A DNA stretch of 57,642 nucleotides from an uncultured Flavobacteriales bacterium (GTDB lineage: Bacteria > Bacteroidota > Bacteroidia > Flavobacteriales_E > Vicingaceae), in assembly GCA_905479995.1 (NCBI GenBank), contig CAJQON010000008.1, forward strand, positions 1 to 57,642, read 5' to 3'. A program made the translations under genes and the position numbers. How positions within the stretch are numbered: position 1 is the first letter of the stretch; every line of letters begins with the position of its first letter. Shown in pieces: positions 1-57,642 of this stretch. Under the pieces are notes generated by a model that did not search any database, had not been told where the DNA came from, and worked only from the letters and a program-made list of their open reading frames with translations.

Positions 1-51
1 AATTACAAGAATGGACTTTGCTAAAGAAGCATAAAGTTCAAAATGAGTGAA

Positions 52-86
52 TAAAAAAAGGCTACAAACAAATTAATGTTGTAACC
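52..86 (-). terminator. Terminator of the CAU tRNA (possibly bidirectional)
   Basis: The arms at 60-67 and 79-86 form an 8-bp stem. Read on the minus strand it is followed by a run of seven T (53-59). It lies just downstream of the tRNA. On the plus strand the same hairpin is followed by four T, so it may also end transcription from a gene to the left of the window. Confidence 0.7.
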
Positions 87-99
87 TTTTAAAATTAAG

Positions 100-173
100 T
101 GGGCCCACAAGGACTCGAACCTTGGACCCCCTGATTATGAGTCAGGTGCTCTAACCAGCTGAGCTATAGGCCC
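100..173 (-). tRNA. tRNA with CAU anticodon (Met or Ile2)
   Basis: The minus strand folds as a full cloverleaf. The acceptor stem GGGCCTA pairs with TGGGCCC (one G-T pair), the D arm is AGCTCAGCTGGTTAGAGC, the anticodon loop is CTCATAA with anticodon CAT, and the T loop is TTCGAGT. The discriminator is A and no CCA is encoded. The CTCATAA loop occurs both in elongator tRNA-Met and in tRNA-Ile2, whose C34 is changed to lysidine. The GGGCC acceptor start resembles isoleucine tRNAs, but I cannot decide the identity from sequence alone. Initiator tRNA is excluded because the three G-C pairs it carries next to the anticodon loop are missing. Confidence 0.95.
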
Positions 174-252
174 GTTCTAAATTTAATTAGAATCAGACTG
201 CAATTTTACGTATAAGTTAGGATTTAACCAATTATAAACTTTACTATTTTAT

Positions 253-260
253 TAGTTTTG
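253..260 (+). promoter_or_regulatory. -7 box TAGTTTTG before the HAD gene
   Basis: TAGTTTTG matches the Bacteroidota -7 consensus TAnnTTTG. Its G is only 7 nt before the TTG start of the HAD gene, so the predicted mRNA would have almost no leader. I see no TTG at the usual 19-21 bp upstream, so the call rests on the -7 box alone. Confidence 0.4.
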
Positions 261-267
261 CAAAGAT

Positions 268-891
268 TTGAATTTAACAGGCATTAAAAATATTATTCTG
301 GATTTAGGTGAGGTAATTATTAACCTTAGTCAAGAGAGAACAATCCATGCGTTTAAGAATTTATTTAACGATCAGTTTGAGGTCATGCAAACCGAGTTGC
401 AAAATCAAAACATCTTAACACGTTATGAAATTGGAGAGATAACATCTCAAGAGTTTCTAAATTTCTTTAAAGGCTTCAATCAGCAATTAACAGACGAAGC
501 TATTTGTGACGCATGGAACAGCATGTTGCTAGACATTCCCAAAGAACGAATAGAGTTGATTGCTGTGCTAGCCAAAAAGTACCGACTATTTTTATTGAGC
601 AACACCAACGAAATTCATTTAGCCTTTATCAATAACTATGTCAATACCCAGTTTGGACTTTCATCAATAAGTGCTCCATTTGAGCGATCACACTTTTCTC
701 ATTTAATGAAAATGAGAAAGCCGAATGCTGTTATTTTTAATGAAGTTTTAACTCAAAACAACCTAATAGCTCAAGAAACTTTGTTTATTGATGATACTGA
801 AGAACATATAATTACGGCAAAACAGTTAAATTTGAAAACACATCATTTATTAGCAACAGAAACAATTACAGACTTATTCCATGAAAATTAA
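268..891 (+). CDS. HAD-superfamily phosphatase, YihX-like
   Basis: A 207-residue haloacid dehalogenase hydrolase. Motif I is LDLGEVI with nucleophile D12. Position 14 is Gly rather than the second Asp of DxD, as in the YihX glucose-1-phosphatase group (DLGNV). Motif II is LLSNTNE (S111), motif III is the K151 of MRKP, and motif IV is FIDDTEEH (D175, D176). The spacing and wording of these blocks match YihX closely. The start is TTG, because no ATG precedes motif I. The 3' end overlaps mtnA by 11 bp, so it is co-transcribed with mtnA and the aldolase gene. A dephosphorylation step in methylthioribose or deoxyribose salvage is a reasonable inference, but the substrate cannot be read from the sequence. 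Confidence 0.85.
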   Translation: MNLTGIKNIILDLGEVIINLSQERTIHAFKNLFNDQFEVMQTELQNQNILTRYEIGEITSQEFLNFFKGFNQQLTDEAICDAWNSMLLDIPKERIELIAVLAKKYRLFLLSNTNEIHLAFINNYVNTQFGLSSISAPFERSHFSHLMKMRKPNAVIFNEVLTQNNLIAQETLFIDDTEEHIITAKQLNLKTHHLLATETITDLFHEN

Positions 892-1990
892 CGGAAAACA
901 CGAGCACACCATTTGGGTAAATGAAAATGATGAAAGGTTAATTCAAGTTTTTGATCAACGATATTTCCCACATAAAATAGAGGTTTTTGACATTAGAACA
1001 ACCGATGAAGCTGCTTTTGCAATTAAAGACATGGTGGTAAGAGGCGCGCCTTTAATTGGTGTTACAGCAGCTTACGGAATGTATTTGGCTTGTTTAGAGG
1101 CAAAACACGAAAGCGATCCAAATCAATACCTAATAGAGGTTGCTGCTAAGCTAAACGCTACTCGACCAACTGCCGTTAACTTGGCTTGGGCTATTGAGGG
1201 GATGCTAAAAGTCTTGAACGAGGAAAATAATGTAACTGAAAAAATTAAAATTGCCTTAGCTACAGCAAATCAAATTAAACTAGACGACATAAATATTAGT
1301 GAGAACATCGGAAAATTTGGTGTTGAATTAATCAAAGAAATCTCAGACAAAAAGAATGGAGAACGAGTAAATATATTAACCCATTGCAATGCAGGTTGGT
1401 TGGCTACTATAGATTGGGGCACCGCTATTGCTCCTATTTACCATGCCCAACTACAAGGAATAGACGTGCATGTATGGGTAGATGAAACACGGCCTCGTAA
1501 CCAAGGTGCAAACTTGACTGCTTTCGAATTATTGGAACAGGGAATTCCTCATACCTTAATAAATGACAATACTGGCGGACATTTAATGCAGCATGGTATG
1601 GTAGACATGGTTATTGTTGGGACCGATAGAACAGCTGGAAATGGAGATGTTGCCAATAAAATTGGAACGTATCTAAAGGCTTTGGCTGCTCATGATAATA
1701 ATGTTCCGTTTTATGTTGGATTACCTTCTTCAACATTAGATTGCTCTATTATGGATGGAGTAAAAGACATTCCTATAGAAACTAGAAGTGAGGATGAAGT
1801 AAAGTACATCCAAGGTAAAGTGGATGGTAAAATTAAGTCGGTTTTAATTTGCCCGGAAAATACACCAGCATTAAATTACGGCTTTGATGTAACGCCTGCC
1901 AAATATGTAACAGGTTTAATTACCGAGCGAGGAGTTTGCCAAGCCTCCGAAGAAGGAATTAGAGCATTATTTCCAGAAAAATACGTTTAA
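881..1990 (+). CDS. mtnA: Methylthioribose-1-phosphate isomerase
   Basis: Converts 5-methylthioribose 1-phosphate to 5-methylthioribulose 1-phosphate. Related enzymes also isomerise 5-deoxyribose 1-phosphate. The family signatures are all present: RGAPLIGVTAAYG (residues 54-66), THCNAGWLAT with catalytic C169, VDETRPRNQGA (200-210), and GTDRTAGNGDVANKIG with D249. The C169-D249 interval equals the Cys160-Asp240 interval of the Bacillus enzyme. At 369 aa the length is normal for the family. It sits between an overlapping HAD gene and an abutting class II aldolase gene, forming a tight three-gene operon. No methylthioribose kinase, MTA nucleosidase or phosphorylase is in the window. Confidence 0.95.
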   Translation: MKINGKHEHTIWVNENDERLIQVFDQRYFPHKIEVFDIRTTDEAAFAIKDMVVRGAPLIGVTAAYGMYLACLEAKHESDPNQYLIEVAAKLNATRPTAVNLAWAIEGMLKVLNEENNVTEKIKIALATANQIKLDDINISENIGKFGVELIKEISDKKNGERVNILTHCNAGWLATIDWGTAIAPIYHAQLQGIDVHVWVDETRPRNQGANLTAFELLEQGIPHTLINDNTGGHLMQHGMVDMVIVGTDRTAGNGDVANKIGTYLKALAAHDNNVPFYVGLPSSTLDCSIMDGVKDIPIETRSEDEVKYIQGKVDGKIKSVLICPENTPALNYGFDVTPAKYVTGLITERGVCQASEEGIRALFPEKYV

Positions 1991-2580
1991 TGATAGACGA
2001 AGGAGTCATAAAATTTAATTGCAATTGGATCAACGAACCAATTGGTGTTGTAGTGCCTGAGGTTTTAAAACATTGGCGAGACAAAATGCACGAACTGCAA
2101 TTAATTGGAGAATACAAAGAAATTAACATAGGTTACGGCAACATAAGCATAAAAATTCCAGAAGGTATCTTAGTTTCCGGAACTCAAACAGGAAATGTAT
2201 ATCCTATACAGAACAAAGATTTTGCGTTGGTAACTGCCTACAGCATGGCCGAAAACAGCGTAAACTGTAAAGGTCTTTTAAAAGCCTCTGCCGAGAGTTT
2301 AACCCATGCAGCGGTTTATGATGCCGACCCTTCCATTGAGGCCATTATACACATTCATAATAAAGAATTGTGGCTAGAGTTAATGAACCAAGTTCCTACT
2401 TCAGGCAAAGATGTGCCTTATGGAACAGCAAAAATGGCTTCAGAAATAAAACGATTGTTCGAGGAAACTACCTTACTGGAAGATAAGATTATGGTAATGG
2501 CTGGACATGATGAAGGCATAATTACCTTTGGCAAAAACCTTGAAGAAGCCGGAGCCGTAATATTAAAATACCTTAGCTAA
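1990..2580 (+). CDS. Class II aldolase/adducin family (MtnB- or Ald2-like)
   Basis: A 196-residue class II aldolase fold. The HIH pair (H121, H123) and H173 in AGHDEGI can bind the metal. E102 in SAESLTH aligns with the catalytic Glu of fuculose-phosphate aldolase. The start ATG shares its A with the mtnA stop codon, so translation is coupled. By context it acts on the product of MtnA. It may be a dehydratase (MtnB, methionine salvage) or a true aldolase releasing dihydroxyacetone phosphate and an aldehyde (the DHAP shunt enzyme Ald2). The presence of E102 and the lack of mtnC, mtnD or mtnW nearby lean towards the aldolase option, without proving it. The 3' end overlaps the convergent mce gene by 8 bp. 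Confidence 0.85.
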   Translation: MIDEGVIKFNCNWINEPIGVVVPEVLKHWRDKMHELQLIGEYKEINIGYGNISIKIPEGILVSGTQTGNVYPIQNKDFALVTAYSMAENSVNCKGLLKASAESLTHAAVYDADPSIEAIIHIHNKELWLELMNQVPTSGKDVPYGTAKMASEIKRLFEETTLLEDKIMVMAGHDEGIITFGKNLEEAGAVILKYLS

Positions 2581-2974
2581 TTTCTTGGCAAAGCTCAATT
2601 AATACACCATTAGTTGTTTTTGGGTGTAAAAAACAAACTAGCTTATTGTCAGCGCCTTTCTTGGGCTCTTCATTTAATACGATAAAGCCTTCGGCTCTCA
2701 TTCGTTCCATCTCACTTTTAATGTCATCTACAGCAAAGGCAATGTGGTGAATCCCTTCTCCTTTCTTTTCAATAAACTTAGCAATAGCACTTGCTGGATC
2801 TGTTGCTTCTAGCAACTCAATTTTACTTTCTCCCACTTTAAAAAAGGAGGTCGATACATTTTCACTTTCAACTGTTTCAGTTTTATAGGGAGCATTACCA
2901 AACAGTTTTGTGTAAACTTCATTGGCTGCTTCTAAATCTTTAACTGCAATTCCTATGTGTTCGATCTTATTCAT
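2573..2974 (-). CDS. mce: Methylmalonyl-CoA epimerase
   Basis: A 133-residue VOC-fold protein that interconverts the (R) and (S) forms of methylmalonyl-CoA, linking propionyl-CoA to succinyl-CoA through B12-dependent mutase. Two beta-alpha-beta modules are visible (EHIGIAVKDLEAA and IHHIAFAVDDI). Candidate metal ligands are H6, H76 and E127 (GVLIELCQ). I chose the ATG at 2974. A longer reading frame opens at a GTG inside the terminator hairpin of the upstream gene and would add eight residues with no homology. The start lies 7 nt after the G that ends the terminator T-run, so it depends on read-through or on a promoter built into the T-run. Confidence 0.92.
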   Translation of the reverse strand: MNKIEHIGIAVKDLEAANEVYTKLFGNAPYKTETVESENVSTSFFKVGESKIELLEATDPASAIAKFIEKKGEGIHHIAFAVDDIKSEMERMRAEGFIVLNEEPKKGADNKLVCFLHPKTTNGVLIELCQEIS

Positions 2975-2982
2975 AATTGGGC

Positions 2983-3008
2983 AAAAAAAATCCCGCACAA
3001 AGCGGGAT
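2983..3008 (-). terminator. Rho-independent terminator between the secreted protein gene and mce
   Basis: On the minus strand an 8-bp perfect stem, AATCCCGC with GCGGGATT, is closed by a 5-nt loop and runs directly into eight T. It follows the stop of the 3030-3818 gene. The same stem sequence and T-run recur before murI. Confidence 0.9.
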
Positions 3009-3029
3009 TAATTAAATATCATTATCGAA

Positions 3030-3818
3030 TTACTTCTTAACGAAAGTATCCGTTTTGTTGTCATAGTTTAAGTAGTAAATACCTTTCTTAAGGTTAATTA
3101 CATCTACTTTTTCTCCGTATCCTTTTTTAACAATGTTTCCATAGCTATCATATACTTCAAATAAAGTTTCTCCAGTAAAGTTTACAAAATCTTTAGCTTT
3201 AATTGGGCTAAATGTCATTTCACCAACAACAGAAATATATCTAGAAGCTTGAGAATATCTTGGCTTACCAGAATAATCTATTTGCTTTACTCTAAACTTG
3301 TTTTCACCAGAGTGAGGAGTAATTTTAAATTGGTAGTTGTTTTCAGCAGTAGTTCCGTTTCCATCAACTTCACCAACTTTAATCCATTTGTTCCATCTAA
3401 ATTGCTCAACAATAAAAGTTAATTTACCAGTTTCGCTTTTAGTTACCCAATCAAAAGTTCCATCTTTACCAATTTTCATTGAAACAATTTCGAATGTACT
3501 TTTTGGCTTTAATACCTCAGGGTTTAAAACCTTTGGTTTACAATCATCTTTGTGTTTAATTTTAACAATAACTGGATCACCAACTTTTAACTGAAAGTTA
3601 GCAAAATCAATCTCAAAAGCACTAGAATTCACTTCGTCAGTAGTAACTTCGCCATTAATGGTTACCTCAAAAGTACAAAAACCAACACCGCTTCCAGCAA
3701 ATGGATTCTGAACATAAAGGTTCTTCCCTTGATAGTGCCCCTCGAGTACAATTACTCCAGTTGCGTTCACCTGTAGGGCGAAGAGAGAAATAAGCATTAC
3801 GAAAATTAGTCGTTTCAT
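3030..3818 (-). CDS. Secreted protein with a T9SS-like C-terminal tail
   Basis: A 262-residue protein of no recognised enzymatic family. Residues 1-19 form a clear signal peptide (MKRLIFVMLISLFALQVNA). The middle is rich in beta strands, with a fibronectin-like stretch around residues 130-195. The last 50 residues (LFEVYDSYGNIVKKG ... GIYYLNYDNKTDTFVKK) resemble a type A T9SS sorting domain: a turn with YG, a G-(I/V)-Y-Y-L strand and a lysine-rich end. Secretion by T9SS with cell-surface attachment is inferred. It is monocistronic, with its own terminator and a 249-bp divergent upstream region shared with asnS. Confidence 0.75.
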   Translation of the reverse strand: MKRLIFVMLISLFALQVNATGVIVLEGHYQGKNLYVQNPFAGSGVGFCTFEVTINGEVTTDEVNSSAFEIDFANFQLKVGDPVIVKIKHKDDCKPKVLNPEVLKPKSTFEIVSMKIGKDGTFDWVTKSETGKLTFIVEQFRWNKWIKVGEVDGNGTTAENNYQFKITPHSGENKFRVKQIDYSGKPRYSQASRYISVVGEMTFSPIKAKDFVNFTGETLFEVYDSYGNIVKKGYGEKVDVINLKKGIYYLNYDNKTDTFVKK

Positions 3819-4067
3819 AGTAGTTGTTGTTATTCACACATTATTAGTTTGCAATATTAAAACCTTATTTATTATATTCAAAATATTTTTAGACTTTTTA
3901 TCGTAAAAAAAACCATTTTTATCGAAAATGTTAAATAAATAATCGAAAACGAAGAAACTCACTCAAGATTGGTGTTTGCATTGTGAAAAACGTTTTTTTG
4001 AAAGAATGGTGCTCTTACTTTTTTTGATGTAAAAAAAGAGCATTAATTTCGCTTAAAATTTAAGGTA

Positions 4068-5498
4068 ATGAAAAGAATAAAAATTAGTGATTTGTTGCAG
4101 TCGTCAAAAGTTGGTGACGAAGTATTAGTGAAAGGATGGGTAAGAACTTATCGAAGCAATCGATTTGTTGCGTTAAATGATGGTTCTACTATTAATAACA
4201 TTCAGGCTGTAATTGATTTTGAAAATGAAGATGAAAACGAATTAAAACGCATAACAACAGGAGCATCTGTTGCTATTACGGGTAAATTGGTAGAATCTCA
4301 AGGACAAGGACAATCGGTAGAGATTGCCGTAAATTCCTTCGAAATTTTGGGAGATGCCCATCCAGATGAATTTCCTTTACAACCTAAAAAACATTCCTTA
4401 GAGTATTTAAGAGAAATTGCACATTTACGGCCTAGAACAAACACTTTTGCAGCTGTTCTTAGAGTTCGTCATGCCATGACTTTTGCCATTCATAAATTTT
4501 TTAACGACAAAGGTTTTTATAATATTCATACACCTTTAATTACTGGAACTGATGCCGAAGGAGCTGGAGAAGCTTTTCAGGTAACAACTTTTGATTTAAA
4601 AAATGTTCCTTTAAATGAAGAGAAGGAAGTAGATTACAAACAAGACTTTTTTGGAAAAGAAACAAGTTTGGCGGTTACAGGTCAGTTAGAAGCAGAATTG
4701 GCCGCTTTAGGATTAAGCGAAGTTTATACTTTTGGACCAACCTTTAGAGCAGAAAATTCAAATACTACCCGTCATTTAGCTGAGTTTTGGATGATAGAAC
4801 CGGAGGTTGCTTTTGCAGACAACAATGATAATATGGATTTGGCAGAAGAAATGCTAAAATATTGCATTAACTATGCGCTTAAAAACTGTGAAGATGATTT
4901 AGCTTTCTTGAATAAACGATTGTTAGATGAAGACAAGTCAAAACCGGAAGCAGATAGAGCAGGAGATTTATTTGAAAAACTAAATTTTGTTGCTGGAAAT
5001 GATTTTGAGCGAATCACGTATACAGAAGCAATTGACATTTTAAGAAATTCAAAACCCAACAAGAAAAAGAAATTTAAGTTTGTTATTAATGAATGGGGAG
5101 CAGATTTGCAATCTGAACACGAACGGTTTTTAGTAGAAAAGCACTTTAAAAAGCCAGTTATCATTTCTGATTATCCTGCAAACATCAAAGCTTTTTACAT
5201 GAAATTGAATGAAGATGGCAAAACAGTAAAAGCCATGGATATTCTGTTTCCTGGTATTGGAGAAATTATTGGTGGATCTGAAAGAGAAGAAAGACACGAT
5301 GTATTGTTGCAAAAAATTGAAGCTCAAAACATACCAATGGATAGTGTTTGGTGGTATTTAGATACTAGAAAATTTGGTACAGTTCCACACTCAGGTTTTG
5401 GTTTAGGTTTTGAACGTTTAATGTTGTTTGTAACTGGAATGGGTAACATTAGAGATGTTATTCCTTTTCCAAGAACTCCAAAAAACGCTGAATTTTAA
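4068..5498 (+). CDS. asnS: Asparaginyl-tRNA synthetase
   Basis: Class IIb aminoacyl-tRNA synthetase of 476 aa that charges tRNA-Asn. An N-terminal OB-fold anticodon-binding domain ([20 protein letters not shown], from about residue 18) is followed by the catalytic core. Motif 2 is [20 protein letters not shown] (about residues 221-240) and motif 3 is [11 protein letters not shown] (about 443-453). The [11 protein letters not shown] wording is that of AsnRS rather than AspRS. The gene stands alone, followed by the SAM riboswitch promoter of metH. Confidence 0.97.
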
Positions 5499-5552
5499 GT
5501 CCGAATTAAATTCTGAATAGACTCCTTATTATAAGGATATACCATATTTAAT

Positions 5553-5583
5553 TTGGAATTAACACAAAACCGTACTAGTTTTG
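5553..5583 (+). promoter_or_regulatory. Promoter of the SAM riboswitch - metH unit
   Basis: TTG at 5553-5555, a 20-bp spacer, and TAGTTTTG at 5576-5583 match the Bacteroidota primary-sigma consensus (TTG, 19-21 bp, TAnnTTTG). Transcription would begin near 5587, about 36 nt before the riboswitch P1 stem. Confidence 0.75.
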
Positions 5584-5622
5584 TAGCTCGTTCTTATAAA
5601 ATAACTGTCGCACGGAAACGTG

Positions 5623-5724
5623 CTTATTAAGAAAGGTGGAGGGATAGGCCCTGTGAAACCTTAGCAACCTTCAATTTATAGAAAAGGTGCTAATTCCTAA
5701 ACTGCCTTTGGCAGTAAAAATAAG
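5623..5724 (+). promoter_or_regulatory. SAM-I riboswitch (S-box) controlling metH
   Basis: The core matches the S-box consensus: aagaaaggtggagggat, then ggccc, tgtgaaacct, ttagcaacct, and gaaaaggtgctaattcc. The P1 stem pairs 5623-5628 (CTTATT) with 5719-5724 (AATAAG), and a P4 hairpin CTGCC-TTT-GGCAG follows the core. It senses S-adenosylmethionine. The gene it precedes makes methionine, so the logic is feedback repression. The downstream hairpin at 5742-5777 completes a transcriptional attenuator: 5720-5727 (ATAAGTTG) can pair either with P1 or with 5751-5758 (CAGCTTAT) in the terminator. Confidence 0.95.
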
Positions 5725-5741
5725 TTGAAAAAATAGATATA

Positions 5742-5777
5742 AACCCCTTTCAGCTTATAGTTGGAAGGGGTTTTTTT
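5742..5777 (+). terminator. SAM-dependent attenuator terminator
   Basis: A continuous 14-bp stem forms between 5742-5755 and 5759-5772, including T-G pairs, with a TAT loop and a run of T from 5771. The ascending arm contains CAGCTTAT, the target of the antiterminator strand in the riboswitch. Confidence 0.92.
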
Positions 5778-5790
5778 ATGAAATAAACCG

Positions 5791-5877
5791 TTATTGCGAA
5801 TGCAGTGTAGATAAATGAAGCAATCTTTCAATAGAACTAGATTGTTTTGTCTTGATCGCTATTGTTACTCGCAATGA
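5791..5877 (+). repeat. Degenerate palindromic (REP/MITE-like) element
   Basis: Nested inverted repeats lie between the attenuator and metH. The outer arms are TTATTGCGA (5791-5799) and TCGCAATGA (5869-5877). The inner arms are GAAGCAATCT (5817-5826) and AGATTGTTTT (5839-5848), with G-T pairs. The wording (ATTGCGA ... GAAGCAATCT ... TCGCAATGA) is like dispersed palindromic repeats I recall from flavobacterial genomes. Only this copy is in the window, so its dispersed nature is inferred. Confidence 0.5.
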
Positions 5878-5892
5878 GGAAGAAGAGTAATT

Positions 5893-6879
5893 ATGAAAAA
5901 TATAAAGGAAATATTAAAAGAAAGAATCCTCGTTTTAGATGGCGCCATGGGAACCATGATTCAACGCCATTCTCTTACTGAAGAAGACTTTCGTGGCGAA
6001 CGATTTAAAGATCATACCTGCTCAGTAAAAGGAAACAACGATTTGCTTTCCATTACACGACCTGACATTATTAAAAGCATACATGCTGAATATTTTGAGG
6101 CTGGAGCAGACATTGCTGAAACGAATTCGTTTGGAGGAACTTGGGTGGCTCAAGATGATTATGAATTGGCTTCTGCCGTTTATGACATCAACTACCAATC
6201 GGCAAAAATTGCCAAAGAAGTAGCTGAAGAATTTACCAAAAAAACACCCAATAAACCTCGGTTTGTAGCAGGGTCTATGGGACCAACAACCAAGTTAGCT
6301 TCCATGTCGCCAGACGTAAATGACCCAGGATTTAGAAACATAAGTTTCGAAGAATTAGTGGATGCTTTTAGTGAACAAGCCAGAGGTTTAATTGATGGTG
6401 GTGCAGATTTATTATTGGTAGAAACAATTACCGACACCTTAAACGCTAAAGCGGCCTTGTTTGCAATAAACCAAGTGCAAGAAGAAAAAGGAACCGATTT
6501 ACCAATAATGATTTCAGGAACCATTACCGATGCTAGTGGCCGAACATTATCTGGTCAAAATACCGAAGCATTTGTTATTTCAGTAGAACATTCTAAACCA
6601 TTAACCATTGGATTAAACTGTGCATTGGGAGCAGAAGCATTGCGTCCTTATTTAAAAATTATTAAAGAACAATCTGCAGGATTAGTAAGTGCTCATCCAA
6701 ATGCAGGATTGCCTAATGAAATGGGAGAGTACGATGAAACTCCCGAATTTATGGCCGAACAAATCAAAACTTTTTTAGAGGAAGGATTGGTAAATATAGT
6801 TGGTGGTTGCTGCGGAACAACTCCAGAACACATCAAAGCAATAGCTGAAATGGCAGCAAAATATCCACCTAACGTTTAA
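5893..6879 (+). CDS. metH: Methionine synthase, homocysteine-binding module
   Basis: A 328-aa protein equal to the N-terminal homocysteine methyltransferase barrel of cobalamin-dependent MetH. The zinc thiol-activating cysteines are C243 ([11 protein letters not shown]) and C306-C307 ([10 protein letters not shown]). The start [10 protein letters not shown] is the usual first strand. The rest of the enzyme is encoded 6 nt downstream by a separate gene, a split that I recall as normal in Flavobacteria. Expression is gated by the SAM-I riboswitch about 170 nt upstream. This half binds homocysteine and must dock with the second polypeptide to accept the methyl group from methylcobalamin. Confidence 0.95.
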
Positions 6880-6885
6880 GGCACA

Positions 6886-9594
6886 ATGAGTTTACATCCA
6901 GATTATACAGGAACATACGAATACAAATGGAAAGAACTTCCTTACTTAAAGTTGAGTGGGTTAGAACCTTTAATTATTACGCCAGAATTAAATTTTGTAA
7001 ATGTTGGTGAACGAACCAACGTTGCAGGATCGAAGAAGTTTTTGCGCTTAATTAACGAAAAGCAATTTGAGGAAGCATTAAGTATTGCAAGAAACCAAGT
7101 AGAAGGAGGGGCGCAAATCATCGACATTAATATGGATGATGGATTAATTGATGGAAAAGCGGCCATGGTCGAATTTTTAAAATTAGTTGCAGCAGAGCCC
7201 GATATTTGTAGAGTGCCAATAATGATCGATTCTTCCAAGTGGGAGATTATAGAGGCAGGATTGCAAAACGTACAAGGAAAGTGCGTGGTTAACTCCATAA
7301 GTTTAAAAGAAGGAGAAGAACAATTTATAGAACAAGCCAAAACTATTCTGAGTTTTGGAGCAGCCGTTATTGTAATGGCTTTCGATGAAGATGGACAAGC
7401 AGATTCGTATGAAAGAAGAATAGAAATTTGTGAAAAATCATATCGGGTTTTAGTCGATAAAGTTGGCTTTCCACCTCAAGACATTATTTTCGATCCGAAC
7501 ATTTTTCCTGTTGCAACAGGAATGGAAGAACATAGAAAAAATGCACTAGATTTCTTTTTGGCAACACGTTGGATAAGAGAAAACTTGCCAGGAGCGCACG
7601 TTAGTGGAGGAGTTAGTAATGCGTCTTTTTCTTTTAGAGGAAACAACTTGGTAAGAGAAGCCATGCATTCGGCTTTTTTATATCATGCCATTAAAGAAGG
7701 AATGGACATGGGAATTGTAAATCCTGCCATGTTGGAGGTTTACAGCGATATTCCTAAAGAGTTGTTGGATAAAGTTGAAGATGTTTTATTAGATCGCAGA
7801 GATGATGCAACAGAACAGTTGTTGGATTATGCCGAAAATGTAAAAGGAGATAGAAAACAACAAGTGGTCAACTTAGAATGGAGAGAAGGAACACTTCAGG
7901 AAAGGATTACACACGGATTGGTAAAAGGAAATGCAGATTTTATTGTTGAAGATGCCGAAGAAGCCAGATTAATAGTTGACAAACCGCTACAAGTCATTGA
8001 ACAATACCTCATGAATGGAATGGGTGTTGTTGGAGATTTATTTGGCTCTGGAAAAATGTTTTTGCCCCAAGTTGTAAAATCGGCAAGAGTAATGAAAAAA
8101 GCGGTAGCTCATTTGCTGCCTTATATTGAAGAATCAAAAGAAGAAGGATCAAATGCAGGGAAAATATTGCTGGCTACCGTAAAAGGAGATGTTCACGATA
8201 TCGGAAAAAACATTGTGGGAGTAGTTTTAGGCTGTAACAATTATGAAGTGATTGATTTAGGCGTAATGGTTTCTTGCGAGAAAATATTGGAAGCAGCAAA
8301 AGCGCATAATGTTGATGTGATTGGATTGTCTGGATTAATTACTCCTTCATTGGATGAAATGGTAAACGTTGCCAAAGAAATGGAAAGAGAAAATTTTGAC
8401 ATTCCTTTGTTGATTGGTGGAGCAACAACCTCTAAAGTTCATACGGCTGTTAAAATTGAAGAGCACTATAAAAAAGGACAAGCAGTTTATGTGTTAGATG
8501 CTTCAAGATCGGTTACTGTAGTAGAAAGTTTATTGAGCGATAAAAAAACGAATTACGTTAAAACTATAAAAGAAGAATACGACACCGTTAGAACACATTA
8601 CAACAATAAGCAAGTTCGAAAAGAAATGCTTTCTCTAGAGCAGGCTCGAGCCAATAAATACCAGATTGACTGGAACACCTCCAAAATTGTTGAGCCAAAC
8701 TTTAAGGGAACTAAACAGTTTGAAAATTATAGCCTTAAAGAAATTGCTAAATACATAGACTGGACTCCATTTTTTAGAACATGGGAGTTGGCTGGGAAAT
8801 ATCCAAACATTTTAACCGATGAGGTAGTTGGTGTTGAGGCAACAAAGCTATTTGAAGACGCCACCAACATGTTAAAGCAAATAGTTGAAGAAGATTGGTT
8901 AACCGCAAAAGCGGTCATTGGAATTTGGGAAGCCAATACGCAAAACGATGACACCATTGAGGTATATGAGAACAATGCTAAAATTGGAGAATTGCATCAA
9001 TTAAGGCAACAAGCTAAAAAAGCGAGCAAGGTTCCCAACATTAGTTTGGCAGATTTTATTGCGCCTGTTGCAAGTAAAAAGAAAGATTACATTGGCGGAT
9101 TTGTAGTAACAACTGGCCATGGTATTGAGGAACACATTGCCCGATTTGAAGCAGACCATGATGACTACAATTCTATTATGATTAAGGCATTGGCCGATAG
9201 GTTAGCGGAAGCTTTTGCAGAATTAATGCACGAAAAAGTAAGAAAAGAATATTGGGGTTATGCTTCGCAAGAGGCATTGTCTAACGAACAATTAATTAAA
9301 GAATCGTACAAAGGAATTCGTCCTGCACCAGGATATCCGGCTTGTCCTAACCACACCTTAAAAACAGATTTGTTTAAATTGCTAAATGCAGAAAAACTAA
9401 CTGGAGTTAACTTAACTGAAAGTTTGGCCATGCTCCCAACAGCTGCTGTTAGTGGAATGTACTTTGGCAATGAAGAAGCCAAATACATAGGCATAGGTAA
9501 AATAGAAAAAGATCAAGTAACAGCTTACGCAACAGCAAACGATTTTAGCATTGAAAAAGCAGAAAAATGGTTGTCTCCTAATTTGAATTATTAA
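6886..9594 (+). CDS. metH: Methionine synthase, folate/B12/activation modules
   Basis: A 902-aa protein carrying the remaining MetH domains. The pterin-binding barrel starts at [13 protein letters not shown] (residues 37-49), with the active-site strand MIDSSKWEI. The B12 helical cap follows at about residues 330-420. The Rossmann cobalamin domain has [10 protein letters not shown], where H437 is the axial ligand, with [11 protein letters not shown] and [11 protein letters not shown] further on. The C-terminal AdoMet reactivation domain is marked by [13 protein letters not shown] (about 811-823). All key residues are present, so the split enzyme should be functional. The ATG follows the first-half stop by 6 nt. 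Confidence 0.96.
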
Positions 9595-9641
9595 AAATAG
9601 AATTGATTGAGGCACAATTTTAGCAGAACCGTTAAAACAAT

Positions 9642-9649
9642 TACCTTTG
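9642..9649 (+). promoter_or_regulatory. -7 box TACCTTTG of the OmpA-family gene
   Basis: TACCTTTG is a perfect TAnnTTTG match. Only 5 nt separate its G from the ATG at 9655, so transcription should start at or within about two bases of the start codon. No clear -33 TTG is visible. Confidence 0.5.
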
Positions 9650-9654
9650 TTTTA

Positions 9655-10863
9655 ATGAAATTGAAATTTTTAGCCATATTAGTACTGTTTTTGATGAATG
9701 GTTTAGTGACTATTGGCCAAAATGCCGATTGTAATAACCTACTAACACTTATCGACACCATTCACCATTCAAAAGCGATTAGCGGATATGGAAATTCAAG
9801 AGAATTTGATGGCAATGATTTAGAAAACGATAAATTTTTTGAACGAGAGGAAAATTCAATTTGGTACTTAATTACTATGCCAGATTCTGGAATGTTTACG
9901 TTCGACATAAAAACGCAAAGTAAATTAGACGATTGGGATTTTTTATTGTTTGATTATAAAACCAAGTTTTGTAAGCGAATTGCCGATCAAAAAATTGTTC
10001 CTTTACGAACTAATCTTTCGCGTAGTCCAATAACAGGAATTTCTAAGAATGCCACTGAAGCATATGCAAAAGCGGGAATAAACAGCAATTATAGTAAGGC
10101 AGTTATTGGTAATAAAGGGCAGCAATATGTTTTGGTGGTAAACAACCCAAAAGCTGCAGGAAGTAAGCATACTTTAGTACTTCATTTCCCAAAAAAAGAA
10201 GGAGTCAAGCCAAAAACACAGCCAGTTTCTCCTGACGTTAAAATTCCCATAAATTTATTTACACTCTCCATAAAAGATCGATTAACCAATAAGCCAGTTC
10301 CTAGTCGTGTTTCAATTGCTGGTCTTAGAGATAAAACAATTCTTTTAGATACAGCAATAGAATACCAAGCTGAAATTACACAAAGAGCTTATGTAATAGA
10401 TGTCAATGCATCGGCCACAGGATACATGCTTACCACTAAAAACATTAAAATTCCTAAAGGCAGAAATAAATTTTCAGAATCAATATATCTTGAAAAGATA
10501 ACAAAAGGAAAACGAGTCAATTTAAAGGGGATTCAATTTTATGGCAACCGGGCAGATTTTTTGCCAACGGCAAAAAATGCGTTAAGTGCATTATTAATTT
10601 TTATGCAACAAAATTCTAATATTAAAATAGAAATTGAAGGTCATGTTAATGGCCCTGGGCAAAAAAATTCTAACGATTATAAATTACTTTCGCTAAATAG
10701 AACATTGGCCGTTAAACAGTATTTAACGAGCAATAAAATAAGCGAAAACCGTATTAAATACACTGGTTATGGTAACTCAAGAATGTTGTTTCCAATGCCA
10801 AAAACCGAAGGAGAACATTCTGCCAATAGAAGAGTTGAAATAAAGATTACTGCAAATGAGTAA
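9655..10863 (+). CDS. OmpA-family outer-membrane/periplasmic protein
   Basis: 402 aa from the ATG used here. The signal peptide is MKLKFLAILVLFLMNGLVTI. A TTG 48 bp upstream would add 16 residues ahead of the signal peptide and would include the promoter box, so I rejected it. Residues 25-165 look like a beta-sandwich domain, possibly of the pre-peptidase type. A carboxypeptidase-regulatory-like stretch (FTLSIKDRLTNKPVPSRVS) follows at about 200-280. The C-terminal 110 residues are an OmpA peptidoglycan-binding domain (EIEGHVNG, LSLNRTLAVKQYL, RIKYTGYGNS, NRRVEIKI). It probably anchors the outer membrane to the cell wall. The 3' end overlaps tsaB by 8 bp. Confidence 0.85.
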   Translation: MKLKFLAILVLFLMNGLVTIGQNADCNNLLTLIDTIHHSKAISGYGNSREFDGNDLENDKFFEREENSIWYLITMPDSGMFTFDIKTQSKLDDWDFLLFDYKTKFCKRIADQKIVPLRTNLSRSPITGISKNATEAYAKAGINSNYSKAVIGNKGQQYVLVVNNPKAAGSKHTLVLHFPKKEGVKPKTQPVSPDVKIPINLFTLSIKDRLTNKPVPSRVSIAGLRDKTILLDTAIEYQAEITQRAYVIDVNASATGYMLTTKNIKIPKGRNKFSESIYLEKITKGKRVNLKGIQFYGNRADFLPTAKNALSALLIFMQQNSNIKIEIEGHVNGPGQKNSNDYKLLSLNRTLAVKQYLTSNKISENRIKYTGYGNSRMLFPMPKTEGEHSANRRVEIKITANE

Positions 10864-11545
10864 CATAATATTAGGAATAGAAACAGCCACAAAAATATGT
10901 TCAGTTGCCATATCAAAAGGAACAGAATTATTGGCTTTAAAAGAAGAGGGTGGAGAATACTCTCATGCCGAAAAACTGAATGGATTTATTGAAGAATGTT
11001 TACTTCAGGCAAAACTTACAATAAAAGATATAGATGCAATTGCTGTAAGTAAAGGACCAGGATCTTATACTGGGTTAAGAATTGGAGTTTCAACCGCAAA
11101 GGGGTTGTGTTATTCTTTAGACAAGCCTTTAATTGCAGTTGACACCTTGCAAGCGATGGCTTTAAATATAAGTAAAAGTAATACTCAAGATGGACTCTAT
11201 TGTGCCATGATAGATGCAAGAAGAATGGAGGTTTACACCGCAATATATGATGCCAACAATAAAATTATTACTGATATCACTGCAGAAATAATTGATGAAA
11301 ATTCTTTTGCGGATGCTTTGTTACAAAAAAAAGTAACATTTTTTGGCGATGGAGCAGCTAAATGTGCAGCCACTTTTAGTCAACAGCCGAATGCTATTTT
11401 TAGTGAGAAAGGGTTGCCTTCAGCTCAATACATTAATGAGTTAGCAGCAGTAAAATATAGCAATGAAGCTTTTGAAGACGTAGCTTATTTTGAACCTTAT
11501 TACCTTAAAGATTTTATAGCTACCACCGCTAAAAAATTACTTTAA
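10856..11545 (+). CDS. tsaB: tRNA threonylcarbamoyladenosine protein TsaB
   Basis: A 229-aa ASKHA-fold partner of TsaD and TsaE in making t6A at position 37 of ANN-decoding tRNAs. The typical blocks are visible: ILGIETATKICSVAI (residues 5-19), AVSKGPGSYTGLRIGVSTAKG (about 62-82), and the Glu/His-containing EYSHAEKL. As expected for TsaB, the metal-binding histidine pair of TsaD is missing. The ATG lies inside the end of the OmpA-family gene (overlap 8 bp). Its stop codon overlaps the stop codon of the convergent lipoprotein gene. Confidence 0.93.
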   Translation: MSNIILGIETATKICSVAISKGTELLALKEEGGEYSHAEKLNGFIEECLLQAKLTIKDIDAIAVSKGPGSYTGLRIGVSTAKGLCYSLDKPLIAVDTLQAMALNISKSNTQDGLYCAMIDARRMEVYTAIYDANNKIITDITAEIIDENSFADALLQKKVTFFGDGAAKCAATFSQQPNAIFSEKGLPSAQYINELAAVKYSNEAFEDVAYFEPYYLKDFIATTAKKLL

Positions 11546-12024
11546 TCGCAGTCGTTGGTTATAAGTTCTCTTTTAAAAACAACCGATTCGGTTTCCGTTT
11601 TTTTAAGCTTTATAAATTGGTAAGGATACGTCATTACAGTAGTACTCATGCAGTTTTTTCCAGGACTAGTTTCGGTAACAATCACCGATAAAAAACCGAT
11701 AGATGCTTCAACTTTCGTTACTTCAATTGAATTTCCTCCAGAGTTTTGTTCGCCCATTGTTACCAATATTATCTCGTCTGTATCAAAGTTTACTTCTGGC
11801 AAAGGTTCTTTTGTAGAGTAGTTGGCAAAAGCCAATTTCCACGCAGCTTTAAACGCTTCTTCCGTTTTAATTATTTGAGTTATTTTTTTATTAAATCTCC
11901 CGTTGTGGCCGGTGTTAATTTCAGTTGTTGCAACCGGTAAAAGCTTAGTTTCAGTTGCAGTAGAAGCTGAATTTTTACATGATATAAATATCAAGGCAGA
12001 TAGTATTATAGCTAAAGTTCTCAT
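11542..12024 (-). CDS. Lipoprotein with a PrcB-like C-terminal domain
   Basis: 160 aa. The N-terminus has a lipobox (LIFISC, lipidated at C16), followed by a short linker. Residues 50-150 resemble the PrcB C-terminal domain, including the signature GEQNSGGNSIEVTKV. PrcB in Treponema is the regulatory partner of the dentilisin protease complex, but no protease gene is adjacent, so no function is assigned. One base separates it from the stop of the upstream 41-aa lipoprotein gene, indicating a bicistronic unit. Its stop codon overlaps that of tsaB by 3 bp. Confidence 0.75.
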   Translation of the reverse strand: MRTLAIILSALIFISCKNSASTATETKLLPVATTEINTGHNGRFNKKITQIIKTEEAFKAAWKLAFANYSTKEPLPEVNFDTDEIILVTMGEQNSGGNSIEVTKVEASIGFLSVIVTETSPGKNCMSTTVMTYPYQFIKLKKTETESVVFKRELITNDCD

Positions 12025-12025
12025 A

Positions 12026-12151
12026 TTACATTAATCCCATATTTGTTTTTATCCCTCTATTTCCGTTGCATTTTTTAGTTCCTGCACATGATGTAAAAGT
12101 TAAGGCAGCAATAAAAAGTACAATTAATCCGTATAGCGTTATTTTTTTCAT
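12026..12151 (-). CDS. 41-aa small lipoprotein
   Basis: A short gene encoding a small lipoprotein. The signal segment (MKKITLYGLIVLFIAALTF) ends in the lipobox TSC, and the mature part starts with the Cys (CAGTKKCNGNRGIKTNMGLM). A positively charged n-region, a hydrophobic core and the immediate TAA-T-ATG link to the next lipoprotein gene support it as real. The CNG-RG-KT-MG-M tail is reminiscent of tiny conserved Bacteroidota lipoproteins of unknown function. The plus strand also has an open frame here, but it has no recognisable features. Confidence 0.75.
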   Translation of the reverse strand: MKKITLYGLIVLFIAALTFTSCAGTKKCNGNRGIKTNMGLM

Positions 12152-12193
12152 AACCGTTTCTTTTTCAAATATAACAAATTGTGTTCCAAGTAT

Positions 12194-12907
12194 TTATTTC
12201 AAACACGAAAGGTACTCAGAAATGGTTTTTTCTAAACCTAAATACAAAGCGTCAGAAATAAGTGCGTGTCCTATAGAAACCTCTAAAAGGCCATCAATAT
12301 TGTTTTTAAAATAGTTGAGGTTGTTTAAATTAAGGTCATGACCAGCATTGATTTCAATACCAAAAGATGAGGCTAATTTTGCAGCAGCAGTAAAATCGGC
12401 AACAGCCAATTGCGGGTTTGCTTCAAAATTATCGGCATAAGGGCCGGTATATAGCTCAATTCTATCGGTTCCAGTATCAGCCGAATTTTCAATGTTTTGA
12501 ACTTCGGTATCTACAAAAATGGAAGTTCTAATGCCGTTACTTTTAAACTCTTTGATTATCTCTTTTAAAAAATCTTTTTGTTTCAACGTATCCCAACCCG
12601 CATTAGAAGTTAAAACACCTGGAGGATCGGGCACCAAAGTAACTTGAGCTGGCTTGGTTTCTAAAACTAAATTTATAAATTTTGTGTTAGGAAAGCCTTC
12701 GATATTAAACTCCGTTTTAACCACATTTGTTAAGTCATAAACATCTTGGTAAGTTATGTGGCGTTCATCTGGCCTTGGATGAACCGTTATGCCTTCAGCT
12801 CCAAATTTTTCGCAATCTTTAGCAAATTGCACCAAGTTTGGAAGGTTATTTCCTCGGGCATTTCTTATTGTTGCCACCTTATTTATGTTTACACTTAACT
12901 TTGTCAT
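12194..12907 (-). CDS. pdxJ: Pyridoxine 5'-phosphate synthase
   Basis: A 237-aa TIM-barrel enzyme that condenses 3-amino-2-oxopropyl phosphate with 1-deoxyxylulose 5-phosphate in vitamin B6 synthesis. Signatures are KLSVNINKVATIRNARG at the start, EGITVHPRPDERHITYQDV (about 38-56, with the catalytic His/Glu region) and INAGHDLNLNNL near residue 190. The gene is divergent from the CBS-domain gene. In related genomes pdxJ commonly sits beside the CBS gene - nadK - bamA block, as here. Confidence 0.95.
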   Translation of the reverse strand: MTKLSVNINKVATIRNARGNNLPNLVQFAKDCEKFGAEGITVHPRPDERHITYQDVYDLTNVVKTEFNIEGFPNTKFINLVLETKPAQVTLVPDPPGVLTSNAGWDTLKQKDFLKEIIKEFKSNGIRTSIFVDTEVQNIENSADTGTDRIELYTGPYADNFEANPQLAVADFTAAAKLASSFGIEINAGHDLNLNNLNYFKNNIDGLLEVSIGHALISDALYLGLEKTISEYLSCLK

Positions 12908-12920
12908 TGTATTAAATTAG

Positions 12921-12961
12921 TACTTTTGATGAAGATCAAACGTTATTATAATACAAAAGTA
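12921..12961. promoter_or_regulatory. Divergent -7 boxes between pdxJ and the CBS gene
   Basis: TACTTTTG occurs on the plus strand at 12921-12928, pointing to the CBS gene, and on the minus strand at 12954-12961, pointing to pdxJ. Both match TAnnTTTG. The -33 elements are not obvious for either, so these are candidates only. Confidence 0.4.
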
Positions 12962-12979
12962 AAATTATTCGCCTATTAA

Positions 12980-13642
12980 ATGATTGCATCAGAATTAATA
13001 TCTTACGACATACCACCGTTAAAACTTAACGATACAGGCGCCAAGGTGCTGGATTGGATGGAAGAATTTAAATCTTCGGATTTACCCGTGGTAGATGAAA
13101 ATAAGTTTTTGGGATTAATTAATGAGGCTAATATTTTAGACAGTAATAACATTGATGCACCATTGAGTTCATATAATTTAGATTTAATGAAACCTCATGT
13201 ATATCAACAGCAACACTTGTTTGAAGTTATATCAGTAGCTGTGCAGAATGATTTAACCATCATCCCTGTTTTAGGAGAAAACGATGAGTACTTGGGTTTA
13301 ATTACCTCAAAAGCTATTGTTCATGCTATGGCTAATATGATTTCAGTACAAAGCGAAGGGAGCGTGATAAAATTAGAGGTTAATTTACGAGATTATTCTT
13401 TGGCAGAAATTGCTAAAATGGTAGAATCTGATGATGCAAAAGTGTTGACATCATTTCTTTCTTCGCATCCAGATTCTAAAAAGTTGGAAGTGACCTTGAA
13501 AATAAATAAAACTGATGTTACTCGAATTTTACACACATTTGAACGATACAACTATACCGTTATAGCATCTTATAACGAAAGTGATTACCAAAAAGATTTA
13601 AAGGGCAGGTATGACGAGTTTATGCGCTTTTTAAACATTTAA
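12980..13642 (+). CDS. CBS-domain protein
   Basis: 220 aa with two CBS motifs. The first covers about residues 1-60 (LKLNDTGAKVLDWMEEFKSS, LPVVDENKFLGLI). The second covers about 70-125 (VISVAVQNDLTIIPVLGEND, EYLGLITSKAIV). A C-terminal ACT-like segment follows. Such proteins usually bind adenine nucleotides, and the target is unknown. One base separates its stop from the next ATG, so it is co-expressed with the POTRA barrel gene and probably nadK. Confidence 0.85.
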   Translation: MIASELISYDIPPLKLNDTGAKVLDWMEEFKSSDLPVVDENKFLGLINEANILDSNNIDAPLSSYNLDLMKPHVYQQQHLFEVISVAVQNDLTIIPVLGENDEYLGLITSKAIVHAMANMISVQSEGSVIKLEVNLRDYSLAEIAKMVESDDAKVLTSFLSSHPDSKKLEVTLKINKTDVTRILHTFERYNYTVIASYNESDYQKDLKGRYDEFMRFLNI

Positions 13643-13643
13643 A

Positions 13644-15038
13644 ATGTATTTTAAAATCACCTTTCTTTTCCTGTTGGTTTCATTGTCTGGACTGGTCAAA
13701 GCACAAGAAGATTCATCAAAATTTTTAGTTGTTCAGGAGTTTAAAATAATTGGAAATAAAACTTCCAAAGAAAAAATTATTCTCCGAGAAATGCCCTTTA
13801 AATTGGGCGACAAATTATCAAAAAAGCAGTTAGATGAATTGGTTGATAGAGCTAAAAGCAACCTGCTAAATACCTTGCTTTTTAATTTTGTAACCGTAGA
13901 TGTTGTTTATTTCGACAAACAAAATGTTTCCATTTATATTATGGTTGAAGAACGTTGGTATTGGTGGCCAATTCCAATATTAGAAATTCAGGAAACAAAC
14001 TTTAATACGTGGTGGCAAACGAAAGATTTTGACAAAATAAATTTTGGAGGCTTATTAATAAAAGAAAATTTTAGAGGCAGAAAAGAACGTTTTTCGATTA
14101 AGCTACAAGGTGGGTATACCGAAGAGGTTGGAGCTTCTTATGCCATACCTTATGCCAATAAAGCACAAACCCAAGGGTTAAAATTTAGATTTAATTTAAG
14201 GAGGAATCATGAACTAGCCTATGCAAATAGTAACAATAAAAGGGATTTTTATAAATCAAATAGCGATTATGTTCAAAATGAAAAAAATGTTTCTTTAGCC
14301 TATGAAATTAGACCTAAGCTTTACAATAATCATTCTTTTCAAATGGGGTATGGAAATGTTTCGGTAACCGATACGGTAGCAACACTAAATGATAATTATT
14401 TAAATAATGGAGCTTCTCAAATGGAGTTTCTGTCGCTGTCATACCGATTTAAAAGAGATAAGAGAAACTTTAGAAGCTACCCAACCATTGGGTACTATTA
14501 TGATGCTAGTATTTTAAAAAATGGAGCAGGTGTTTTTAATGAAGATTTAAACCAGGTTGTTTTAGGCTCTCAAGTAAAAAAGTATTGGCAACTTTCTAAT
14601 AAACTTTACTTTTCAGGATTATTTAAAACAAAATTTACGCTAAACGAAGGTCCTTATTATTTGCAAAGAGGCTTAGGTTTTGTGAATGATTTGGTTCGTG
14701 GTTATGAGTTGTATGTCGTAAATGGGCAACACTATTCAATAACTAAAGCCCAGTTGAGATATGCGGTGCTCGACAATAAAATTTTTAAGGTGAATGCCAT
14801 CAAGTGGGAAAAATTTAATAAAGTTCCACTATCCATTTTTGCAGGTGCCTTTTTCGATTCGGGATATGTTGTGTCTAACCATCCAGAGAACAATAACTCC
14901 TTAACCAATACTGCATTGTTTGGCGCGGGGCTGTCTTTAGATTTTGTAAGCTATTACGATTTAGTTTTAAGAACAGAATACTCCATTAATAAGTTAGGAG
15001 AACATGGGCTATTTATACATTTTGTAGCACCAATTTAA
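13644..15038 (+). CDS. POTRA-containing outer-membrane barrel protein
   Basis: 464 aa. The signal peptide is about residues 1-20, ending LSGLVKA. One POTRA-like module follows (FKIIGNKTSKEKIILREMPFK ... VDVVYFDKQNVSIYIMVEE, about 30-105). The rest is a predicted beta-barrel with alternating aromatic strands. It resembles BamA/TamA-type surface antigens but has only one POTRA, so it is a short paralogue of the true BamA encoded 5 kb downstream. A role in outer-membrane protein or lipid assembly is inferred from the fold and from its place in the envelope gene block. Confidence 0.8.
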   Translation: MYFKITFLFLLVSLSGLVKAQEDSSKFLVVQEFKIIGNKTSKEKIILREMPFKLGDKLSKKQLDELVDRAKSNLLNTLLFNFVTVDVVYFDKQNVSIYIMVEERWYWWPIPILEIQETNFNTWWQTKDFDKINFGGLLIKENFRGRKERFSIKLQGGYTEEVGASYAIPYANKAQTQGLKFRFNLRRNHELAYANSNNKRDFYKSNSDYVQNEKNVSLAYEIRPKLYNNHSFQMGYGNVSVTDTVATLNDNYLNNGASQMEFLSLSYRFKRDKRNFRSYPTIGYYYDASILKNGAGVFNEDLNQVVLGSQVKKYWQLSNKLYFSGLFKTKFTLNEGPYYLQRGLGFVNDLVRGYELYVVNGQHYSITKAQLRYAVLDNKIFKVNAIKWEKFNKVPLSIFAGAFFDSGYVVSNHPENNNSLTNTALFGAGLSLDFVSYYDLVLRTEYSINKLGEHGLFIHFVAPI

Positions 15039-15070
15039 AATATTACATACCTTCACAAAAAAAAGAAAAC

Positions 15071-15943
15071 GTGAAAATTGCGATATACGGTAAAAGTTTA
15101 GATGCCAATTACTTTGGTTTTGCGGCAAAAATGCTGGAGTACTTACTTGAAAAAAAAGTAGAAGTATTTATTTATGAACCGTTTCAAAATTTTTTAGCAG
15201 AACGTATTCCTGTAAATAACATTGGGCTATTCAATTCCTATCAAGAAGTAGCTCAAATGGATTACCTATTTAGTATTGGTGGAGATGGGACGTTGTTAGA
15301 GACAATGAAATTTGTAAGAGATAGTGGAGTGCCAATATTAGGTATAAACACTGGGCGGTTGGGGTTTTTAACTTCTGTTACAACAGATCAAGTAGAAGAG
15401 GCCATTGATTTTATTGTTGAGAAAAACTACGAATTAGATAAGCGATCATTGCTAAGTGTGGAGACAAGTGACAATCTTTTTGGAGAGGTTAATTATGCGC
15501 TTAATGAAATTACTTTGCAAAAAAAAGATACCTCTTCAATGATTACCATAAAAGCGTATTTAGATGGGGAGTATTTAAATTCTTATTGGGCAGATGGATT
15601 GATTATATCTACACCTACCGGATCTACTGCATATTCTTTGAGTTGTAATGGACCTATTATTTTGCCACGTTCTGGAAATATTATTATTAATCCTATAGCG
15701 CCACACAATTTAAATGTAAGGCCATTGGTAGTTCCAGACGATATAGAACTTGTTTTTAAAGTTGAAGGGCGAACAGATAATTTTTTAGTTGCCTTAGATT
15801 CCAGGTCTGAAACAATTCCATTATCGAGTGAATTAAAAGTTAAAAAGTCAAATCATTATGTAAATATAATTAGACTTCCCAATTATGATTTTTTAAATAC
15901 CCTAAGAACTAAGCTGATTTGGGGAATGGATAAGAGAAACTAA
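15071..15943 (+). CDS. nadK: NAD kinase
   Basis: 290 aa; phosphorylates NAD to NADP. The GGDGT motif is at residues 70-74 (SIGGDGTLLETM), followed by GINTGRLGFL (about 93-102), the NE pair in YALNEITLQKK and ADGLIISTPTGSTAYSLS (about 177-194). The start is GTG, just after an A-rich stretch, and no ATG lies upstream in frame. It belongs to the conserved run leading into uppS and bamA. Confidence 0.95.
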   Translation: MKIAIYGKSLDANYFGFAAKMLEYLLEKKVEVFIYEPFQNFLAERIPVNNIGLFNSYQEVAQMDYLFSIGGDGTLLETMKFVRDSGVPILGINTGRLGFLTSVTTDQVEEAIDFIVEKNYELDKRSLLSVETSDNLFGEVNYALNEITLQKKDTSSMITIKAYLDGEYLNSYWADGLIISTPTGSTAYSLSCNGPIILPRSGNIIINPIAPHNLNVRPLVVPDDIELVFKVEGRTDNFLVALDSRSETIPLSSELKVKKSNHYVNIIRLPNYDFLNTLRTKLIWGMDKRN

Positions 15944-16083
15944 TAACTCTTAATTTCCCCATAATAATTTATCAAAATAGTTATTTTCACAGATGTAAGT
16001 GAAAGGGTTTTGCTGTGGAATTCAGATGTTTGCCACCTATTTATATGTAAATTGGTTTAAGACCTAACTGAAAGTAGGAAAAA

Positions 16084-16115
16084 TTGTATTTTATGAAAAT
16101 AAAATTATACATTTG
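16084..16115 (+). promoter_or_regulatory. Promoter of the DUF6089 gene
   Basis: TTG (16084-16086), a 21-bp spacer and TACATTTG (16108-16115) give a full -33/-7 match. The remaining intergenic sequence from 15944 shows no other element I can name. Confidence 0.7.
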
Positions 16116-16145
16116 CAGACACTTGAAGTTCAAAACTTTAGTTAA

Positions 16146-17069
16146 ATGAAAAGAATTACTATCATAACTATTCTGGCATTGGTTTTACCAAGCCTGTCCA
16201 CTGCTCAAAAATGGAAGCGCCAGCGTAAAGAATATTCTTTCGCTATAGGAGCTACAAATTTCTTAGGAGACTTAGGAGGTAGAGATCAGGTAGGATCAGA
16301 TTTTATACAAGATTTTGAGTGGGCAGCTACTAGATATGCTGTTGGTTTAGGGTATCGATATCAGTTGGGAAGAGATTGGTATTTAAAAGGTAATCTTTAT
16401 TATGCAGTGGTTAGTGGAGATGATGCATTAACGAAGGAACCATCGCGTGCAGCACGACAGTTAAAGTTTAAGTCTAATATATTAGAGCTTTCGGCACAGT
16501 TGGAATACATGCTTATCAAGCAAAAAACTGGTCATTTGTACCGATTAAGAGGAGTAAGAGGTAAAAGCTGGTTCAGGTTTGAAGTTTATGCATTTGCTGG
16601 CTTTGGTGCCATTTGGTTTGATCCTTATGGAGAGCAAAATGGAAGTTGGAAGCGTTTAGCTCCTTTAAACACAGAAGGTCAGGGATTACCTGGTGGACCT
16701 AATGATTATAGTGGATTTACTGCTGTTGTTCCTTATGGTTTAGGAATAAGACGAAACTTAGGTGGTGGAGCTCGAGCAAGACACTTTGGATCTTGGAGTA
16801 TAAGTTTGGAAGTATCTGTAAGAAAAACGTTTTCTGATTATATAGATGACGTAAGTACATATTATTATAGTGGTGGATCAGCTCCATTAATTGAAGCTTA
16901 TGGAGAGGATGCAGGATATTTTCATGACCCCTCAGGAGAATATAGCAATGGTGGTTTTGGTGAGCCACAAGTTAGAGGAGATCATACTGATAACGATGCT
17001 TACTTGATGAGTATTATCTCTATAAACTATAAGCCTGCAAGAAAAAGAAGGAATTTACCGAAGTTTTAA
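16146..17069 (+). CDS. DUF6089-type outer-membrane beta-barrel protein
   Basis: 307 aa with a signal peptide of about 20 residues (ending LSTAQ) and a small barrel-like domain. The opening KEYSFAIGATNFLGDLGGRDQVG and the strand VVPYGLGIRRNLGG are typical of DUF6089 proteins, found next to uppS/bamA in Bacteroidota. No biochemical role is known to me. Location in the outer membrane is inferred from the signal peptide and strand pattern. It is followed by a second, shorter member of the same family. Confidence 0.8.
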   Translation: MKRITIITILALVLPSLSTAQKWKRQRKEYSFAIGATNFLGDLGGRDQVGSDFIQDFEWAATRYAVGLGYRYQLGRDWYLKGNLYYAVVSGDDALTKEPSRAARQLKFKSNILELSAQLEYMLIKQKTGHLYRLRGVRGKSWFRFEVYAFAGFGAIWFDPYGEQNGSWKRLAPLNTEGQGLPGGPNDYSGFTAVVPYGLGIRRNLGGGARARHFGSWSISLEVSVRKTFSDYIDDVSTYYYSGGSAPLIEAYGEDAGYFHDPSGEYSNGGFGEPQVRGDHTDNDAYLMSIISINYKPARKRRNLPKF

Positions 17070-17134
17070 AAAACAAAATTCTTTAATGCTATACTTTCGT
17101 GTTATTAATTGCGTTAATTGCAAGATTGTATAAC

Positions 17135-17836
17135 ATGAGGCACCAAATAATTATCATAACATTTTTTTTATCTCTAGCAACCATTGGCTTTAGTCAATAC
17201 TCTGAACTTGGTGTTTTTGGAGGAACGTCTTATTATATTGGGGAATTAAACCCATCAATTCAGGTGGTTAATGAGGTAAACCCATCAGTAGGCTTATTTT
17301 ACAGAAGAAATACAAATACCCGCTATGCACTTCGTTTTGGCTTAAATTATGCCAAACTTTCTGCCTCAGATTCAAAATTAAATTCAGCATTAAGTAATTA
17401 CAGGCAAATGTCATTTCAATCTGAACTATATGAAGGTTATGGGATTTTAGAATTTAATTTTTTACCCTACGAAATTGGAAATCGGAGAACGGCACCCTAT
17501 TCACCCTATGTTTTTATTGGATTGGCAGTTTTTATGGTTAATCCAGAAATAGAAAGTAATAGCGGAAGCACTGTAAATTCTACAGGAACAGCAATTGCAC
17601 CATCTGTTCCCTTTGGAGTAGGAATAAAGTTTAGCCTAAACAATAGCTGGGGAATGGGTTTGGAATGGGGCATGAGAAAAACCTTTATGGATGAAATTGA
17701 TGGGCTAACAAGCACAGACTCGGGAGGCTACCAACTTAGTAATTCTCAAAACAAGGATTGGTATTCTTTATTAGGACTTACATTAAATTATAAAATTTTA
17801 ACAAAAGATAGGCGCTGTCCGCAAGTTATTAATTAG
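17135..17836 (+). CDS. DUF6089-type outer-membrane protein, second copy
   Basis: 233 aa from the ATG chosen here. A TTG 36 bp upstream would only lengthen the signal peptide n-region. The signal peptide is MRHQIIIITFFLSLATIGF, then SQYSELGVFGGTSYYIGELNP. It shares with the preceding gene the pattern of an N-terminal glycine-rich strand, an E-L-Y-E/N-F strand and a VPFGVGIKF strand, pointing to an old tandem duplication. Related genomes carry this gene directly before uppS. Confidence 0.8.
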   Translation: MRHQIIIITFFLSLATIGFSQYSELGVFGGTSYYIGELNPSIQVVNEVNPSVGLFYRRNTNTRYALRFGLNYAKLSASDSKLNSALSNYRQMSFQSELYEGYGILEFNFLPYEIGNRRTAPYSPYVFIGLAVFMVNPEIESNSGSTVNSTGTAIAPSVPFGVGIKFSLNNSWGMGLEWGMRKTFMDEIDGLTSTDSGGYQLSNSQNKDWYSLLGLTLNYKILTKDRRCPQVIN

Positions 17837-17845
17837 TAATAATGC

Positions 17846-17853
17846 TATCTTTG
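17846..17853 (+). promoter_or_regulatory. -7 box TATCTTTG upstream of uppS
   Basis: A perfect TAnnTTTG match, 27 nt before the uppS ATG. The expected -33 position holds TTA rather than TTG, so the promoter may be moderate. It could allow uppS-bamA-ompH expression independently of the DUF6089 genes. Confidence 0.5.
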
Positions 17854-17880
17854 TCCGACCTTGAAAAAAGGTGAAATTAA

Positions 17881-18624
17881 ATGGAAGAAAAACCTGTAAT
17901 AAATCTCGAGAAAATTCCCGAACATGTGGCCATCATTATGGATGGAAACGGTCGTTGGGCAAAAGAGCATGGGAAAGCCAGGATTTTTGGCCACAAGCAT
18001 GGTGTTTTGTCTTTAAGGAATGTAGTAGAAGGTGCAGGAGAAATAGGGTTGAAATTTTTAACGCTGTATGCATTTAGTACAGAAAACTGGAACCGACCTA
18101 AGGTAGAAGTTGCGGCATTAATGCAACTACTGGTTAACACTATTAGCAAAGAAGTAAGTGAGTTGAATAAGAACAACGTAAGACTGCTAACCATTGGAGA
18201 CATAAAAAGTTTGCCAAACAACTGCGAAAGAGAGTTGGAAAAAGCAATTGAAAAAACGAAGAACAATACTGGATTGACATTGGTTTTAGCGTTGAGTTAT
18301 AGTTCTAAATGGGAAATTATAGAAGCCGTTAAAAGCATTGCTAAAAAGGTCGAAAACAATGAAGTTTCTATCAATGATATTGATGAGAAATTAATGGATG
18401 AAAATTTGCAAACAGCTTTAATTCCTGATCCTGAATTGCTAATTAGAACAAGTGGAGAACATCGAATAAGTAATTATTTATTGTGGCAAATTGCTTATTC
18501 TGAATTGTATTTTACCAATAAACTTTGGCCCGATTTTTCGAAAGAAGATCTAGTAGAAGCTATTGTTGATTATCAGCAGAGAGAAAGAAGATTTGGATTG
18601 ACCAGTGAACAACTTAAAAAGTAA
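17881..18624 (+). CDS. uppS: Undecaprenyl-diphosphate synthase (isoprenyl transferase)
   Basis: 247-aa cis-prenyltransferase that makes the C55 lipid carrier for peptidoglycan and surface polysaccharides. The catalytic D21 is in HVAIIMDGNGRWAKEHG. LYAFSTENWNRP and RTSGEHRISNYLLWQIAYSE (about residues 188-207) are the family signatures, followed by the WPDF end of the fold. The last A of its stop codon is the first base of the bamA ATG, so translation of the two is coupled. Confidence 0.97.
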   Translation: MEEKPVINLEKIPEHVAIIMDGNGRWAKEHGKARIFGHKHGVLSLRNVVEGAGEIGLKFLTLYAFSTENWNRPKVEVAALMQLLVNTISKEVSELNKNNVRLLTIGDIKSLPNNCERELEKAIEKTKNNTGLTLVLALSYSSKWEIIEAVKSIAKKVENNEVSINDIDEKLMDENLQTALIPDPELLIRTSGEHRISNYLLWQIAYSELYFTNKLWPDFSKEDLVEAIVDYQQRERRFGLTSEQLKK

Positions 18625-21128
18625 TGAGAAAACATTTATACATATTAATTGTTGTTTTGATGCCCTGCGTTTTGTTCGGGCAATTTTCAATTAACTCTGG
18701 CTTAAACGACATTAATTATTCTACTCCTAAAACATATGAAATAGGTGGGATTACAATTTCTGGATCTAATTATTTTAACCCAAGCACAATTAAAGTATTA
18801 TCAGGTTTAGCTGTTGGAGATGAAGTTCAGGTTCCTGGAGATGAAATTACAAAAGCAATTAAAAACTTATGGGGACAAAAATTATTTGGTGAAGTAAGCT
18901 TGTCGGCTACAAAAATAGAAGGAGATAAAATTTTCTTAGACATATACATTACCGAATTACCGCGACTTTCTAAATTTAAATTTACAGGAGTTAAAAAATC
19001 AAAACAAAAAGATTTACGAGAAGAGGTTGAATTAATTAGAGGTAAAGTGGTAACAGAAAACCTATTAATGTCAACAGAAAATAAAGTAAGAAACTACTTT
19101 GTAGCCAAAGGAAGATTAAATGCTAAGGTTACCGTTACACAAGAAGAAGATACAAGTATTGCAAACAATGTTATTTTAATAATTGATGTAAATGTAGGAG
19201 AGAGAATAAAAATTAAAGACATTAATTTTAAAGGAAATGAAGCTCTTTCTTCAAAAAAACTGAAAAGAAGTTTAAAGGATACTAAAGAGAGCAGACCATA
19301 CAATATTTTTACAACTTCAAAATACATCTCACATGTGTTTAAAAAGGACATACCATTAATTGTTGAGGCTTATAATGAGAAAGGATATAGAGATGCGAGA
19401 ATTGTAGCTGATTCTGTTTACGTTGTTGATGAAAAAAACAGAGTGAGTGTTGACATTACAGTAGAGGAGGGAAATCAATATTATTTTAGAGACATTAAAT
19501 GGGTTGGAAATACAATTCATTCGACTAAGAGACTAAATAAAATTTTAGACATTAAGAAAGGAGAGGTTTACAACAAAAAAACGCTAGACTCTAGGTTGTT
19601 TATGAATCAAAGCGGTAGAGATGTAAGTTCGTTATATCTAGATGATGGATATTTATTTTTCCAAGTAAATGCGGTTGAAGTGAACATTGAAAATGATTCT
19701 ATTGATTTTGAAATGAGAATTTATGAGGGTAAGCAAGCTCGTGTAAACAGAATAACAATAGTAGGAAACGACAAAACTAACGACCACGTAATTAGAAGAG
19801 AGATAAGAACGTTGCCAGGTGAATTGTTTAGCCGATCAGATATTATTAGAACACAAAGAGAATTGGCACAATTAGGTTATTTTAATCCAGAAACTATGGC
19901 TGTAAATCCTTTGCCAAATCAAGAAAATGGTACGGTAGATATTGAATATGTTTTAGAGGAAAAACCATCCGATCAGGTTGAACTATCTGGTGGTTGGGGA
20001 GGAGGCCGAGTAGTTGGATCTTTGGGCGTTTCGTTTAATAATTTTTCTGCCAGAAACATGTTTAAAAAAGGATCATGGCGACCATTACCTGCTGGTGATG
20101 GACAGAAGCTATCCATTAGAGCTCAATCCACAGGATTAGGGTATCAATCTTACAGTATGTCATTTACCGAGCCTTGGTTAGGAGGAAGAAAACCAAACTC
20201 CTTATCTATTTCGTTAAACCATACCAATTATAATAATGGTGGTGAAGGTGACTTAAGACAATCTATAAAGTCTTACGGAGTTTCTGTTGGGTTAGGACGA
20301 AGATTAAAGTTTCCTGATGATTTCTTTACCTTTTACCAAGAAGCGTCTTACCAATACTATGTGTTAGATAACTATGCTATTTTAACAGGGTTTAGTGATG
20401 GATTTGCTAATAACTTAAGCTTTAAGCACGTATTGGCTCGTAATTCATCAGGACCAAGTCCAATATATCCAACCACAGGAGCAAGTACAACTTTAACATT
20501 ACAGCACACATTGCCTTATTCATGGTTTAGACCATCAGATACGGATTATTCAGTTTGGGATCCTCAACAAAAAAATAGGTTTGTAGAGTACCATAAATGG
20601 AAGTTTCAAACTTCGTGGTTCTCTTCTTTAATTCCAGGCAAAAGAGCACTGGTATTAAATACAAAAGCCGGTTTTGGGTACTTAGGGTCATTTAACAAAG
20701 ACGTAGGTTCTACTCCATTTGAACGATTTTATGTTGGTGGAGATGGACTATCAGGATTTAACCAATTTGTTGCTAGAGAAGTTATTGCCTTAAGAGGCTT
20801 TGGTGCTGGTGATCTTTCTCCGACTGGAGGAGCTACATTTGTAACCAAATACACTGCAGAAATAAGATATCCATTCTCTTTAAATCCTAGTGCTACAATT
20901 TATGGCTTAGTATTTGGAGAAGCAGGTAACTCATGGGACACATTTAATAAAGTTAACCCTTTTGAAGTTTATAAATCTGCAGGTATGGGAATTAGAATTT
21001 TTATGCCAATGTTTGGAATGCTTGGATTGGATTGGGGATATAGATTTGATGATGTACCAGGAAGATCAGATCCTAATAATAGAACCGAAATACACTTTAG
21101 TATAGGAGGAAATATTAACGGGTGGTAA
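18624..21128 (+). CDS. bamA: Outer-membrane protein assembly factor BamA
   Basis: 834 aa. A signal peptide of about 19 residues (ending VLFGQ) is followed by five POTRA repeats (about residues 35-430; for example EIGGITISGSNYFNPSTI, IKDINFKGNEALSSKKLK, YFRDIKWVGNTIHSTKRL and RVNRITIVGNDKTNDHVI). A 16-strand-type barrel follows, with the late VRG/IRG-like loop VIALRGFG. It inserts beta-barrel proteins into the outer membrane. It is translationally coupled to uppS and followed by two Skp/OmpH chaperone genes that serve the same pathway. Confidence 0.97.
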   Translation: MRKHLYILIVVLMPCVLFGQFSINSGLNDINYSTPKTYEIGGITISGSNYFNPSTIKVLSGLAVGDEVQVPGDEITKAIKNLWGQKLFGEVSLSATKIEGDKIFLDIYITELPRLSKFKFTGVKKSKQKDLREEVELIRGKVVTENLLMSTENKVRNYFVAKGRLNAKVTVTQEEDTSIANNVILIIDVNVGERIKIKDINFKGNEALSSKKLKRSLKDTKESRPYNIFTTSKYISHVFKKDIPLIVEAYNEKGYRDARIVADSVYVVDEKNRVSVDITVEEGNQYYFRDIKWVGNTIHSTKRLNKILDIKKGEVYNKKTLDSRLFMNQSGRDVSSLYLDDGYLFFQVNAVEVNIENDSIDFEMRIYEGKQARVNRITIVGNDKTNDHVIRREIRTLPGELFSRSDIIRTQRELAQLGYFNPETMAVNPLPNQENGTVDIEYVLEEKPSDQVELSGGWGGGRVVGSLGVSFNNFSARNMFKKGSWRPLPAGDGQKLSIRAQSTGLGYQSYSMSFTEPWLGGRKPNSLSISLNHTNYNNGGEGDLRQSIKSYGVSVGLGRRLKFPDDFFTFYQEASYQYYVLDNYAILTGFSDGFANNLSFKHVLARNSSGPSPIYPTTGASTTLTLQHTLPYSWFRPSDTDYSVWDPQQKNRFVEYHKWKFQTSWFSSLIPGKRALVLNTKAGFGYLGSFNKDVGSTPFERFYVGGDGLSGFNQFVAREVIALRGFGAGDLSPTGGATFVTKYTAEIRYPFSLNPSATIYGLVFGEAGNSWDTFNKVNPFEVYKSAGMGIRIFMPMFGMLGLDWGYRFDDVPGRSDPNNRTEIHFSIGGNINGW

Positions 21129-21139
21129 TTAATTAAAAT

Positions 21140-21145
21140 AGGAGG
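21140..21145 (+). promoter_or_regulatory. Strong Shine-Dalgarno AGGAGG for the first ompH gene
   Basis: AGGAGG lies 4 nt before one ATG (21150) and 7 nt before a second in-frame ATG (21153). The better spacing favours the second. Bacteroidota genes rarely carry such a sequence, and I see no comparable one at the neighbouring starts. Confidence 0.6.
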
Positions 21146-21152
21146 AATTATG

Positions 21153-21701
21153 ATGAGAAGTAAAATTTTAAACCTAAAAGCTTTAACCATTGTTGCATTG
21201 TTATTGTCTTTCAACATGACTAGTTTCAGTCAAAACTTTGCTTATGTTGATACAGAGTACATTTTAGACAATATACCTGATTATAAAGATGCACAAGGAG
21301 AGTTAGATAAATTGTCAGTAGAATGGCAAAAACAACTTGAAAGACGTTATGCAGAAATTGATAAAATGTATAAAAACTATCAGGCAGAGCAAATTTTGTT
21401 GACAGAGGAAATGAAGACAAAAAGAGAAGAGGAAATTATAAAGAAAGAAAAAGAAGCCAAAGAATACCAAAAAGGAAAGTTTGGTGTTGATGGAGAGCTT
21501 TTTCAAAAAAGGAAAGAGTTGGTAAAGCCTATACAAGATAAGGTTTATAGTGCAGTACATGAATTGGCTAACTATAAAAAGCTTGGAGTTGTATTTGATA
21601 AATCGAGTGCGCTTACCATGCTTTATACCAATCCAAAATACAACATTAGTGATGACGTGCTAAAAAAAATGGGATATAAACCCGGTGAAACTAAAGAATA
21701 A
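21153..21701 (+). CDS. OmpH/Skp-family periplasmic chaperone, first copy
   Basis: 182 aa (183 from the adjacent ATG). The signal peptide ends near SFNMTSFSQ, and the mature protein opens with FAYVDTEYILDNIPDY, the usual OmpH start (yVD...iL). A long, highly charged central helix (about residues 55-125; EEMKTKREEEIIKKEKEAK) forms the tentacles of the Skp trimer. The end returns to the small beta body (LGVVFDKSSALTMLYTNPKYNIS). It escorts unfolded outer-membrane proteins to BamA, encoded just upstream. Confidence 0.9.
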   Translation: MRSKILNLKALTIVALLLSFNMTSFSQNFAYVDTEYILDNIPDYKDAQGELDKLSVEWQKQLERRYAEIDKMYKNYQAEQILLTEEMKTKREEEIIKKEKEAKEYQKGKFGVDGELFQKRKELVKPIQDKVYSAVHELANYKKLGVVFDKSSALTMLYTNPKYNISDDVLKKMGYKPGETKE

Positions 21702-21730
21702 TATATATTTGACCTTTAATTAAATTTGAT

Positions 21731-22243
21731 ATGAAAACAATAAAAATTGCAATATTATTAGTAGCTATAGGACTTACAACAGTAAGTACGGCTCAAAAAA
21801 GTGTAAAAATAGGACACATAAACTCAAACGATTTGTTAACTGCAATGCCAGAAAGAACTGCAGTTCAAAAAGACCTTGAAGAATATGCAGGTCAGTTAAA
21901 AATTACTTTAGATGCAATGCGTAAAGAGTATGAAACTAAAATAGCTGAATACCAAAGCAAAGAAGCGGTAATGACTCCTATTATTAAAGACACTAAGGTT
22001 AAAGAAATTACTGATTTAGAAAAAAGAATTGGTGAATTTCAGCAAACTGCAGAAGCAGATTTACAGAAAAAGGAGCAATCTCTTTTACAGCCAATTATTG
22101 ATAAAGCAAAGAATGCAATTAATGAGGTAGCTAAAGAAAATAACTATACTTATATTTTAGATTCTAGTGTTGGAGTAGTACTTTACTCTGTTGATAGTGA
22201 CGATATTATTGGAGCTGTTAAGAAGAAATTAGGCATGGAATAA
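21731..22243 (+). CDS. OmpH/Skp-family periplasmic chaperone, second copy
   Basis: 170 aa. The signal peptide ends STAQ, then KSVKIGHINSNDLLTAMPER gives the family opening. A charged helix spans about 50-115. The tail NYTYILDSSVGVVLYSVDSDDI matches the conserved OmpH end. It is shorter in the coiled region than the first copy. Paired ompH genes after bamA are common in this phylum. A strong terminator follows the stop codon. Confidence 0.9.
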   Translation: MKTIKIAILLVAIGLTTVSTAQKSVKIGHINSNDLLTAMPERTAVQKDLEEYAGQLKITLDAMRKEYETKIAEYQSKEAVMTPIIKDTKVKEITDLEKRIGEFQQTAEADLQKKEQSLLQPIIDKAKNAINEVAKENNYTYILDSSVGVVLYSVDSDDIIGAVKKKLGME

Positions 22244-22264
22244 AAATAATAGCTTAAATTTAAT

Positions 22265-22287
22265 CCCGCAATAGCGGGATTTTTTTT
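22265..22287 (+). terminator. Terminator between ompH and murI
   Basis: An 8-bp stem, AATCCCGC with GCGGGATT, has a 3-nt loop and eight T. It ends the uppS-bamA-ompH unit. The murI GTG comes 7 nt after the G that closes the T-run, the same layout as the mce start. Confidence 0.9.
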
Positions 22288-22295
22288 GCCTTAAA

Positions 22296-23099
22296 GTGAG
22301 TAATGATTTAACACATATAAGAACAGCACCCATCGGAATTTTTGATTCTGGTTTGGGAGGACTTTCTATTTGTAAAGAAGTGGTAGATTTACTTCCCAAT
22401 GAATCAATTGTTTACTTGGCCGATAGTAAAAATGCTCCTTATGGAGAAAAGAGTAAGGAAGAAATTGTAAGCTTTTGCATTAAAAATGTAGAATTACTTG
22501 TTTCTTTGGGTTGTAAACTGATTGTTGTTGCATGCAATACTGCCACTACAAATGCTATTAAGCTAATGCGAGAGCAGTTTAATGTTCCTATTGTTGGAAT
22601 TGAGCCTGCAACTAAATCGGCTGCATTAAAAACCCTTACAGGCAAAATTGGAGTTTTGGCAACTAAAGGTACATTGAGTAGTGAGTTGTTCCTGTCTACT
22701 TCTAGTCAATTTAAAAATATTGAGATAATTGAAACAGAAGGTAAAGACTTGGTTAGATTAATAGAGGCAGGGAAATTATATGAGACTACTCCATTATTAG
22801 AAAAGTACCTGGTTCCAATGATAAAAGCAGGGGTTGATAATATTGTTTTAGGGTGTACACATTACCCTTTTTTAATCCCTAATATTTTAACAATTGTTCC
22901 TGAAAATGTGCAAATTATTGATTCGGGAAAAGCTGTTGCAAAACAGATAAAATCGGTGTTGTTAGAAAATGATAAGTTGAATACTAGTGATAACTCAATT
23001 TCATTAACCTACTTTTCTAACCTAGATGAAAACATATTGGTTCGCTTTTTAGAACAAATTAATTTGAATTATACGAAGGTGTCTTTTTTGGATTTTTAG
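22296..23099 (+). CDS. murI: Glutamate racemase
   Basis: 267 aa; makes D-glutamate for peptidoglycan. Both catalytic cysteines are present, in VVACNTATTNAI (about residue 80) and VLGCTHYPFLIP (about 190), together with IGIFDSGLGGLSI near the start. GTG is the only start that keeps the leading strand complete; the nearby ATG is out of frame. The 3' end overlaps the convergent bshA by 41 bp. The gene lies directly behind a strong terminator, so its transcription depends on read-through or on a promoter overlapping the T-run. Confidence 0.95.
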   Translation: MSNDLTHIRTAPIGIFDSGLGGLSICKEVVDLLPNESIVYLADSKNAPYGEKSKEEIVSFCIKNVELLVSLGCKLIVVACNTATTNAIKLMREQFNVPIVGIEPATKSAALKTLTGKIGVLATKGTLSSELFLSTSSQFKNIEIIETEGKDLVRLIEAGKLYETTPLLEKYLVPMIKAGVDNIVLGCTHYPFLIPNILTIVPENVQIIDSGKAVAKQIKSVLLENDKLNTSDNSISLTYFSNLDENILVRFLEQINLNYTKVSFLDF

Positions 23100-24216
23100 T
23101 TACCTTTTTATAAAGTGTTTCATACAAAGGAAGTACTTTGTGGATGTCAAATTCTTTAGAAGTTTCAAAAGCACTTTTTTTGAATGTCTTTAATTTCTCA
23201 TCATCCTCCAAAATTTTAATTGCATTTTCGGCCATCTCTTCAATGTCTCCTATGTTGCTTAAATAACCTGATACTCCGTTTCTGTTTACTTCTGGGATAC
23301 CACCCGTGTTGGTAGATATTACTGGTGTTTTTGCAGCCATTGCTTCTAATGCTGCAAGACCAAAACTCTCTGTTTCTGAGGGCAAAATAAATAAATCTGA
23401 AGCGGCTAAAATGCGCTCCGTATCTTTAACTTTCCCCACAAAAGTAACTAAATCACAAGTACCTAATTCTCTACAAAGCTCTTCCAATTTGTGTCGATCT
23501 GGTCCATCTCCAACCATTAATAACTTAGCGGGAATGCTTTTTCTTACAATATCAAAAACACGTATAACATCTTCAGTCCGTTTTACTTTTCTAAAATTAG
23601 AGATGTGAATTAATATTCTTTCTCCGTTTGGTGCTACCGACTTTTGTATATTCTCAACACTACCGTTGTAATTGTATTGGTCTAAACAAATAAAATTAGG
23701 AATGACTTCAATTGTTCTTTTTACATTAAAATGCTTTAAGGTGTCTTGTTTAAGGCTTTCAGAAACTGCAGTAACAGCATCCGATTCATTAATTGCAAAA
23801 GTAATTACAGGCTCAAAAGAAGAATCTTTTCCTACCAAAGTAATATCAGTTCCGTGTAAGGTGGTAATAAATGGAATGTTAATTCCTTCCGCGGCTAATA
23901 TTTTTTTTGCCATATAAGCTGCAGAAGCATGAGGAATAGCATAATGAACATGCAAAACATCTAGTTTTTCAAACTTAACTACATCTACTAGTTTGCTTGT
24001 TAATACCAGCTCGTATGGCTGATAGTCAAATAATGGATAATCAGAAACTTTAACCTCATGAAAAAAGATGTTTTCAGAGAATATATCTAGTTTAACTGGT
24101 TGTTGGTAGGTAATAAAATGAACTTTGTGTCCCTTACCCGCTAGTGCTTTTCCTAATTCTGTTGCAACTACTCCACTCCCACCAAAAGTCGGATAACAAA
24201 CAATTCCTATGTTCAT
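23059..24216 (-). CDS. bshA: N-acetyl-alpha-D-glucosaminyl L-malate synthase (bacillithiol)
   Basis: 385-aa GT-B glycosyltransferase (family GT4) that joins GlcNAc from UDP-GlcNAc to L-malate, the first step to bacillithiol. The BshA-specific start IGIVCYPTFGGSGVVATELG (residues 3-22), HVHYAIPHASAAYMAK, HGTD (121-124) and the E-x7-E motif ESFGLAALE (E283, E291) are all visible. It is the second gene of a pair, with a 4-bp overlap with the upstream HEAT-like gene. Its end runs 41 bp into murI. bshB and bshC are not in the window. Confidence 0.95.
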   Translation of the reverse strand: MNIGIVCYPTFGGSGVVATELGKALAGKGHKVHFITYQQPVKLDIFSENIFFHEVKVSDYPLFDYQPYELVLTSKLVDVVKFEKLDVLHVHYAIPHASAAYMAKKILAAEGINIPFITTLHGTDITLVGKDSSFEPVITFAINESDAVTAVSESLKQDTLKHFNVKRTIEVIPNFICLDQYNYNGSVENIQKSVAPNGERILIHISNFRKVKRTEDVIRVFDIVRKSIPAKLLMVGDGPDRHKLEELCRELGTCDLVTFVGKVKDTERILAASDLFILPSETESFGLAALEAMAAKTPVISTNTGGIPEVNRNGVSGYLSNIGDIEEMAENAIKILEDDEKLKTFKKSAFETSKEFDIHKVLPLYETLYKKVTKNPKKTPSYNSN

Positions 24217-24731
24217 AATTTTGATATTAATTTTAATATTTTTTTTCCTCTACTTTTTATTCCTGCACTTCCATCGGGAAGCATTTTTTCTATACTTGCT
24301 CTAAGTTCAGGAATAATGTCGGGATAACTTTTTGTTAAGTTAAAAATTACGGTCATACTAAAAACCCTTATAGCTATGGCAATTTTATTGTCGTTTAACA
24401 ATTCAAAACTTCTGTTGAGGACTTTTCCTTGATGCTTTTTGGGTATTTCGGTATATTGAAATGACCTTAAAATGTTTCGCAATACCGAAGGATGTGTTTC
24501 TTTATTACAAAGCTGCTTAACTAATAAGCTGTAATATTCTGTTAAATATTCGGGATGTTGTTGAGCTACAAATGATAGAGGCCAAGCTGCCCTTTGGGTA
24601 ATTTTACTAGGTCCGTCAATAAATAAATCCATCAATTCTTCCATTCTTTTAGGATTAGTACAAATTTCAGCAACAATAGCATTTGTGTTTGCTTTGCTGT
24701 GTTCCATTTTTAACCGTTCCCTAAATCTCAT
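24213..24731 (-). CDS. HEAT-like helical repeat protein
   Basis: 172 aa, all-helical, with repeated helix pairs reminiscent of HEAT/armadillo folds (MEELMDLFIDGPSKITQRAAW, RNILRSFQYTEI, IAIRVFSMTVIFNLTKSYPD). No enzyme motif is visible. A second possible start is the Met at residue 9. The stop overlaps the bshA ATG by 4 bp, so the two are co-translated, but a role in bacillithiol synthesis is not shown. Confidence 0.7.
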   Translation of the reverse strand: MRFRERLKMEHSKANTNAIVAEICTNPKRMEELMDLFIDGPSKITQRAAWPLSFVAQQHPEYLTEYYSLLVKQLCNKETHPSVLRNILRSFQYTEIPKKHQGKVLNRSFELLNDNKIAIAIRVFSMTVIFNLTKSYPDIIPELRASIEKMLPDGSAGIKSRGKKILKLISKL

Positions 24732-24763
24732 AAAGTAAAGTTATGTAAACTATAATTTATGGC

Positions 24764-24795
24764 TTGCTATTTTCGTTTAATTTGTAGTAATTTTG
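24764..24795 (+). promoter_or_regulatory. Consensus promoter of the 99-aa membrane protein gene
   Basis: TTG (24764-24766), a 21-bp spacer and TAATTTTG (24788-24795) match the Bacteroidota consensus fully. The ATG follows 18 nt after the box. Confidence 0.75.
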
Positions 24796-24813
24796 ACATT
24801 AAATTAGATTCCT

Positions 24814-25113
24814 ATGGAAGCACCTAAACTACCTTCACTTTTTGGTTTCAGATCCAAAAGACCTGAACAATTTTATTTTGAACCACGTTATTATAATGAG
24901 CGTAAGGAGAAAATGAAAAAACGTTACGATAGAATAGGAAGGGAAGTGGAAAATACTTCTACTGAACGAACCAATACCGAAGAATTTAAATCTACCTTAA
25001 GAGAGAATTGGGGGAGTGGTTATGCTCGGAATAAGGCTGGTTCTCAAATGAACAGAAGAGTATTTATATACGTTTTAGCTTTGCTTGCTTTAGCGTATTA
25101 TATCTTGTTTTAG
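24814..25113 (+). CDS. Small C-terminally anchored membrane protein
   Basis: 99 aa of unknown function. The first 75 residues are very basic and hydrophilic (SKRPEQFYFEPRYYNERKEK, MKKRYDRIGREVE). One transmembrane segment (VFIYVLALLALAYYILF) ends the protein. This is a tail-anchored layout with the charged part probably in the cytoplasm. It has its own strong promoter. Its stop codon overlaps that of the convergent RemB-like gene. Confidence 0.7.
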   Translation: MEAPKLPSLFGFRSKRPEQFYFEPRYYNERKEKMKKRYDRIGREVENTSTERTNTEEFKSTLRENWGSGYARNKAGSQMNRRVFIYVLALLALAYYILF

Positions 25114-26699
25114 AAATCGGTATATCGGTTGGTTAACGATGTTTTAAGGCCAATAAAGAACATATTATTGGATTCATTGGCCAAACTATTTTTGTAAGAT
25201 CTATTGGTCACTCCAAATTGAAGCAGCATTCTAGTTTTAGCATTTAATACGTATGACACTTTTAGTGTACTGTTAATTATGTCGGTAGTTAAACCTCCAG
25301 TCGTTTCGTATCCATAATTTTGTGCTCTTAAGTTGTAAGGTAAGTAAACGTCTTGTCCAACAGATGAAGTTGAGTTGGTATCCAATCCAATTTTTGCAAC
25401 AGTTGCCATGGCTTCAAAAACCCATCTTTTTTTAGTGTAACTAAAGCTAGCCATCAATTCATTAAAGTTGGCTCCAAGCGGGTGGGCTAATGGCGAATTA
25501 AAATGTGCATAATTTTGTAAGGTACTTATGTTGGTGGGGTTATGGTAGTAGCTATAGGTAAATGGTCTTACCATATTGTATTCTAACTGGAGTGTTAAGT
25601 TTTTTACCCATAAAAAGTCGTAAGATTTTACGCCAAATTGGAGGCCATATTTATTAGCCCACCAACCATTTCCGGCTTTTAGTTCTTCCAATAAAAACTC
25701 ATCTAGTAGTATTTGAGAGTAAAAGATATTTTTCTTTTTGATTCTAATTTTAGCACTCAACCCTAATAAAGCATTGTCGGAAGAGCCTTGGTAATATTCT
25801 GTTGGTCTTAAAAGTATAACAGGGTTTAAATAACTCATGTCATAACCTCTATAGAATTCATCTTCTTGTGCTTGCCAAATTATGCTTTCAAAAAAACCAA
25901 AGTTTAGCCATTTGGTGGCATTGTAGCTAAGGTAATGTACAGTAGAAAATTTGTAAAAGTAATTGTCGGTATTTCCATTAGAGTTATTAATATCGGTATA
26001 ACTAGTATAAAGCGCCATGTACTTTATTTTCCATATGTTGGTAGTTATTTTTAAGTAAGGATAGCTGTTGGCATTATCTGATAAGAATAAAGAGCGATAG
26101 CCATCTCCAATAAAGTTTTTGCCATATCCGAGTTGAAAGGCAAAGTTTTTATCTGCTGTAAAAGTAATGTTACCATCAATGTATTTTGATTTGTTATCTG
26201 AAGAATAGCCATAACCTGGGCTTATATTTTTTTCTTGAACTAAGCCATCAACATGTGATGGATATTCTGAGAAATCCCATAAATAGTTAAGTTCGCCACT
26301 CCATTTTTTGCCAAAATGGGCACTAGCTTTTAAACCAACGGAAAGTTCTGCCAAGTTTTGGCTTGTAGATGAGTTCTTTTCGAGCGTAAAGCCGGTGTTA
26401 AATGCTGGAACAATGGTGATTCCTGCTGTTTTTTCGTAAGGTTTAATTGTCCCGTAGTTAGCTATTGTGTTTAAAAATTTCGATTTAGAGTTAATGTTTA
26501 ACTCCTGTAAGATGGTGTCGTAATTTGCTAATTCATTTTTGTAAAGTGGTTTAATGCTGCTGTGTAAACTAACAGTTGTATCAATGGTTCTATTGTACAA
26601 AATAGAAAAGGTTCGTTCATTACTTACATTAAAGTTTTGAGCGATTGAATTGCTGACCAGTAGGGCTATAAATGATATGGAGAGGAAGTACTTACCCAA
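25110..26699 (-). CDS. RemB/Wzi-like outer-membrane protein, copy 1
   Basis: 529 aa. A signal peptide (MGKYFLSISFIALLVSNSIA) precedes a large barrel-like domain. GYGKNFIGDGYRSLFLSDN (about residues 192-210) is the block shared with the paralogue encoded at 27744-29336 and fits RemB of Flavobacterium gliding motility and the Wzi capsule-attachment family. The start is TTG, 8 bp inside the end of the WecA-like gene, with no better start nearby. Its place in an operon with a polyisoprenyl-phosphate sugar transferase suggests a role with surface polysaccharide, an inference only. Confidence 0.75.
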   Translation of the reverse strand: MGKYFLSISFIALLVSNSIAQNFNVSNERTFSILYNRTIDTTVSLHSSIKPLYKNELANYDTILQELNINSKSKFLNTIANYGTIKPYEKTAGITIVPAFNTGFTLEKNSSTSQNLAELSVGLKASAHFGKKWSGELNYLWDFSEYPSHVDGLVQEKNISPGYGYSSDNKSKYIDGNITFTADKNFAFQLGYGKNFIGDGYRSLFLSDNANSYPYLKITTNIWKIKYMALYTSYTDINNSNGNTDNYFYKFSTVHYLSYNATKWLNFGFFESIIWQAQEDEFYRGYDMSYLNPVILLRPTEYYQGSSDNALLGLSAKIRIKKKNIFYSQILLDEFLLEELKAGNGWWANKYGLQFGVKSYDFLWVKNLTLQLEYNMVRPFTYSYYHNPTNISTLQNYAHFNSPLAHPLGANFNELMASFSYTKKRWVFEAMATVAKIGLDTNSTSSVGQDVYLPYNLRAQNYGYETTGGLTTDIINSTLKVSYVLNAKTRMLLQFGVTNRSYKNSLANESNNMFFIGLKTSLTNRYTDF

Positions 26700-27738
26700 T
26701 TTTTTTTGGTTTTAGTAAAAATGGGATTTGAATAATAAGAATAACGCTTCCTACAATTACAAAGAAGGAATAACTTGGGTTAAAACTTTGAGCTATTACT
26801 GCACTTGCAATAATTAAAAGGTTAAATAAGTAAATAATCAAAACGGTTTGTTTGTGTGATAATCCTAAATCAATTAAGCGATGATGGATGTGGTTACGAT
26901 CGGCTGTAAATGGAGAAACCCCTTTTAATGCTCTAAGTGTAAAAACACGGATGGTGTCAATTAGTGGATAGACTAGAATGCACATGGCAAAAATTGGTTT
27001 AGAAATTCTGACCATTGAATGGGGAAGACTTTGAGCATCATATTCTACTAACTCTATAGCCAATACTGCAAATAAAAACCCAATGGTTAAAGAGCCAGAA
27101 TCTCCCATAAATATTTTTGCAGGATTAAAGTTAAAGCGTAAAAAGCCAAGTAAACTCCCTGCCAATGAAAAGGATAAAATTGCGTAAGTCCAATCGCCAG
27201 CATAGTAGAACCAAAACCCAAATACGGTTGCTGCAATTAAGCCAACTCCAGCTGCTAATCCATCAACACCATCAATTAAATTAAAGGCATTTATAATAAC
27301 AATGTAGGTAAATACAGATAGCATAATGCTAGCCCATTCAGGTATTTCTCTTATTCCAAATAAGCCGTGTAAACTGGTAAGTTTTACTTCTGCCATAAGT
27401 ACCATTATAAAGGCAACAATTAGGTGGGCAGCTAGTTTTTTTACTGGCGCTGTTCCAATAATGTCATCTTTCATTCCTACAAAAAACATAATTAGTAATG
27501 ATGGTACGAGGAATTTTATAACTCCCATTTCATTAACAGGAAGCCATAATAAGAAGGAAAATAAGGTTCCTGCAAAAATCATCATGCCTCCCATTAAAGG
27601 AACTTTTCGGGTGTGTATTTTTCTATCTTCCGAAGGGTCGTCAAACAGGTTTTTAAAATGTGCTATTTTTATAAATGAAGGCGTTGATAGCAACACAATT
27701 AAAAATGAGGTGATTATGGGTAGTATTAATTCTTTCAT
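26692..27738 (-). CDS. MraY/WecA-family polyprenyl-phosphate sugar-1-P transferase
   Basis: 348-aa polytopic membrane enzyme that loads a sugar 1-phosphate, probably GlcNAc-1-P, onto undecaprenyl phosphate to start surface polysaccharide synthesis. Conserved acidic motifs are KDDIIG (D91, D92), NAFNLIDGVDGLAAG (D156, D159) and MGDSGSL (D213). RNHIHHRLIDLG near residue 285 gives the carbohydrate-recognition loop of the WecA/TagO group rather than MraY. It lies between two RemB-like genes, 5 nt after copy 2 and overlapping copy 1. Confidence 0.88.
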   Translation of the reverse strand: MKELILPIITSFLIVLLSTPSFIKIAHFKNLFDDPSEDRKIHTRKVPLMGGMMIFAGTLFSFLLWLPVNEMGVIKFLVPSLLIMFFVGMKDDIIGTAPVKKLAAHLIVAFIMVLMAEVKLTSLHGLFGIREIPEWASIMLSVFTYIVIINAFNLIDGVDGLAAGVGLIAATVFGFWFYYAGDWTYAILSFSLAGSLLGFLRFNFNPAKIFMGDSGSLTIGFLFAVLAIELVEYDAQSLPHSMVRISKPIFAMCILVYPLIDTIRVFTLRALKGVSPFTADRNHIHHRLIDLGLSHKQTVLIIYLFNLLIIASAVIAQSFNPSYSFFVIVGSVILIIQIPFLLKPKKIG

Positions 27739-27743
27739 TTCAA

Positions 27744-29336
27744 TTAAAAGTCGTTGTATAAATTTCTAAGGTTTGTTCTAAACCCAAAATATACATAATG
27801 AGTAGTTGATGGGGTATTGTATATAAAAGCGTTTGGCGTTGTTTGGTTTCTAAAATTAATGCCTAAAAGGAGGCTCATGTTATTTTTAGGATTTACCACA
27901 TAGCCAACATGGAATTGGTAAGATTTTGTGGTTAATTCGGTTTCTAAATATTGGGTAATAGAACCTGTTGGCCCTGAACCGGTTTGAGTAACAACGCTGT
28001 CTATACTAGGTGTGACGGATTGCACTAATTTCATTTGGGCAAAAATGCGTTTGTATTTATAGTTGGCTATTAGTACTAATTCTTTAAAATCTTGACCAGT
28101 AGGATGGGCAAGAGGCTCATTGTAGTTGCTGTATGCTTGCAAAGGAACTTGTGAATAATAAGTAGAAGGTTCTGCAGAGTTGTATTCAGCTTGAAGAGTA
28201 AGGTTGTCGAATCCAGCATATTTTACACCAATTTGATAACCGAAACGGGCGCTACCATCGTATACAAATTGGTTGTATAAAATAGTTTTGAAAGGTAGCT
28301 TAAGTTTTAAGTTACTTCCTACTAGAGAGTGGTTAGGATCATTAAATCCGGTGGTAAGAGTATTAATTCCTATAATGGGGTTTAACTGTTGAAACTGATA
28401 GGGTTTTGTCTCGTTAGCATCTTCTGTTTGCCAAATAGTAGATTCAAACAAGCCAATGTTTAGCCATTTGGTGGCCATCCAACTAAAATAGTGGATAGAC
28501 ATGTCTTTGCGTTTAAATAATGCTTCTGGTGTTGAGCTTAAATCTCTTCTGGTTATTGATGATAGTGAAGCATTTAGCTTGGTATATTGAAATTGATTTT
28601 TTTTACCGAATGTAGTAATCAATTTATAAAAAGGGTAATTAAACGAAAAATCTGAGAGGAGCATTGATCGGTAGCCATCTCCTACAAAATGTTTTCCTGT
28701 ACCCATTTGAAGTGAAAGGAATTTAGCAGGTGTATAGGTTATAATTGCCGAAGAAGCAGCAAAATCGTAACCACCTTCTTTAAAGTTTTTTACCCTTCCT
28801 TGACCAGGCATTATTCCAGTAGATTTTACATAGTTGTTGAGGTAAGATGGAACGGTCATTTGGTTTTCATATACAGAAGTTTCAAAAGAAAATTTAGTGC
28901 CAATGTTGCTTCGTACAATTACCCCTCGTGTATTTTTGTAAAATAGATCACTAGATTCATCTTCTAAATCACTTCCAAGCTCTGCATTAAATAGAGGGTC
29001 AATGGTCATGTAAAAGTTGCCAGTATCTACAAGAATAAAATTTTCGAAAAATAATTTACGGGCTACCCATGAACGATCTTTGAGGTAGGTTTTATTTACA
29101 TTAATTAAAAAAAGATCTTTCTCCGAATTGGATAGAACTGAGTCTGAAATTGTGTTGATGTGGGATTGAATAATGGGTTGAAACGAGGTGTGAGTAGAAG
29201 ACGAGTAAGCATTGAATGCTTTATGATTAACTAATCCGAACTCCCTATTTAAAGGAAGGTTTTGCTGTTGAGACTGTCCAAATAATGGAAGTGCTAAAAC
29301 GGCCATGAGCAAAATATGTTTACCAATATTGTTCAA
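27744..29336 (-). CDS. RemB/Wzi-like outer-membrane protein, copy 2
   Basis: 530 aa with a signal peptide (ending LFGQSQ) and a barrel-like domain paralogous to the protein encoded at 25110-26699. The shared block is GTGKHFVGDGYRSMLLSD, and both share the pattern WLNIGLFESTIWQ / WLNFGFFESIIWQ. The start is TTG, placed directly after the stop of the YyaL-like gene with no gap. The first internal ATG would cut the signal peptide. Capsule or gliding-associated surface assembly is the likely area, by family resemblance. Confidence 0.75.
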   Translation of the reverse strand: MNNIGKHILLMAVLALPLFGQSQQQNLPLNREFGLVNHKAFNAYSSSTHTSFQPIIQSHINTISDSVLSNSEKDLFLINVNKTYLKDRSWVARKLFFENFILVDTGNFYMTIDPLFNAELGSDLEDESSDLFYKNTRGVIVRSNIGTKFSFETSVYENQMTVPSYLNNYVKSTGIMPGQGRVKNFKEGGYDFAASSAIITYTPAKFLSLQMGTGKHFVGDGYRSMLLSDFSFNYPFYKLITTFGKKNQFQYTKLNASLSSITRRDLSSTPEALFKRKDMSIHYFSWMATKWLNIGLFESTIWQTEDANETKPYQFQQLNPIIGINTLTTGFNDPNHSLVGSNLKLKLPFKTILYNQFVYDGSARFGYQIGVKYAGFDNLTLQAEYNSAEPSTYYSQVPLQAYSNYNEPLAHPTGQDFKELVLIANYKYKRIFAQMKLVQSVTPSIDSVVTQTGSGPTGSITQYLETELTTKSYQFHVGYVVNPKNNMSLLLGINFRNQTTPNAFIYNTPSTTHYVYFGFRTNLRNLYNDF

Positions 29337-31499
29337 CTATTTAATTTGTTTAAGCGCCTGGTTCACTGTTTCTTCCGGTTTTTGGCATGTTTTATTATAA
29401 CATACGTATATCAATGTCTTTCCGTTGACTTCCTTTAATTCTAACAAAGGTAAACTACTTTCCTTAATACTGCCAACAATAAGCTTGTTTGGTAAAAAGT
29501 TTTCATTGATTTCATTTCGCTTTTCGTGGGCTTTTTTTCCAGAGATGGCTATTTCGTAAAACGGTTTTACATGGTGAAGCATTAAACTTGCCCAATTTGA
29601 GTAGCCTCGGAGATAGTTTGGTATTTGTGTTTCAATGTTTTTTAACATCTGCTCCGACTTTTTTGTGTAATCTTTGTTGTAGAATATTTCTCCCAATAAA
29701 AACAATCCTTTTGCTAAGCTTGAATTTGAAGCTGGAATAACATTGTCTGACAATTCCATTTTCCGGGCAATTAAGCCTTTTGCATTGTTTGAAGTGAAAA
29801 AGAAGAATCCTGAATTGCTATCGTAAAAATGCGCAATAGAGTAGTCCATAAGTTGTTTTGCATGGGTTAGCCATTGTTCGTCAAATGTTGCTTGGTAAAG
29901 CGCTATAAAAGCTTCAATGGTTAAGGCGTAATCTTCTAAGTATCCATCTAGGTTGCTCTTACCGTTTTTGTAGTTATGGTTTAATCCACCATCTTTTCTC
30001 AATTGTGTGTTAACAATAAAGTTAGCGTTTTTAAGGGCAGTTTTTAAAAATGCTTCATCATTAAAAGTATTGTATGCATCAACATATCCTCTAAGCATTA
30101 GTGCATTCCAAGAAGTAAGTGTTTTGTCATCTAGTCCTGGTCTAATTCGTTTAGCTCTTTCGGCAAGTAATGTAGTATTGATTTCGCTTACTTTTTTTTC
30201 TACATTATCAACACTTAATTTATATTTTTTAGCAATTTGGGCATTGGTTTTATCTCTTAATAATATGTAATGACCTTCCCATTTCCCTTTGTTATTTATA
30301 TTATAGTAGTCTTCTACAAAATCGAAATCGTTGTCTAAAACGTGCTGTAATTCCTCTTTACTCCAAACGTAAAACTTACCTTCCTCACCTTCACTATCGG
30401 CATCTAATGAAGAGTAAAATGCACCATTTTTTGCAGTCATTTCTCGTTCAATATATTCTAATGTTTGATACACTACATTTTTGTATAAAGGTTTTTTGGT
30501 GAGTTGGTAGGCATGGCTGTATAAGGAAACTAGCTGGCCATTGTCATACAACATTTTTTCGAAGTGAGGAGCTTTCCACATTGCATCTGTTGAATATCGG
30601 GCAAATCCTCCACCAATTTGGTCGTAAATTCCGCCAAAGGCCATTTTGTCTAAGGTGAGTTCAGTATACTTAAGAATAGACTCATCTTTGGTGTGGTGGT
30701 AATATTGTAGTAAAAATTCATAGTTGTTGGGCATAGGAAATTTAGGGGCTTGAGCACCACCACCTTCCACATGGTCTATTTGAGTTTTAAATTTAGTTAC
30801 CGCACCTTTTAAGGTTTCTAATTTAAAAGGCACCGATTTAGTTACCATAGGAAGCATTTCACTCGTTTTTATTCCTTCTGTTAATTCATCGGCATAGGTT
30901 TTTACTTTTTCTGGAGCAACTTTATACTCATTGGCAACATTTTTTAGCAACTGCATCCATTGGTCTTTTTGAAAATAAGTGCCTCCAAAAAAAGGCTCTC
31001 CCGAAGGCAATGCAAAACAGTTAAGCGGCCAGCCGCCTCTTCCAGTAATAAGTTGAACGGCATTCATGTAAATTTGGTCTATGTCTGGTCGTTCTTCTCT
31101 ATCGACTTTTATGCAAACAAAATTTTCGTTCATTAGGGCTGCTACTGTTTCATCTTCAAAACTTTCGTGCTCCATTACATGGCACCAATGGCAGGCAGAG
31201 TAACCTACGCTAATGAGCAATAACTTGTTCTCTTTTTTTGCTTTTTCTAAAGCTTCATCTCCCCAAGGATACCAGTTAACTGGATTGTGGGCATGTTGAA
31301 GTAAGTAAGGGCTGGTTTGGTTAATTAGCTTATTGGTGTGTTTATGTAAGGTTGTATCTCTTGGGTGATTGTCGATTTGTTTTTTGTCGATTGATTGTTT
31401 AGTGTTTTGTTGATGATTACTACAGGATGCAATAACAAATAGAAAAACGGACGCCAGTGTAAGTATGTTTTTTTTCAAATCAAATAGTAGTTTAATCAA
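29337..31499 (-). CDS. YyaL/SSP411-like thioredoxin-domain lipoprotein
   Basis: 720 aa. Residues 60-180 are the DUF255 thioredoxin-like domain with [16 protein letters not shown] (CHWC at 103-106). The rest is an alpha/alpha-barrel of the six-hairpin type (for example [18 protein letters not shown] and [14 protein letters not shown]). The biochemical role of the family is unsettled. Here the N-terminus carries a lipobox (FVIASC, C26), so the protein is probably lipid-anchored outside the cytoplasm. It is the first gene of a four-gene operon with the RemB-like and WecA-like genes. Confidence 0.88.
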
Positions 31500-31543
31500 G
31501 AGCTAAGGTAACCAATCCAAAATAAAAAAAGTAAAATTGTTGT

Positions 31544-32389
31544 ATGGGGAGTTTATTAGGGTTGATTATTTTCTTGATGCCATTATTGGTTATTTACCTT
31601 GCTTATTTAAGGTACGGTAAAAAGGGAATTCTATCTTTTGTAGAAAACAAGGTGATTTATCATACTCCAGTTACCAGAATTCAATATGAAAAATTGGATG
31701 CTTTACTTGAAGAAAAGAATACTTTTTATCGAGCGCTTAGTATTCACGGACGAGCAAAGTTTGTGAATCGGATATTTCGTTTTAATAAAGAGGTGCCTTA
31801 CAGAGGAATGAATGGGTTGGAGGTGACTGATGAAATGAAGTTTTTGGTGGCTTCGGCTGCTGTTCAGTTAACTTATGGTTTAAAGTTTTTTTTGTTGGAA
31901 AACTTAGAAGGAATTAAAATTTATCCTTCTATTTTTTACAGCAAATTATATAAAAACAATTTAAGAGGATTAATGCCTGCCGAAGGATGTATGTTGTTGA
32001 GTTGGGAGCATGTTGAACGCGGTTTTTTTATTCCTGATGACCGATACAATTTGGCTTTACATGAAATGGCTCATGCGCTTAAATTAGGGTTAAAGTATGC
32101 GTATAATTTTGACATTGATTTTTATAGTTTTATGGAAAAATGGACGGAGTTGGGTAGTGCTGAATTGACTCGAATGCAACAAAGTAGAAATAATTTTTTA
32201 AGAGATTATGCCAGTACCAATATGGAAGAGTTTTTTGCGGTGAGTGTAGAACATTTTTTTGAGGCTCCTTATCAATTTCAGCGAAATTTGCCAGAGTTAT
32301 ATGACCACTTGTGTAAGATGCTTAATCTTAATCCACTCAACAAAAGAGGTGATTATAAGCTAATGGTTACAGGGAAACCTTTTCTTTAA
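31544..32389 (+). CDS. MtfA-like zinc metallopeptidase (M90)
   Basis: 281 aa. One N-terminal transmembrane helix (LLGLIIFLMPLLVIYLAYL) precedes a soluble domain with the zinc motif HEMAH (H173, E174, H177) in NLALHEMAHALKLG. The EEFFAVSVEHFFEAP stretch supplies the later glutamates typical of the MtfA group. E. coli MtfA titrates the Mlc repressor, but that system is not expected here, so the substrate is unknown. The gene is divergent from the YyaL operon and overlaps the convergent LEA-type gene by 23 bp. Confidence 0.85.
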   Translation: MGSLLGLIIFLMPLLVIYLAYLRYGKKGILSFVENKVIYHTPVTRIQYEKLDALLEEKNTFYRALSIHGRAKFVNRIFRFNKEVPYRGMNGLEVTDEMKFLVASAAVQLTYGLKFFLLENLEGIKIYPSIFYSKLYKNNLRGLMPAEGCMLLSWEHVERGFFIPDDRYNLALHEMAHALKLGLKYAYNFDIDFYSFMEKWTELGSAELTRMQQSRNNFLRDYASTNMEEFFAVSVEHFFEAPYQFQRNLPELYDHLCKMLNLNPLNKRGDYKLMVTGKPFL

Positions 32390-32831
32390 AATCTACCGGG
32401 AAGCGTTTGCCAATTCCTTTGGCTTTGGCTTTAATGTCGCCTTTAACTTGAACCTCAAGATTGCTTTTGCTCATTAAGCTCATCATTAAAGGCATAGCAC
32501 TAACAGAAATATCTTGTGCACTCGTATGAATGGTAAAACGATATATTTTATTCGATTTTTTTTTGAGAACAACCTTCTCTTTAATTTTGGCAATGCCGAC
32601 TTTGTTGCCTTCAGCGAAAAGCGTTAAGTCAGAGTCTACAATGCTAATATCGTATTTGTTAGGGTTTTTAATTTGCATGGCGACTTCTATGTCTACTCCA
32701 GACATAGAAACACCTTTAACTCCAACATCACTAACTTCTACTACTTCTACTTCTTTATACTCTATACACCCAAATGTGCATAGTGCAATTACAAAAAGTA
32801 CTATTGGAGTATAAAAACGGTTTAGAATCAT
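32367..32831 (-). CDS. LEA type 2 lipoprotein
   Basis: 154 aa. The signal peptide ends in a lipobox (CTFGC, C22). The mature part is a single WHy/LEA-14-like beta-sandwich: VGVKGVSMSGVDIEVAMQIK, then NPNKYDISIVDSDLTLFAEG, the hallmark NPN turn. These proteins sit in the periplasm or outer membrane and have no known enzyme activity. It begins 6 nt after the dipeptidase stop and is probably co-transcribed with it. Confidence 0.8.
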   Translation of the reverse strand: MILNRFYTPIVLFVIALCTFGCIEYKEVEVVEVSDVGVKGVSMSGVDIEVAMQIKNPNKYDISIVDSDLTLFAEGNKVGIAKIKEKVVLKKKSNKIYRFTIHTSAQDISVSAMPLMMSLMSKSNLEVQVKGDIKAKAKGIGKRFPVDFKEKVSL

Positions 32832-32837
32832 GTTTTC

Positions 32838-34226
32838 TTAACGCTTAAGCTCTGCAAAATATTTGTAAAACAATGGAATAGTTTCAATTCCTTTAACGTA
32901 ATTGAAAACGCCATAATGTTCGTTAGGCGAATGTATGGCATCTGAATCTAAGCCAAAGCCCATAAGCACAGATTTTAACCCTAACACCTCTTCAAATAAG
33001 GCAACAATAGGAATACTTCCTCCGCTTCTTACAGGTATTGGTGTTTTACCAAATGAAGCCTCAATGGCTTTTTTTGCAGCCTGATATCCAATAAAATCAG
33101 TTGGAGTAACGTAAGGTGTTCCTCCGTGGTGAGGAGTAACTTTTACCTTTACTGAATCTGGGGCAATGTCTTGAAAATGTTTGGTAAACAATTCGGTAAT
33201 TTCATCCGATTCTTGATGAGGTACTAAACGCATGGATATCTTAGCATAAGCTTTTGATGGCAATACTGTTTTTGCGCCTTCTCCAGTGTAGCCACCCCAA
33301 ATACCATTCACATCTAATGTTGGTCTAATTGATACTCGCTCTAGGCTAGAATATCCTGCTTCACCTTCTACTGCTCCTAATTCTAATGGTTCAATGTAAT
33401 TGCTGTCATCAACTGGTGCTTTGGCCATTTCGGCTCTTTCTTCAGAGCTAATTACGGCTACTTTATCGTAAAATCCAGGAATAGTAATGTGATTGTCTTC
33501 ATCAGTTAATGAAGCAATCATTTTTGACAAAATGTTAATTGGGTTACCAACTGCTCCACCATATAATCCTGAGTGTAAATCTCTATTAGGGCCTGTAACT
33601 TCTATCTCTAAATAACTTAAACCTCTTAATCCTACTGTAATAGATGGTGTATCATTGGCAATAATTCCAGTATCTGAAATTACAATTACATCAGCTTTCA
33701 ATTTTTCTACGTTATCGTGTAAAAAAGCTTCTAAGTTTTCCGAACCAACTTCCTCTTCGCCTTCAATCATAAATTTAACATTGCAAGCTAAGGTGTCGGT
33801 TTTCATCATTACCTCAAATGCTTTAACGTGCATGTACATTTGACCTTTGTCATCACAAGCTCCACGGGCAAAAATGGCGCCTTCCGGATGAGCTTCAGTT
33901 GTTTTAATGATTGGCTCAAATGGCGGGTTGTCCCATAATTCAATTGGATCTGGCGGTTGCACATCGTAATGGCCATAAACTAAAACAGTAGGTAAGTTCG
34001 GGTCTATCATTTTTTCGCCATATACCATTGGATGTCCTCCGGTTGGACAAATTTCTACCTTGTCAGCTCCAGCTTCTTCTAGCCGTTGTTTAACTAATTC
34101 TGCCGTTCTGGCTACGTCATCGTTGTAAGCCGAATCGGCACTAATAGAAGGAATTCTTAAGAGATCGAATAATTCTTCTAAAAATCGATCTTTGTTTTCG
34201 GCAATGTAGTTGTTTATGTTAGACAT
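32838..34226 (-). CDS. M20-family dipeptidase
   Basis: 462-aa cytosolic metallopeptidase of the M20/ArgE/DapE clan, probably cleaving dipeptides. The metal site starts with VYGHYDVQPPD (H86, D88), continues with ARGACDDKGQ and IEGEEEVGS, and ends with the late His in SDAIHSPNEH. The dimerisation or lid domain is inserted at about residues 195-350. No signal peptide is present. It follows gpmI by 59 nt on the same strand and leads into the LEA-type lipoprotein gene. Confidence 0.9.
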   Translation of the reverse strand: MSNINNYIAENKDRFLEELFDLLRIPSISADSAYNDDVARTAELVKQRLEEAGADKVEICPTGGHPMVYGEKMIDPNLPTVLVYGHYDVQPPDPIELWDNPPFEPIIKTTEAHPEGAIFARGACDDKGQMYMHVKAFEVMMKTDTLACNVKFMIEGEEEVGSENLEAFLHDNVEKLKADVIVISDTGIIANDTPSITVGLRGLSYLEIEVTGPNRDLHSGLYGGAVGNPINILSKMIASLTDEDNHITIPGFYDKVAVISSEERAEMAKAPVDDSNYIEPLELGAVEGEAGYSSLERVSIRPTLDVNGIWGGYTGEGAKTVLPSKAYAKISMRLVPHQESDEITELFTKHFQDIAPDSVKVKVTPHHGGTPYVTPTDFIGYQAAKKAIEASFGKTPIPVRSGGSIPIVALFEEVLGLKSVLMGFGLDSDAIHSPNEHYGVFNYVKGIETIPLFYKYFAELKR

Positions 34227-34285
34227 GAGCTTGGTTTTAATGTGCGATGAAATTAATAATAATTAAGATTTTTATAGGATCTTTT

Positions 34286-35806
34286 TTAAGAAATAAGCGA
34301 AACGCCATCCATTTCTTTAGGTTGAGGAAGTTGTAATAGTTGCAAAATAGTAGGAGCAATATCGCCCAACTTTCCGTTGTTAATTGTTTTGTAGTCTGGG
34401 TCTATTAAAATACATGGAACCGGATTGGTGGTATGTGCTGTGTGTGGTGATCCATCATTGTTTATAACGAAGTCGGCATTACCATGGTCAGCAATAATAA
34501 TATAAGAGTAGTCATTTTTTAACCCTTCTTCTACAATTCGCTTGGTGCAACTGTCAACTTTTTCTACTGCCTTTACAATAGCTTCATAAACACCGGTGTG
34601 GCCAACCATATCAGGATTGGCAAAGTTTAAGCAGATAAAATCTGTTTCGGCCTTTTTTATTTCGCTTATAATGGAAAGAGTAACTTCTTCAGCACTCATT
34701 TCTGGTTGTAAGTCGTAGGTAGCTACTTTTGGCGATTTGGCCATAAGTCGTTTTTCTCCTTTAAAAGGTTCTTCTCTTCCGCCAGAAAAGAAAAAAGTAA
34801 CGTGTGGATATTTTTCTGTTTCGGCAATTCTAATTTGAGTTTTGTTTTGCTGCTCCAATACTTCGCCCAAGGTATTAACCAAGTTGTCTTTGTCGTACAT
34901 TACGTTTACATTGGCAAATGTCCTGTCGTAATTAGTAAGGGTAACGTAGTGTAAAGGCAAAGCGTGCATGTTGTATTCATGCATGTCTTTTTGAGTTAAA
35001 ACAACCGATATTTCTCTACAACGGTCGGTGCGGTAATTGAAACAAATTACAACATCGTTGGGCGCAATAGTTGCCAAAGCTTTTCCGTTGGCATCTACTT
35101 TTAAAATAGGTTTAATAAACTCATCGGTAACCTCATTGTTGTAAGCACGTTGCATGCTTTTTGCTAAATTAGTAGTTGCCTCGCCCATTCCATTTACCAT
35201 TAGGTCGTAGGCTAACTTTACTCTTTCCCACCTGTTGTCTCTGTCCATGGCGTAATAACGGCCAACAATCGAGGCCAATTGACAGTGTGTTCCAGCAATT
35301 TTTTCTTCTAATTTTTGAATAAAACCTAAGCCACTTTTTGGGTCACAATCTCTACCATCTGTAAAGGCATGTATGAAAGTAGGCAATTGGTGTTGGTTGG
35401 CTAATTCACACAAACGGTATAAGTGGTTTTGGTGAGAGTGTATTCCTCCATCTGACACTAAACCCATAAAATGGACTTTACTGTTGTTTGCTTTTGCAAA
35501 TTCGAAAGCGTTTAATAAGGTAGTATTGGTGTTAATGCTGTTGTCTTTTACAGCATTGTTAATTTTAGCAAAATCTTGATAAACAACTCGTCCTGCACCA
35601 ATATTGAGGTGTCCTACCTCGGAATTTCCCATTTGGCCTTCGGGCAAGCCAACATGTTCGCCAAAAGTATTAAGGGTAGCGTTGGGGTGTTCGGATAAAC
35701 ATTGGTCAAAAAAAGGAGTGTTGGCATTGTAAATGGCATCCGATTTAGATTGGTCGCCTAAGCCCCAACCATCTAAAATAATTAATGCAACTTTTTTATT
35801 GGCCAT
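34286..35806 (-). CDS. gpmI: 2,3-bisphosphoglycerate-independent phosphoglycerate mutase
   Basis: 506 aa; interconverts 3- and 2-phosphoglycerate in glycolysis with two Mn ions. The nucleophile is S62 in GQMGNSEVGHLNIGAGR. D12 is in LIILDGWGLG, and the late metal ligands are in NFANPDMVGHTG and IIIADHGNADF. Length and motif order are normal for iPGM. A -7 box lies 19 nt before the ATG. Confidence 0.97.
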   Translation of the reverse strand: MANKKVALIILDGWGLGDQSKSDAIYNANTPFFDQCLSEHPNATLNTFGEHVGLPEGQMGNSEVGHLNIGAGRVVYQDFAKINNAVKDNSINTNTTLLNAFEFAKANNSKVHFMGLVSDGGIHSHQNHLYRLCELANQHQLPTFIHAFTDGRDCDPKSGLGFIQKLEEKIAGTHCQLASIVGRYYAMDRDNRWERVKLAYDLMVNGMGEATTNLAKSMQRAYNNEVTDEFIKPILKVDANGKALATIAPNDVVICFNYRTDRCREISVVLTQKDMHEYNMHALPLHYVTLTNYDRTFANVNVMYDKDNLVNTLGEVLEQQNKTQIRIAETEKYPHVTFFFSGGREEPFKGEKRLMAKSPKVATYDLQPEMSAEEVTLSIISEIKKAETDFICLNFANPDMVGHTGVYEAIVKAVEKVDSCTKRIVEEGLKNDYSYIIIADHGNADFVINNDGSPHTAHTTNPVPCILIDPDYKTINNGKLGDIAPTILQLLQLPQPKEMDGVSLIS

Positions 35807-35825
35807 AGGTTTTTTCTTTTGCTGC

Positions 35826-35833
35826 CAAAGTTA
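35826..35833 (-). promoter_or_regulatory. -7 box TAACTTTG of gpmI
   Basis: A perfect TAnnTTTG on the minus strand, predicting a 5' leader of about 15 nt. A -33 TTG is not evident at the expected distance. Confidence 0.5.
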
Positions 35834-35881
35834 CAATCAATTGAGGAATTGCACTATTTCTATCGTAAAAAAGTGTGCTTT

Positions 35882-37441
35882 TTATTGGATGACAATTTTA
35901 CCGGTACTAACCTTTTTATTGCCATCAAAAATTTGGTAGAAATAAAGATTAGGGCTTAAATTTCCTTTGTTTATTTCAAAATATCCGTTTTTCATTTTAG
36001 CGTTCATGTTCACCACTTTTCCTTTAATGGTGAACACCTTTAAATGGTATGTTTTCCAATTTTGGTGTGGAGCAGTAAAGTAAATAAACGATTTAGCGGT
36101 TACCGGATTAGGGTAAACATAAGAGTTTGCCTCTTTGCCTTGTTTAATTTCATTAATGCTTACTAAGTTTAGTAGCGGATCATTCGTTAAAATACTGTCA
36201 ACATTAATGAGTTCATCACCAGCTTGGTACGTAATAAATTGAAAACCATCAAACAACATTTCATCGTTAGATGCTGTACCTACAGAAATAAGTTGGGGAG
36301 GAAGCGGTCTGTGGTGGTTGGAAGAGGTGTTGTCAAAAGTATGGTCGGAATGGAACTTATAATTGGAAGGAATTTGCACTAAGTTTTTATAGTTGTAATA
36401 CTGTTGATGTTCAAAATCCCAATTGTCTATTTTAACTAGTTTTATCGTGTCTGGAGATGCTGGTGCTGGAGCATAGGCATAATTTAATATTTCGGTGCAA
36501 ATTTGGTGCGAATGAGGAAAGGCCGAGAAGATTGAAATATCTGACGATATCATGTTGGCTTCAGTTGAGAAACTTTTAACTTGACCGTCTCCTATCCAAA
36601 AATCATTGCCCCAATATTGTAAGGGTACAAAGTCATATACAGGTCTTATTCCTGTTGCGCTAAGTGGGTAAAAATACAGGCGGATATCGCATTCAATGGA
36701 CTGCCCAAATGTGCCTTTTGGAGTGTGTATTTGCATAATAATATCGGCATTGGGTGGTAATTCAATCCCCATTTTTAATTGAGGAGAATTAGGAAACACA
36801 ATAGGCAAAGAACCTGGTGCCCAAGTGCCAATGGCGATGTCTCCTAAAATGTTAAAGGCATTTCCTGTAGTGTTAGGCAAAACTTTTCCAGCACTGTCTG
36901 CTTTAATGATAGAGTGGTGAATGAGTTCTGGGTTTCCGGGCACAATTTCTATGGCTCTAATTACGCGGCCTAGAGCTACGTTAGTTGGAATAACAAAAGT
37001 ATTGTAAGCGTCACTTGTGTTTGCGTTACTGCTAAAAGGAGTCATGCTAATTATGGCATCTGGAGTACCATTTAATAAGTGTTGTGGATAAACTGGTGGT
37101 GTTGGAGCAAGACTTGGATTTCCTTCTGGAAAACCGTCATTAATCCAAGCTAAAATAGTGTCTTTATCGGCTTTGGTAATGGCTCTTTCGTCTACAAAAT
37201 GCATGTAGTTGGTATCTGGAGCCCAAGGTGGCATTTCATTACTTTGTAACGCTGTTTTCATTGCTGATGCCCAAGGAGCAGTGCTGTTATAACTGGTCAT
37301 AGAGAAAGGAGCTCCACCTCCAACATGATGACAAGAAGTACAGTTTCTGAACAAGGCCGGAGCAATGTGATTGTAGGTAGTTTGAGCGTTTGCTAATTGA
37401 ACAGTAAACACTGTGATAAAAAGGAAAATTAGGTTTTTCAT
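35882..37441 (-). CDS. Secreted heme/copper monooxygenase-like protein with T9SS tail
   Basis: 519 aa with a signal peptide of 20 residues. A c-type heme site C34-T-S-C37-H38 is followed by EMPPW, whose M70 is a candidate axial ligand. The middle matches the peptidylglycine-hydroxylase (type II, ascorbate-dependent copper) fold: HH at 175-176, H239 in MQIHTP, H310 and H312 in FPHSHQ, and M395 in NDEMLFD. This would supply both the CuH and CuM ligand sets. The C-terminus (SYVYPNPVTAKSFIYF ... GNLSPNLYFYQIFDGNKKVS ... GKIVIQ) is a type A T9SS sorting domain. It is probably exported to the cell surface. The substrate is unknown. It is monocistronic, about 75 nt beyond gpmI. Confidence 0.85.
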   Translation of the reverse strand: MKNLIFLFITVFTVQLANAQTTYNHIAPALFRNCTSCHHVGGGAPFSMTSYNSTAPWASAMKTALQSNEMPPWAPDTNYMHFVDERAITKADKDTILAWINDGFPEGNPSLAPTPPVYPQHLLNGTPDAIISMTPFSSNANTSDAYNTFVIPTNVALGRVIRAIEIVPGNPELIHHSIIKADSAGKVLPNTTGNAFNILGDIAIGTWAPGSLPIVFPNSPQLKMGIELPPNADIIMQIHTPKGTFGQSIECDIRLYFYPLSATGIRPVYDFVPLQYWGNDFWIGDGQVKSFSTEANMISSDISIFSAFPHSHQICTEILNYAYAPAPASPDTIKLVKIDNWDFEHQQYYNYKNLVQIPSNYKFHSDHTFDNTSSNHHRPLPPQLISVGTASNDEMLFDGFQFITYQAGDELINVDSILTNDPLLNLVSINEIKQGKEANSYVYPNPVTAKSFIYFTAPHQNWKTYHLKVFTIKGKVVNMNAKMKNGYFEINKGNLSPNLYFYQIFDGNKKVSTGKIVIQ

Positions 37442-37557
37442 GAATTCTAGTTTTTTTTAAAAATAAGTAATTTTCTAATAATAAGAGGGTTGAATGTAAG
37501 TTTTTAAGTATTATTTCTTATAAAAATGGTATAAAACACATTGTTTTTACAACTTAG

Positions 37558-37692
37558 GTTTATGGTAGAACAGATCATTATCAAACTCTTGGAACCAGCA
37601 CTTCAGAAATAACACTTGGTCGAGAGTTTCCAGCTGGAATCTATTTCTTTAGGGTGTTTAATGATGAATTTCAGGTGGTGAAATCGAAATAG
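37558..37692 (+). pseudogene. Orphan T9SS type A C-terminal domain remnant
   Basis: The plus strand, in the frame ending with TAG at 37690, reads YGRTDHYQTLG, STSEITLGREFPAG, then IYFFRVFNDEFQVVKSK. This is the classic end of a T9SS cargo protein: the L-x-PAGIYFF-V strand, then a lysine-ending tail. The frame is closed upstream by TAG at 37555 and there is no start codon. It is therefore the stump of a lost surface-protein gene, not a functional gene. The adjacent 37442-37557 stretch holds nothing I recognise. Confidence 0.75.
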
Positions 37693-37713
37693 CGTTGTAT
37701 TCCTAGGAAGGTT

Positions 37714-38166
37714 CTAAAGTTCTTCGTGATAGTAAAAAGAAGAATAATAGCTGTTGTTTCTTCTAATGTAAATTCCGTTTTTTACCACTGTTATTAAATG
37801 AAGGCGAGTGCCTTTTGAACAATAGTAGTATTCAACAATTCCATCCTTATTTTCAGTCACTAATTTTTTCTTTATTTGAAATAAGAAAACTCCGTTTGGA
37901 CTTTCTATCATTATAGTCCTCTTTTCAATGTAAATACAGGTGTGTTCAGTTATTTTTATTGGAGAGTCAATGGTGTCGTTAATGAAGTTTTTTTGGTTAA
38001 ATTTTAGCGTTGAAGGAAGTTCGGTTAAAGAATCGAATTTGGAAATGGGTAATGGCTCTTCCAGGTTCATTTTTAACATGTTTTTTTGGTGCTCTGCTGT
38101 AATTTTTTGACCTAATACAGTAAGCCCTAAAAGAGTTAAAAATGATATGATAGATAGCCTTTTCAC
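37714..38166 (-). CDS. Small secreted protein of unknown function
   Basis: 150 aa. The signal peptide (MKRLSIISFLTLLGLTVLGQ) is clear. The rest is beta-rich and tyrosine-rich near the end (NNSYYSSFYYHEEL), with two cysteines (ITEHTCIYI and YYYCSKG). I do not recognise the family. It is divergent from the DUF4926-like gene and flanked by the T9SS remnant. Confidence 0.6.
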   Translation of the reverse strand: MKRLSIISFLTLLGLTVLGQKITAEHQKNMLKMNLEEPLPISKFDSLTELPSTLKFNQKNFINDTIDSPIKITEHTCIYIEKRTIMIESPNGVFLFQIKKKLVTENKDGIVEYYYCSKGTRLHLITVVKNGIYIRRNNSYYSSFYYHEEL

Positions 38167-38220
38167 TCTTCTAAAGTAACGAATAATCTCAACTTTTAAT
38201 ATTTTGAGTAGTTTTATGTG

Positions 38221-38433
38221 ATGATTGAAGAATTTGATGTATTTGAATTAACGGAAGATATTAATCCGATAATAACTAAAGGAATGCAAGGGGTTTGTCT
38301 TCAAGTTTATCAAGATGAAATATTGGTTGAATTTGTTAAGGAGGATGGAACAAATTATAAATATGAAGGTCAAGATACTTTCACTATTAAGAAGGATATA
38401 GTTAATGTAACGTGGAGAAGTAATGAGAAATAA
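38221..38433 (+). CDS. DUF4926-like small protein
   Basis: 70 aa. IEEFDVFELTEDI, then GMQGVCLQVYQDEILVEFVKE, resembles the DUF4926 fold: an acidic start, a G-x-x-G-V turn, then VEFV-DG. The fold is often encoded beside toxin or accessory genes. A GTG immediately before the ATG could also serve as the start. The 3' end overlaps the next gene by 11 bp, so the pair is co-translated. Confidence 0.6.
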   Translation: MIEEFDVFELTEDINPIITKGMQGVCLQVYQDEILVEFVKEDGTNYKYEGQDTFTIKKDIVNVTWRSNEK

Positions 38434-38800
38434 ACTATTCATACTATTAATTGTAATTGCTTTTGTTGGGTGCGGGAATATTTATGCTCAATATGGAAAA
38501 GAGCGAACTAATGAATGCTCGAAGAAAAAAGAAGCCTACCTTGAGGCATTGGTAAATGCAAAAATGAAAGAGTACCAAAAAATTGGGGAATCCTTGAAGG
38601 TGAAAATAGAGGTTACAGAAGAAGATATTAGAAAGGCTGGATTGTGTTCTTTTAATCGTTTAATGAAAGACATAGATGTTAATTGTGAGTATTTTATGGA
38701 TTTAAAGAATCCTAAAATATACAATCGTGTTGACCATCCTTGTGAAGACCATTTGCCAGATATTGTAGAGATATATAAAAAAGCAAAAAATAAGAAGTAG
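38423..38800 (+). CDS. Small secreted cysteine-containing protein
   Basis: 125 aa. The signal segment is MRNKLFILLIVIAFVGCGNIYA. The Cys at residue 17 could be a lipobox, although cleavage at IYA is equally plausible. The mature part is charged, with four Cys (NECSKK, AGLCSF, VNCEYF, HPCEDH) that could form two disulfides. The family is unknown. It is the last gene before the tRNA-Phe repeat. Confidence 0.6.
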   Translation: MRNKLFILLIVIAFVGCGNIYAQYGKERTNECSKKKEAYLEALVNAKMKEYQKIGESLKVKIEVTEEDIRKAGLCSFNRLMKDIDVNCEYFMDLKNPKIYNRVDHPCEDHLPDIVEIYKKAKNKK

Positions 38801-38838
38801 TGTCAAAAACTCCACTCCGTTAATAAGTTTTTAAAACC

Positions 38839-38922
38839 AAAAAAGCCTCGTAAACAATGTTTACAAGGCTTTTAGTGAGTGGTGCCTCCAGGAATCGAAC
38901 CAGGGACACATGGATTTTCAGT
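38839..38922. repeat. Left attachment repeat of the tRNA-Phe island (84 bp)
   Basis: Identical over 84 bp to 57529-57612. It contains a full copy of the tRNA-Phe terminator hairpin and the 3' 43 nt of the tRNA. Identity stops sharply at 38922, in the anticodon loop, where the intact tRNA continues differently. Confidence 0.9.
38880..38922 (-). pseudogene. 3' fragment of tRNA-Phe
   Basis: It covers the anticodon GAA, the 3' half of the anticodon stem, the variable loop, the T arm and the 3' acceptor strand with discriminator A. The 5' half (D arm and 5' acceptor) is missing and replaced by unrelated sequence, so it cannot be a tRNA. This is the usual scar at the far end of an element that integrated into a tRNA 3' end. 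Confidence 0.92.
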
Positions 38923-39073
38923 GCGCATTACGGAATACAAAATATCTTCTGTAAGTATTGGTACTGTTGAGTTTTGGCGTTTTCAGCAAGAAAGGTCAGA
39001 AGTCCACTTTTCTGCGATTTTGTGCGAAAAAGCCCACTTTAAAAGCCGCTTTTTAATAACCCTAATTCAATAT

Positions 39074-40531
39074 TTATAACAAATTCTTTGGAGGTACAAA
39101 TCCAGTTGTTAACTTTTCTAATTCCTTACCTATTTCCAACAATTTATAATCGTGCCATTTTTGTGCATGAATTTGAATACCAACAGGTAAACCACTTTTT
39201 GTTTGCCCTATTGGAATAGCTAAAATCGGATGACCAGGAACTGTAGTAGGGAAATTGAACGGAATAAATGCTTTGGTATAAGGCATTTTCTTTCCATTAA
39301 TTATAAAAGGAACTCCTGGATTTTGATGTTTGAATGCTTTGTCAGCAGATACTGGGGTAATCCATACATCATAGTCATTAAAAAAACGTGTAAAACTATC
39401 TGAAACATTATCTTTCTCTTCTAGAGCCTGAGCATATTTTCGAGGTGTGATACCTGCTCCAGCTCCCATTGCTTTTGCCCATTGTTTATCTTTGTATTTA
39501 CTCTTAATAAAAAGAGAGGCTATTAGACCTTTAAAAGGAATACTTTTTAGCGCTACACCAAAATCAAATCCTGCAACTTTTCCCCAAAGACTAATTAACT
39601 CACCAGAATTATATTCAGGTTGAGTTTTATGAACCTCTAAACGGTTTGATTTTTTTAATTTATGGATAAAATCCATGTATATTTCTTGGTATTCACTATC
39701 TAAAGCTACGTTATCAAGTGTTTCTGAATAAGCTGCTTTTATAACTGATTTATCATGATAATTATATTGTTTTAAATCAACAGGAGGGTTTTCTGAAAAT
39801 TGTTGAGTGGTGGTCGCTAAAACATCCATCATCAAGATTAAATCATCAACATTTTTAGCCATTGGTCCATTGCAAGTTAAATAGCGACCAATGCGTAATG
39901 ATATAGGTGTTACCATGTTTCCCCTTAAAGGAAGAGCAGATTCAGTTGTTCGCAGTCCACAAATCCCACAAAAATGAGCAGGGACTCTAATGGACCCACC
40001 TGCATCAGTACCTAATTCTAAAGGGGAAAATCCAGAAGCTAAAGCAGCGGCAGACCCTCCTGAACTTCCTCCTACAACATGATTTAAGTTATAAGGATTG
40101 TTTGTTTGCCCAAACCACTTATTTGTTGATTGCCAATCTAAAGCATACAATGCTAAGTTTGTTTTACCAATAACAATTGAACCAGCATTTTTAAGTCGAT
40201 TAACTAATTCTGCATCTGAGTCTGCAACGTTCGATTTTAATTGAGGATTACCATTTGAAGAAATTAACCCTTTAACCTGATAAGTGTCTTTAACAGTCAT
40301 CGGTAATCCATGTAAAAGGCCTAAAAATTTACCTTCTTTAATCTCTCTATCTTTCTGAGCTGCTTCTGCTAAAATTTCATCGTAATTTCTTAAATCTGAT
40401 ATAGCATTAACTTCAGCGTTGTGTCTATTTATTTGTGTTAAGAATTGTTTAGCTACTTCTACACAAGAAATTTCTTGAGCTTTTATTTGGCGTACAATTT
40501 CTGTTGCACTTTTAAATATTATTTGTTCCAT
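39074..40531 (-). CDS. Amidase (amidase signature family)
   Basis: 485 aa from the ATG at 40531; an upstream in-frame start would add 12 residues lying over the promoter. The Ser-Ser-Lys catalytic triad is visible: K in MTVKDTYQVKG, the cis-Ser in VVGGSSGGSAAALASG, and the nucleophilic Ser in LGTDAGGSIRVPAHFCG. The family hydrolyses diverse amides, and the GatA type is excluded by the missing gatB/gatC partners. The closest general type is a fatty-acid or broad-specificity amidase. No signal peptide is seen. A palindrome and a -7-like box lie in the 72 bp between it and the Crp-like gene, so control by that regulator is likely. Confidence 0.88.
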   Translation of the reverse strand: MEQIIFKSATEIVRQIKAQEISCVEVAKQFLTQINRHNAEVNAISDLRNYDEILAEAAQKDREIKEGKFLGLLHGLPMTVKDTYQVKGLISSNGNPQLKSNVADSDAELVNRLKNAGSIVIGKTNLALYALDWQSTNKWFGQTNNPYNLNHVVGGSSGGSAAALASGFSPLELGTDAGGSIRVPAHFCGICGLRTTESALPLRGNMVTPISLRIGRYLTCNGPMAKNVDDLILMMDVLATTTQQFSENPPVDLKQYNYHDKSVIKAAYSETLDNVALDSEYQEIYMDFIHKLKKSNRLEVHKTQPEYNSGELISLWGKVAGFDFGVALKSIPFKGLIASLFIKSKYKDKQWAKAMGAGAGITPRKYAQALEEKDNVSDSFTRFFNDYDVWITPVSADKAFKHQNPGVPFIINGKKMPYTKAFIPFNFPTTVPGHPILAIPIGQTKSGLPVGIQIHAQKWHDYKLLEIGKELEKLTTGFVPPKNLL

Positions 40532-40553
40532 TTTTATAGATTTAATTATTGTA

Positions 40554-40597
40554 CAAATTTCTCTCATACAGTTTTAAATCCACTTGATATATGTCAA
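40554..40597 (-). promoter_or_regulatory. Crp/Fnr-type operator and -7 box of the amidase gene
   Basis: The palindrome TTGATATATGTCAA (40584-40597) has 6 of 7 symmetric pairs and is one base off the FNR consensus (TTGAT-N4-ATCAA). The -7-like box GAAATTTG (minus, 40561-40554) fits TAnnTTTG except for its first base. The palindrome centre is 36.5 bp upstream of the box G, which puts it near -40.5 from the predicted start. No -33 TTG is present, as expected of an activator-dependent promoter. Confidence 0.65.
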
Positions 40598-40603
40598 ATA
40601 ATA

Positions 40604-41182
40604 CTACTTTGCTCGTATTCTACTTAAAGTTTCCTGTGTTATTCCTAAATAAGATGAGACATGTTTAAGTGTCACTCGTTGCAATATTTTAGGATGTTTT
40701 TTCATCAATAAATCATACCTTTCTTGTGCGGTATGAAATTGAAGATCTTCTATTCTATCTACTAAATCTACATAAACCTGCTGCAAAAATAAACGACCAA
40801 ATCGTTCATGCAAAATACTTTTTTGATATAGCTCTTCCATATCACTATAAGCAACAGAAAAAAGTGAGGAATCCTCTAACAGTTCAATATTATACTTGCT
40901 TTTCTCTCCATTAAGGCTATCTATAGCAGTAATAGCTTCTCCTTCAAAAGCGAAATGAGAAGTAATGTCTTTGCCATCCTTGTAATGAAAAGCACGTGCA
41001 GCACCTTTTTCAATAATATAAGAATGCTTACACACTGTATATTCACTATGCAAAGTATGTCCTTTAGGAAAAGAGTAAGGTTTAAGTATTTTTTGAAAAT
41101 CAGCAGTTAATTTCGGGTTTTCAATTAATAGTTTCTGATAAGGGGTAACTCGTTGAACTTCTCTATAAAGTGTTTCATTCAT
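40604..41182 (-). CDS. Crp/Fnr-family transcriptional regulator, left copy
   Basis: 192 aa. A cyclic-nucleotide-binding-type beta-roll (about residues 20-125; FPKGHTLHSEYTVCKHSYII, EKGAARAFHYKDGKDITSHF) is followed by a helical linker and a short winged-helix ending in LKHVSSYLGITQETLSRIRAK. The ligand-site PFGE-R-A phrase of E. coli CRP is not conserved, so the signal may not be cAMP. No iron-sulfur cysteines of FNR are present. A predicted operator lies 7 nt after the stop, before the amidase gene. Confidence 0.85.
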   Translation of the reverse strand: MNETLYREVQRVTPYQKLLIENPKLTADFQKILKPYSFPKGHTLHSEYTVCKHSYIIEKGAARAFHYKDGKDITSHFAFEGEAITAIDSLNGEKSKYNIELLEDSSLFSVAYSDMEELYQKSILHERFGRLFLQQVYVDLVDRIEDLQFHTAQERYDLLMKKHPKILQRVTLKHVSSYLGITQETLSRIRAK

Positions 41183-41254
41183 AATTAATAGTTTAAGGTT
41201 ATGTTATTCAAAACTAAAGAAATGAAGATAATCCTAGAATAAACCAGCTCAATT

Positions 41255-41584
41255 TCATCCTGGCACATCAGGTATCTCATTTTTCATATTACCAGTTCCC
41301 TTAGAAAAAGAAACATTTAGGTAAATCATTTTTTCTTTGATAGAATTCTTCTCTTTCAATTCTTCTTCATTTTTTATGGAGATTGTTAATCTTTTTGAAA
41401 GCGCTTGATGTAAATCACTAATTCTATTAGCCGGAATCTCTATACTTAATGTTAAAGCTAAATCCGAAAACATATTAAAGTTCATTATGGCTCCATCAGA
41501 GTTTTGGATCGCAAATTTTATTAAATCAATAATTTCAATACGATTTCCATTGGAATACCCCTCCCAACTTAAGCTCTTTTTCAT
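41255..41584 (-). CDS. Conserved-type hypothetical protein, 109 aa
   Basis: A small soluble protein without signal or membrane segments (MKKSLSWEGYSNGNRIEIID ... FSKGTGNMKNEIPDVPG). I recall similar short Bacteroidota proteins with a WEGYSN start and a KGTGN...VPAVPG end, of unknown function. It begins 5 nt after the DinB stop, so it is the last gene of the DUF2306 - DUF6653 - DinB operon. Confidence 0.65.
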   Translation of the reverse strand: MKKSLSWEGYSNGNRIEIIDLIKFAIQNSDGAIMNFNMFSDLALTLSIEIPANRISDLHQALSKRLTISIKNEEELKEKNSIKEKMIYLNVSFSKGTGNMKNEIPDVPG

Positions 41585-41589
41585 AACGT

Positions 41590-42138
41590 TTATTTAAATG
41601 TCTTCACAATATTGTTTGCCTGGTTTAAATGCCTTTGATTGTGATAAACAACGAATCTTAATGTGTCGCCCAAACGCAATTTTATCATTTTAGAAATGCT
41701 AACTGATGTCTTCGATTTTGTAAGGTTAACATTTAATGCTTTTTTAAGTAAATCAAGCATTTTTATTTGTTGCTCTTTAAAATCTAGTAAAATATTACTG
41801 TCTAATTCACTACCAATTGGATCAAATTTTTTTAACGTTTTCATTATATTTAGTTCTTCTTTGGGCTGAATCAACTTAACAAAATAGTTTCCTAATACTC
41901 CAGGTTTAAAAGGTTCTTTATAACTTTCTGATTGCTTAATACTGTTCTCAATTTCTGGTAAATAAAAATCTCCGTAGATGTTTAAATGTGCAATACATTC
42001 TAATATACTCCACTTCTCAGAATTCTCCTTAAAATTTAATTTATCAGTATTTAACAGGTTCAGCTTTTCTAGTTGATTTAGATTTACTCTTGTAATTTCT
42101 ATTAAATCCATAATCAGTAATTCATTATTTGTCTCCAT
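41590..42138 (-). CDS. DinB-family protein
   Basis: 182-aa four-helix-bundle protein of the DinB/YfiT group. Candidate metal ligands are the His in ECIAHLNIYGDFYL and those in VVYHNQRHLNQA. Members include bacillithiol-dependent S-transferases. Since this genome encodes BshA, a bacillithiol-linked activity is possible but not shown. It lies in the middle of a minus-strand operon of membrane and hypothetical genes. Confidence 0.75.
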   Translation of the reverse strand: METNNELLIMDLIEITRVNLNQLEKLNLLNTDKLNFKENSEKWSILECIAHLNIYGDFYLPEIENSIKQSESYKEPFKPGVLGNYFVKLIQPKEELNIMKTLKKFDPIGSELDSNILLDFKEQQIKMLDLLKKALNVNLTKSKTSVSISKMIKLRLGDTLRFVVYHNQRHLNQANNIVKTFK

Positions 42139-42198
42139 ATCTATTAGTTTAATTTATATTGTTAAAAATTTCTATAATTTCATTCATACTTTATTGTT

Positions 42199-42708
42199 TT
42201 AATAGTCCCACGATTTGTATTGTGCGTTGTTTTCTTTCATGTCTTCAAAAAGCCAAACCATTCTATCCAAATACCAACTCTTTCCTAAGTAAGCTAATGA
42301 TACTCCTAATATTGCTCCCAAAACAGAGTAAAATACAGTTGCCCAAATAGCTAAGATCATCCCTATAAAAGAAATTAAGTTTAATATTTTATGAATTGGT
42401 TTGTTATGAATTTTTGGTATTGCAACCTTATCTCTATTTAAAAAAACGCGTTCACCCATTACCGCTTTTGAAGTCCAGTTTTTAGTTGATTTTGGTTTTG
42501 GAAAAAATACAGGATTAAAAAACATCCAAAGGATCGATATTACTCCTGGAAGTAAGCACCACCAACTGATCCATATTCTACTCCAAAAAGCTATAATGAT
42601 AATTGGTAAAACAGAATACCTTGACCAAACACTCCAAGGATTAGCATGTCTCAACCAATTTTCATCTGTTAGGTTAAATACCTTCGCTATTTTTCTTTCT
42701 TGTGTCAT
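42199..42708 (-). CDS. Membrane protein resembling DUF6653
   Basis: 169 aa with about four hydrophobic segments in two pairs (about residues 30-65 and 108-140). ENWLRHANPWSVWSRYS and FFNPVFFPKPKSTKNWTSKA are the conserved-looking blocks, which I associate from memory with DUF6653. The function is unknown. It follows the DUF2306 gene by 3 nt. Confidence 0.65.
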   Translation of the reverse strand: MTQERKIAKVFNLTDENWLRHANPWSVWSRYSVLPIIIIAFWSRIWISWWCLLPGVISILWMFFNPVFFPKPKSTKNWTSKAVMGERVFLNRDKVAIPKIHNKPIHKILNLISFIGMILAIWATVFYSVLGAILGVSLAYLGKSWYLDRMVWLFEDMKENNAQYKSWDY

Positions 42709-42711
42709 TTT

Positions 42712-43323
42712 TTATTTTAACTTAATAGATCTATTTCTTATAATTAAAAAAGCAACAAATAAGTTTGTTAACCAACTTTCCCAGGCAGAAACTTGATAGG
42801 CAGCCATTTCATCATTTAGCAGTAAATTAAGTAGTGGATTCCATATTCTAAATGTTACTGCTGAAAAAGAAAGCGCATAACTATAAATCATCAGATTCCT
42901 ATGCATTTTCAGTTGACCTTTTCTTACAGCAATTACTGCCATTATCGTAACGTAAAACCAAACAATTGAAGCTGATACAAAACCAAGAGAAGCAACCCAA
43001 CCTCCATCTGCATAAAATGCAATATAAACGCCAGTAGATGAACTTATTAAAACAGAGCTTACATAAAAATAACCCAACATTTTATGTGCTTTTCTCCATT
43101 TTGTAAGTAATCTTTTTGAAAACAGACACCATCCAACTGTTAACGCTATCCCTCCATACAAGACATGAAGTAAAAATAAAAAGCTCCAAATGGTGTTATT
43201 TTGCAATTCTCTTGGTTTTGATAGCATCAATGAAAAAGGAGTCTCCAATACAATGTGAATTATAGCATAAAACCCTACAATTATTGCTAATCCAATCCCA
43301 ATTATTTTTAGAATTATTTTCAT
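42712..43323 (-). CDS. DUF2306-type membrane protein
   Basis: 203 aa with about six transmembrane helices and conserved histidines inside them (LLHVLYGGIALTVGW, HKMLGYFYVSSVL, LKMHRNLMIYSYAL). This pattern fits the DUF2306 family, whose paired membrane His residues suggest heme binding. It is the first gene of the four-gene unit, starting just beyond the terminator of the TonB receptor gene. Confidence 0.75.
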   Translation of the reverse strand: MKIILKIIGIGLAIIVGFYAIIHIVLETPFSLMLSKPRELQNNTIWSFLFLLHVLYGGIALTVGWCLFSKRLLTKWRKAHKMLGYFYVSSVLISSSTGVYIAFYADGGWVASLGFVSASIVWFYVTIMAVIAVRKGQLKMHRNLMIYSYALSFSAVTFRIWNPLLNLLLNDEMAAYQVSAWESWLTNLFVAFLIIRNRSIKLK

Positions 43324-43341
43324 AGTTTATGATTTTATAAT

Positions 43342-43378
43342 AAAAAATCCCAGTCCAATTAGAATTAATTGAACCGGG
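43342..43378 (-). terminator. Terminator of the TonB receptor gene
   Basis: On the minus strand a 13-bp stem (CCCGGTTCAATTA with TAATTGGACTGGG, including G-T pairs) is followed by ATTTTTTA, beginning 9 nt after the stop codon. Confidence 0.88.
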
Positions 43379-43386
43379 AAGTTTAA

Positions 43387-45795
43387 CTAAAAATTAATAG
43401 TATACTTTAAGTTTGGTAATGGTGGCCATTGTCTAACAGATTCAATAGATTGCTTATTATCATCGTAATATTCGCTCACTTTTGAATCATTTCCTGAAGC
43501 ATTTAATAAATCAAACTTCAATTCATGTGTAGTTTTTTTTCTGTTGACTTTATAAGCGGTAGAAAAATTCAAGAAGAATATATCATCCCCTTTCTCTGAG
43601 TAATTATCACCAACCAATTCTTCTTCACCCGATAATTTTGAAGCTTCTAAATCAATTGCATTGTATCTGTTTCCACCTTGGAATCCACCTTTAAGACTAA
43701 TCATTAATGTCTTGTTCTTTTTAGGGCTTCCTACTTTAAACTCTTTTCCTATTAGAAAGTTTGCGTTAAAGTTTCCATTGTATCTTGAGTCTACCCAACT
43801 TCCTGCTAATGTTTTATATTGAGATTCGAATATTGAAGCTGTAGCCAGGTAATAAAATCCCTTTGAAAAGTAACGCTCTAATGTTAATTCTATCCCATAG
43901 TTTCTACCTACTCCTTCACTCACTAATTCTTTATCCGTTGACCATTGTTTTTGATTAACAGTTGAATAATTACTAGTCACGTCATTTTCAACGGCTATAT
44001 CATATAAATCTTGATAATACAGTTCTGTTTTAAAGTGTGCATTTTCGCTAAATTGGATGTCATACCCTAATACATAATGATTCGCTTTTGGCAATTTTAA
44101 ATCTCTATTAGGCTCAGTAGTCACTCCATTATCATCTGTTATTTTAGTTGTATAATCTAATAATGATTCAATTTTACTGTGCATACCAAAACCTGCAGAT
44201 AATGTTTGATTGCCTTTTACTTTATAACTTAATCCTAATCTTGGCTCAATTGAATAATTATTATTTAAACTAAAAGCTAGTACGTGTACCCCAGAAACTG
44301 CTGTTAATTTATCATTAAAACGGTGCTTCCAAGTTCCATGCATTTGCTGATAAGAAGAGCTTTCTTTAACGTCAGTAATTTGATCAAAATCATTAGCTAA
44401 CACTCTATTTTTATAGTTCATGTCATAATTTAAGCTCGTGTAAATTATTCCTGCTGATATTTTATTTTTTGCATTTAGTTTTTTATGTAATGTTGTTGCC
44501 GTTTTAATAGTATACTTAGCCATTACTGCTCTTTGATCTAATAAATAATCTATATCATTTATTCTATTTTCAATATCTATATCTGTTCCAGTACTAGACA
44601 TAGAAACATTACTCTTTAAATAAGTGTTCTTGTCAAAAATGTAAGAATGACCAACAGCTCCAAATGCAACATGATTTTTATTCGTAACTTTTCTAATAAT
44701 AGAATCATTTTCTTCAGAAAAAGTTTCTTCTGCATTAATACTACTTATGCCTCCAAAACCAAATACTTTAAAAATACCTGCTTTTTTTGTTGGTAAATGA
44801 AAATTAAAAGCTGCATCTTGATATTTAGGAATACCACCACCAAAATCAACTAACCCTGCCTCATCTAAAATCGATAAAGTTGAATATCGATAATTTGCTA
44901 AGTAAGACGCTTTTCCGCCCTTCTTAAATGGTCCTTCAACCGTAAAGTCTGTTCCTAATAGTCCCATTCCAAAACTGTATTCTCTTTTTTCGTTATTACC
45001 CTGTCTTAATTTTACATCAAAAACACCTGATGTTGCATTACCATACTCTGGAGCAAAGGCTGCCGTATGAAATTCTGAGTTAGCCAACATGCTACTATTT
45101 AAGGCATTAATTGGTCCACCTGAAGCACCTTCACCTGCAAAATGATTCGGGTTAGGAATCTCTACCCCATCCATTTGCCAAAGTATCCCTCTTGGTGAAT
45201 TCCCTCTTACTATAATATCATTACTTCCATCAGCACTGTTACTTGCTCCGGCAAAATTACCTGCCATACGAGCCGGATCTCCTAATGTACCTGCATATTG
45301 CTTCGCATCTTCTGTAGAAAATTGTCTAGAACTAATTATTGCCATTTCATTTAATGGCTCATCCTTTTTAGTATGAGCAACTATTGCAAATTCTTCTAGT
45401 TGATTAACACTCTCAGTTAAAGCAATATTTAAAAAGACCTCTTTAGCAGAATTTACTACCAAATTGGGCATTACTTTCTTTTCGTAACCGATGTACGATA
45501 TCTCTATCGTGACACGACCGATAGGTACATCCTCCAATTTAAAGTATCCATCAATATCTGTAGCTGAACCTATAAATGGGCTTGATCCTACTACTATTAC
45601 TGTAGCTCCAATTGCTGGAAATTCTGAATCAGCATCAACAATTCTACCTCTGATTGATTGCGTTAATTCTTGTGCAGCACCAATGAGTGTAAATAATAAT
45701 AAAGTTGTAGTTAATGTTAATCTTAATAAATTCATCGTTGTATTGTTTAAGTTGTTGATTAATAAGTTTGATTTGTTAGTTATTTGATTTTTCAT
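43387..45795 (-). CDS. TonB-dependent outer-membrane receptor
   Basis: 802 aa from the ATG at 45795. A start at 45735 would give a more ordinary signal peptide (MNLLRLTLTTTLLLFTLIGA). A farther start at 45852 would overlap the upstream gene. The mature protein begins with a carboxypeptidase-regulatory-like domain (SIRGRIVDADSEFPAIGATV, about residues 45-125). The plug follows (DIIVRGNSPRGILWQMDGVE, PNPNHFAGEGASGG), then the 22-strand barrel. No SusD partner is adjacent, so the substrate may be a small molecule, metal complex or peptide. It lies 16 nt after the small periplasmic protein gene. Confidence 0.9.
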   Translation of the reverse strand: MKNQITNKSNLLINNLNNTTMNLLRLTLTTTLLLFTLIGAAQELTQSIRGRIVDADSEFPAIGATVIVVGSSPFIGSATDIDGYFKLEDVPIGRVTIEISYIGYEKKVMPNLVVNSAKEVFLNIALTESVNQLEEFAIVAHTKKDEPLNEMAIISSRQFSTEDAKQYAGTLGDPARMAGNFAGASNSADGSNDIIVRGNSPRGILWQMDGVEIPNPNHFAGEGASGGPINALNSSMLANSEFHTAAFAPEYGNATSGVFDVKLRQGNNEKREYSFGMGLLGTDFTVEGPFKKGGKASYLANYRYSTLSILDEAGLVDFGGGIPKYQDAAFNFHLPTKKAGIFKVFGFGGISSINAEETFSEENDSIIRKVTNKNHVAFGAVGHSYIFDKNTYLKSNVSMSSTGTDIDIENRINDIDYLLDQRAVMAKYTIKTATTLHKKLNAKNKISAGIIYTSLNYDMNYKNRVLANDFDQITDVKESSSYQQMHGTWKHRFNDKLTAVSGVHVLAFSLNNNYSIEPRLGLSYKVKGNQTLSAGFGMHSKIESLLDYTTKITDDNGVTTEPNRDLKLPKANHYVLGYDIQFSENAHFKTELYYQDLYDIAVENDVTSNYSTVNQKQWSTDKELVSEGVGRNYGIELTLERYFSKGFYYLATASIFESQYKTLAGSWVDSRYNGNFNANFLIGKEFKVGSPKKNKTLMISLKGGFQGGNRYNAIDLEASKLSGEEELVGDNYSEKGDDIFFLNFSTAYKVNRKKTTHELKFDLLNASGNDSKVSEYYDDNKQSIESVRQWPPLPNLKYTINF

Positions 45796-45811
45796 AGTTG
45801 TAGTTATTAAG

Positions 45812-46246
45812 TTATTTTTTGATAAAAGAGAAATTGTAATTATGGACTTCATTCAAATCAACCGATCCAGAAATTTTGATTTCTTTTAAATGCTCTACCA
45901 GTTGATTTTTTATTACTTCATTCGAATAATTCATTTGAAGAATATCTAATTGCCCAGCCTCATTAATTTTAAAACTTACTTTAACAAAGTCCGTTTTATC
46001 TTTTAGCAAAGACAATTCACCATTCCTAAATTTCACAGTTTCTTCAATTTGTTCATTAAGGTTGTTCTCTCCGCTTGCATATACATTATTAATAAGAGAG
46101 GAGAATACTATTGTTAAAAGCATTATCATTAGTTTAAGTTGAGCTTCAATATCTTTTTGAGTAAATCCAAAATCAAATGAATTTTCCTCTTGTTTTGATT
46201 TGTTTAAAAAAGCAAATGCTTTAATTATTGTTTTTAGCGTTTTCAT
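45812..46246 (-). CDS. Small exported protein upstream of the TonB receptor
   Basis: 144 aa from the ATG at 46246; an upstream start adds an unlikely leader. A hydrophobic stretch at residues 40-58 (MIMLLTIVFSSLINNVYA) could be a signal anchor, or a true signal peptide if translation starts at residue 40. The exported part VKVSFKINEAGQLDILQMNY ... VEHLKEIKI has the look of a TonB-C or similar alpha/beta domain. Its position just before a receptor gene supports a link to it. The function is unproven. Confidence 0.6.
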   Translation of the reverse strand: MKTLKTIIKAFAFLNKSKQEENSFDFGFTQKDIEAQLKLMIMLLTIVFSSLINNVYASGENNLNEQIEETVKFRNGELSLLKDKTDFVKVSFKINEAGQLDILQMNYSNEVIKNQLVEHLKEIKISGSVDLNEVHNYNFSFIKK

Positions 46247-46412
46247 AATTATTGTTTTGTGATTAATTATGAGGCAAAGTAACGAGGTCAACAAGGACTG
46301 TACGACCAAGTGTATAGGGATCAAGAAAGTAGTGGTCCAACCTTATAGGATTAACAGTCAATGCTCTGATTGTCAGATATTTAAAATAGAAAAGAAAAGC
46401 ATGCGAAAAGAA

Positions 46413-46454
46413 GTCCAGAATGATAGGGGAAGTGATTAGCTCACTAATTTGGAC
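46413..46454 (-). terminator. Possible terminator after the AraC-type gene
   Basis: Nested inverted repeats (outer GTCCA/TGGAC, inner AGTGA/TCACT) on the minus strand are followed by TTCTTTTCGC. The T-run is broken, so this is tentative. The rest of 46247-46468 holds a GGTC-N14-GACC repeat near the predicted promoter of the receptor operon. Confidence 0.3.
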
Positions 46455-46468
46455 CTCTATTTAGAAAA

Positions 46469-47599
46469 TTATAAGGTATTTATATACTGAGATGGTGTTA
46501 AACCTGTATACTTTTTAAAAATAGCATTAAAGCTACTTTTTGAGTTAAATCCACAATCGTAAGCCAGTGAAAGAAGTGTGTAATTTTTATTTGTTGGATC
46601 AACCATCTTTTCTTTCACTAACTCAACTCGATAACCATTAACAAAATCAAAAAAATTCTTGTCTAGATTTTCATTAATTACTTGTGACAAATGATTCGTA
46701 GAAATTTCAAGTGCTGACGCCACATCTTTTAAAGCTAATTTTCCTTCTAAATAAGGAGCCTCTTCATCCATATATTGTAACAACTGTTGAAGGTATTTTT
46801 CTGAAGCCTCTTTCTTTAAACTAGACTTTTGGTATTGATTAACAGGTGTTTCTTTTACTTTTTTCGGTGCTGACGCAGTAGTCTTTGGAGCTGCATAAAT
46901 AACTTGCTGTTTAATCCCAAAAAATCCATAAAAAAAGACAGCCACTGTAACCGAACCATAAATAATATCAGATCCTGTTCTATTTGTAATTAAATCAGTA
47001 TAATCTGTTAAAGCATTAACAACTACAACAACACTCCACATCACAATTAATACTAGAATTAGGTATTTCAACCACTCTAAATCAATCTCTTCTGTGTAGG
47101 AGAAATTTCGTCCAATATTCCGCTTATGTTTTCTTAACTTAATTAAAGACCATATCATATAAAAAGGGCCTAAGTATATATTAAATAAGCTACTAAAAAA
47201 AATAACATATGTAAACTCATGCTTTAGTTTGAAAATTATTTCAACTGGAGGACTATCATTTCCAAAAACAGTAAAAAGTATAAGGGTAGTAAAAATCAAA
47301 TAAGGAGATAAATGTATTAAATAACTCCACTTTAGTCGTTGAACTTTACTGATAATGATACTTACATAGATAAATGCAAGTGCACCTTCCAACATTGGGA
47401 AATTAGTTGAAAAAGCATCAAAAATTTGGAAATCGTCAATTGTTCCTACAACATTCATGTAATAGGAATACAGATGGGTTCCCATGAATAACAGCCAAAT
47501 AGCAAGATATTTGTCAGCCAACATTTTGTTCTTCTTCATGAAGACCAATAAGGCTAAAAAAACTGCTTGTATTGACCCTATTAAAAAAACAACTTCCAT
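46469..47599 (-). CDS. Membrane-bound AraC-type regulator
   Basis: 376 aa. About seven transmembrane helices fill residues 1-235, a cytoplasmic linker follows, and an AraC helix-turn-helix pair spans about 275-375 (LALKDVASALEISTNHLSQV, LLSLAYDCGFNSKSSFNAIF, KKYTGLTPSQYI). Such 7TM-AraC fusions are common in Bacteroidota and presumably sense a membrane or extracellular signal. It sits upstream of the TonB receptor pair on the same strand and is the likely regulator of it. A perfect -7 box ends 5 nt before its ATG. Confidence 0.85.
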   Translation of the reverse strand: MEVVFLIGSIQAVFLALLVFMKKNKMLADKYLAIWLLFMGTHLYSYYMNVVGTIDDFQIFDAFSTNFPMLEGALAFIYVSIIISKVQRLKWSYLIHLSPYLIFTTLILFTVFGNDSPPVEIIFKLKHEFTYVIFFSSLFNIYLGPFYMIWSLIKLRKHKRNIGRNFSYTEEIDLEWLKYLILVLIVMWSVVVVVNALTDYTDLITNRTGSDIIYGSVTVAVFFYGFFGIKQQVIYAAPKTTASAPKKVKETPVNQYQKSSLKKEASEKYLQQLLQYMDEEAPYLEGKLALKDVASALEISTNHLSQVINENLDKNFFDFVNGYRVELVKEKMVDPTNKNYTLLSLAYDCGFNSKSSFNAIFKKYTGLTPSQYINTL

Positions 47600-47604
47600 T
47601 GACG

Positions 47605-47612
47605 CAAAAATA
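47605..47612 (-). promoter_or_regulatory. -7 box TATTTTTG of the AraC-type gene
   Basis: TATTTTTG on the minus strand matches TAnnTTTG, with 5 nt between its G and the ATG. The predicted transcript is leaderless or nearly so. Confidence 0.5.
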
Positions 47613-47654
47613 GTATTATAAATTTATTCTCATATTAAATTTAGAAACACTGTT

Positions 47655-48746
47655 CTAAATTGTAAACAACATTACATCATTCTCTTTCCCACGTAAATTA
47701 ACTTTTCCTATTTTCTTAGGAACTAAATTTGACGGGACTTCTTTTAGGGCATTAAGTAAGTGTTCTGAGAACAATAGATTTACCTTATACTCATTACATT
47801 TCGATTGGATTCGAGCAGCAGTATTCAAAACATCTCCAGAAAATGCAATATCTCTTTTTACAATACCTACCTCTCCCACCATTACAGAACCATGATGCAG
47901 TCCTGCTTTAAATTTGGGCACAATACCATCAAAAGTCTCCGTATAATACTTTCCATTTTTTCTTAAACTCTCTTGTATCTCAAAAAAGCAAGTGATACAG
48001 TTAGCATTGGTTGTTCCTGCTTTCATTTTCCAACTTACAACAATTTCATCACCAACGTATTGGTATATTTCACCTCCAGAGTTTAGAATACTCATTGTAG
48101 AATCTTTAAAAACAGCCTTTATGAAATTAAAATATCGTTCCTCTCCTAATTGCTCTGCAATAGTAGTAGAACCTTTAAGGTCTAAAAACATAAAAATTCG
48201 TTCCTCTTTTTTGGGGTCAAAGTACCTTCCTAAAAGGAAAGATTTAAACACCCCAGGGCCGTATTTATCATTCACGAGTAAAGCAATTATGGTAACTGCC
48301 ACTATAAATAACCACTTGATGTAGCTAATTAATTCATCTAACCCTCCAATTCCACTCACCGCTGTAGTGAAGGCACTAACAATATCAATCTCAAATTGAT
48401 TCATTAGAAAAGTTATCTTACTAATTATTCCCACAATAAAATAGAGAGCCGTAAATGATAATAAAATGCTTAATAATGAATTTCGATAAGATTTTTCTCT
48501 TAACCACCTTTCCCAATAAAACACCATAAGTAAGCCTCCTATAAGCCCTGCAGAAATACCCGTTACAACAGCCCCTATAAAATAATCTAGAACTAATGTT
48601 GGATTTAAAGGTATGTCAAATTCAGTTACTGTGGAGTACCCTGTGTAAAATGTAAAGATGGAAAACATCACATAAAAAAAGGTAATCCATAAAACTTTTT
48701 CAATCTTTCCTTTTAATATGATGTATTTACTTATTTGCTTCGACAT
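47655..48746 (-). CDS. Membrane class III adenylate/guanylate cyclase
   Basis: 363 aa. Four transmembrane helices (about residues 15-160) anchor a C-terminal class III catalytic domain (about 183-363). The metal aspartates are D189 in FMFLDLKGST and D233 in QYVGDEIVV. The transition-state N308 and R312 are in VLNTAARIQ. The lysine that normally reads adenine (K before t-x-GD) appears as Q229, so ATP or GTP preference cannot be told. It shares the island with two cNMP-fold (Crp-type) regulators, which makes a local signalling link conceivable. Confidence 0.88.
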   Translation of the reverse strand: MSKQISKYIILKGKIEKVLWITFFYVMFSIFTFYTGYSTVTEFDIPLNPTLVLDYFIGAVVTGISAGLIGGLLMVFYWERWLREKSYRNSLLSILLSFTALYFIVGIISKITFLMNQFEIDIVSAFTTAVSGIGGLDELISYIKWLFIVAVTIIALLVNDKYGPGVFKSFLLGRYFDPKKEERIFMFLDLKGSTTIAEQLGEERYFNFIKAVFKDSTMSILNSGGEIYQYVGDEIVVSWKMKAGTTNANCITCFFEIQESLRKNGKYYTETFDGIVPKFKAGLHHGSVMVGEVGIVKRDIAFSGDVLNTAARIQSKCNEYKVNLLFSEHLLNALKEVPSNLVPKKIGKVNLRGKENDVMLFTI

Positions 48747-48837
48747 TGATAAACATTACTTAGTGGTAAATATAATAAAATTGGTAAGATATATTTAGTA
48801 TGATTTGCTAGTGTATTAGAATGTTTATATTCGTTGA

Positions 48838-49752
48838 ATCAAATACCTGCTTACCATACTATTATTATTTGTTGGAAGTTATCTGTGTTCGCAAACTGTT
48901 ATAGATACATCTTCTTCAGAAGAACAACCTATTCCTCCAACTATCAGTTTTGGTGTTGATTATTTTTCACCCAGTTTCATGAGTGAAACCGTAGCTCCTG
49001 GTGCAGAGAATTTAAAGCTTCAATTAACTGAATGGAATTTTGGAATAAAAATACCCGATCAAATAAATGAGAAAAACACCATCACTCATGGTTTTAATTA
49101 CAGCCAACTAAACATTGATTATATAGATCTAAAAGTAGATTTAGGGGCTAAAGTAACAACTACTCACATTGTTGAATACGAGTTAACTTGGATGAAAACA
49201 TTAAGTGAAAAATGGGATTTGATGACCATTATCAACCCCGGGCTGGCTTCGGAATTCAAGAGTGATTTATCTGTAAATGATTTAATACTAACTGTTGCAA
49301 GCATAGGTATTCGTAAATACACTGACAAATTAGCAATTGGTTATGGGATAGGGTTTAGCCCTGATTTTGGAACACATTTTCCGATGCCAGTTTTGGCAAT
49401 GAGATGGAATAATGGGAAAAACATGAAGATTGAAACCATCTTACCCATTAGTTTTAGTTTTGCTTATCGTCCAAATTCAGTTTTTGATTTAGGGTTTGAT
49501 TTCAATGTTCATGGTAGTAAATATCATGGAGCTCCATCCACCTACGGAGTAGATAATCCACAATTGAGATATTCAGTTGTCAAAGGAGGCCCTTCTATCA
49601 TCTTTAATTTATTACCATGGCTTCACCTGAAATGTAAGGGCGGTTATACTTTATTTCGAAGGCTCGAGTTTTATGATGGTCTAATTGAGGCAGGAAGCTT
49701 TGATATTAAACAAGCTGGATTCCTTTCATTTAAATTAATTGTTGGGGAGTAA
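48838..49752 (+). CDS. Outer-membrane beta-barrel protein with atypical start
   Basis: From 48838 the frame encodes a signal peptide (KYLLTILLLFVGSYLCSQ), a short linker (TVIDTSSSEEQPIPPT) and a barrel-like domain (ISFGVDYFSPSFM ... SFDIKQAGFLSFKLIVG), resembling DUF6268-type proteins. An in-frame TGA lies just before 48838, and no ATG, GTG or TTG opens the signal-peptide part. The first standard start is the ATG at 48979, which would remove the signal peptide and the first strand. Either the gene starts at ATC (48838) or CTG (48847), or the start has been damaged. A -7-like box TATATTCG at 48826-48833 would place the transcript start at about 48837. Confidence 0.65.
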   Translation: MKYLLTILLLFVGSYLCSQTVIDTSSSEEQPIPPTISFGVDYFSPSFMSETVAPGAENLKLQLTEWNFGIKIPDQINEKNTITHGFNYSQLNIDYIDLKVDLGAKVTTTHIVEYELTWMKTLSEKWDLMTIINPGLASEFKSDLSVNDLILTVASIGIRKYTDKLAIGYGIGFSPDFGTHFPMPVLAMRWNNGKNMKIETILPISFSFAYRPNSVFDLGFDFNVHGSKYHGAPSTYGVDNPQLRYSVVKGGPSIIFNLLPWLHLKCKGGYTLFRRLEFYDGLIEAGSFDIKQAGFLSFKLIVGE

Positions 49753-49794
49753 ATTTTTGTATTTTTTTAATGTTTGTAGATCTAAGTCAAATTT

Positions 49795-49827
49795 AATCTA
49801 CTGGAGCAATTTAGGCTCCAGTAGATT
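49795..49827. terminator. Perfect 13-bp palindrome between convergent genes
   Basis: The arms AATCTACTGGAGC (49795-49807) and GCTCCAGTAGATT (49815-49827) pair without a mismatch around a 7-nt loop. It lies between the plus-strand barrel gene and the minus-strand frameshifted gene, so a bidirectional terminator is likely. The 3' T-tract is short on both strands. The rest of 49753-49987 is AT-rich with nothing coding that I can see. Confidence 0.6.
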
Positions 49828-49987
49828 TGTAGTAATGCAAATGTCCTATTTCAGAATTTTAGAAAATAGTTGGTTATAGAGACTAATTAGTTTGATGGTT
49901 AAAACACTCTTATTTTTTTAGTAGAAATTCAATTTTCTAAATTTAGATAATGTGCGCTTTAGAAGCCACTGTCTCACCTGGAGGATG

Positions 49988-50964
49988 CTACTGCATTTTA
50001 GTTAACCACCTTACACAGTTAACAAAGAGGGCTGCATTTTCACATTCAGGATCATGAATAGTTACTGGAATTTTTTCATCTCCGAGTAACAAATCCAGGC
50101 TTCTAAACATTCCCTGATCTGTTGCAATAATAACTCTACCTGCCCCGTATTCGAATCCAATCATTCCAGCATAAGAATCGGAATATTCTTTGATGGTCAT
50201 CCTTCCCGAGGAAGAATGGGAATAGTTTATTGTGTTGTTAGGGAATGATAAAATCTCATCTTCAGGGTTTCTAAACACTCCTGCACCACATAAGAATTTT
50301 ACAGTATCTGATAAAAGGTTTCCGACTTGGCATTTGCAAATACAGGGTGTTTCATATTCATCATTCCGTTGGTAGGTGTCATAATAAAATGACTACATCG
50401 ATCACCGTTATGTCCTGGTGAATCAGGGTGAGAAGCATACCCATCTCTGAATTTTACGCTAAAAGCTTCAAGTAAAGGTAGGGCACCACTTCCTCCAGGG
50501 AAATGACTTAAATACAACATTAAACTTCCACCGTTGTAAACATAGGTTGCTATATCAATGACTTCCTGATCCTTAATTGGAGATTTGTATAGAATTTCTG
50601 TTTTGCCTCCGTTGTTCAAGACAATTTGGTCGTTTGGTACTCCGTGTATGATGAGTAAATCGGGACTAGTTTCATTTAGCTTATTACTGTCTAGATTTTC
50701 GTCTGTAAAATTTACGTTATAACCGTCAGCTCCCATTATTCTTAACATCTCTCTTGCTGTTTGCTTTCCGTAAGATAAAGAGTAGATTGTATTGTGTGAT
50801 TGATCGATTAATACTTTCTTGCCGTGTTGCTCTTTTAAGGATTCAAATTGATAGTTGAATAAAGTATCGAATTCTGCCTCTACGGTTGCTTGCGTTTTTT
50901 GAGCAAATAGGTTATAGCTAAGAACTAGCATTAACGCTACACATATTTGTTTTAAATGCTTCAT
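49988..50964 (-). pseudogene. Frameshifted secreted GATase1/DUF4350-like protein gene
   Basis: Two frames on the minus strand form one protein of about 325 residues. The first (221 aa) has a signal peptide (MKHLKQICVALMLVLSYNLFA) and a Rossmann-like GATase1/IFT52-type domain (KVLIDQSHNTIY, DLLIIHGVPND, LSHFPGGSGAL). It ends abruptly at SETFYQIL. The second frame resumes as SDTVKFLCGAGVFRNPEDEI and completes the domain (AGRVIIATDQGMFR ... VRWLTKM). One extra T in the TTTT tract following GAAACC (about 50319-50322) would join them. It is either an inactivated gene or a homopolymer sequencing error. Confidence 0.75.
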
Positions 50965-50989
50965 TGTTTTTAGGTTTTGATAATTGATG

Positions 50990-51385
50990 TTATTTATTGA
51001 ATTTTAGCTGAGTTAGAAAGTGGTACTGAAAATACCCAAAAAGCCCTACAATAACTGCTACACTGGCAATAATAATATTTCCAATTGGAGTGATGTTAAA
51101 AGGATTTAAAATGATTAATGCAGCACTACCTGCAACCCATGCACAGTCCTGAATAACGATAAACTTTATTTGACTATGACTCAATTCTCTTTTAGTTCCG
51201 TTATATATAAGAGAAACCGCAAAAAGTAATAACCCAATTCCGATATATTGTAAAACGCTATTGTTTTCTATATGCATAAGGTTTGCAATTGAGTTTGACA
51301 ATATTGTTAATACTAGTGCTGATACGATTGTGAATGCAGCGTTAATTTTTAAAATGTTTCTAAGTTTTTTTTCTGTTGATTTCAT
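50990..51385 (-). CDS. Four-helix membrane protein of unknown family
   Basis: 131 aa with four predicted transmembrane helices (AAFTIVSALVLTILSNSIAN; LQYIGIGLLLFAVSLIY; AWVAGSAALIILNPF; NIIIASVAVIVGLFGYFQYH). No catalytic motif is visible. It is 15 nt from the SRPBCC gene and 25 nt from the frameshifted gene, within the operon divergent from the AraC-type gene at 52571. Confidence 0.65.
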   Translation of the reverse strand: MKSTEKKLRNILKINAAFTIVSALVLTILSNSIANLMHIENNSVLQYIGIGLLLFAVSLIYNGTKRELSHSQIKFIVIQDCAWVAGSAALIILNPFNITPIGNIIIASVAVIVGLFGYFQYHFLTQLKFNK

Positions 51386-51400
51386 AATTTCTGAATTTTA

Positions 51401-51835
51401 TTAATTTAGTTCACTGATATTTTTAAGTGCGGTATTCATAGCGATAAAGCCCTTTTTTGTCTGTGTGCCTATCATTTTCATCATTGCTCCAGCTAGTACT
51501 CCAGAGAAAATTTCTCCATGTATAAATTTGGTTTGATTGTTTCCTAGATCTTCGAGGATGAAATAATGTTCTCCGTCAAATAGCCCTTCTACAAACAATT
51601 TTCCTTTCCATCTGAATTCATTCTCTTGCTTATTTCTAAGTACTTTCGGATTCATCGTAATTGGCTTCTTTCCTTTGAACTGCATTACAACTTCCAAGTA
51701 GTCTCCTTCTAATGTTAACCCGGTAATTTTTTTAATAAATGGATTCCAACTTGGGTAAGTTTCGTGGTTCATTAGTGTATTCCACACTTTTTGTTTATCT
51801 GCATTGATAATGATTTCTGTTTTTAATGTTTTCAT
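51401..51835 (-). CDS. SRPBCC-family (START-like) protein
   Basis: 144 aa with the helix-grip fold signature: TEIIINADKQKVWNTLMNHE at the start, YPSWNPFIKKI, a run of antiparallel strands (LTLEGDYLEVVMQFKGKKPI, FRWKGKLFVEGLFDGEHYFI) and the long C-terminal helix (MIGTQTKKGFIAMNTALKNI). It binds a hydrophobic ligand of unknown identity. There is no signal peptide. Confidence 0.8.
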   Translation of the reverse strand: MKTLKTEIIINADKQKVWNTLMNHETYPSWNPFIKKITGLTLEGDYLEVVMQFKGKKPITMNPKVLRNKQENEFRWKGKLFVEGLFDGEHYFILEDLGNNQTKFIHGEIFSGVLAGAMMKMIGTQTKKGFIAMNTALKNISELN

Positions 51836-51880
51836 GATTATATTTTTTGATGTGATTAATATTAAATTGTAAGGATGGTA

Positions 51881-52435
51881 TTAAAATGACCACCCTAAGT
51901 GTACTGTTGGGAAAAGGTTAAATGATTTTCGTTCGTAATCTTGGTCACCTACTTTAACGTCTCCTGGTTTTGTTAACCATGTTGCGCTAATCCAAGGAGT
52001 AACATAAAGTCCACTCAAAGTCTTACTTTTTTTGAATAAATCGAATTTATAACCCGTTCTAACACCTAAGTTTAATTGTTCGTCTTTTGTTACATTTCCA
52101 AATTGGTCTTCATATGTCAAGAACATATAGTCTGCACTCGGACCAGCAAAAAATCCTTTTTCTGCATTGTCTCTTCCAAAGAAATATTCCCATTTGAACG
52201 AAATTGCTTTGAAGTTTTCACTTACATTTTCATTAGACTGCATTGCTTCAGGAAGCGTCAGTTGACCATAGCCTAGAAAGATTCTTTCATTTTTAAATGT
52301 GTAACCTAAATGTCCTGATGCACCTCCTAAGCTATAAGCTAAAGGATCAATTTCAAGTTCTAAATGATTGCTTTGTGCTTTTAAGCTTGCTAAAGAAGCG
52401 ATGATTACTAATACAGTTAAGATAATTGTTTTCAT
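51881..52435 (-). CDS. Small outer-membrane-type protein, 184 aa
   Basis: A signal peptide (MKTIILTVLVIIASLASLKA) is followed by alternating strands of a small beta-barrel (GGASGHLGYTFKNERIFLGY, ISFKWEYFFGRDNAEKGFFA) ending in the aromatic residue F of VHLGWSF, typical of outer-membrane insertion signals. The family is not recognised. It is the first gene of the four-gene operon divergent from the AraC-type regulator. A GAAATTTG -7-like box at 52479-52486 (minus) lies about 43 nt upstream. Confidence 0.7.
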   Translation of the reverse strand: MKTIILTVLVIIASLASLKAQSNHLELEIDPLAYSLGGASGHLGYTFKNERIFLGYGQLTLPEAMQSNENVSENFKAISFKWEYFFGRDNAEKGFFAGPSADYMFLTYEDQFGNVTKDEQLNLGVRTGYKFDLFKKSKTLSGLYVTPWISATWLTKPGDVKVGDQDYERKSFNLFPTVHLGWSF

Positions 52436-52517
52436 AATTTATTGTTTTTAGTTTATTGTTAATGATTAATTGATAGGACAAATTTCCAGAATGACTACCT
52501 CGAAAGATTTGCTTCAA

Positions 52518-52546
52518 ACGACAACAACTTGTCATTTCACGACAAC
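52518..52546 (+). promoter_or_regulatory. AraC-type direct-repeat operator
   Basis: ACGACAAC occurs twice, at 52518-52525 and 52539-52546, exactly 21 bp (two helical turns) apart and on the same face. This is the usual spacing of AraC-family half-sites. It lies 13 bp upstream of the -7 box of the AraC-type gene and within the shared divergent region. Confidence 0.55.
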
Positions 52547-52559
52547 ATGAAATTTTAGT

Positions 52560-52567
52560 TATATTTG
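52560..52567 (+). promoter_or_regulatory. -7 box TATATTTG of the AraC-type gene
   Basis: A perfect TAnnTTTG match. Only GGT separates it from the ATG at 52571, so the predicted transcription start falls on the start codon itself. Confidence 0.55.
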
Positions 52568-52570
52568 GGT

Positions 52571-53581
52571 ATGGCGTTTAACGGAAGATTTTTATTAAAC
52601 ATGGCTCATCTAGCAACTAGGCAAGGAGGAGATATTAATGAGTTTTTACAGATTGCAGGAAAATCTGAAGAAGAATTAAATGAAGAATCATGTGTAGTTG
52701 ATGATGATACTTATAACAGCGTAATTGAATTAGCTGTTGAAAAGTCTGGAGATTCATACTTTGGATTACATGCTGGGGAGAATTTGAATTTAGCCGCTGC
52801 AGGGTTGATAGTCCAATTAAGTCAATCCAGCGAAACTGTTAAGCAGGCCTTGGAACTATGTTGTCAGTTTGCTAATCTAGGTTGTAGTGTTTTGCCTCTT
52901 GGATTAGAAGAGAGGGATAGCCAATATGATGTGACTTTTACTCCTGATGAGATATGGAGAAATAAGTCAGAAGTTTCTTTTAGACAGACTACGGAAGGGA
53001 TTATTGCATTTACCATTAAAGAATTTACATCACTGACTAGGTTAGAACATCAACCAATTTCTGTACATGTGGACTGGGAAAGACCAGAGAAGACCGATGA
53101 GTATGAAAGAGTTTTTGGTTGTCCTGTATTGTTCAATCAAGATAAAATTGCCGTTCTATTAAAAAAGGAGCATGTTGAAGAAAAGGTGATAACTGCTAAT
53201 TACAATCTTTTAAATGTTTTAGTAGTACATGCAACAGAGAAGTCGGCTGAGTTACAAAATTCAATGGGCTTTTCTGCGCTAGTAAAAAAGTCAATGTTGA
53301 ATTTGGTAAAACCAGAATTCCCTACCATTGAACAAGTAGCTGGGCATCTAAATATAAGTGCCAGAACATTGCAACGAAGATTGAAAGAGGAAGGCAATAC
53401 CTATAAGGACTTAATTGATGAATTAAGAAAGGACTTTGCTATTGGTTACATGAAGAGGCCCGATTTAAATATATCTGATATTGCGTATCTTCTTAACTAT
53501 AATGATGCTAGTGCATTTAATCGAAGTTTTAAACGATGGACTGGGAAATCTCCTATGGAGTATAAATCTGAAATGATTTAG
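52571..53581 (+). CDS. AraC-family regulator, OruR/Arabinose_bd type
   Basis: 336 aa from the ATG at 52571; a TTG two codons earlier lies inside the -7 box and is rejected. An N-terminal ligand-binding domain of the Arabinose_bd (PF12625) type occupies about residues 15-200 (SYFGLHAGENLNLAAAGLIV). The C-terminal helix-turn-helix pair is at about 240-335 (TIEQVAGHLNISARTLQRRL, ISDIAYLLNYNDASAFNRSF, KRWTGKSPMEYK). It is divergent from the small outer-membrane protein operon, its likely target. A 21-bp-spaced direct repeat lies in between. Confidence 0.88.
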   Translation: MAFNGRFLLNMAHLATRQGGDINEFLQIAGKSEEELNEESCVVDDDTYNSVIELAVEKSGDSYFGLHAGENLNLAAAGLIVQLSQSSETVKQALELCCQFANLGCSVLPLGLEERDSQYDVTFTPDEIWRNKSEVSFRQTTEGIIAFTIKEFTSLTRLEHQPISVHVDWERPEKTDEYERVFGCPVLFNQDKIAVLLKKEHVEEKVITANYNLLNVLVVHATEKSAELQNSMGFSALVKKSMLNLVKPEFPTIEQVAGHLNISARTLQRRLKEEGNTYKDLIDELRKDFAIGYMKRPDLNISDIAYLLNYNDASAFNRSFKRWTGKSPMEYKSEMI

Positions 53582-53689
53582 TTCGATAATCTTGTAGGGT
53601 CAGATGTCTCAAAGTTTATGCTCAAAAATAGGGGTATAGGCGAGCTCTCTTGAACTATTTTTTACAAATTTTTGGGGTCTTTATTTTCT

Positions 53690-54448
53690 TTAAAATTCTA
53701 TTGACTCTCCATCATTTGGTATAAACATCTGTTCTCTTGAAATCTCGTTTTTATTCGCGAATTCCCTAAGAGATTTACGCGTTCCTTTGTTAAAATCTAT
53801 TGATTCTAGATGTACAGCAATAATAGCAGCATCAGGTGCTAGTTTTGCTACTTCAATGGTTTGTTTTTCATCCATAATAACTGGGAATTCTTCGTGTCCC
53901 GGAAAAATCCCATTACCTGAGTTGGTTACTATAATATCAGGTTTGAATTCATTTATCGTTCTTTTAACTGATTCAATAAGTATTGTATCACTTATAATAT
54001 AAATTGTAGGTTCTCCTTTGGATTGTAGCACATAGCCTGAAACTGCTCCCATATAAGGTAGAATTGTCCCACTTCCGTGCTGTCCTTCAATTCTAGTAAT
54101 TTTTATTTCTTGCCAGGTTATTTCTTTTTCAATAACTGTGACTTTGTTGAAATATTGTTTTGCAAAGAATTCACTGTCTGTAGGTGTTGAAAATAGTTGA
54201 ATGTTATTTGGCAATACTTTACTTGAAATTTTATCAAAATGATCTGGATGTGAATGAGTAACCAATACGGCATCAATATCTTTGATAATTTCTTCAACTG
54301 AAACTGTTAATTCTACAGTTGGGTTATTTTTCAATCCAGGCATAAAAGGTTCCATTGTTTCTTTTTCACATAACATTGGGTCAACCAAAATGTTTTTTCC
54401 AGCATATTTAATTTTCAATGTTGCATTTCTAATTAATTGTATTTTCAT
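53690..54448 (-). CDS. MBL-fold metal-dependent hydrolase
   Basis: 252 aa of the UlaG-like beta-lactamase-fold group. The metal site HSHPDH spans residues 65-70 in AVLVTHSHPDHFD, with EGQHGSGTI, YIISDTIL and IIAVHLESIDF as later ligands. There is no signal peptide. It is the last gene of the five-gene operon, 9 nt after the GNAT gene. A weak inverted repeat (AAAAATAG ... CTATTTTT) follows in 53582-53689 between the convergent genes. The substrate is not predictable. Confidence 0.85.
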   Translation of the reverse strand: MKIQLIRNATLKIKYAGKNILVDPMLCEKETMEPFMPGLKNNPTVELTVSVEEIIKDIDAVLVTHSHPDHFDKISSKVLPNNIQLFSTPTDSEFFAKQYFNKVTVIEKEITWQEIKITRIEGQHGSGTILPYMGAVSGYVLQSKGEPTIYIISDTILIESVKRTINEFKPDIIVTNSGNGIFPGHEEFPVIMDEKQTIEVAKLAPDAAIIAVHLESIDFNKGTRKSLREFANKNEISREQMFIPNDGESIEF

Positions 54449-54457
54449 ATTTATCTT

Positions 54458-55195
54458 TTATTTATTCGATTGTTGCAATTCGTAATTTTTGATTACGAAT
54501 TGTTCTTCAAAGCCCAACTTCAAGTACAATCCTTTTCCCATATCGGACGATTGTAACGTTATCTGATGACTATTGATTTCAATAGATTTATTTATTAGAC
54601 ATTTCATTATTTGTTCTGCATATCCTTTCCTTCTTTGTTCAGGTATAATACCAACAGAATGAATACCTGAAACATTGTTTGCTGAATGCAATATGCCAGT
54701 TCCAACAGCTTCATCTTTATGGTACGCGATATAGTAGGTAGTATTTTCTTGCGATTTACTTAATAATATTGGGTTTATATGATAGCCAAAAGATTTAGAG
54801 AATAATTCAGACCATAGTTCAGCCTCTTTCTGAGTAGAGACTGTTTTTAAATTTAAACTACTTAATTCCGCAAAAATATAATCCCTTTTTAAAGACATTC
54901 CTATTTGTTCAAACTTAAGATTGAATCCATTTTCCTCTAAAATTTTAAATGAATTGCTATTGTAAATATCCCAATATGGGATAACAAGATTAGTAGGACA
55001 AGAAATTATTCTATTTTTAGCTAACAATACCTTTTCTTTGTTAATGTCTTGCTCAAACCACAATCTATTTGGCCATTCTGAATTTTTAATTAAACTATAA
55101 TTAAAATCTGGTTCTCTAAAATACGAATCAAATGGTTCACTTACTGCACGCCAAAGAGAGGTTAGGTTTTCGATATTTAATTTTATATTATTCAT
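54458..55195 (-). CDS. GNAT-family N-acetyltransferase
   Basis: 245 aa. The C-terminal half (about residues 120-235) is a GNAT domain with the acetyl-CoA-binding loop in VGIIPEQRRKGYAEQIM and the end block LQSSDMGKGLYLKLGFEEQ. The N-terminal 110 residues are a second, degenerate domain of similar size. The acceptor is unknown. Its start overlaps the stop of the DMT transporter gene by 4 bp, so translation is coupled. Confidence 0.85.
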   Translation of the reverse strand: MNNIKLNIENLTSLWRAVSEPFDSYFREPDFNYSLIKNSEWPNRLWFEQDINKEKVLLAKNRIISCPTNLVIPYWDIYNSNSFKILEENGFNLKFEQIGMSLKRDYIFAELSSLNLKTVSTQKEAELWSELFSKSFGYHINPILLSKSQENTTYYIAYHKDEAVGTGILHSANNVSGIHSVGIIPEQRRKGYAEQIMKCLINKSIEINSHQITLQSSDMGKGLYLKLGFEEQFVIKNYELQQSNK

Positions 55196-55641
55196 TTTAT
55201 GTTAATTAATATGATTCCAAGAACCATTGATGAAACTCCTATTGTTTTTTTTAGCGTTATTGGTTCTGAGGGTAAATTTAACCATCCATAATTCCCCGCA
55301 ATTACTGAAAAGACTAATTGCCCACAAAGCCCAATTGAAATCATTGTAGAGATACCTAGTTTCGGAATAGTGTAATAATATAAACTTATTCCGATAACAC
55401 TGAAAAAACCACCTGTAAACCAAAGATAAAATGGAATCTCTTTTGCTTGTGAAATTGTAGGTAAGGATTTAAACTTAATGAGAACAAACAGGAGTGCAAA
55501 CAACGTGCTGCAGGCAAATGCGATTAGGCTAGCCAATAGTGGATTTTTTAATAAAACACCCAATTGCGCATTTAACCCTCCCTGTAAGGCTAAAAATACA
55601 CCGCCAACAAAAGCTAAAATTAATAAGAGATGACTGCTCAT
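55192..55641 (-). CDS. DMT-superfamily transporter (DUF606/EamA type)
   Basis: 149 aa with five hydrophobic helices, the size of the DUF606 half-transporters that work as dimers (LLLILAFVGGVFLALQGGLN, AQLGVLLKNPLLASLIAFAC, TISQAKEIPFYLWFTGGFFS). It probably exports a small metabolite. Overlaps of 4 bp on both sides place it inside a tightly coupled operon. Confidence 0.8.
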   Translation of the reverse strand: MSSHLLLILAFVGGVFLALQGGLNAQLGVLLKNPLLASLIAFACSTLFALLFVLIKFKSLPTISQAKEIPFYLWFTGGFFSVIGISLYYYTIPKLGISTMISIGLCGQLVFSVIAGNYGWLNLPSEPITLKKTIGVSSMVLGIILINIK

Positions 55642-56111
55642 GGCTGTTTGTAATTTAATTCAATTTTATTACTTAGACCTACATTAGCCCATGCAAATAT
55701 GTATCCAGATAGTAGGGTAATTCCTAACAAAGAAATGTTATTTATGGCTATTTCTGCATTTGATCCAAACCAAACAATCATTCCTAAAAAGTAAGCAGGA
55801 ATATTATTTAGATGTTTTAGTTTCGATATATAAAATACACCAACCATAACAATTAGTACAGCTGCCGGAAACCCGAATGAAGCTGAGTGTTCCGATAGGT
55901 TAGTGCCCAAGTATTGAATAATGATTGCAATTAAGATACCTAAAATTTGTTGTGTAAAAGTTAATAATGCTGTTTTAAGATTGGCGCCAAATAAATAGTA
56001 GCTTACCCATGCCGTAAATAGAACCCACGTTGGTATTCCAAAATAGGAGGCTGTAAAAACTGCGATTGCACCAGTTAAACCCATTGTTAATGCTTGTTTA
56101 AATGATTTCAT
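55638..56111 (-). CDS. DUF1097-type membrane protein
   Basis: 157 aa with about five transmembrane helices (LTMGLTGAIAVFTASYFGIP, WVLFTAWVSYYLFGANLKTA). The pattern matches the DUF1097 family (YcdZ-like), inner-membrane proteins of unknown function. Its start overlaps the nitroreductase stop and its stop overlaps the DMT start, each by 4 bp. Confidence 0.75.
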   Translation of the reverse strand: MKSFKQALTMGLTGAIAVFTASYFGIPTWVLFTAWVSYYLFGANLKTALLTFTQQILGILIAIIIQYLGTNLSEHSASFGFPAAVLIVMVGVFYISKLKHLNNIPAYFLGMIVWFGSNAEIAINNISLLGITLLSGYIFAWANVGLSNKIELNYKQP

Positions 56112-56734
56112 ATTTCAAATAGATTTGTAAACGATTTTCTTACTTTTTTAGCACCTTGTGAGGTGTCATCATCAGATCTATAGCCAATCGTTGCAATAAC
56201 AGACGCATTTAAGCCATGTTCATCAAGGCTTAATATCTTGTTGTATTTTTCTGCTTCAAACCCTTCCATAGGGCATGAATCTATTTTAAGTTCAGCACAT
56301 GCATTCAATAAATTACCTAAAGCAAGATAAGTTTGATTAGAAGACCACCTATGTTTTTCAGTAGCTGATTTATTTAAAACGTCTGCTTTAATAAAATCTG
56401 AATAGCCTTTAAAATCAGAAATAGGGACTTGTTCTGTTTCAGATTTTAAGGTAAAATATTCATCTATGTGTTCTTCTGTCACCACTGAGTAATTGCAAAA
56501 AACAACTAGATGAGAGGCATCAGTTATTTGGTTTTGACCGAATGAAGCTGGTTTTAGTTTCTCTCGTATTTCGCTGTTTTCGATAATAAGCACTTTATAT
56601 AGCTGCAAGCCATATGAAGAGGCGGATAATTGAATAGCCTTCTTTATTTGATCTAAGTTCTCTGATGAGACTTTTTTAGAGGGATTAAATTTCTTGGTGG
56701 CATATCTCCACTCTAGGTTGTTTATTAAATTCAT
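56108..56734 (-). CDS. NAD(P)H-dependent nitroreductase family (NfsB-like)
   Basis: 208-aa FMN-dependent oxidoreductase. RYATKKFNPSKKVSSENLDQ at residues 11-30 supplies the phosphate-binding R and K of the nitroreductase fold. SASSYGLQLYKVLII and the later YLALGNLLNACAELKIDSCP, then MEGFEAEKYNKIL, are typical of the NfsB/DrgA group. It probably reduces nitroaromatics or quinones with NAD(P)H. It is the first gene of a five-gene coupled operon preceded by a Crp-type operator and a TATCTTTG -7 box. Confidence 0.88.
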   Translation of the reverse strand: MNLINNLEWRYATKKFNPSKKVSSENLDQIKKAIQLSASSYGLQLYKVLIIENSEIREKLKPASFGQNQITDASHLVVFCNYSVVTEEHIDEYFTLKSETEQVPISDFKGYSDFIKADVLNKSATEKHRWSSNQTYLALGNLLNACAELKIDSCPMEGFEAEKYNKILSLDEHGLNASVIATIGYRSDDDTSQGAKKVRKSFTNLFEI

Positions 56735-56762
56735 AGTATCTTTTTTAGATTGATTAACAATG

Positions 56763-56808
56763 CAAAGATAAAATGAGAAATAAAGTTAAGAATTTACATA
56801 TGTTGATT
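56763..56808 (-). promoter_or_regulatory. Crp/Fnr-type operator and -7 box of the nitroreductase operon
   Basis: TATCTTTG (minus, 56770-56763) matches TAnnTTTG perfectly. A palindrome with core ACATATGT (56796-56803) and outer AAT/ATT arms (56791-56808) is centred 36.5 bp upstream of the box G, about -40.5 from the predicted start. No -33 TTG is present. Spacing is identical to the amidase promoter, and 10 of 14 positions agree when the two sites are aligned by centre. Confidence 0.65.
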
Positions 56809-57407
56809 TAGGCGTTATTTTTTAAAGATTTTCTTATTCTACTTAACTGAGTAGGTGTAATTCCTAAATGTGAGGCTATATGAATTTTTTGTATTCGTTG
56901 CTCAATACCTGGGTGCTTTTTAAGTAACTGTTGATACCTTTCTGTTGCATTTTCCATAACGATAGAAACTTCTCTTTGTTCTTTTTCAATAACCCAATTG
57001 TTTTCCAAATAAGCAATATAAAAATTTTTTAAGTCGATATTTTGCTCAATAAGCTGTCTATATTTTTTATAATCTAGATTGATAAGAACCGTTTCTTCTA
57101 ACGCTTCTATTGTGAAATTTGATGGGGTAGATCGAAGATAGGAAACAGTTGACCCAGCAAAATCTGTTTCAAGAAAAATGTTCTTAGTATAGATATTTCC
57201 ATCATAATCAGTTATATATGCTCTCAAAGCACCTTTACAAACAAAGTGTATTTTTTTTGCAGTCTGACCGTCTCGTAGTAAAAAATCATCTTTTTCTAAT
57301 TCCTGAAAGGTAGCGATTGATGCTATTAAAGCCCATGATTCATCGGATATTGGAGCGTAGCTTTCAATTTTTGATCTAAATTTCGATTTGTATTTTTCTT
57401 TATCCAA
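56808..57407 (-). CDS. Crp/Fnr-family transcriptional regulator, right copy
   Basis: 199 aa. A cNMP-type beta-roll (about residues 25-130; LEKDDFLLRDGQTAKKIHFV, CKGALRAYITDYDGN) precedes a helical linker and a winged helix (IQKIHIASHLGITPTQLSRI). It is similar in layout and in the HLGIT recognition-helix region to the copy at 40604-41182, and likewise lacks the cAMP-contact phrase of E. coli CRP. The predicted operator touches its stop codon, and the nitroreductase operon follows. A TACTTTCG -7-like box (57437-57444, minus) lies 29 nt before its ATG. Confidence 0.85.
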   Translation of the reverse strand: MDKEKYKSKFRSKIESYAPISDESWALIASIATFQELEKDDFLLRDGQTAKKIHFVCKGALRAYITDYDGNIYTKNIFLETDFAGSTVSYLRSTPSNFTIEALEETVLINLDYKKYRQLIEQNIDLKNFYIAYLENNWVIEKEQREVSIVMENATERYQQLLKKHPGIEQRIQKIHIASHLGITPTQLSRIRKSLKNNA

Positions 57408-57528
57408 TCTGAGTTCTTTTAGAATGTATTGAGAAACGAAAGTAGTAATAAAATAAAGAGGGTTCCATGCTCAAAAAGTACGCTCCTATTTTTAAGAGTG
57501 TACGCTTTGCAATTTTTCTCTTTTAACT

Positions 57529-57563
57529 AAAAAAGCCTCGTAAACAATGTTTACAAGGCTTTT
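57529..57563 (-). terminator. Terminator of tRNA-Phe
   Basis: AAAAGCCTTGTAAAC pairs with GTTTACGAGGCTTTT (one mismatch) around a 3-nt loop and ends in six T on the minus strand. It is part of the att repeat, so a second copy sits at 38839-38873. Confidence 0.85.
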
Positions 57564-57612
57564 AGTGAGTGGTGCCTCCAGGAATCGAACCAGGGACACA
57601 TGGATTTTCAGT
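57529..57612. repeat. Right attachment repeat of the tRNA-Phe island (84 bp)
   Basis: Identical to 38839-38922. Here the copy is joined to the 5' half of tRNA-Phe, so the intact gene is restored. Just inside the island an imperfect inverted repeat, GTACGCTC (57478-57485) with GAGTGTAC (57496-57503), may be an integrase or host-factor site. Confidence 0.9.
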
Positions 57613-57642
57613 CCATTGCTCTACCAACTGAGCTAAGGCACC
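57570..57642 (-). tRNA. tRNA-Phe (GAA)
   Basis: A full cloverleaf on the minus strand: acceptor GGTGCCT pairs with AGGCACC, the D arm is AGCTCAGTTGGTAGAGC, the anticodon loop is CTGAAAA with anticodon GAA, and the T loop is TTCGATT. Discriminator A, no encoded CCA. The 5' end is the last base of the window. Its 3' half is inside the 84-bp repeat and serves as the island attachment site. Confidence 0.96.

Follow-up and report, generated by a model that had tools for sequence, protein, structure and literature searches.

A predicted one-operon Crp-type activator with its operator directly behind its own gene, and the same layout in most of its surveyed Bacteroidota relatives

The class II activators CRP and FNR of E. 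coli act from sites centred at -41.5, and CRP contacts cAMP through E72, R82 and S83. For the Crp-type regulators of Bacteroidota, we know of no target and site assigned in most cases. One that has been described, the Bacteroides Crp BT4338, has a palindromic motif and is credited, in the accessible part of the source, with a predicted global regulon of up to 30 genes, a 22-bp motif different from the one reported here and possible autoregulation (PMC3878776). It has been shown since 2005 that residues 180 and 181 (CRP numbering) track the CRP/FNR motif, as with HcpR1/HcpR2, DNR and NnrR; the same source, as far as it was available to us, names CRP residues 180, 181 and 185 as DNA-contacting and predicts the HcpR2 regulons of most Bacteroides to comprise hcp genes only (PMC1274295).

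Here we describe CrpB, a Crp/Fnr-type regulator of an uncultured Flavobacteriales bacterium, encoded on a contig of 57,642 nucleotides (CAJQON010000008.1) that was analysed whole and is called the window below. We hypothesise that CrpB is a local activator of one operon with its operator behind its own gene, that most of its relatives have the same layout, and that their operators are matched to their recognition helices. We hold this reading with high confidence, although binding, activation rather than repression, and the absence of cross-talk are inferred, as there are no binding, start-site or expression data; conservation, geometry, the dependence on target orientation, the helix covariation and the mostly successful advance predictions were computed directly. 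In the mechanism that we propose, a CrpB dimer would use its recognition helix (residues 185-190) to bind ATCAACATATGTAAA, immediately past its own gene, and, centred at -41.5 of a promoter with a -7 box and no -33 TTG, would aid RNA polymerase in starting a five-gene operon by class II activation. CrpA, a paralogous regulator, would act likewise on an amidase gene with a different helix and a different site, and most of the small Crp-type relatives surveyed would follow one order: regulator, stop codon, own operator, 22-23 nt, -7 box, target gene.

CrpB (56808..57407, minus strand) is a protein of 199 amino acids with a TTG start at 57405-57407, and TTG stands at the corresponding place in 6 of the 11 orthologs printed; perhaps such a start keeps these regulators scarce. 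Both CrpB and CrpA have the N-terminal cNMP-binding-type domain of the Crp family (PF00027, E 3.2e-12 and 2.5e-10 respectively). No Pfam helix-turn-helix model matched either protein at E 0.001; a C-terminal helix-turn-helix is nevertheless supported by the nearest solved chain, 3dn7 (E 7.8e-16), which aligns with CrpB residues 14-194, and by the covariation of the helix columns with DNA. The recognition helix is P185-T186-Q187-L-S-R190 (PTQLSR). Domain order and a site centre at -41.5 from the predicted start are thus shared with the E. coli class II activators. CrpB differs from them in that the cAMP contacts of CRP are not kept (CRP GELGLFEEGQERS aligns with CrpB GSTVSYLRSTPSN, giving E to S, R to S and S to N; this alignment covers CrpB only, not CrpA), in lacking the four-cysteine iron-sulfur cluster of FNR (CrpB and CrpA have 1 cysteine each), in a promoter of the Bacteroidota -7 type, in an operator placed behind its own gene and in having no regulon that we could see past the next operon. 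The CrpB site also agrees with what we take to be the PrfA box, TTAACANNTGTTAA, at 10 of 12 specified bases, and PrfA, we assume, has no E at the 181 position, as is the case in CrpB.

The operator ATCAACATATGTAAA (56793..56807, minus strand) contains a palindrome core, ACATATGT, at 56796-56803. The initial annotation had centred this core at 56799.5, adjoining the CrpB stop, and 36.5 bp from the G of a -7 box; both statements are borne out, as the 14-mer TCAACATATGTAAA (56793-56806, minus strand) lies 1 base past the stop codon and the G is at 56763. The box itself, TATCTTTG (56763..56770, minus strand), is a perfect TAnnTTTG, 22 nt past the operator. Such boxes are placed at -12 to -5 in those parts of two earlier studies that were accessible (PMC6847099, PMC9723704). 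With the G at -5, the 36.5 bp put the operator centre at -41.5, so that the class II position is met with respect to a start site that is predicted, near 56758 for the nitroreductase operon, and not mapped. The operator is an imperfect, asymmetric palindrome (5 of 7 pairs) that is fixed, and a symmetric dimer does not explain this fixed asymmetry.

Taken singly, these elements are not unusual in the window: ACATATGT is seen 2 times against 0.86 expected (at least 2 in 21 of 100 shuffles), TAnnTTTG 78 times against 95.6 expected, and a composite defined loosely, by 5 or more of 7 pairs, 5 or more of 6 box bases and a gap of 22, occurs 25 times on both strands. Because the loose composite is so frequent, the case for a module does not rest on the window alone; the evidence comes from orthologs, a genome scan and a family survey. 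The exact 14-mer TCAACATATGTAAA is found once in the 3.1-Mb genome. When the composite TNNACATATNTNNA-N22-TANNTTTG was searched, the sole exact match was CrpB, and one of the two places with one mismatch was the CrpA/amidase module. The genome-wide scan for site-box pairs proposed in the initial annotation therefore singles out the two modules, although its totals do not exceed the control: with up to 3 mismatches there were 423 matches, as compared with 499 for the reversed pattern. If CrpB is a one-operon regulator, totals at or below the control would be given. The 14-mer and composite scans of the 3.1-Mb genome gave no sign of a CrpB regulon beyond the next operon, and a wider regulon was rejected on these scans.

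Orthologs provide the closest view of the site. One contig scan yielded 11 relatives at 58-81% identity, and a class-wide search at E 1e-30 or better gave matches in 12 of 395 genomes, including its own. In 13 of the 15 orthologs with at least 58% identity (L022-L036) the 15 bases of ATCAACATATGTAAA and the six specified bases of TAnnTTTG are unchanged at fixed spacing, and in an alignment of these 13 with CrpB all 15 operator and all 6 box bases are invariant while most spacer columns vary. These 14 sequences were chosen after their sites had been seen, and the two orthologs left out are reported separately: L032 (58%) has ATCAACCTATGTAAA, with one changed base and a poor box, and L034 has no matching site and a next ORF in the opposite direction. 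Four relatives at 45-49% identity comprise L039, with the exact 14-mer and a full box; L037 and L040, with close variants at the same gap; and L038 (46%, helix PRQFSR), which has no site though its next ORF is co-directional. The gene that follows is a nitroreductase in L022-L030 and L033, a GNAT acetyltransferase in L031, L035, L036 and L039, and YdcZ in L032, L037 and L040. As the next gene differs and the operator is kept, the site goes with the regulator and not with the target. Within the bacterium's own family (46 genomes), non-self matches at E 1e-20 never exceeded 35% identity to CrpB; from this absence of a close relative we infer that CrpB was probably acquired.

The operon predicted to be under CrpB comprises five genes on the minus strand that, as the initial annotation had it and the coordinates confirm, overlap or almost abut: 1) a nitroreductase (56108..56734; PF00881, E 2.4e-22, with an NCBIfam PRK11053 match below its cutoff); 2) a DUF1097 protein (55638..56111; PF06496, E 3.8e-21); 3) a YdcZ-type DMT exporter (55192..55641; PF04657, E 4.7e-32); 4) a GNAT acetyltransferase (54458..55195; PF13673 and others); and, 5) a metallo-beta-lactamase-fold hydrolase (53690..54448; PF12706), for which no counterpart was matched in the orthologous loci, within flanks of 6 kb or 1.5 kb. 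Among the companions of the CrpB orthologs, GNAT and YdcZ are the commonest and nitroreductase comes next (flanks of L033-L040 extend only 1.5 kb). One could imagine a detoxification route in which a nitro group is reduced, the amine acetylated and the product exported, an inference that we offer only tentatively.

Both regulators lie on an 18.7-kb island bounded by two 88-nt direct repeats that are 99% identical and 18,690 bp apart. On the plus strand, the left repeat (38835..38922) consists of the 3' end of tRNA-Phe and the sequence behind it and marks the island boundary, and the right one (57525..57612) overlaps a complete tRNA-Phe (57569-57642). Another contig of the genome, C57, starts inside the same repeat and tRNA-Phe and continues into other genes, which fits an island inserted in tRNA-Phe. 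A Pfam scan of the island ORFs, from which a few short ones lying over larger ORFs were left out, revealed no recognisable integrase. Between the two Crp modules the island also encodes a protein with a catalytic domain of the adenylate/guanylate cyclase type (47655-48746, minus strand).

At the other end of the island lies CrpA (40604..41182, minus strand; 192 amino acids, helix Q-E-T-L-S-R), with 33% identity to CrpB. Its operator, TTGACATATATCAA (40584..40597, minus strand), is followed after 22 nt by the box GAAATTTG (40554-40561, minus strand) and by the amidase gene (39074..40531, minus strand; PF01425, E 2e-92 for the longer ORF). We infer the amidase start to be ATG 40531, because the promoter box is inside the longer ORF, which is listed to 40567. 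The initial annotation had claimed the same geometry at the amidase site as at CrpB, which is correct except that the box is GAnnTTTG and not the perfect TAnnTTTG, and an agreement of 10 of 14 positions when the sites are aligned by centre, which we also find; a match to the CrpA site at 10 or more of 14 positions is reached by 0.11% of random 14-mers of the window. Its view that two paralogous regulator-operator-target modules sit at the island ends is supported, as each regulator has an operator, a box and a target directly downstream. A CrpA relative at 51% identity (L075) likewise has an amidase downstream (43%), an ET-type site, N22 and GTCTTTTG. The CrpA site resembles what we take to be the FNR box, TTGAT-N4-ATCAA.

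The initial annotation left undecided whether each module would be switched on by its own or by a shared Crp-like protein. That one regulator works on both sites could be argued from the centred identity of 10 of 14, the ACATAT core in common and the one island that holds both. We regard it as distinctly unlikely, as sites of the CrpA class (E-T at residues 186 and 187) have G3 in 41 of 42 and C12 in 42 of 42 cases, while those of the CrpB class (T-Q) have A12 in 23 of 23 with A or T at position 3. A single operator type for CrpA and CrpB was accordingly rejected. The alternative of own regulators is favoured by this difference at site positions 3 and 12 and by the operator that stays with the CrpB orthologs when the target changes. 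CrpA being of the E-T class and CrpB of the T-Q class, the two modules are predicted to be separate, which we consider probable.

Palindromes were also seen behind the stop codons of other paralogs, and a survey was therefore assembled. Of 180 matches found by similarity to CrpA and CrpB, it took the 175 regulators that were non-identical and had 90 nt or more of sequence downstream; as similarity to these two defined the set, the results speak for that group only. From one longer list of places, 30 that came with loci and 100 more were included and the remainder was not taken; the pattern-scan loci L044-L073 were excluded, and a few of the regulators are possibly partial or distant (for example L003, L094 and L127). 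As controls we used 405 gene ends (399 in the learned-model test) of other ORFs at the same loci. First-look candidates for Crp-type regulators number up to 38 in one Bacteroidota genome, not all of them scored. A palindrome and box at a gap of 22 nt were found at 62 of 175 regulator ends, as compared with 0-13 at every other gap from 10 to 35 and with 6 of 405 controls, and the peak remains without the CrpB loci (46 of 153, with 12 or fewer at other gaps). When 6 or more of 7 pairs were required together with a perfect box, 9 of 175 remained at this gap and 0 of 405 controls; so strict a criterion is too narrow, because several site classes are asymmetric.

A learned model found a site and box in 130 of the 175 regulators (111 of 153 without the CrpB loci) as opposed to 13 of 399 control gene ends, and no such site in the other 45. 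With one half of the protein clusters used for training and the other for testing, in five repeats, 636 of 875 tests passed (cluster average 0.70) at a control rate of 3%. The shuffles used with it were swap-based and imperfectly mixed, and their 5 of 175 passes were set by the threshold, so the control gene ends are the better yardstick. How common the layout is across the family is beyond what the initial annotation could see.

The sites depend on the direction of the next ORF: they were present in 124 of 149 cases where it was the same, in 2 of 19 where it was opposite and in 4 of 7 where it was unclear or the downstream sequence too short (Fisher p 4e-10 for same versus opposite, relatedness not corrected). 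This bears on a rival reading, in which the palindrome is not bound by a protein but acts in the RNA, as an element or a terminator where the crp transcript ends; its place directly behind the stop codon and a weak hairpin at the CrpA site (-3.6 kcal/mol) might suggest as much. The CrpB site, however, is unfolded (0 kcal/mol), neither fold beats its shuffles (z 0.44 and -0.56), and the site is tied to a promoter box, to the direction of the next gene and to the recognition helix; we rejected an RNA element on the folding scores and the helix covariation, and find it very improbable. In the regulators' own upstream regions, searched on their own strand, there was little excess of sites over inside-gene controls (12 of 171 versus 8 of 175), and autoregulation of the surveyed regulators was rejected on these counts. 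A site and box on the divergent strand were seen upstream of 19 of 171 regulators, compared with 3 of 175 inside-gene controls; given this excess, some regulators may have a second, divergent target.

The spacing among the 130 sites also bears on the sign of regulation, which cannot be told from the sequence by itself. If CrpB sat over -48 to -35, it could exclude polymerase and block the promoter until released by a signal. Against such repression stand the rigid centre at -41.5 (the gap is 22 in 102 of the 130 and 23 in 27) and the near absence of a -33 TTG, with TTG found 17-23 nt ahead of the box just 3 times in total among 102 promoters. A rigid -41.5 site without a -33 element is the activator-dependent pattern of CRP/FNR class II, and we consider repression unlikely. 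Two caveats apply to the missing TTG: the right arm of the operator itself limits the bases possible there, and the -33 motif is generally weak in F. johnsoniae, according to the available part of that study (PMC6847099). Activation, the "switched on" of the initial annotation, fits both the position and the missing element and was not measured.

To ask which residues go with which bases, protein columns were tested for predicting site bases, the protein having played no part in choosing the sites. By mutual information, columns 186 and 187 came first and second of 188 in three runs: 73 cluster representatives (z 15.2 and 12.0, then column 137 at 5.2 and columns 185 and 190 at 4.5), 75 sequences with no pair above 50% identity (14.4 and 10.2, with 185 third and 190 fifth) and 57 with no pair above 40% (10.0 and 8.0, with 190 third and 185 seventh). 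Columns 186, 187, 185 and 190 align with CRP 181, 182, 180 and 185, which we take to be E181, T182, R180 and R185. One may object that such covariation reflects shared ancestry only, related regulators being followed by related DNA without any recognition; every column tracks phylogeny somewhat, and several outside the helix, for example 137 and 75, also reach z 4-6. We find this hardly tenable, as 186 and 187 are still the top two in the 57 sequences with no pair above 40% identity, the advance predictions described below were mostly good below 50% identity too, and across less than 45% identity the nearest neighbours by helix predicted the six specificity positions at 0.79, where the rest of the protein reached 0.65, the majority base 0.70 and random choice 0.58. 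Recognition by the helix therefore remains our reading.

The sites fall into classes by residues 186 and 187. Class E-T reads TTGA..TCAA. All 14 E-S sites carry A3 and C12, all 14 V-S sites carry A or T at 12, and the 20 sites of Q-S, Q-A and P-S taken together all carry T or G there. Where E precedes Y, F or H and R190 is missing, the 4 sites are of the form TTAAG..CTTA. The structure 3dn7, with the helix TPEYLSEIR, belongs to the E-Y class, for which the code predicts TTAAG..CTTAA, unlike the CrpB site. An Arg-His class (L254, L262, L267, L302, L307 and L324), with 3 members in the survey and 6 in the fresh set below, has GGACATTTGTC-like sites. Column 186 carries 0.93 bit on the promoter-proximal base 12 as against 0.35 bit on the distal base 3. 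Asymmetry of the operator also goes by class, E-S having A3 with C12 and the T-Q sites of the CrpB orthologs TCAAC with GTAAA, and this class-wise asymmetry is not explained by a symmetric dimer.

Predictions were written before further regulators were fetched from a phylum-wide draw. The fresh set comprised 90 loci (30 from the draw and 60 fetched from a longer list) with 91 regulators, of which 83 were tested after 7 already used and 1 duplicate had been dropped; as a regulator of the E-S type served as query, this class is favoured. Sites were found in 57 of 76 cases with a co-directional next ORF, where at least 60% had been predicted, and in 2 of 6 with an opposite one, where the prediction of at most 20% was missed on small numbers. 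The base predictions held: E186 with C12 in 33 of 35, T or V186 with A or T at 12 in 5 of 5, Q186 with T or G at 12 in 12 of 13 (no P186 was among the sites) and, given E186, T187 with G3 in 8 of 8 and S or A187 with A3 in 18 of 20. E-F sites were mixed (n=5), and Arg-His sites, as in the survey, had G3 and C12, here in 6 of 6. No site was found in 24 of the 83, the gap was 21 in 6 of 59 and some boxes were poor. As 36 of the 83 were at least 50% identical to a survey protein, the set is only partly independent, and the counts were repeated on the other 47: sites in 31 of 41 co-directional and 1 of 5 opposite cases, E186 with C12 in 22 of 22, T187 with G3 in 5 of 5 and S or A187 with A3 in 10 of 12. 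We think it likely that the small Crp-type paralogs of this group in Bacteroidota are mostly self-contained cassettes, in which the stop codon of the regulator is followed directly by a class II operator private to it, and that their specificities form a code at two or three helix residues.

That residues 180 and 181 track the motif was known already; we did not find the layout behind the regulator's own gene across Bacteroidota, or the extended code, in earlier work. The earlier analysis, in its available part, covers a few named regulators and two positions (PMC1274295), to which the present one adds residue 187 (the equivalent of 182), 130 sites and a site fixed behind the regulator gene. 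The two agree where they meet, as HcpR2 with P181 has GTAACnnnnGTTAC in that source and the surveyed P186 sites are GGTTAA-like. BT4338 is, like CrpB, a Crp-family regulator of Bacteroidota with a palindromic motif; unlike it, the surveyed regulators have one target and no sign of autoregulation. A 2025 survey of DNA-binding domains does not contain "Bacteroid" in its main text, as far as that was accessible (PMC12531629), and in the open-access literature, available in part and searched with some weak queries, no report of operators behind Bacteroidota Crp genes or of an extended helix code was found.

As the operators diverge along with helix residues 186 and 187, each cassette may be largely insulated from its paralogs and movable as a unit, here on a tRNA-Phe island. 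If this is true, the genome sequence would suffice to tell target and site in most members of the group, the docking site often being predictable from two amino acids of the regulator, and the promoter-proximal half-site would be the one read most strictly. The survival of such regulators after transfer would be explained as well, since the operator would move in one piece with its regulator. The cassettes and their code would then amount to a large natural collection of activator-promoter pairs that are insulated from one another and can move on islands, and would supply candidate orthogonal pairs for a phylum with few genetic tools.
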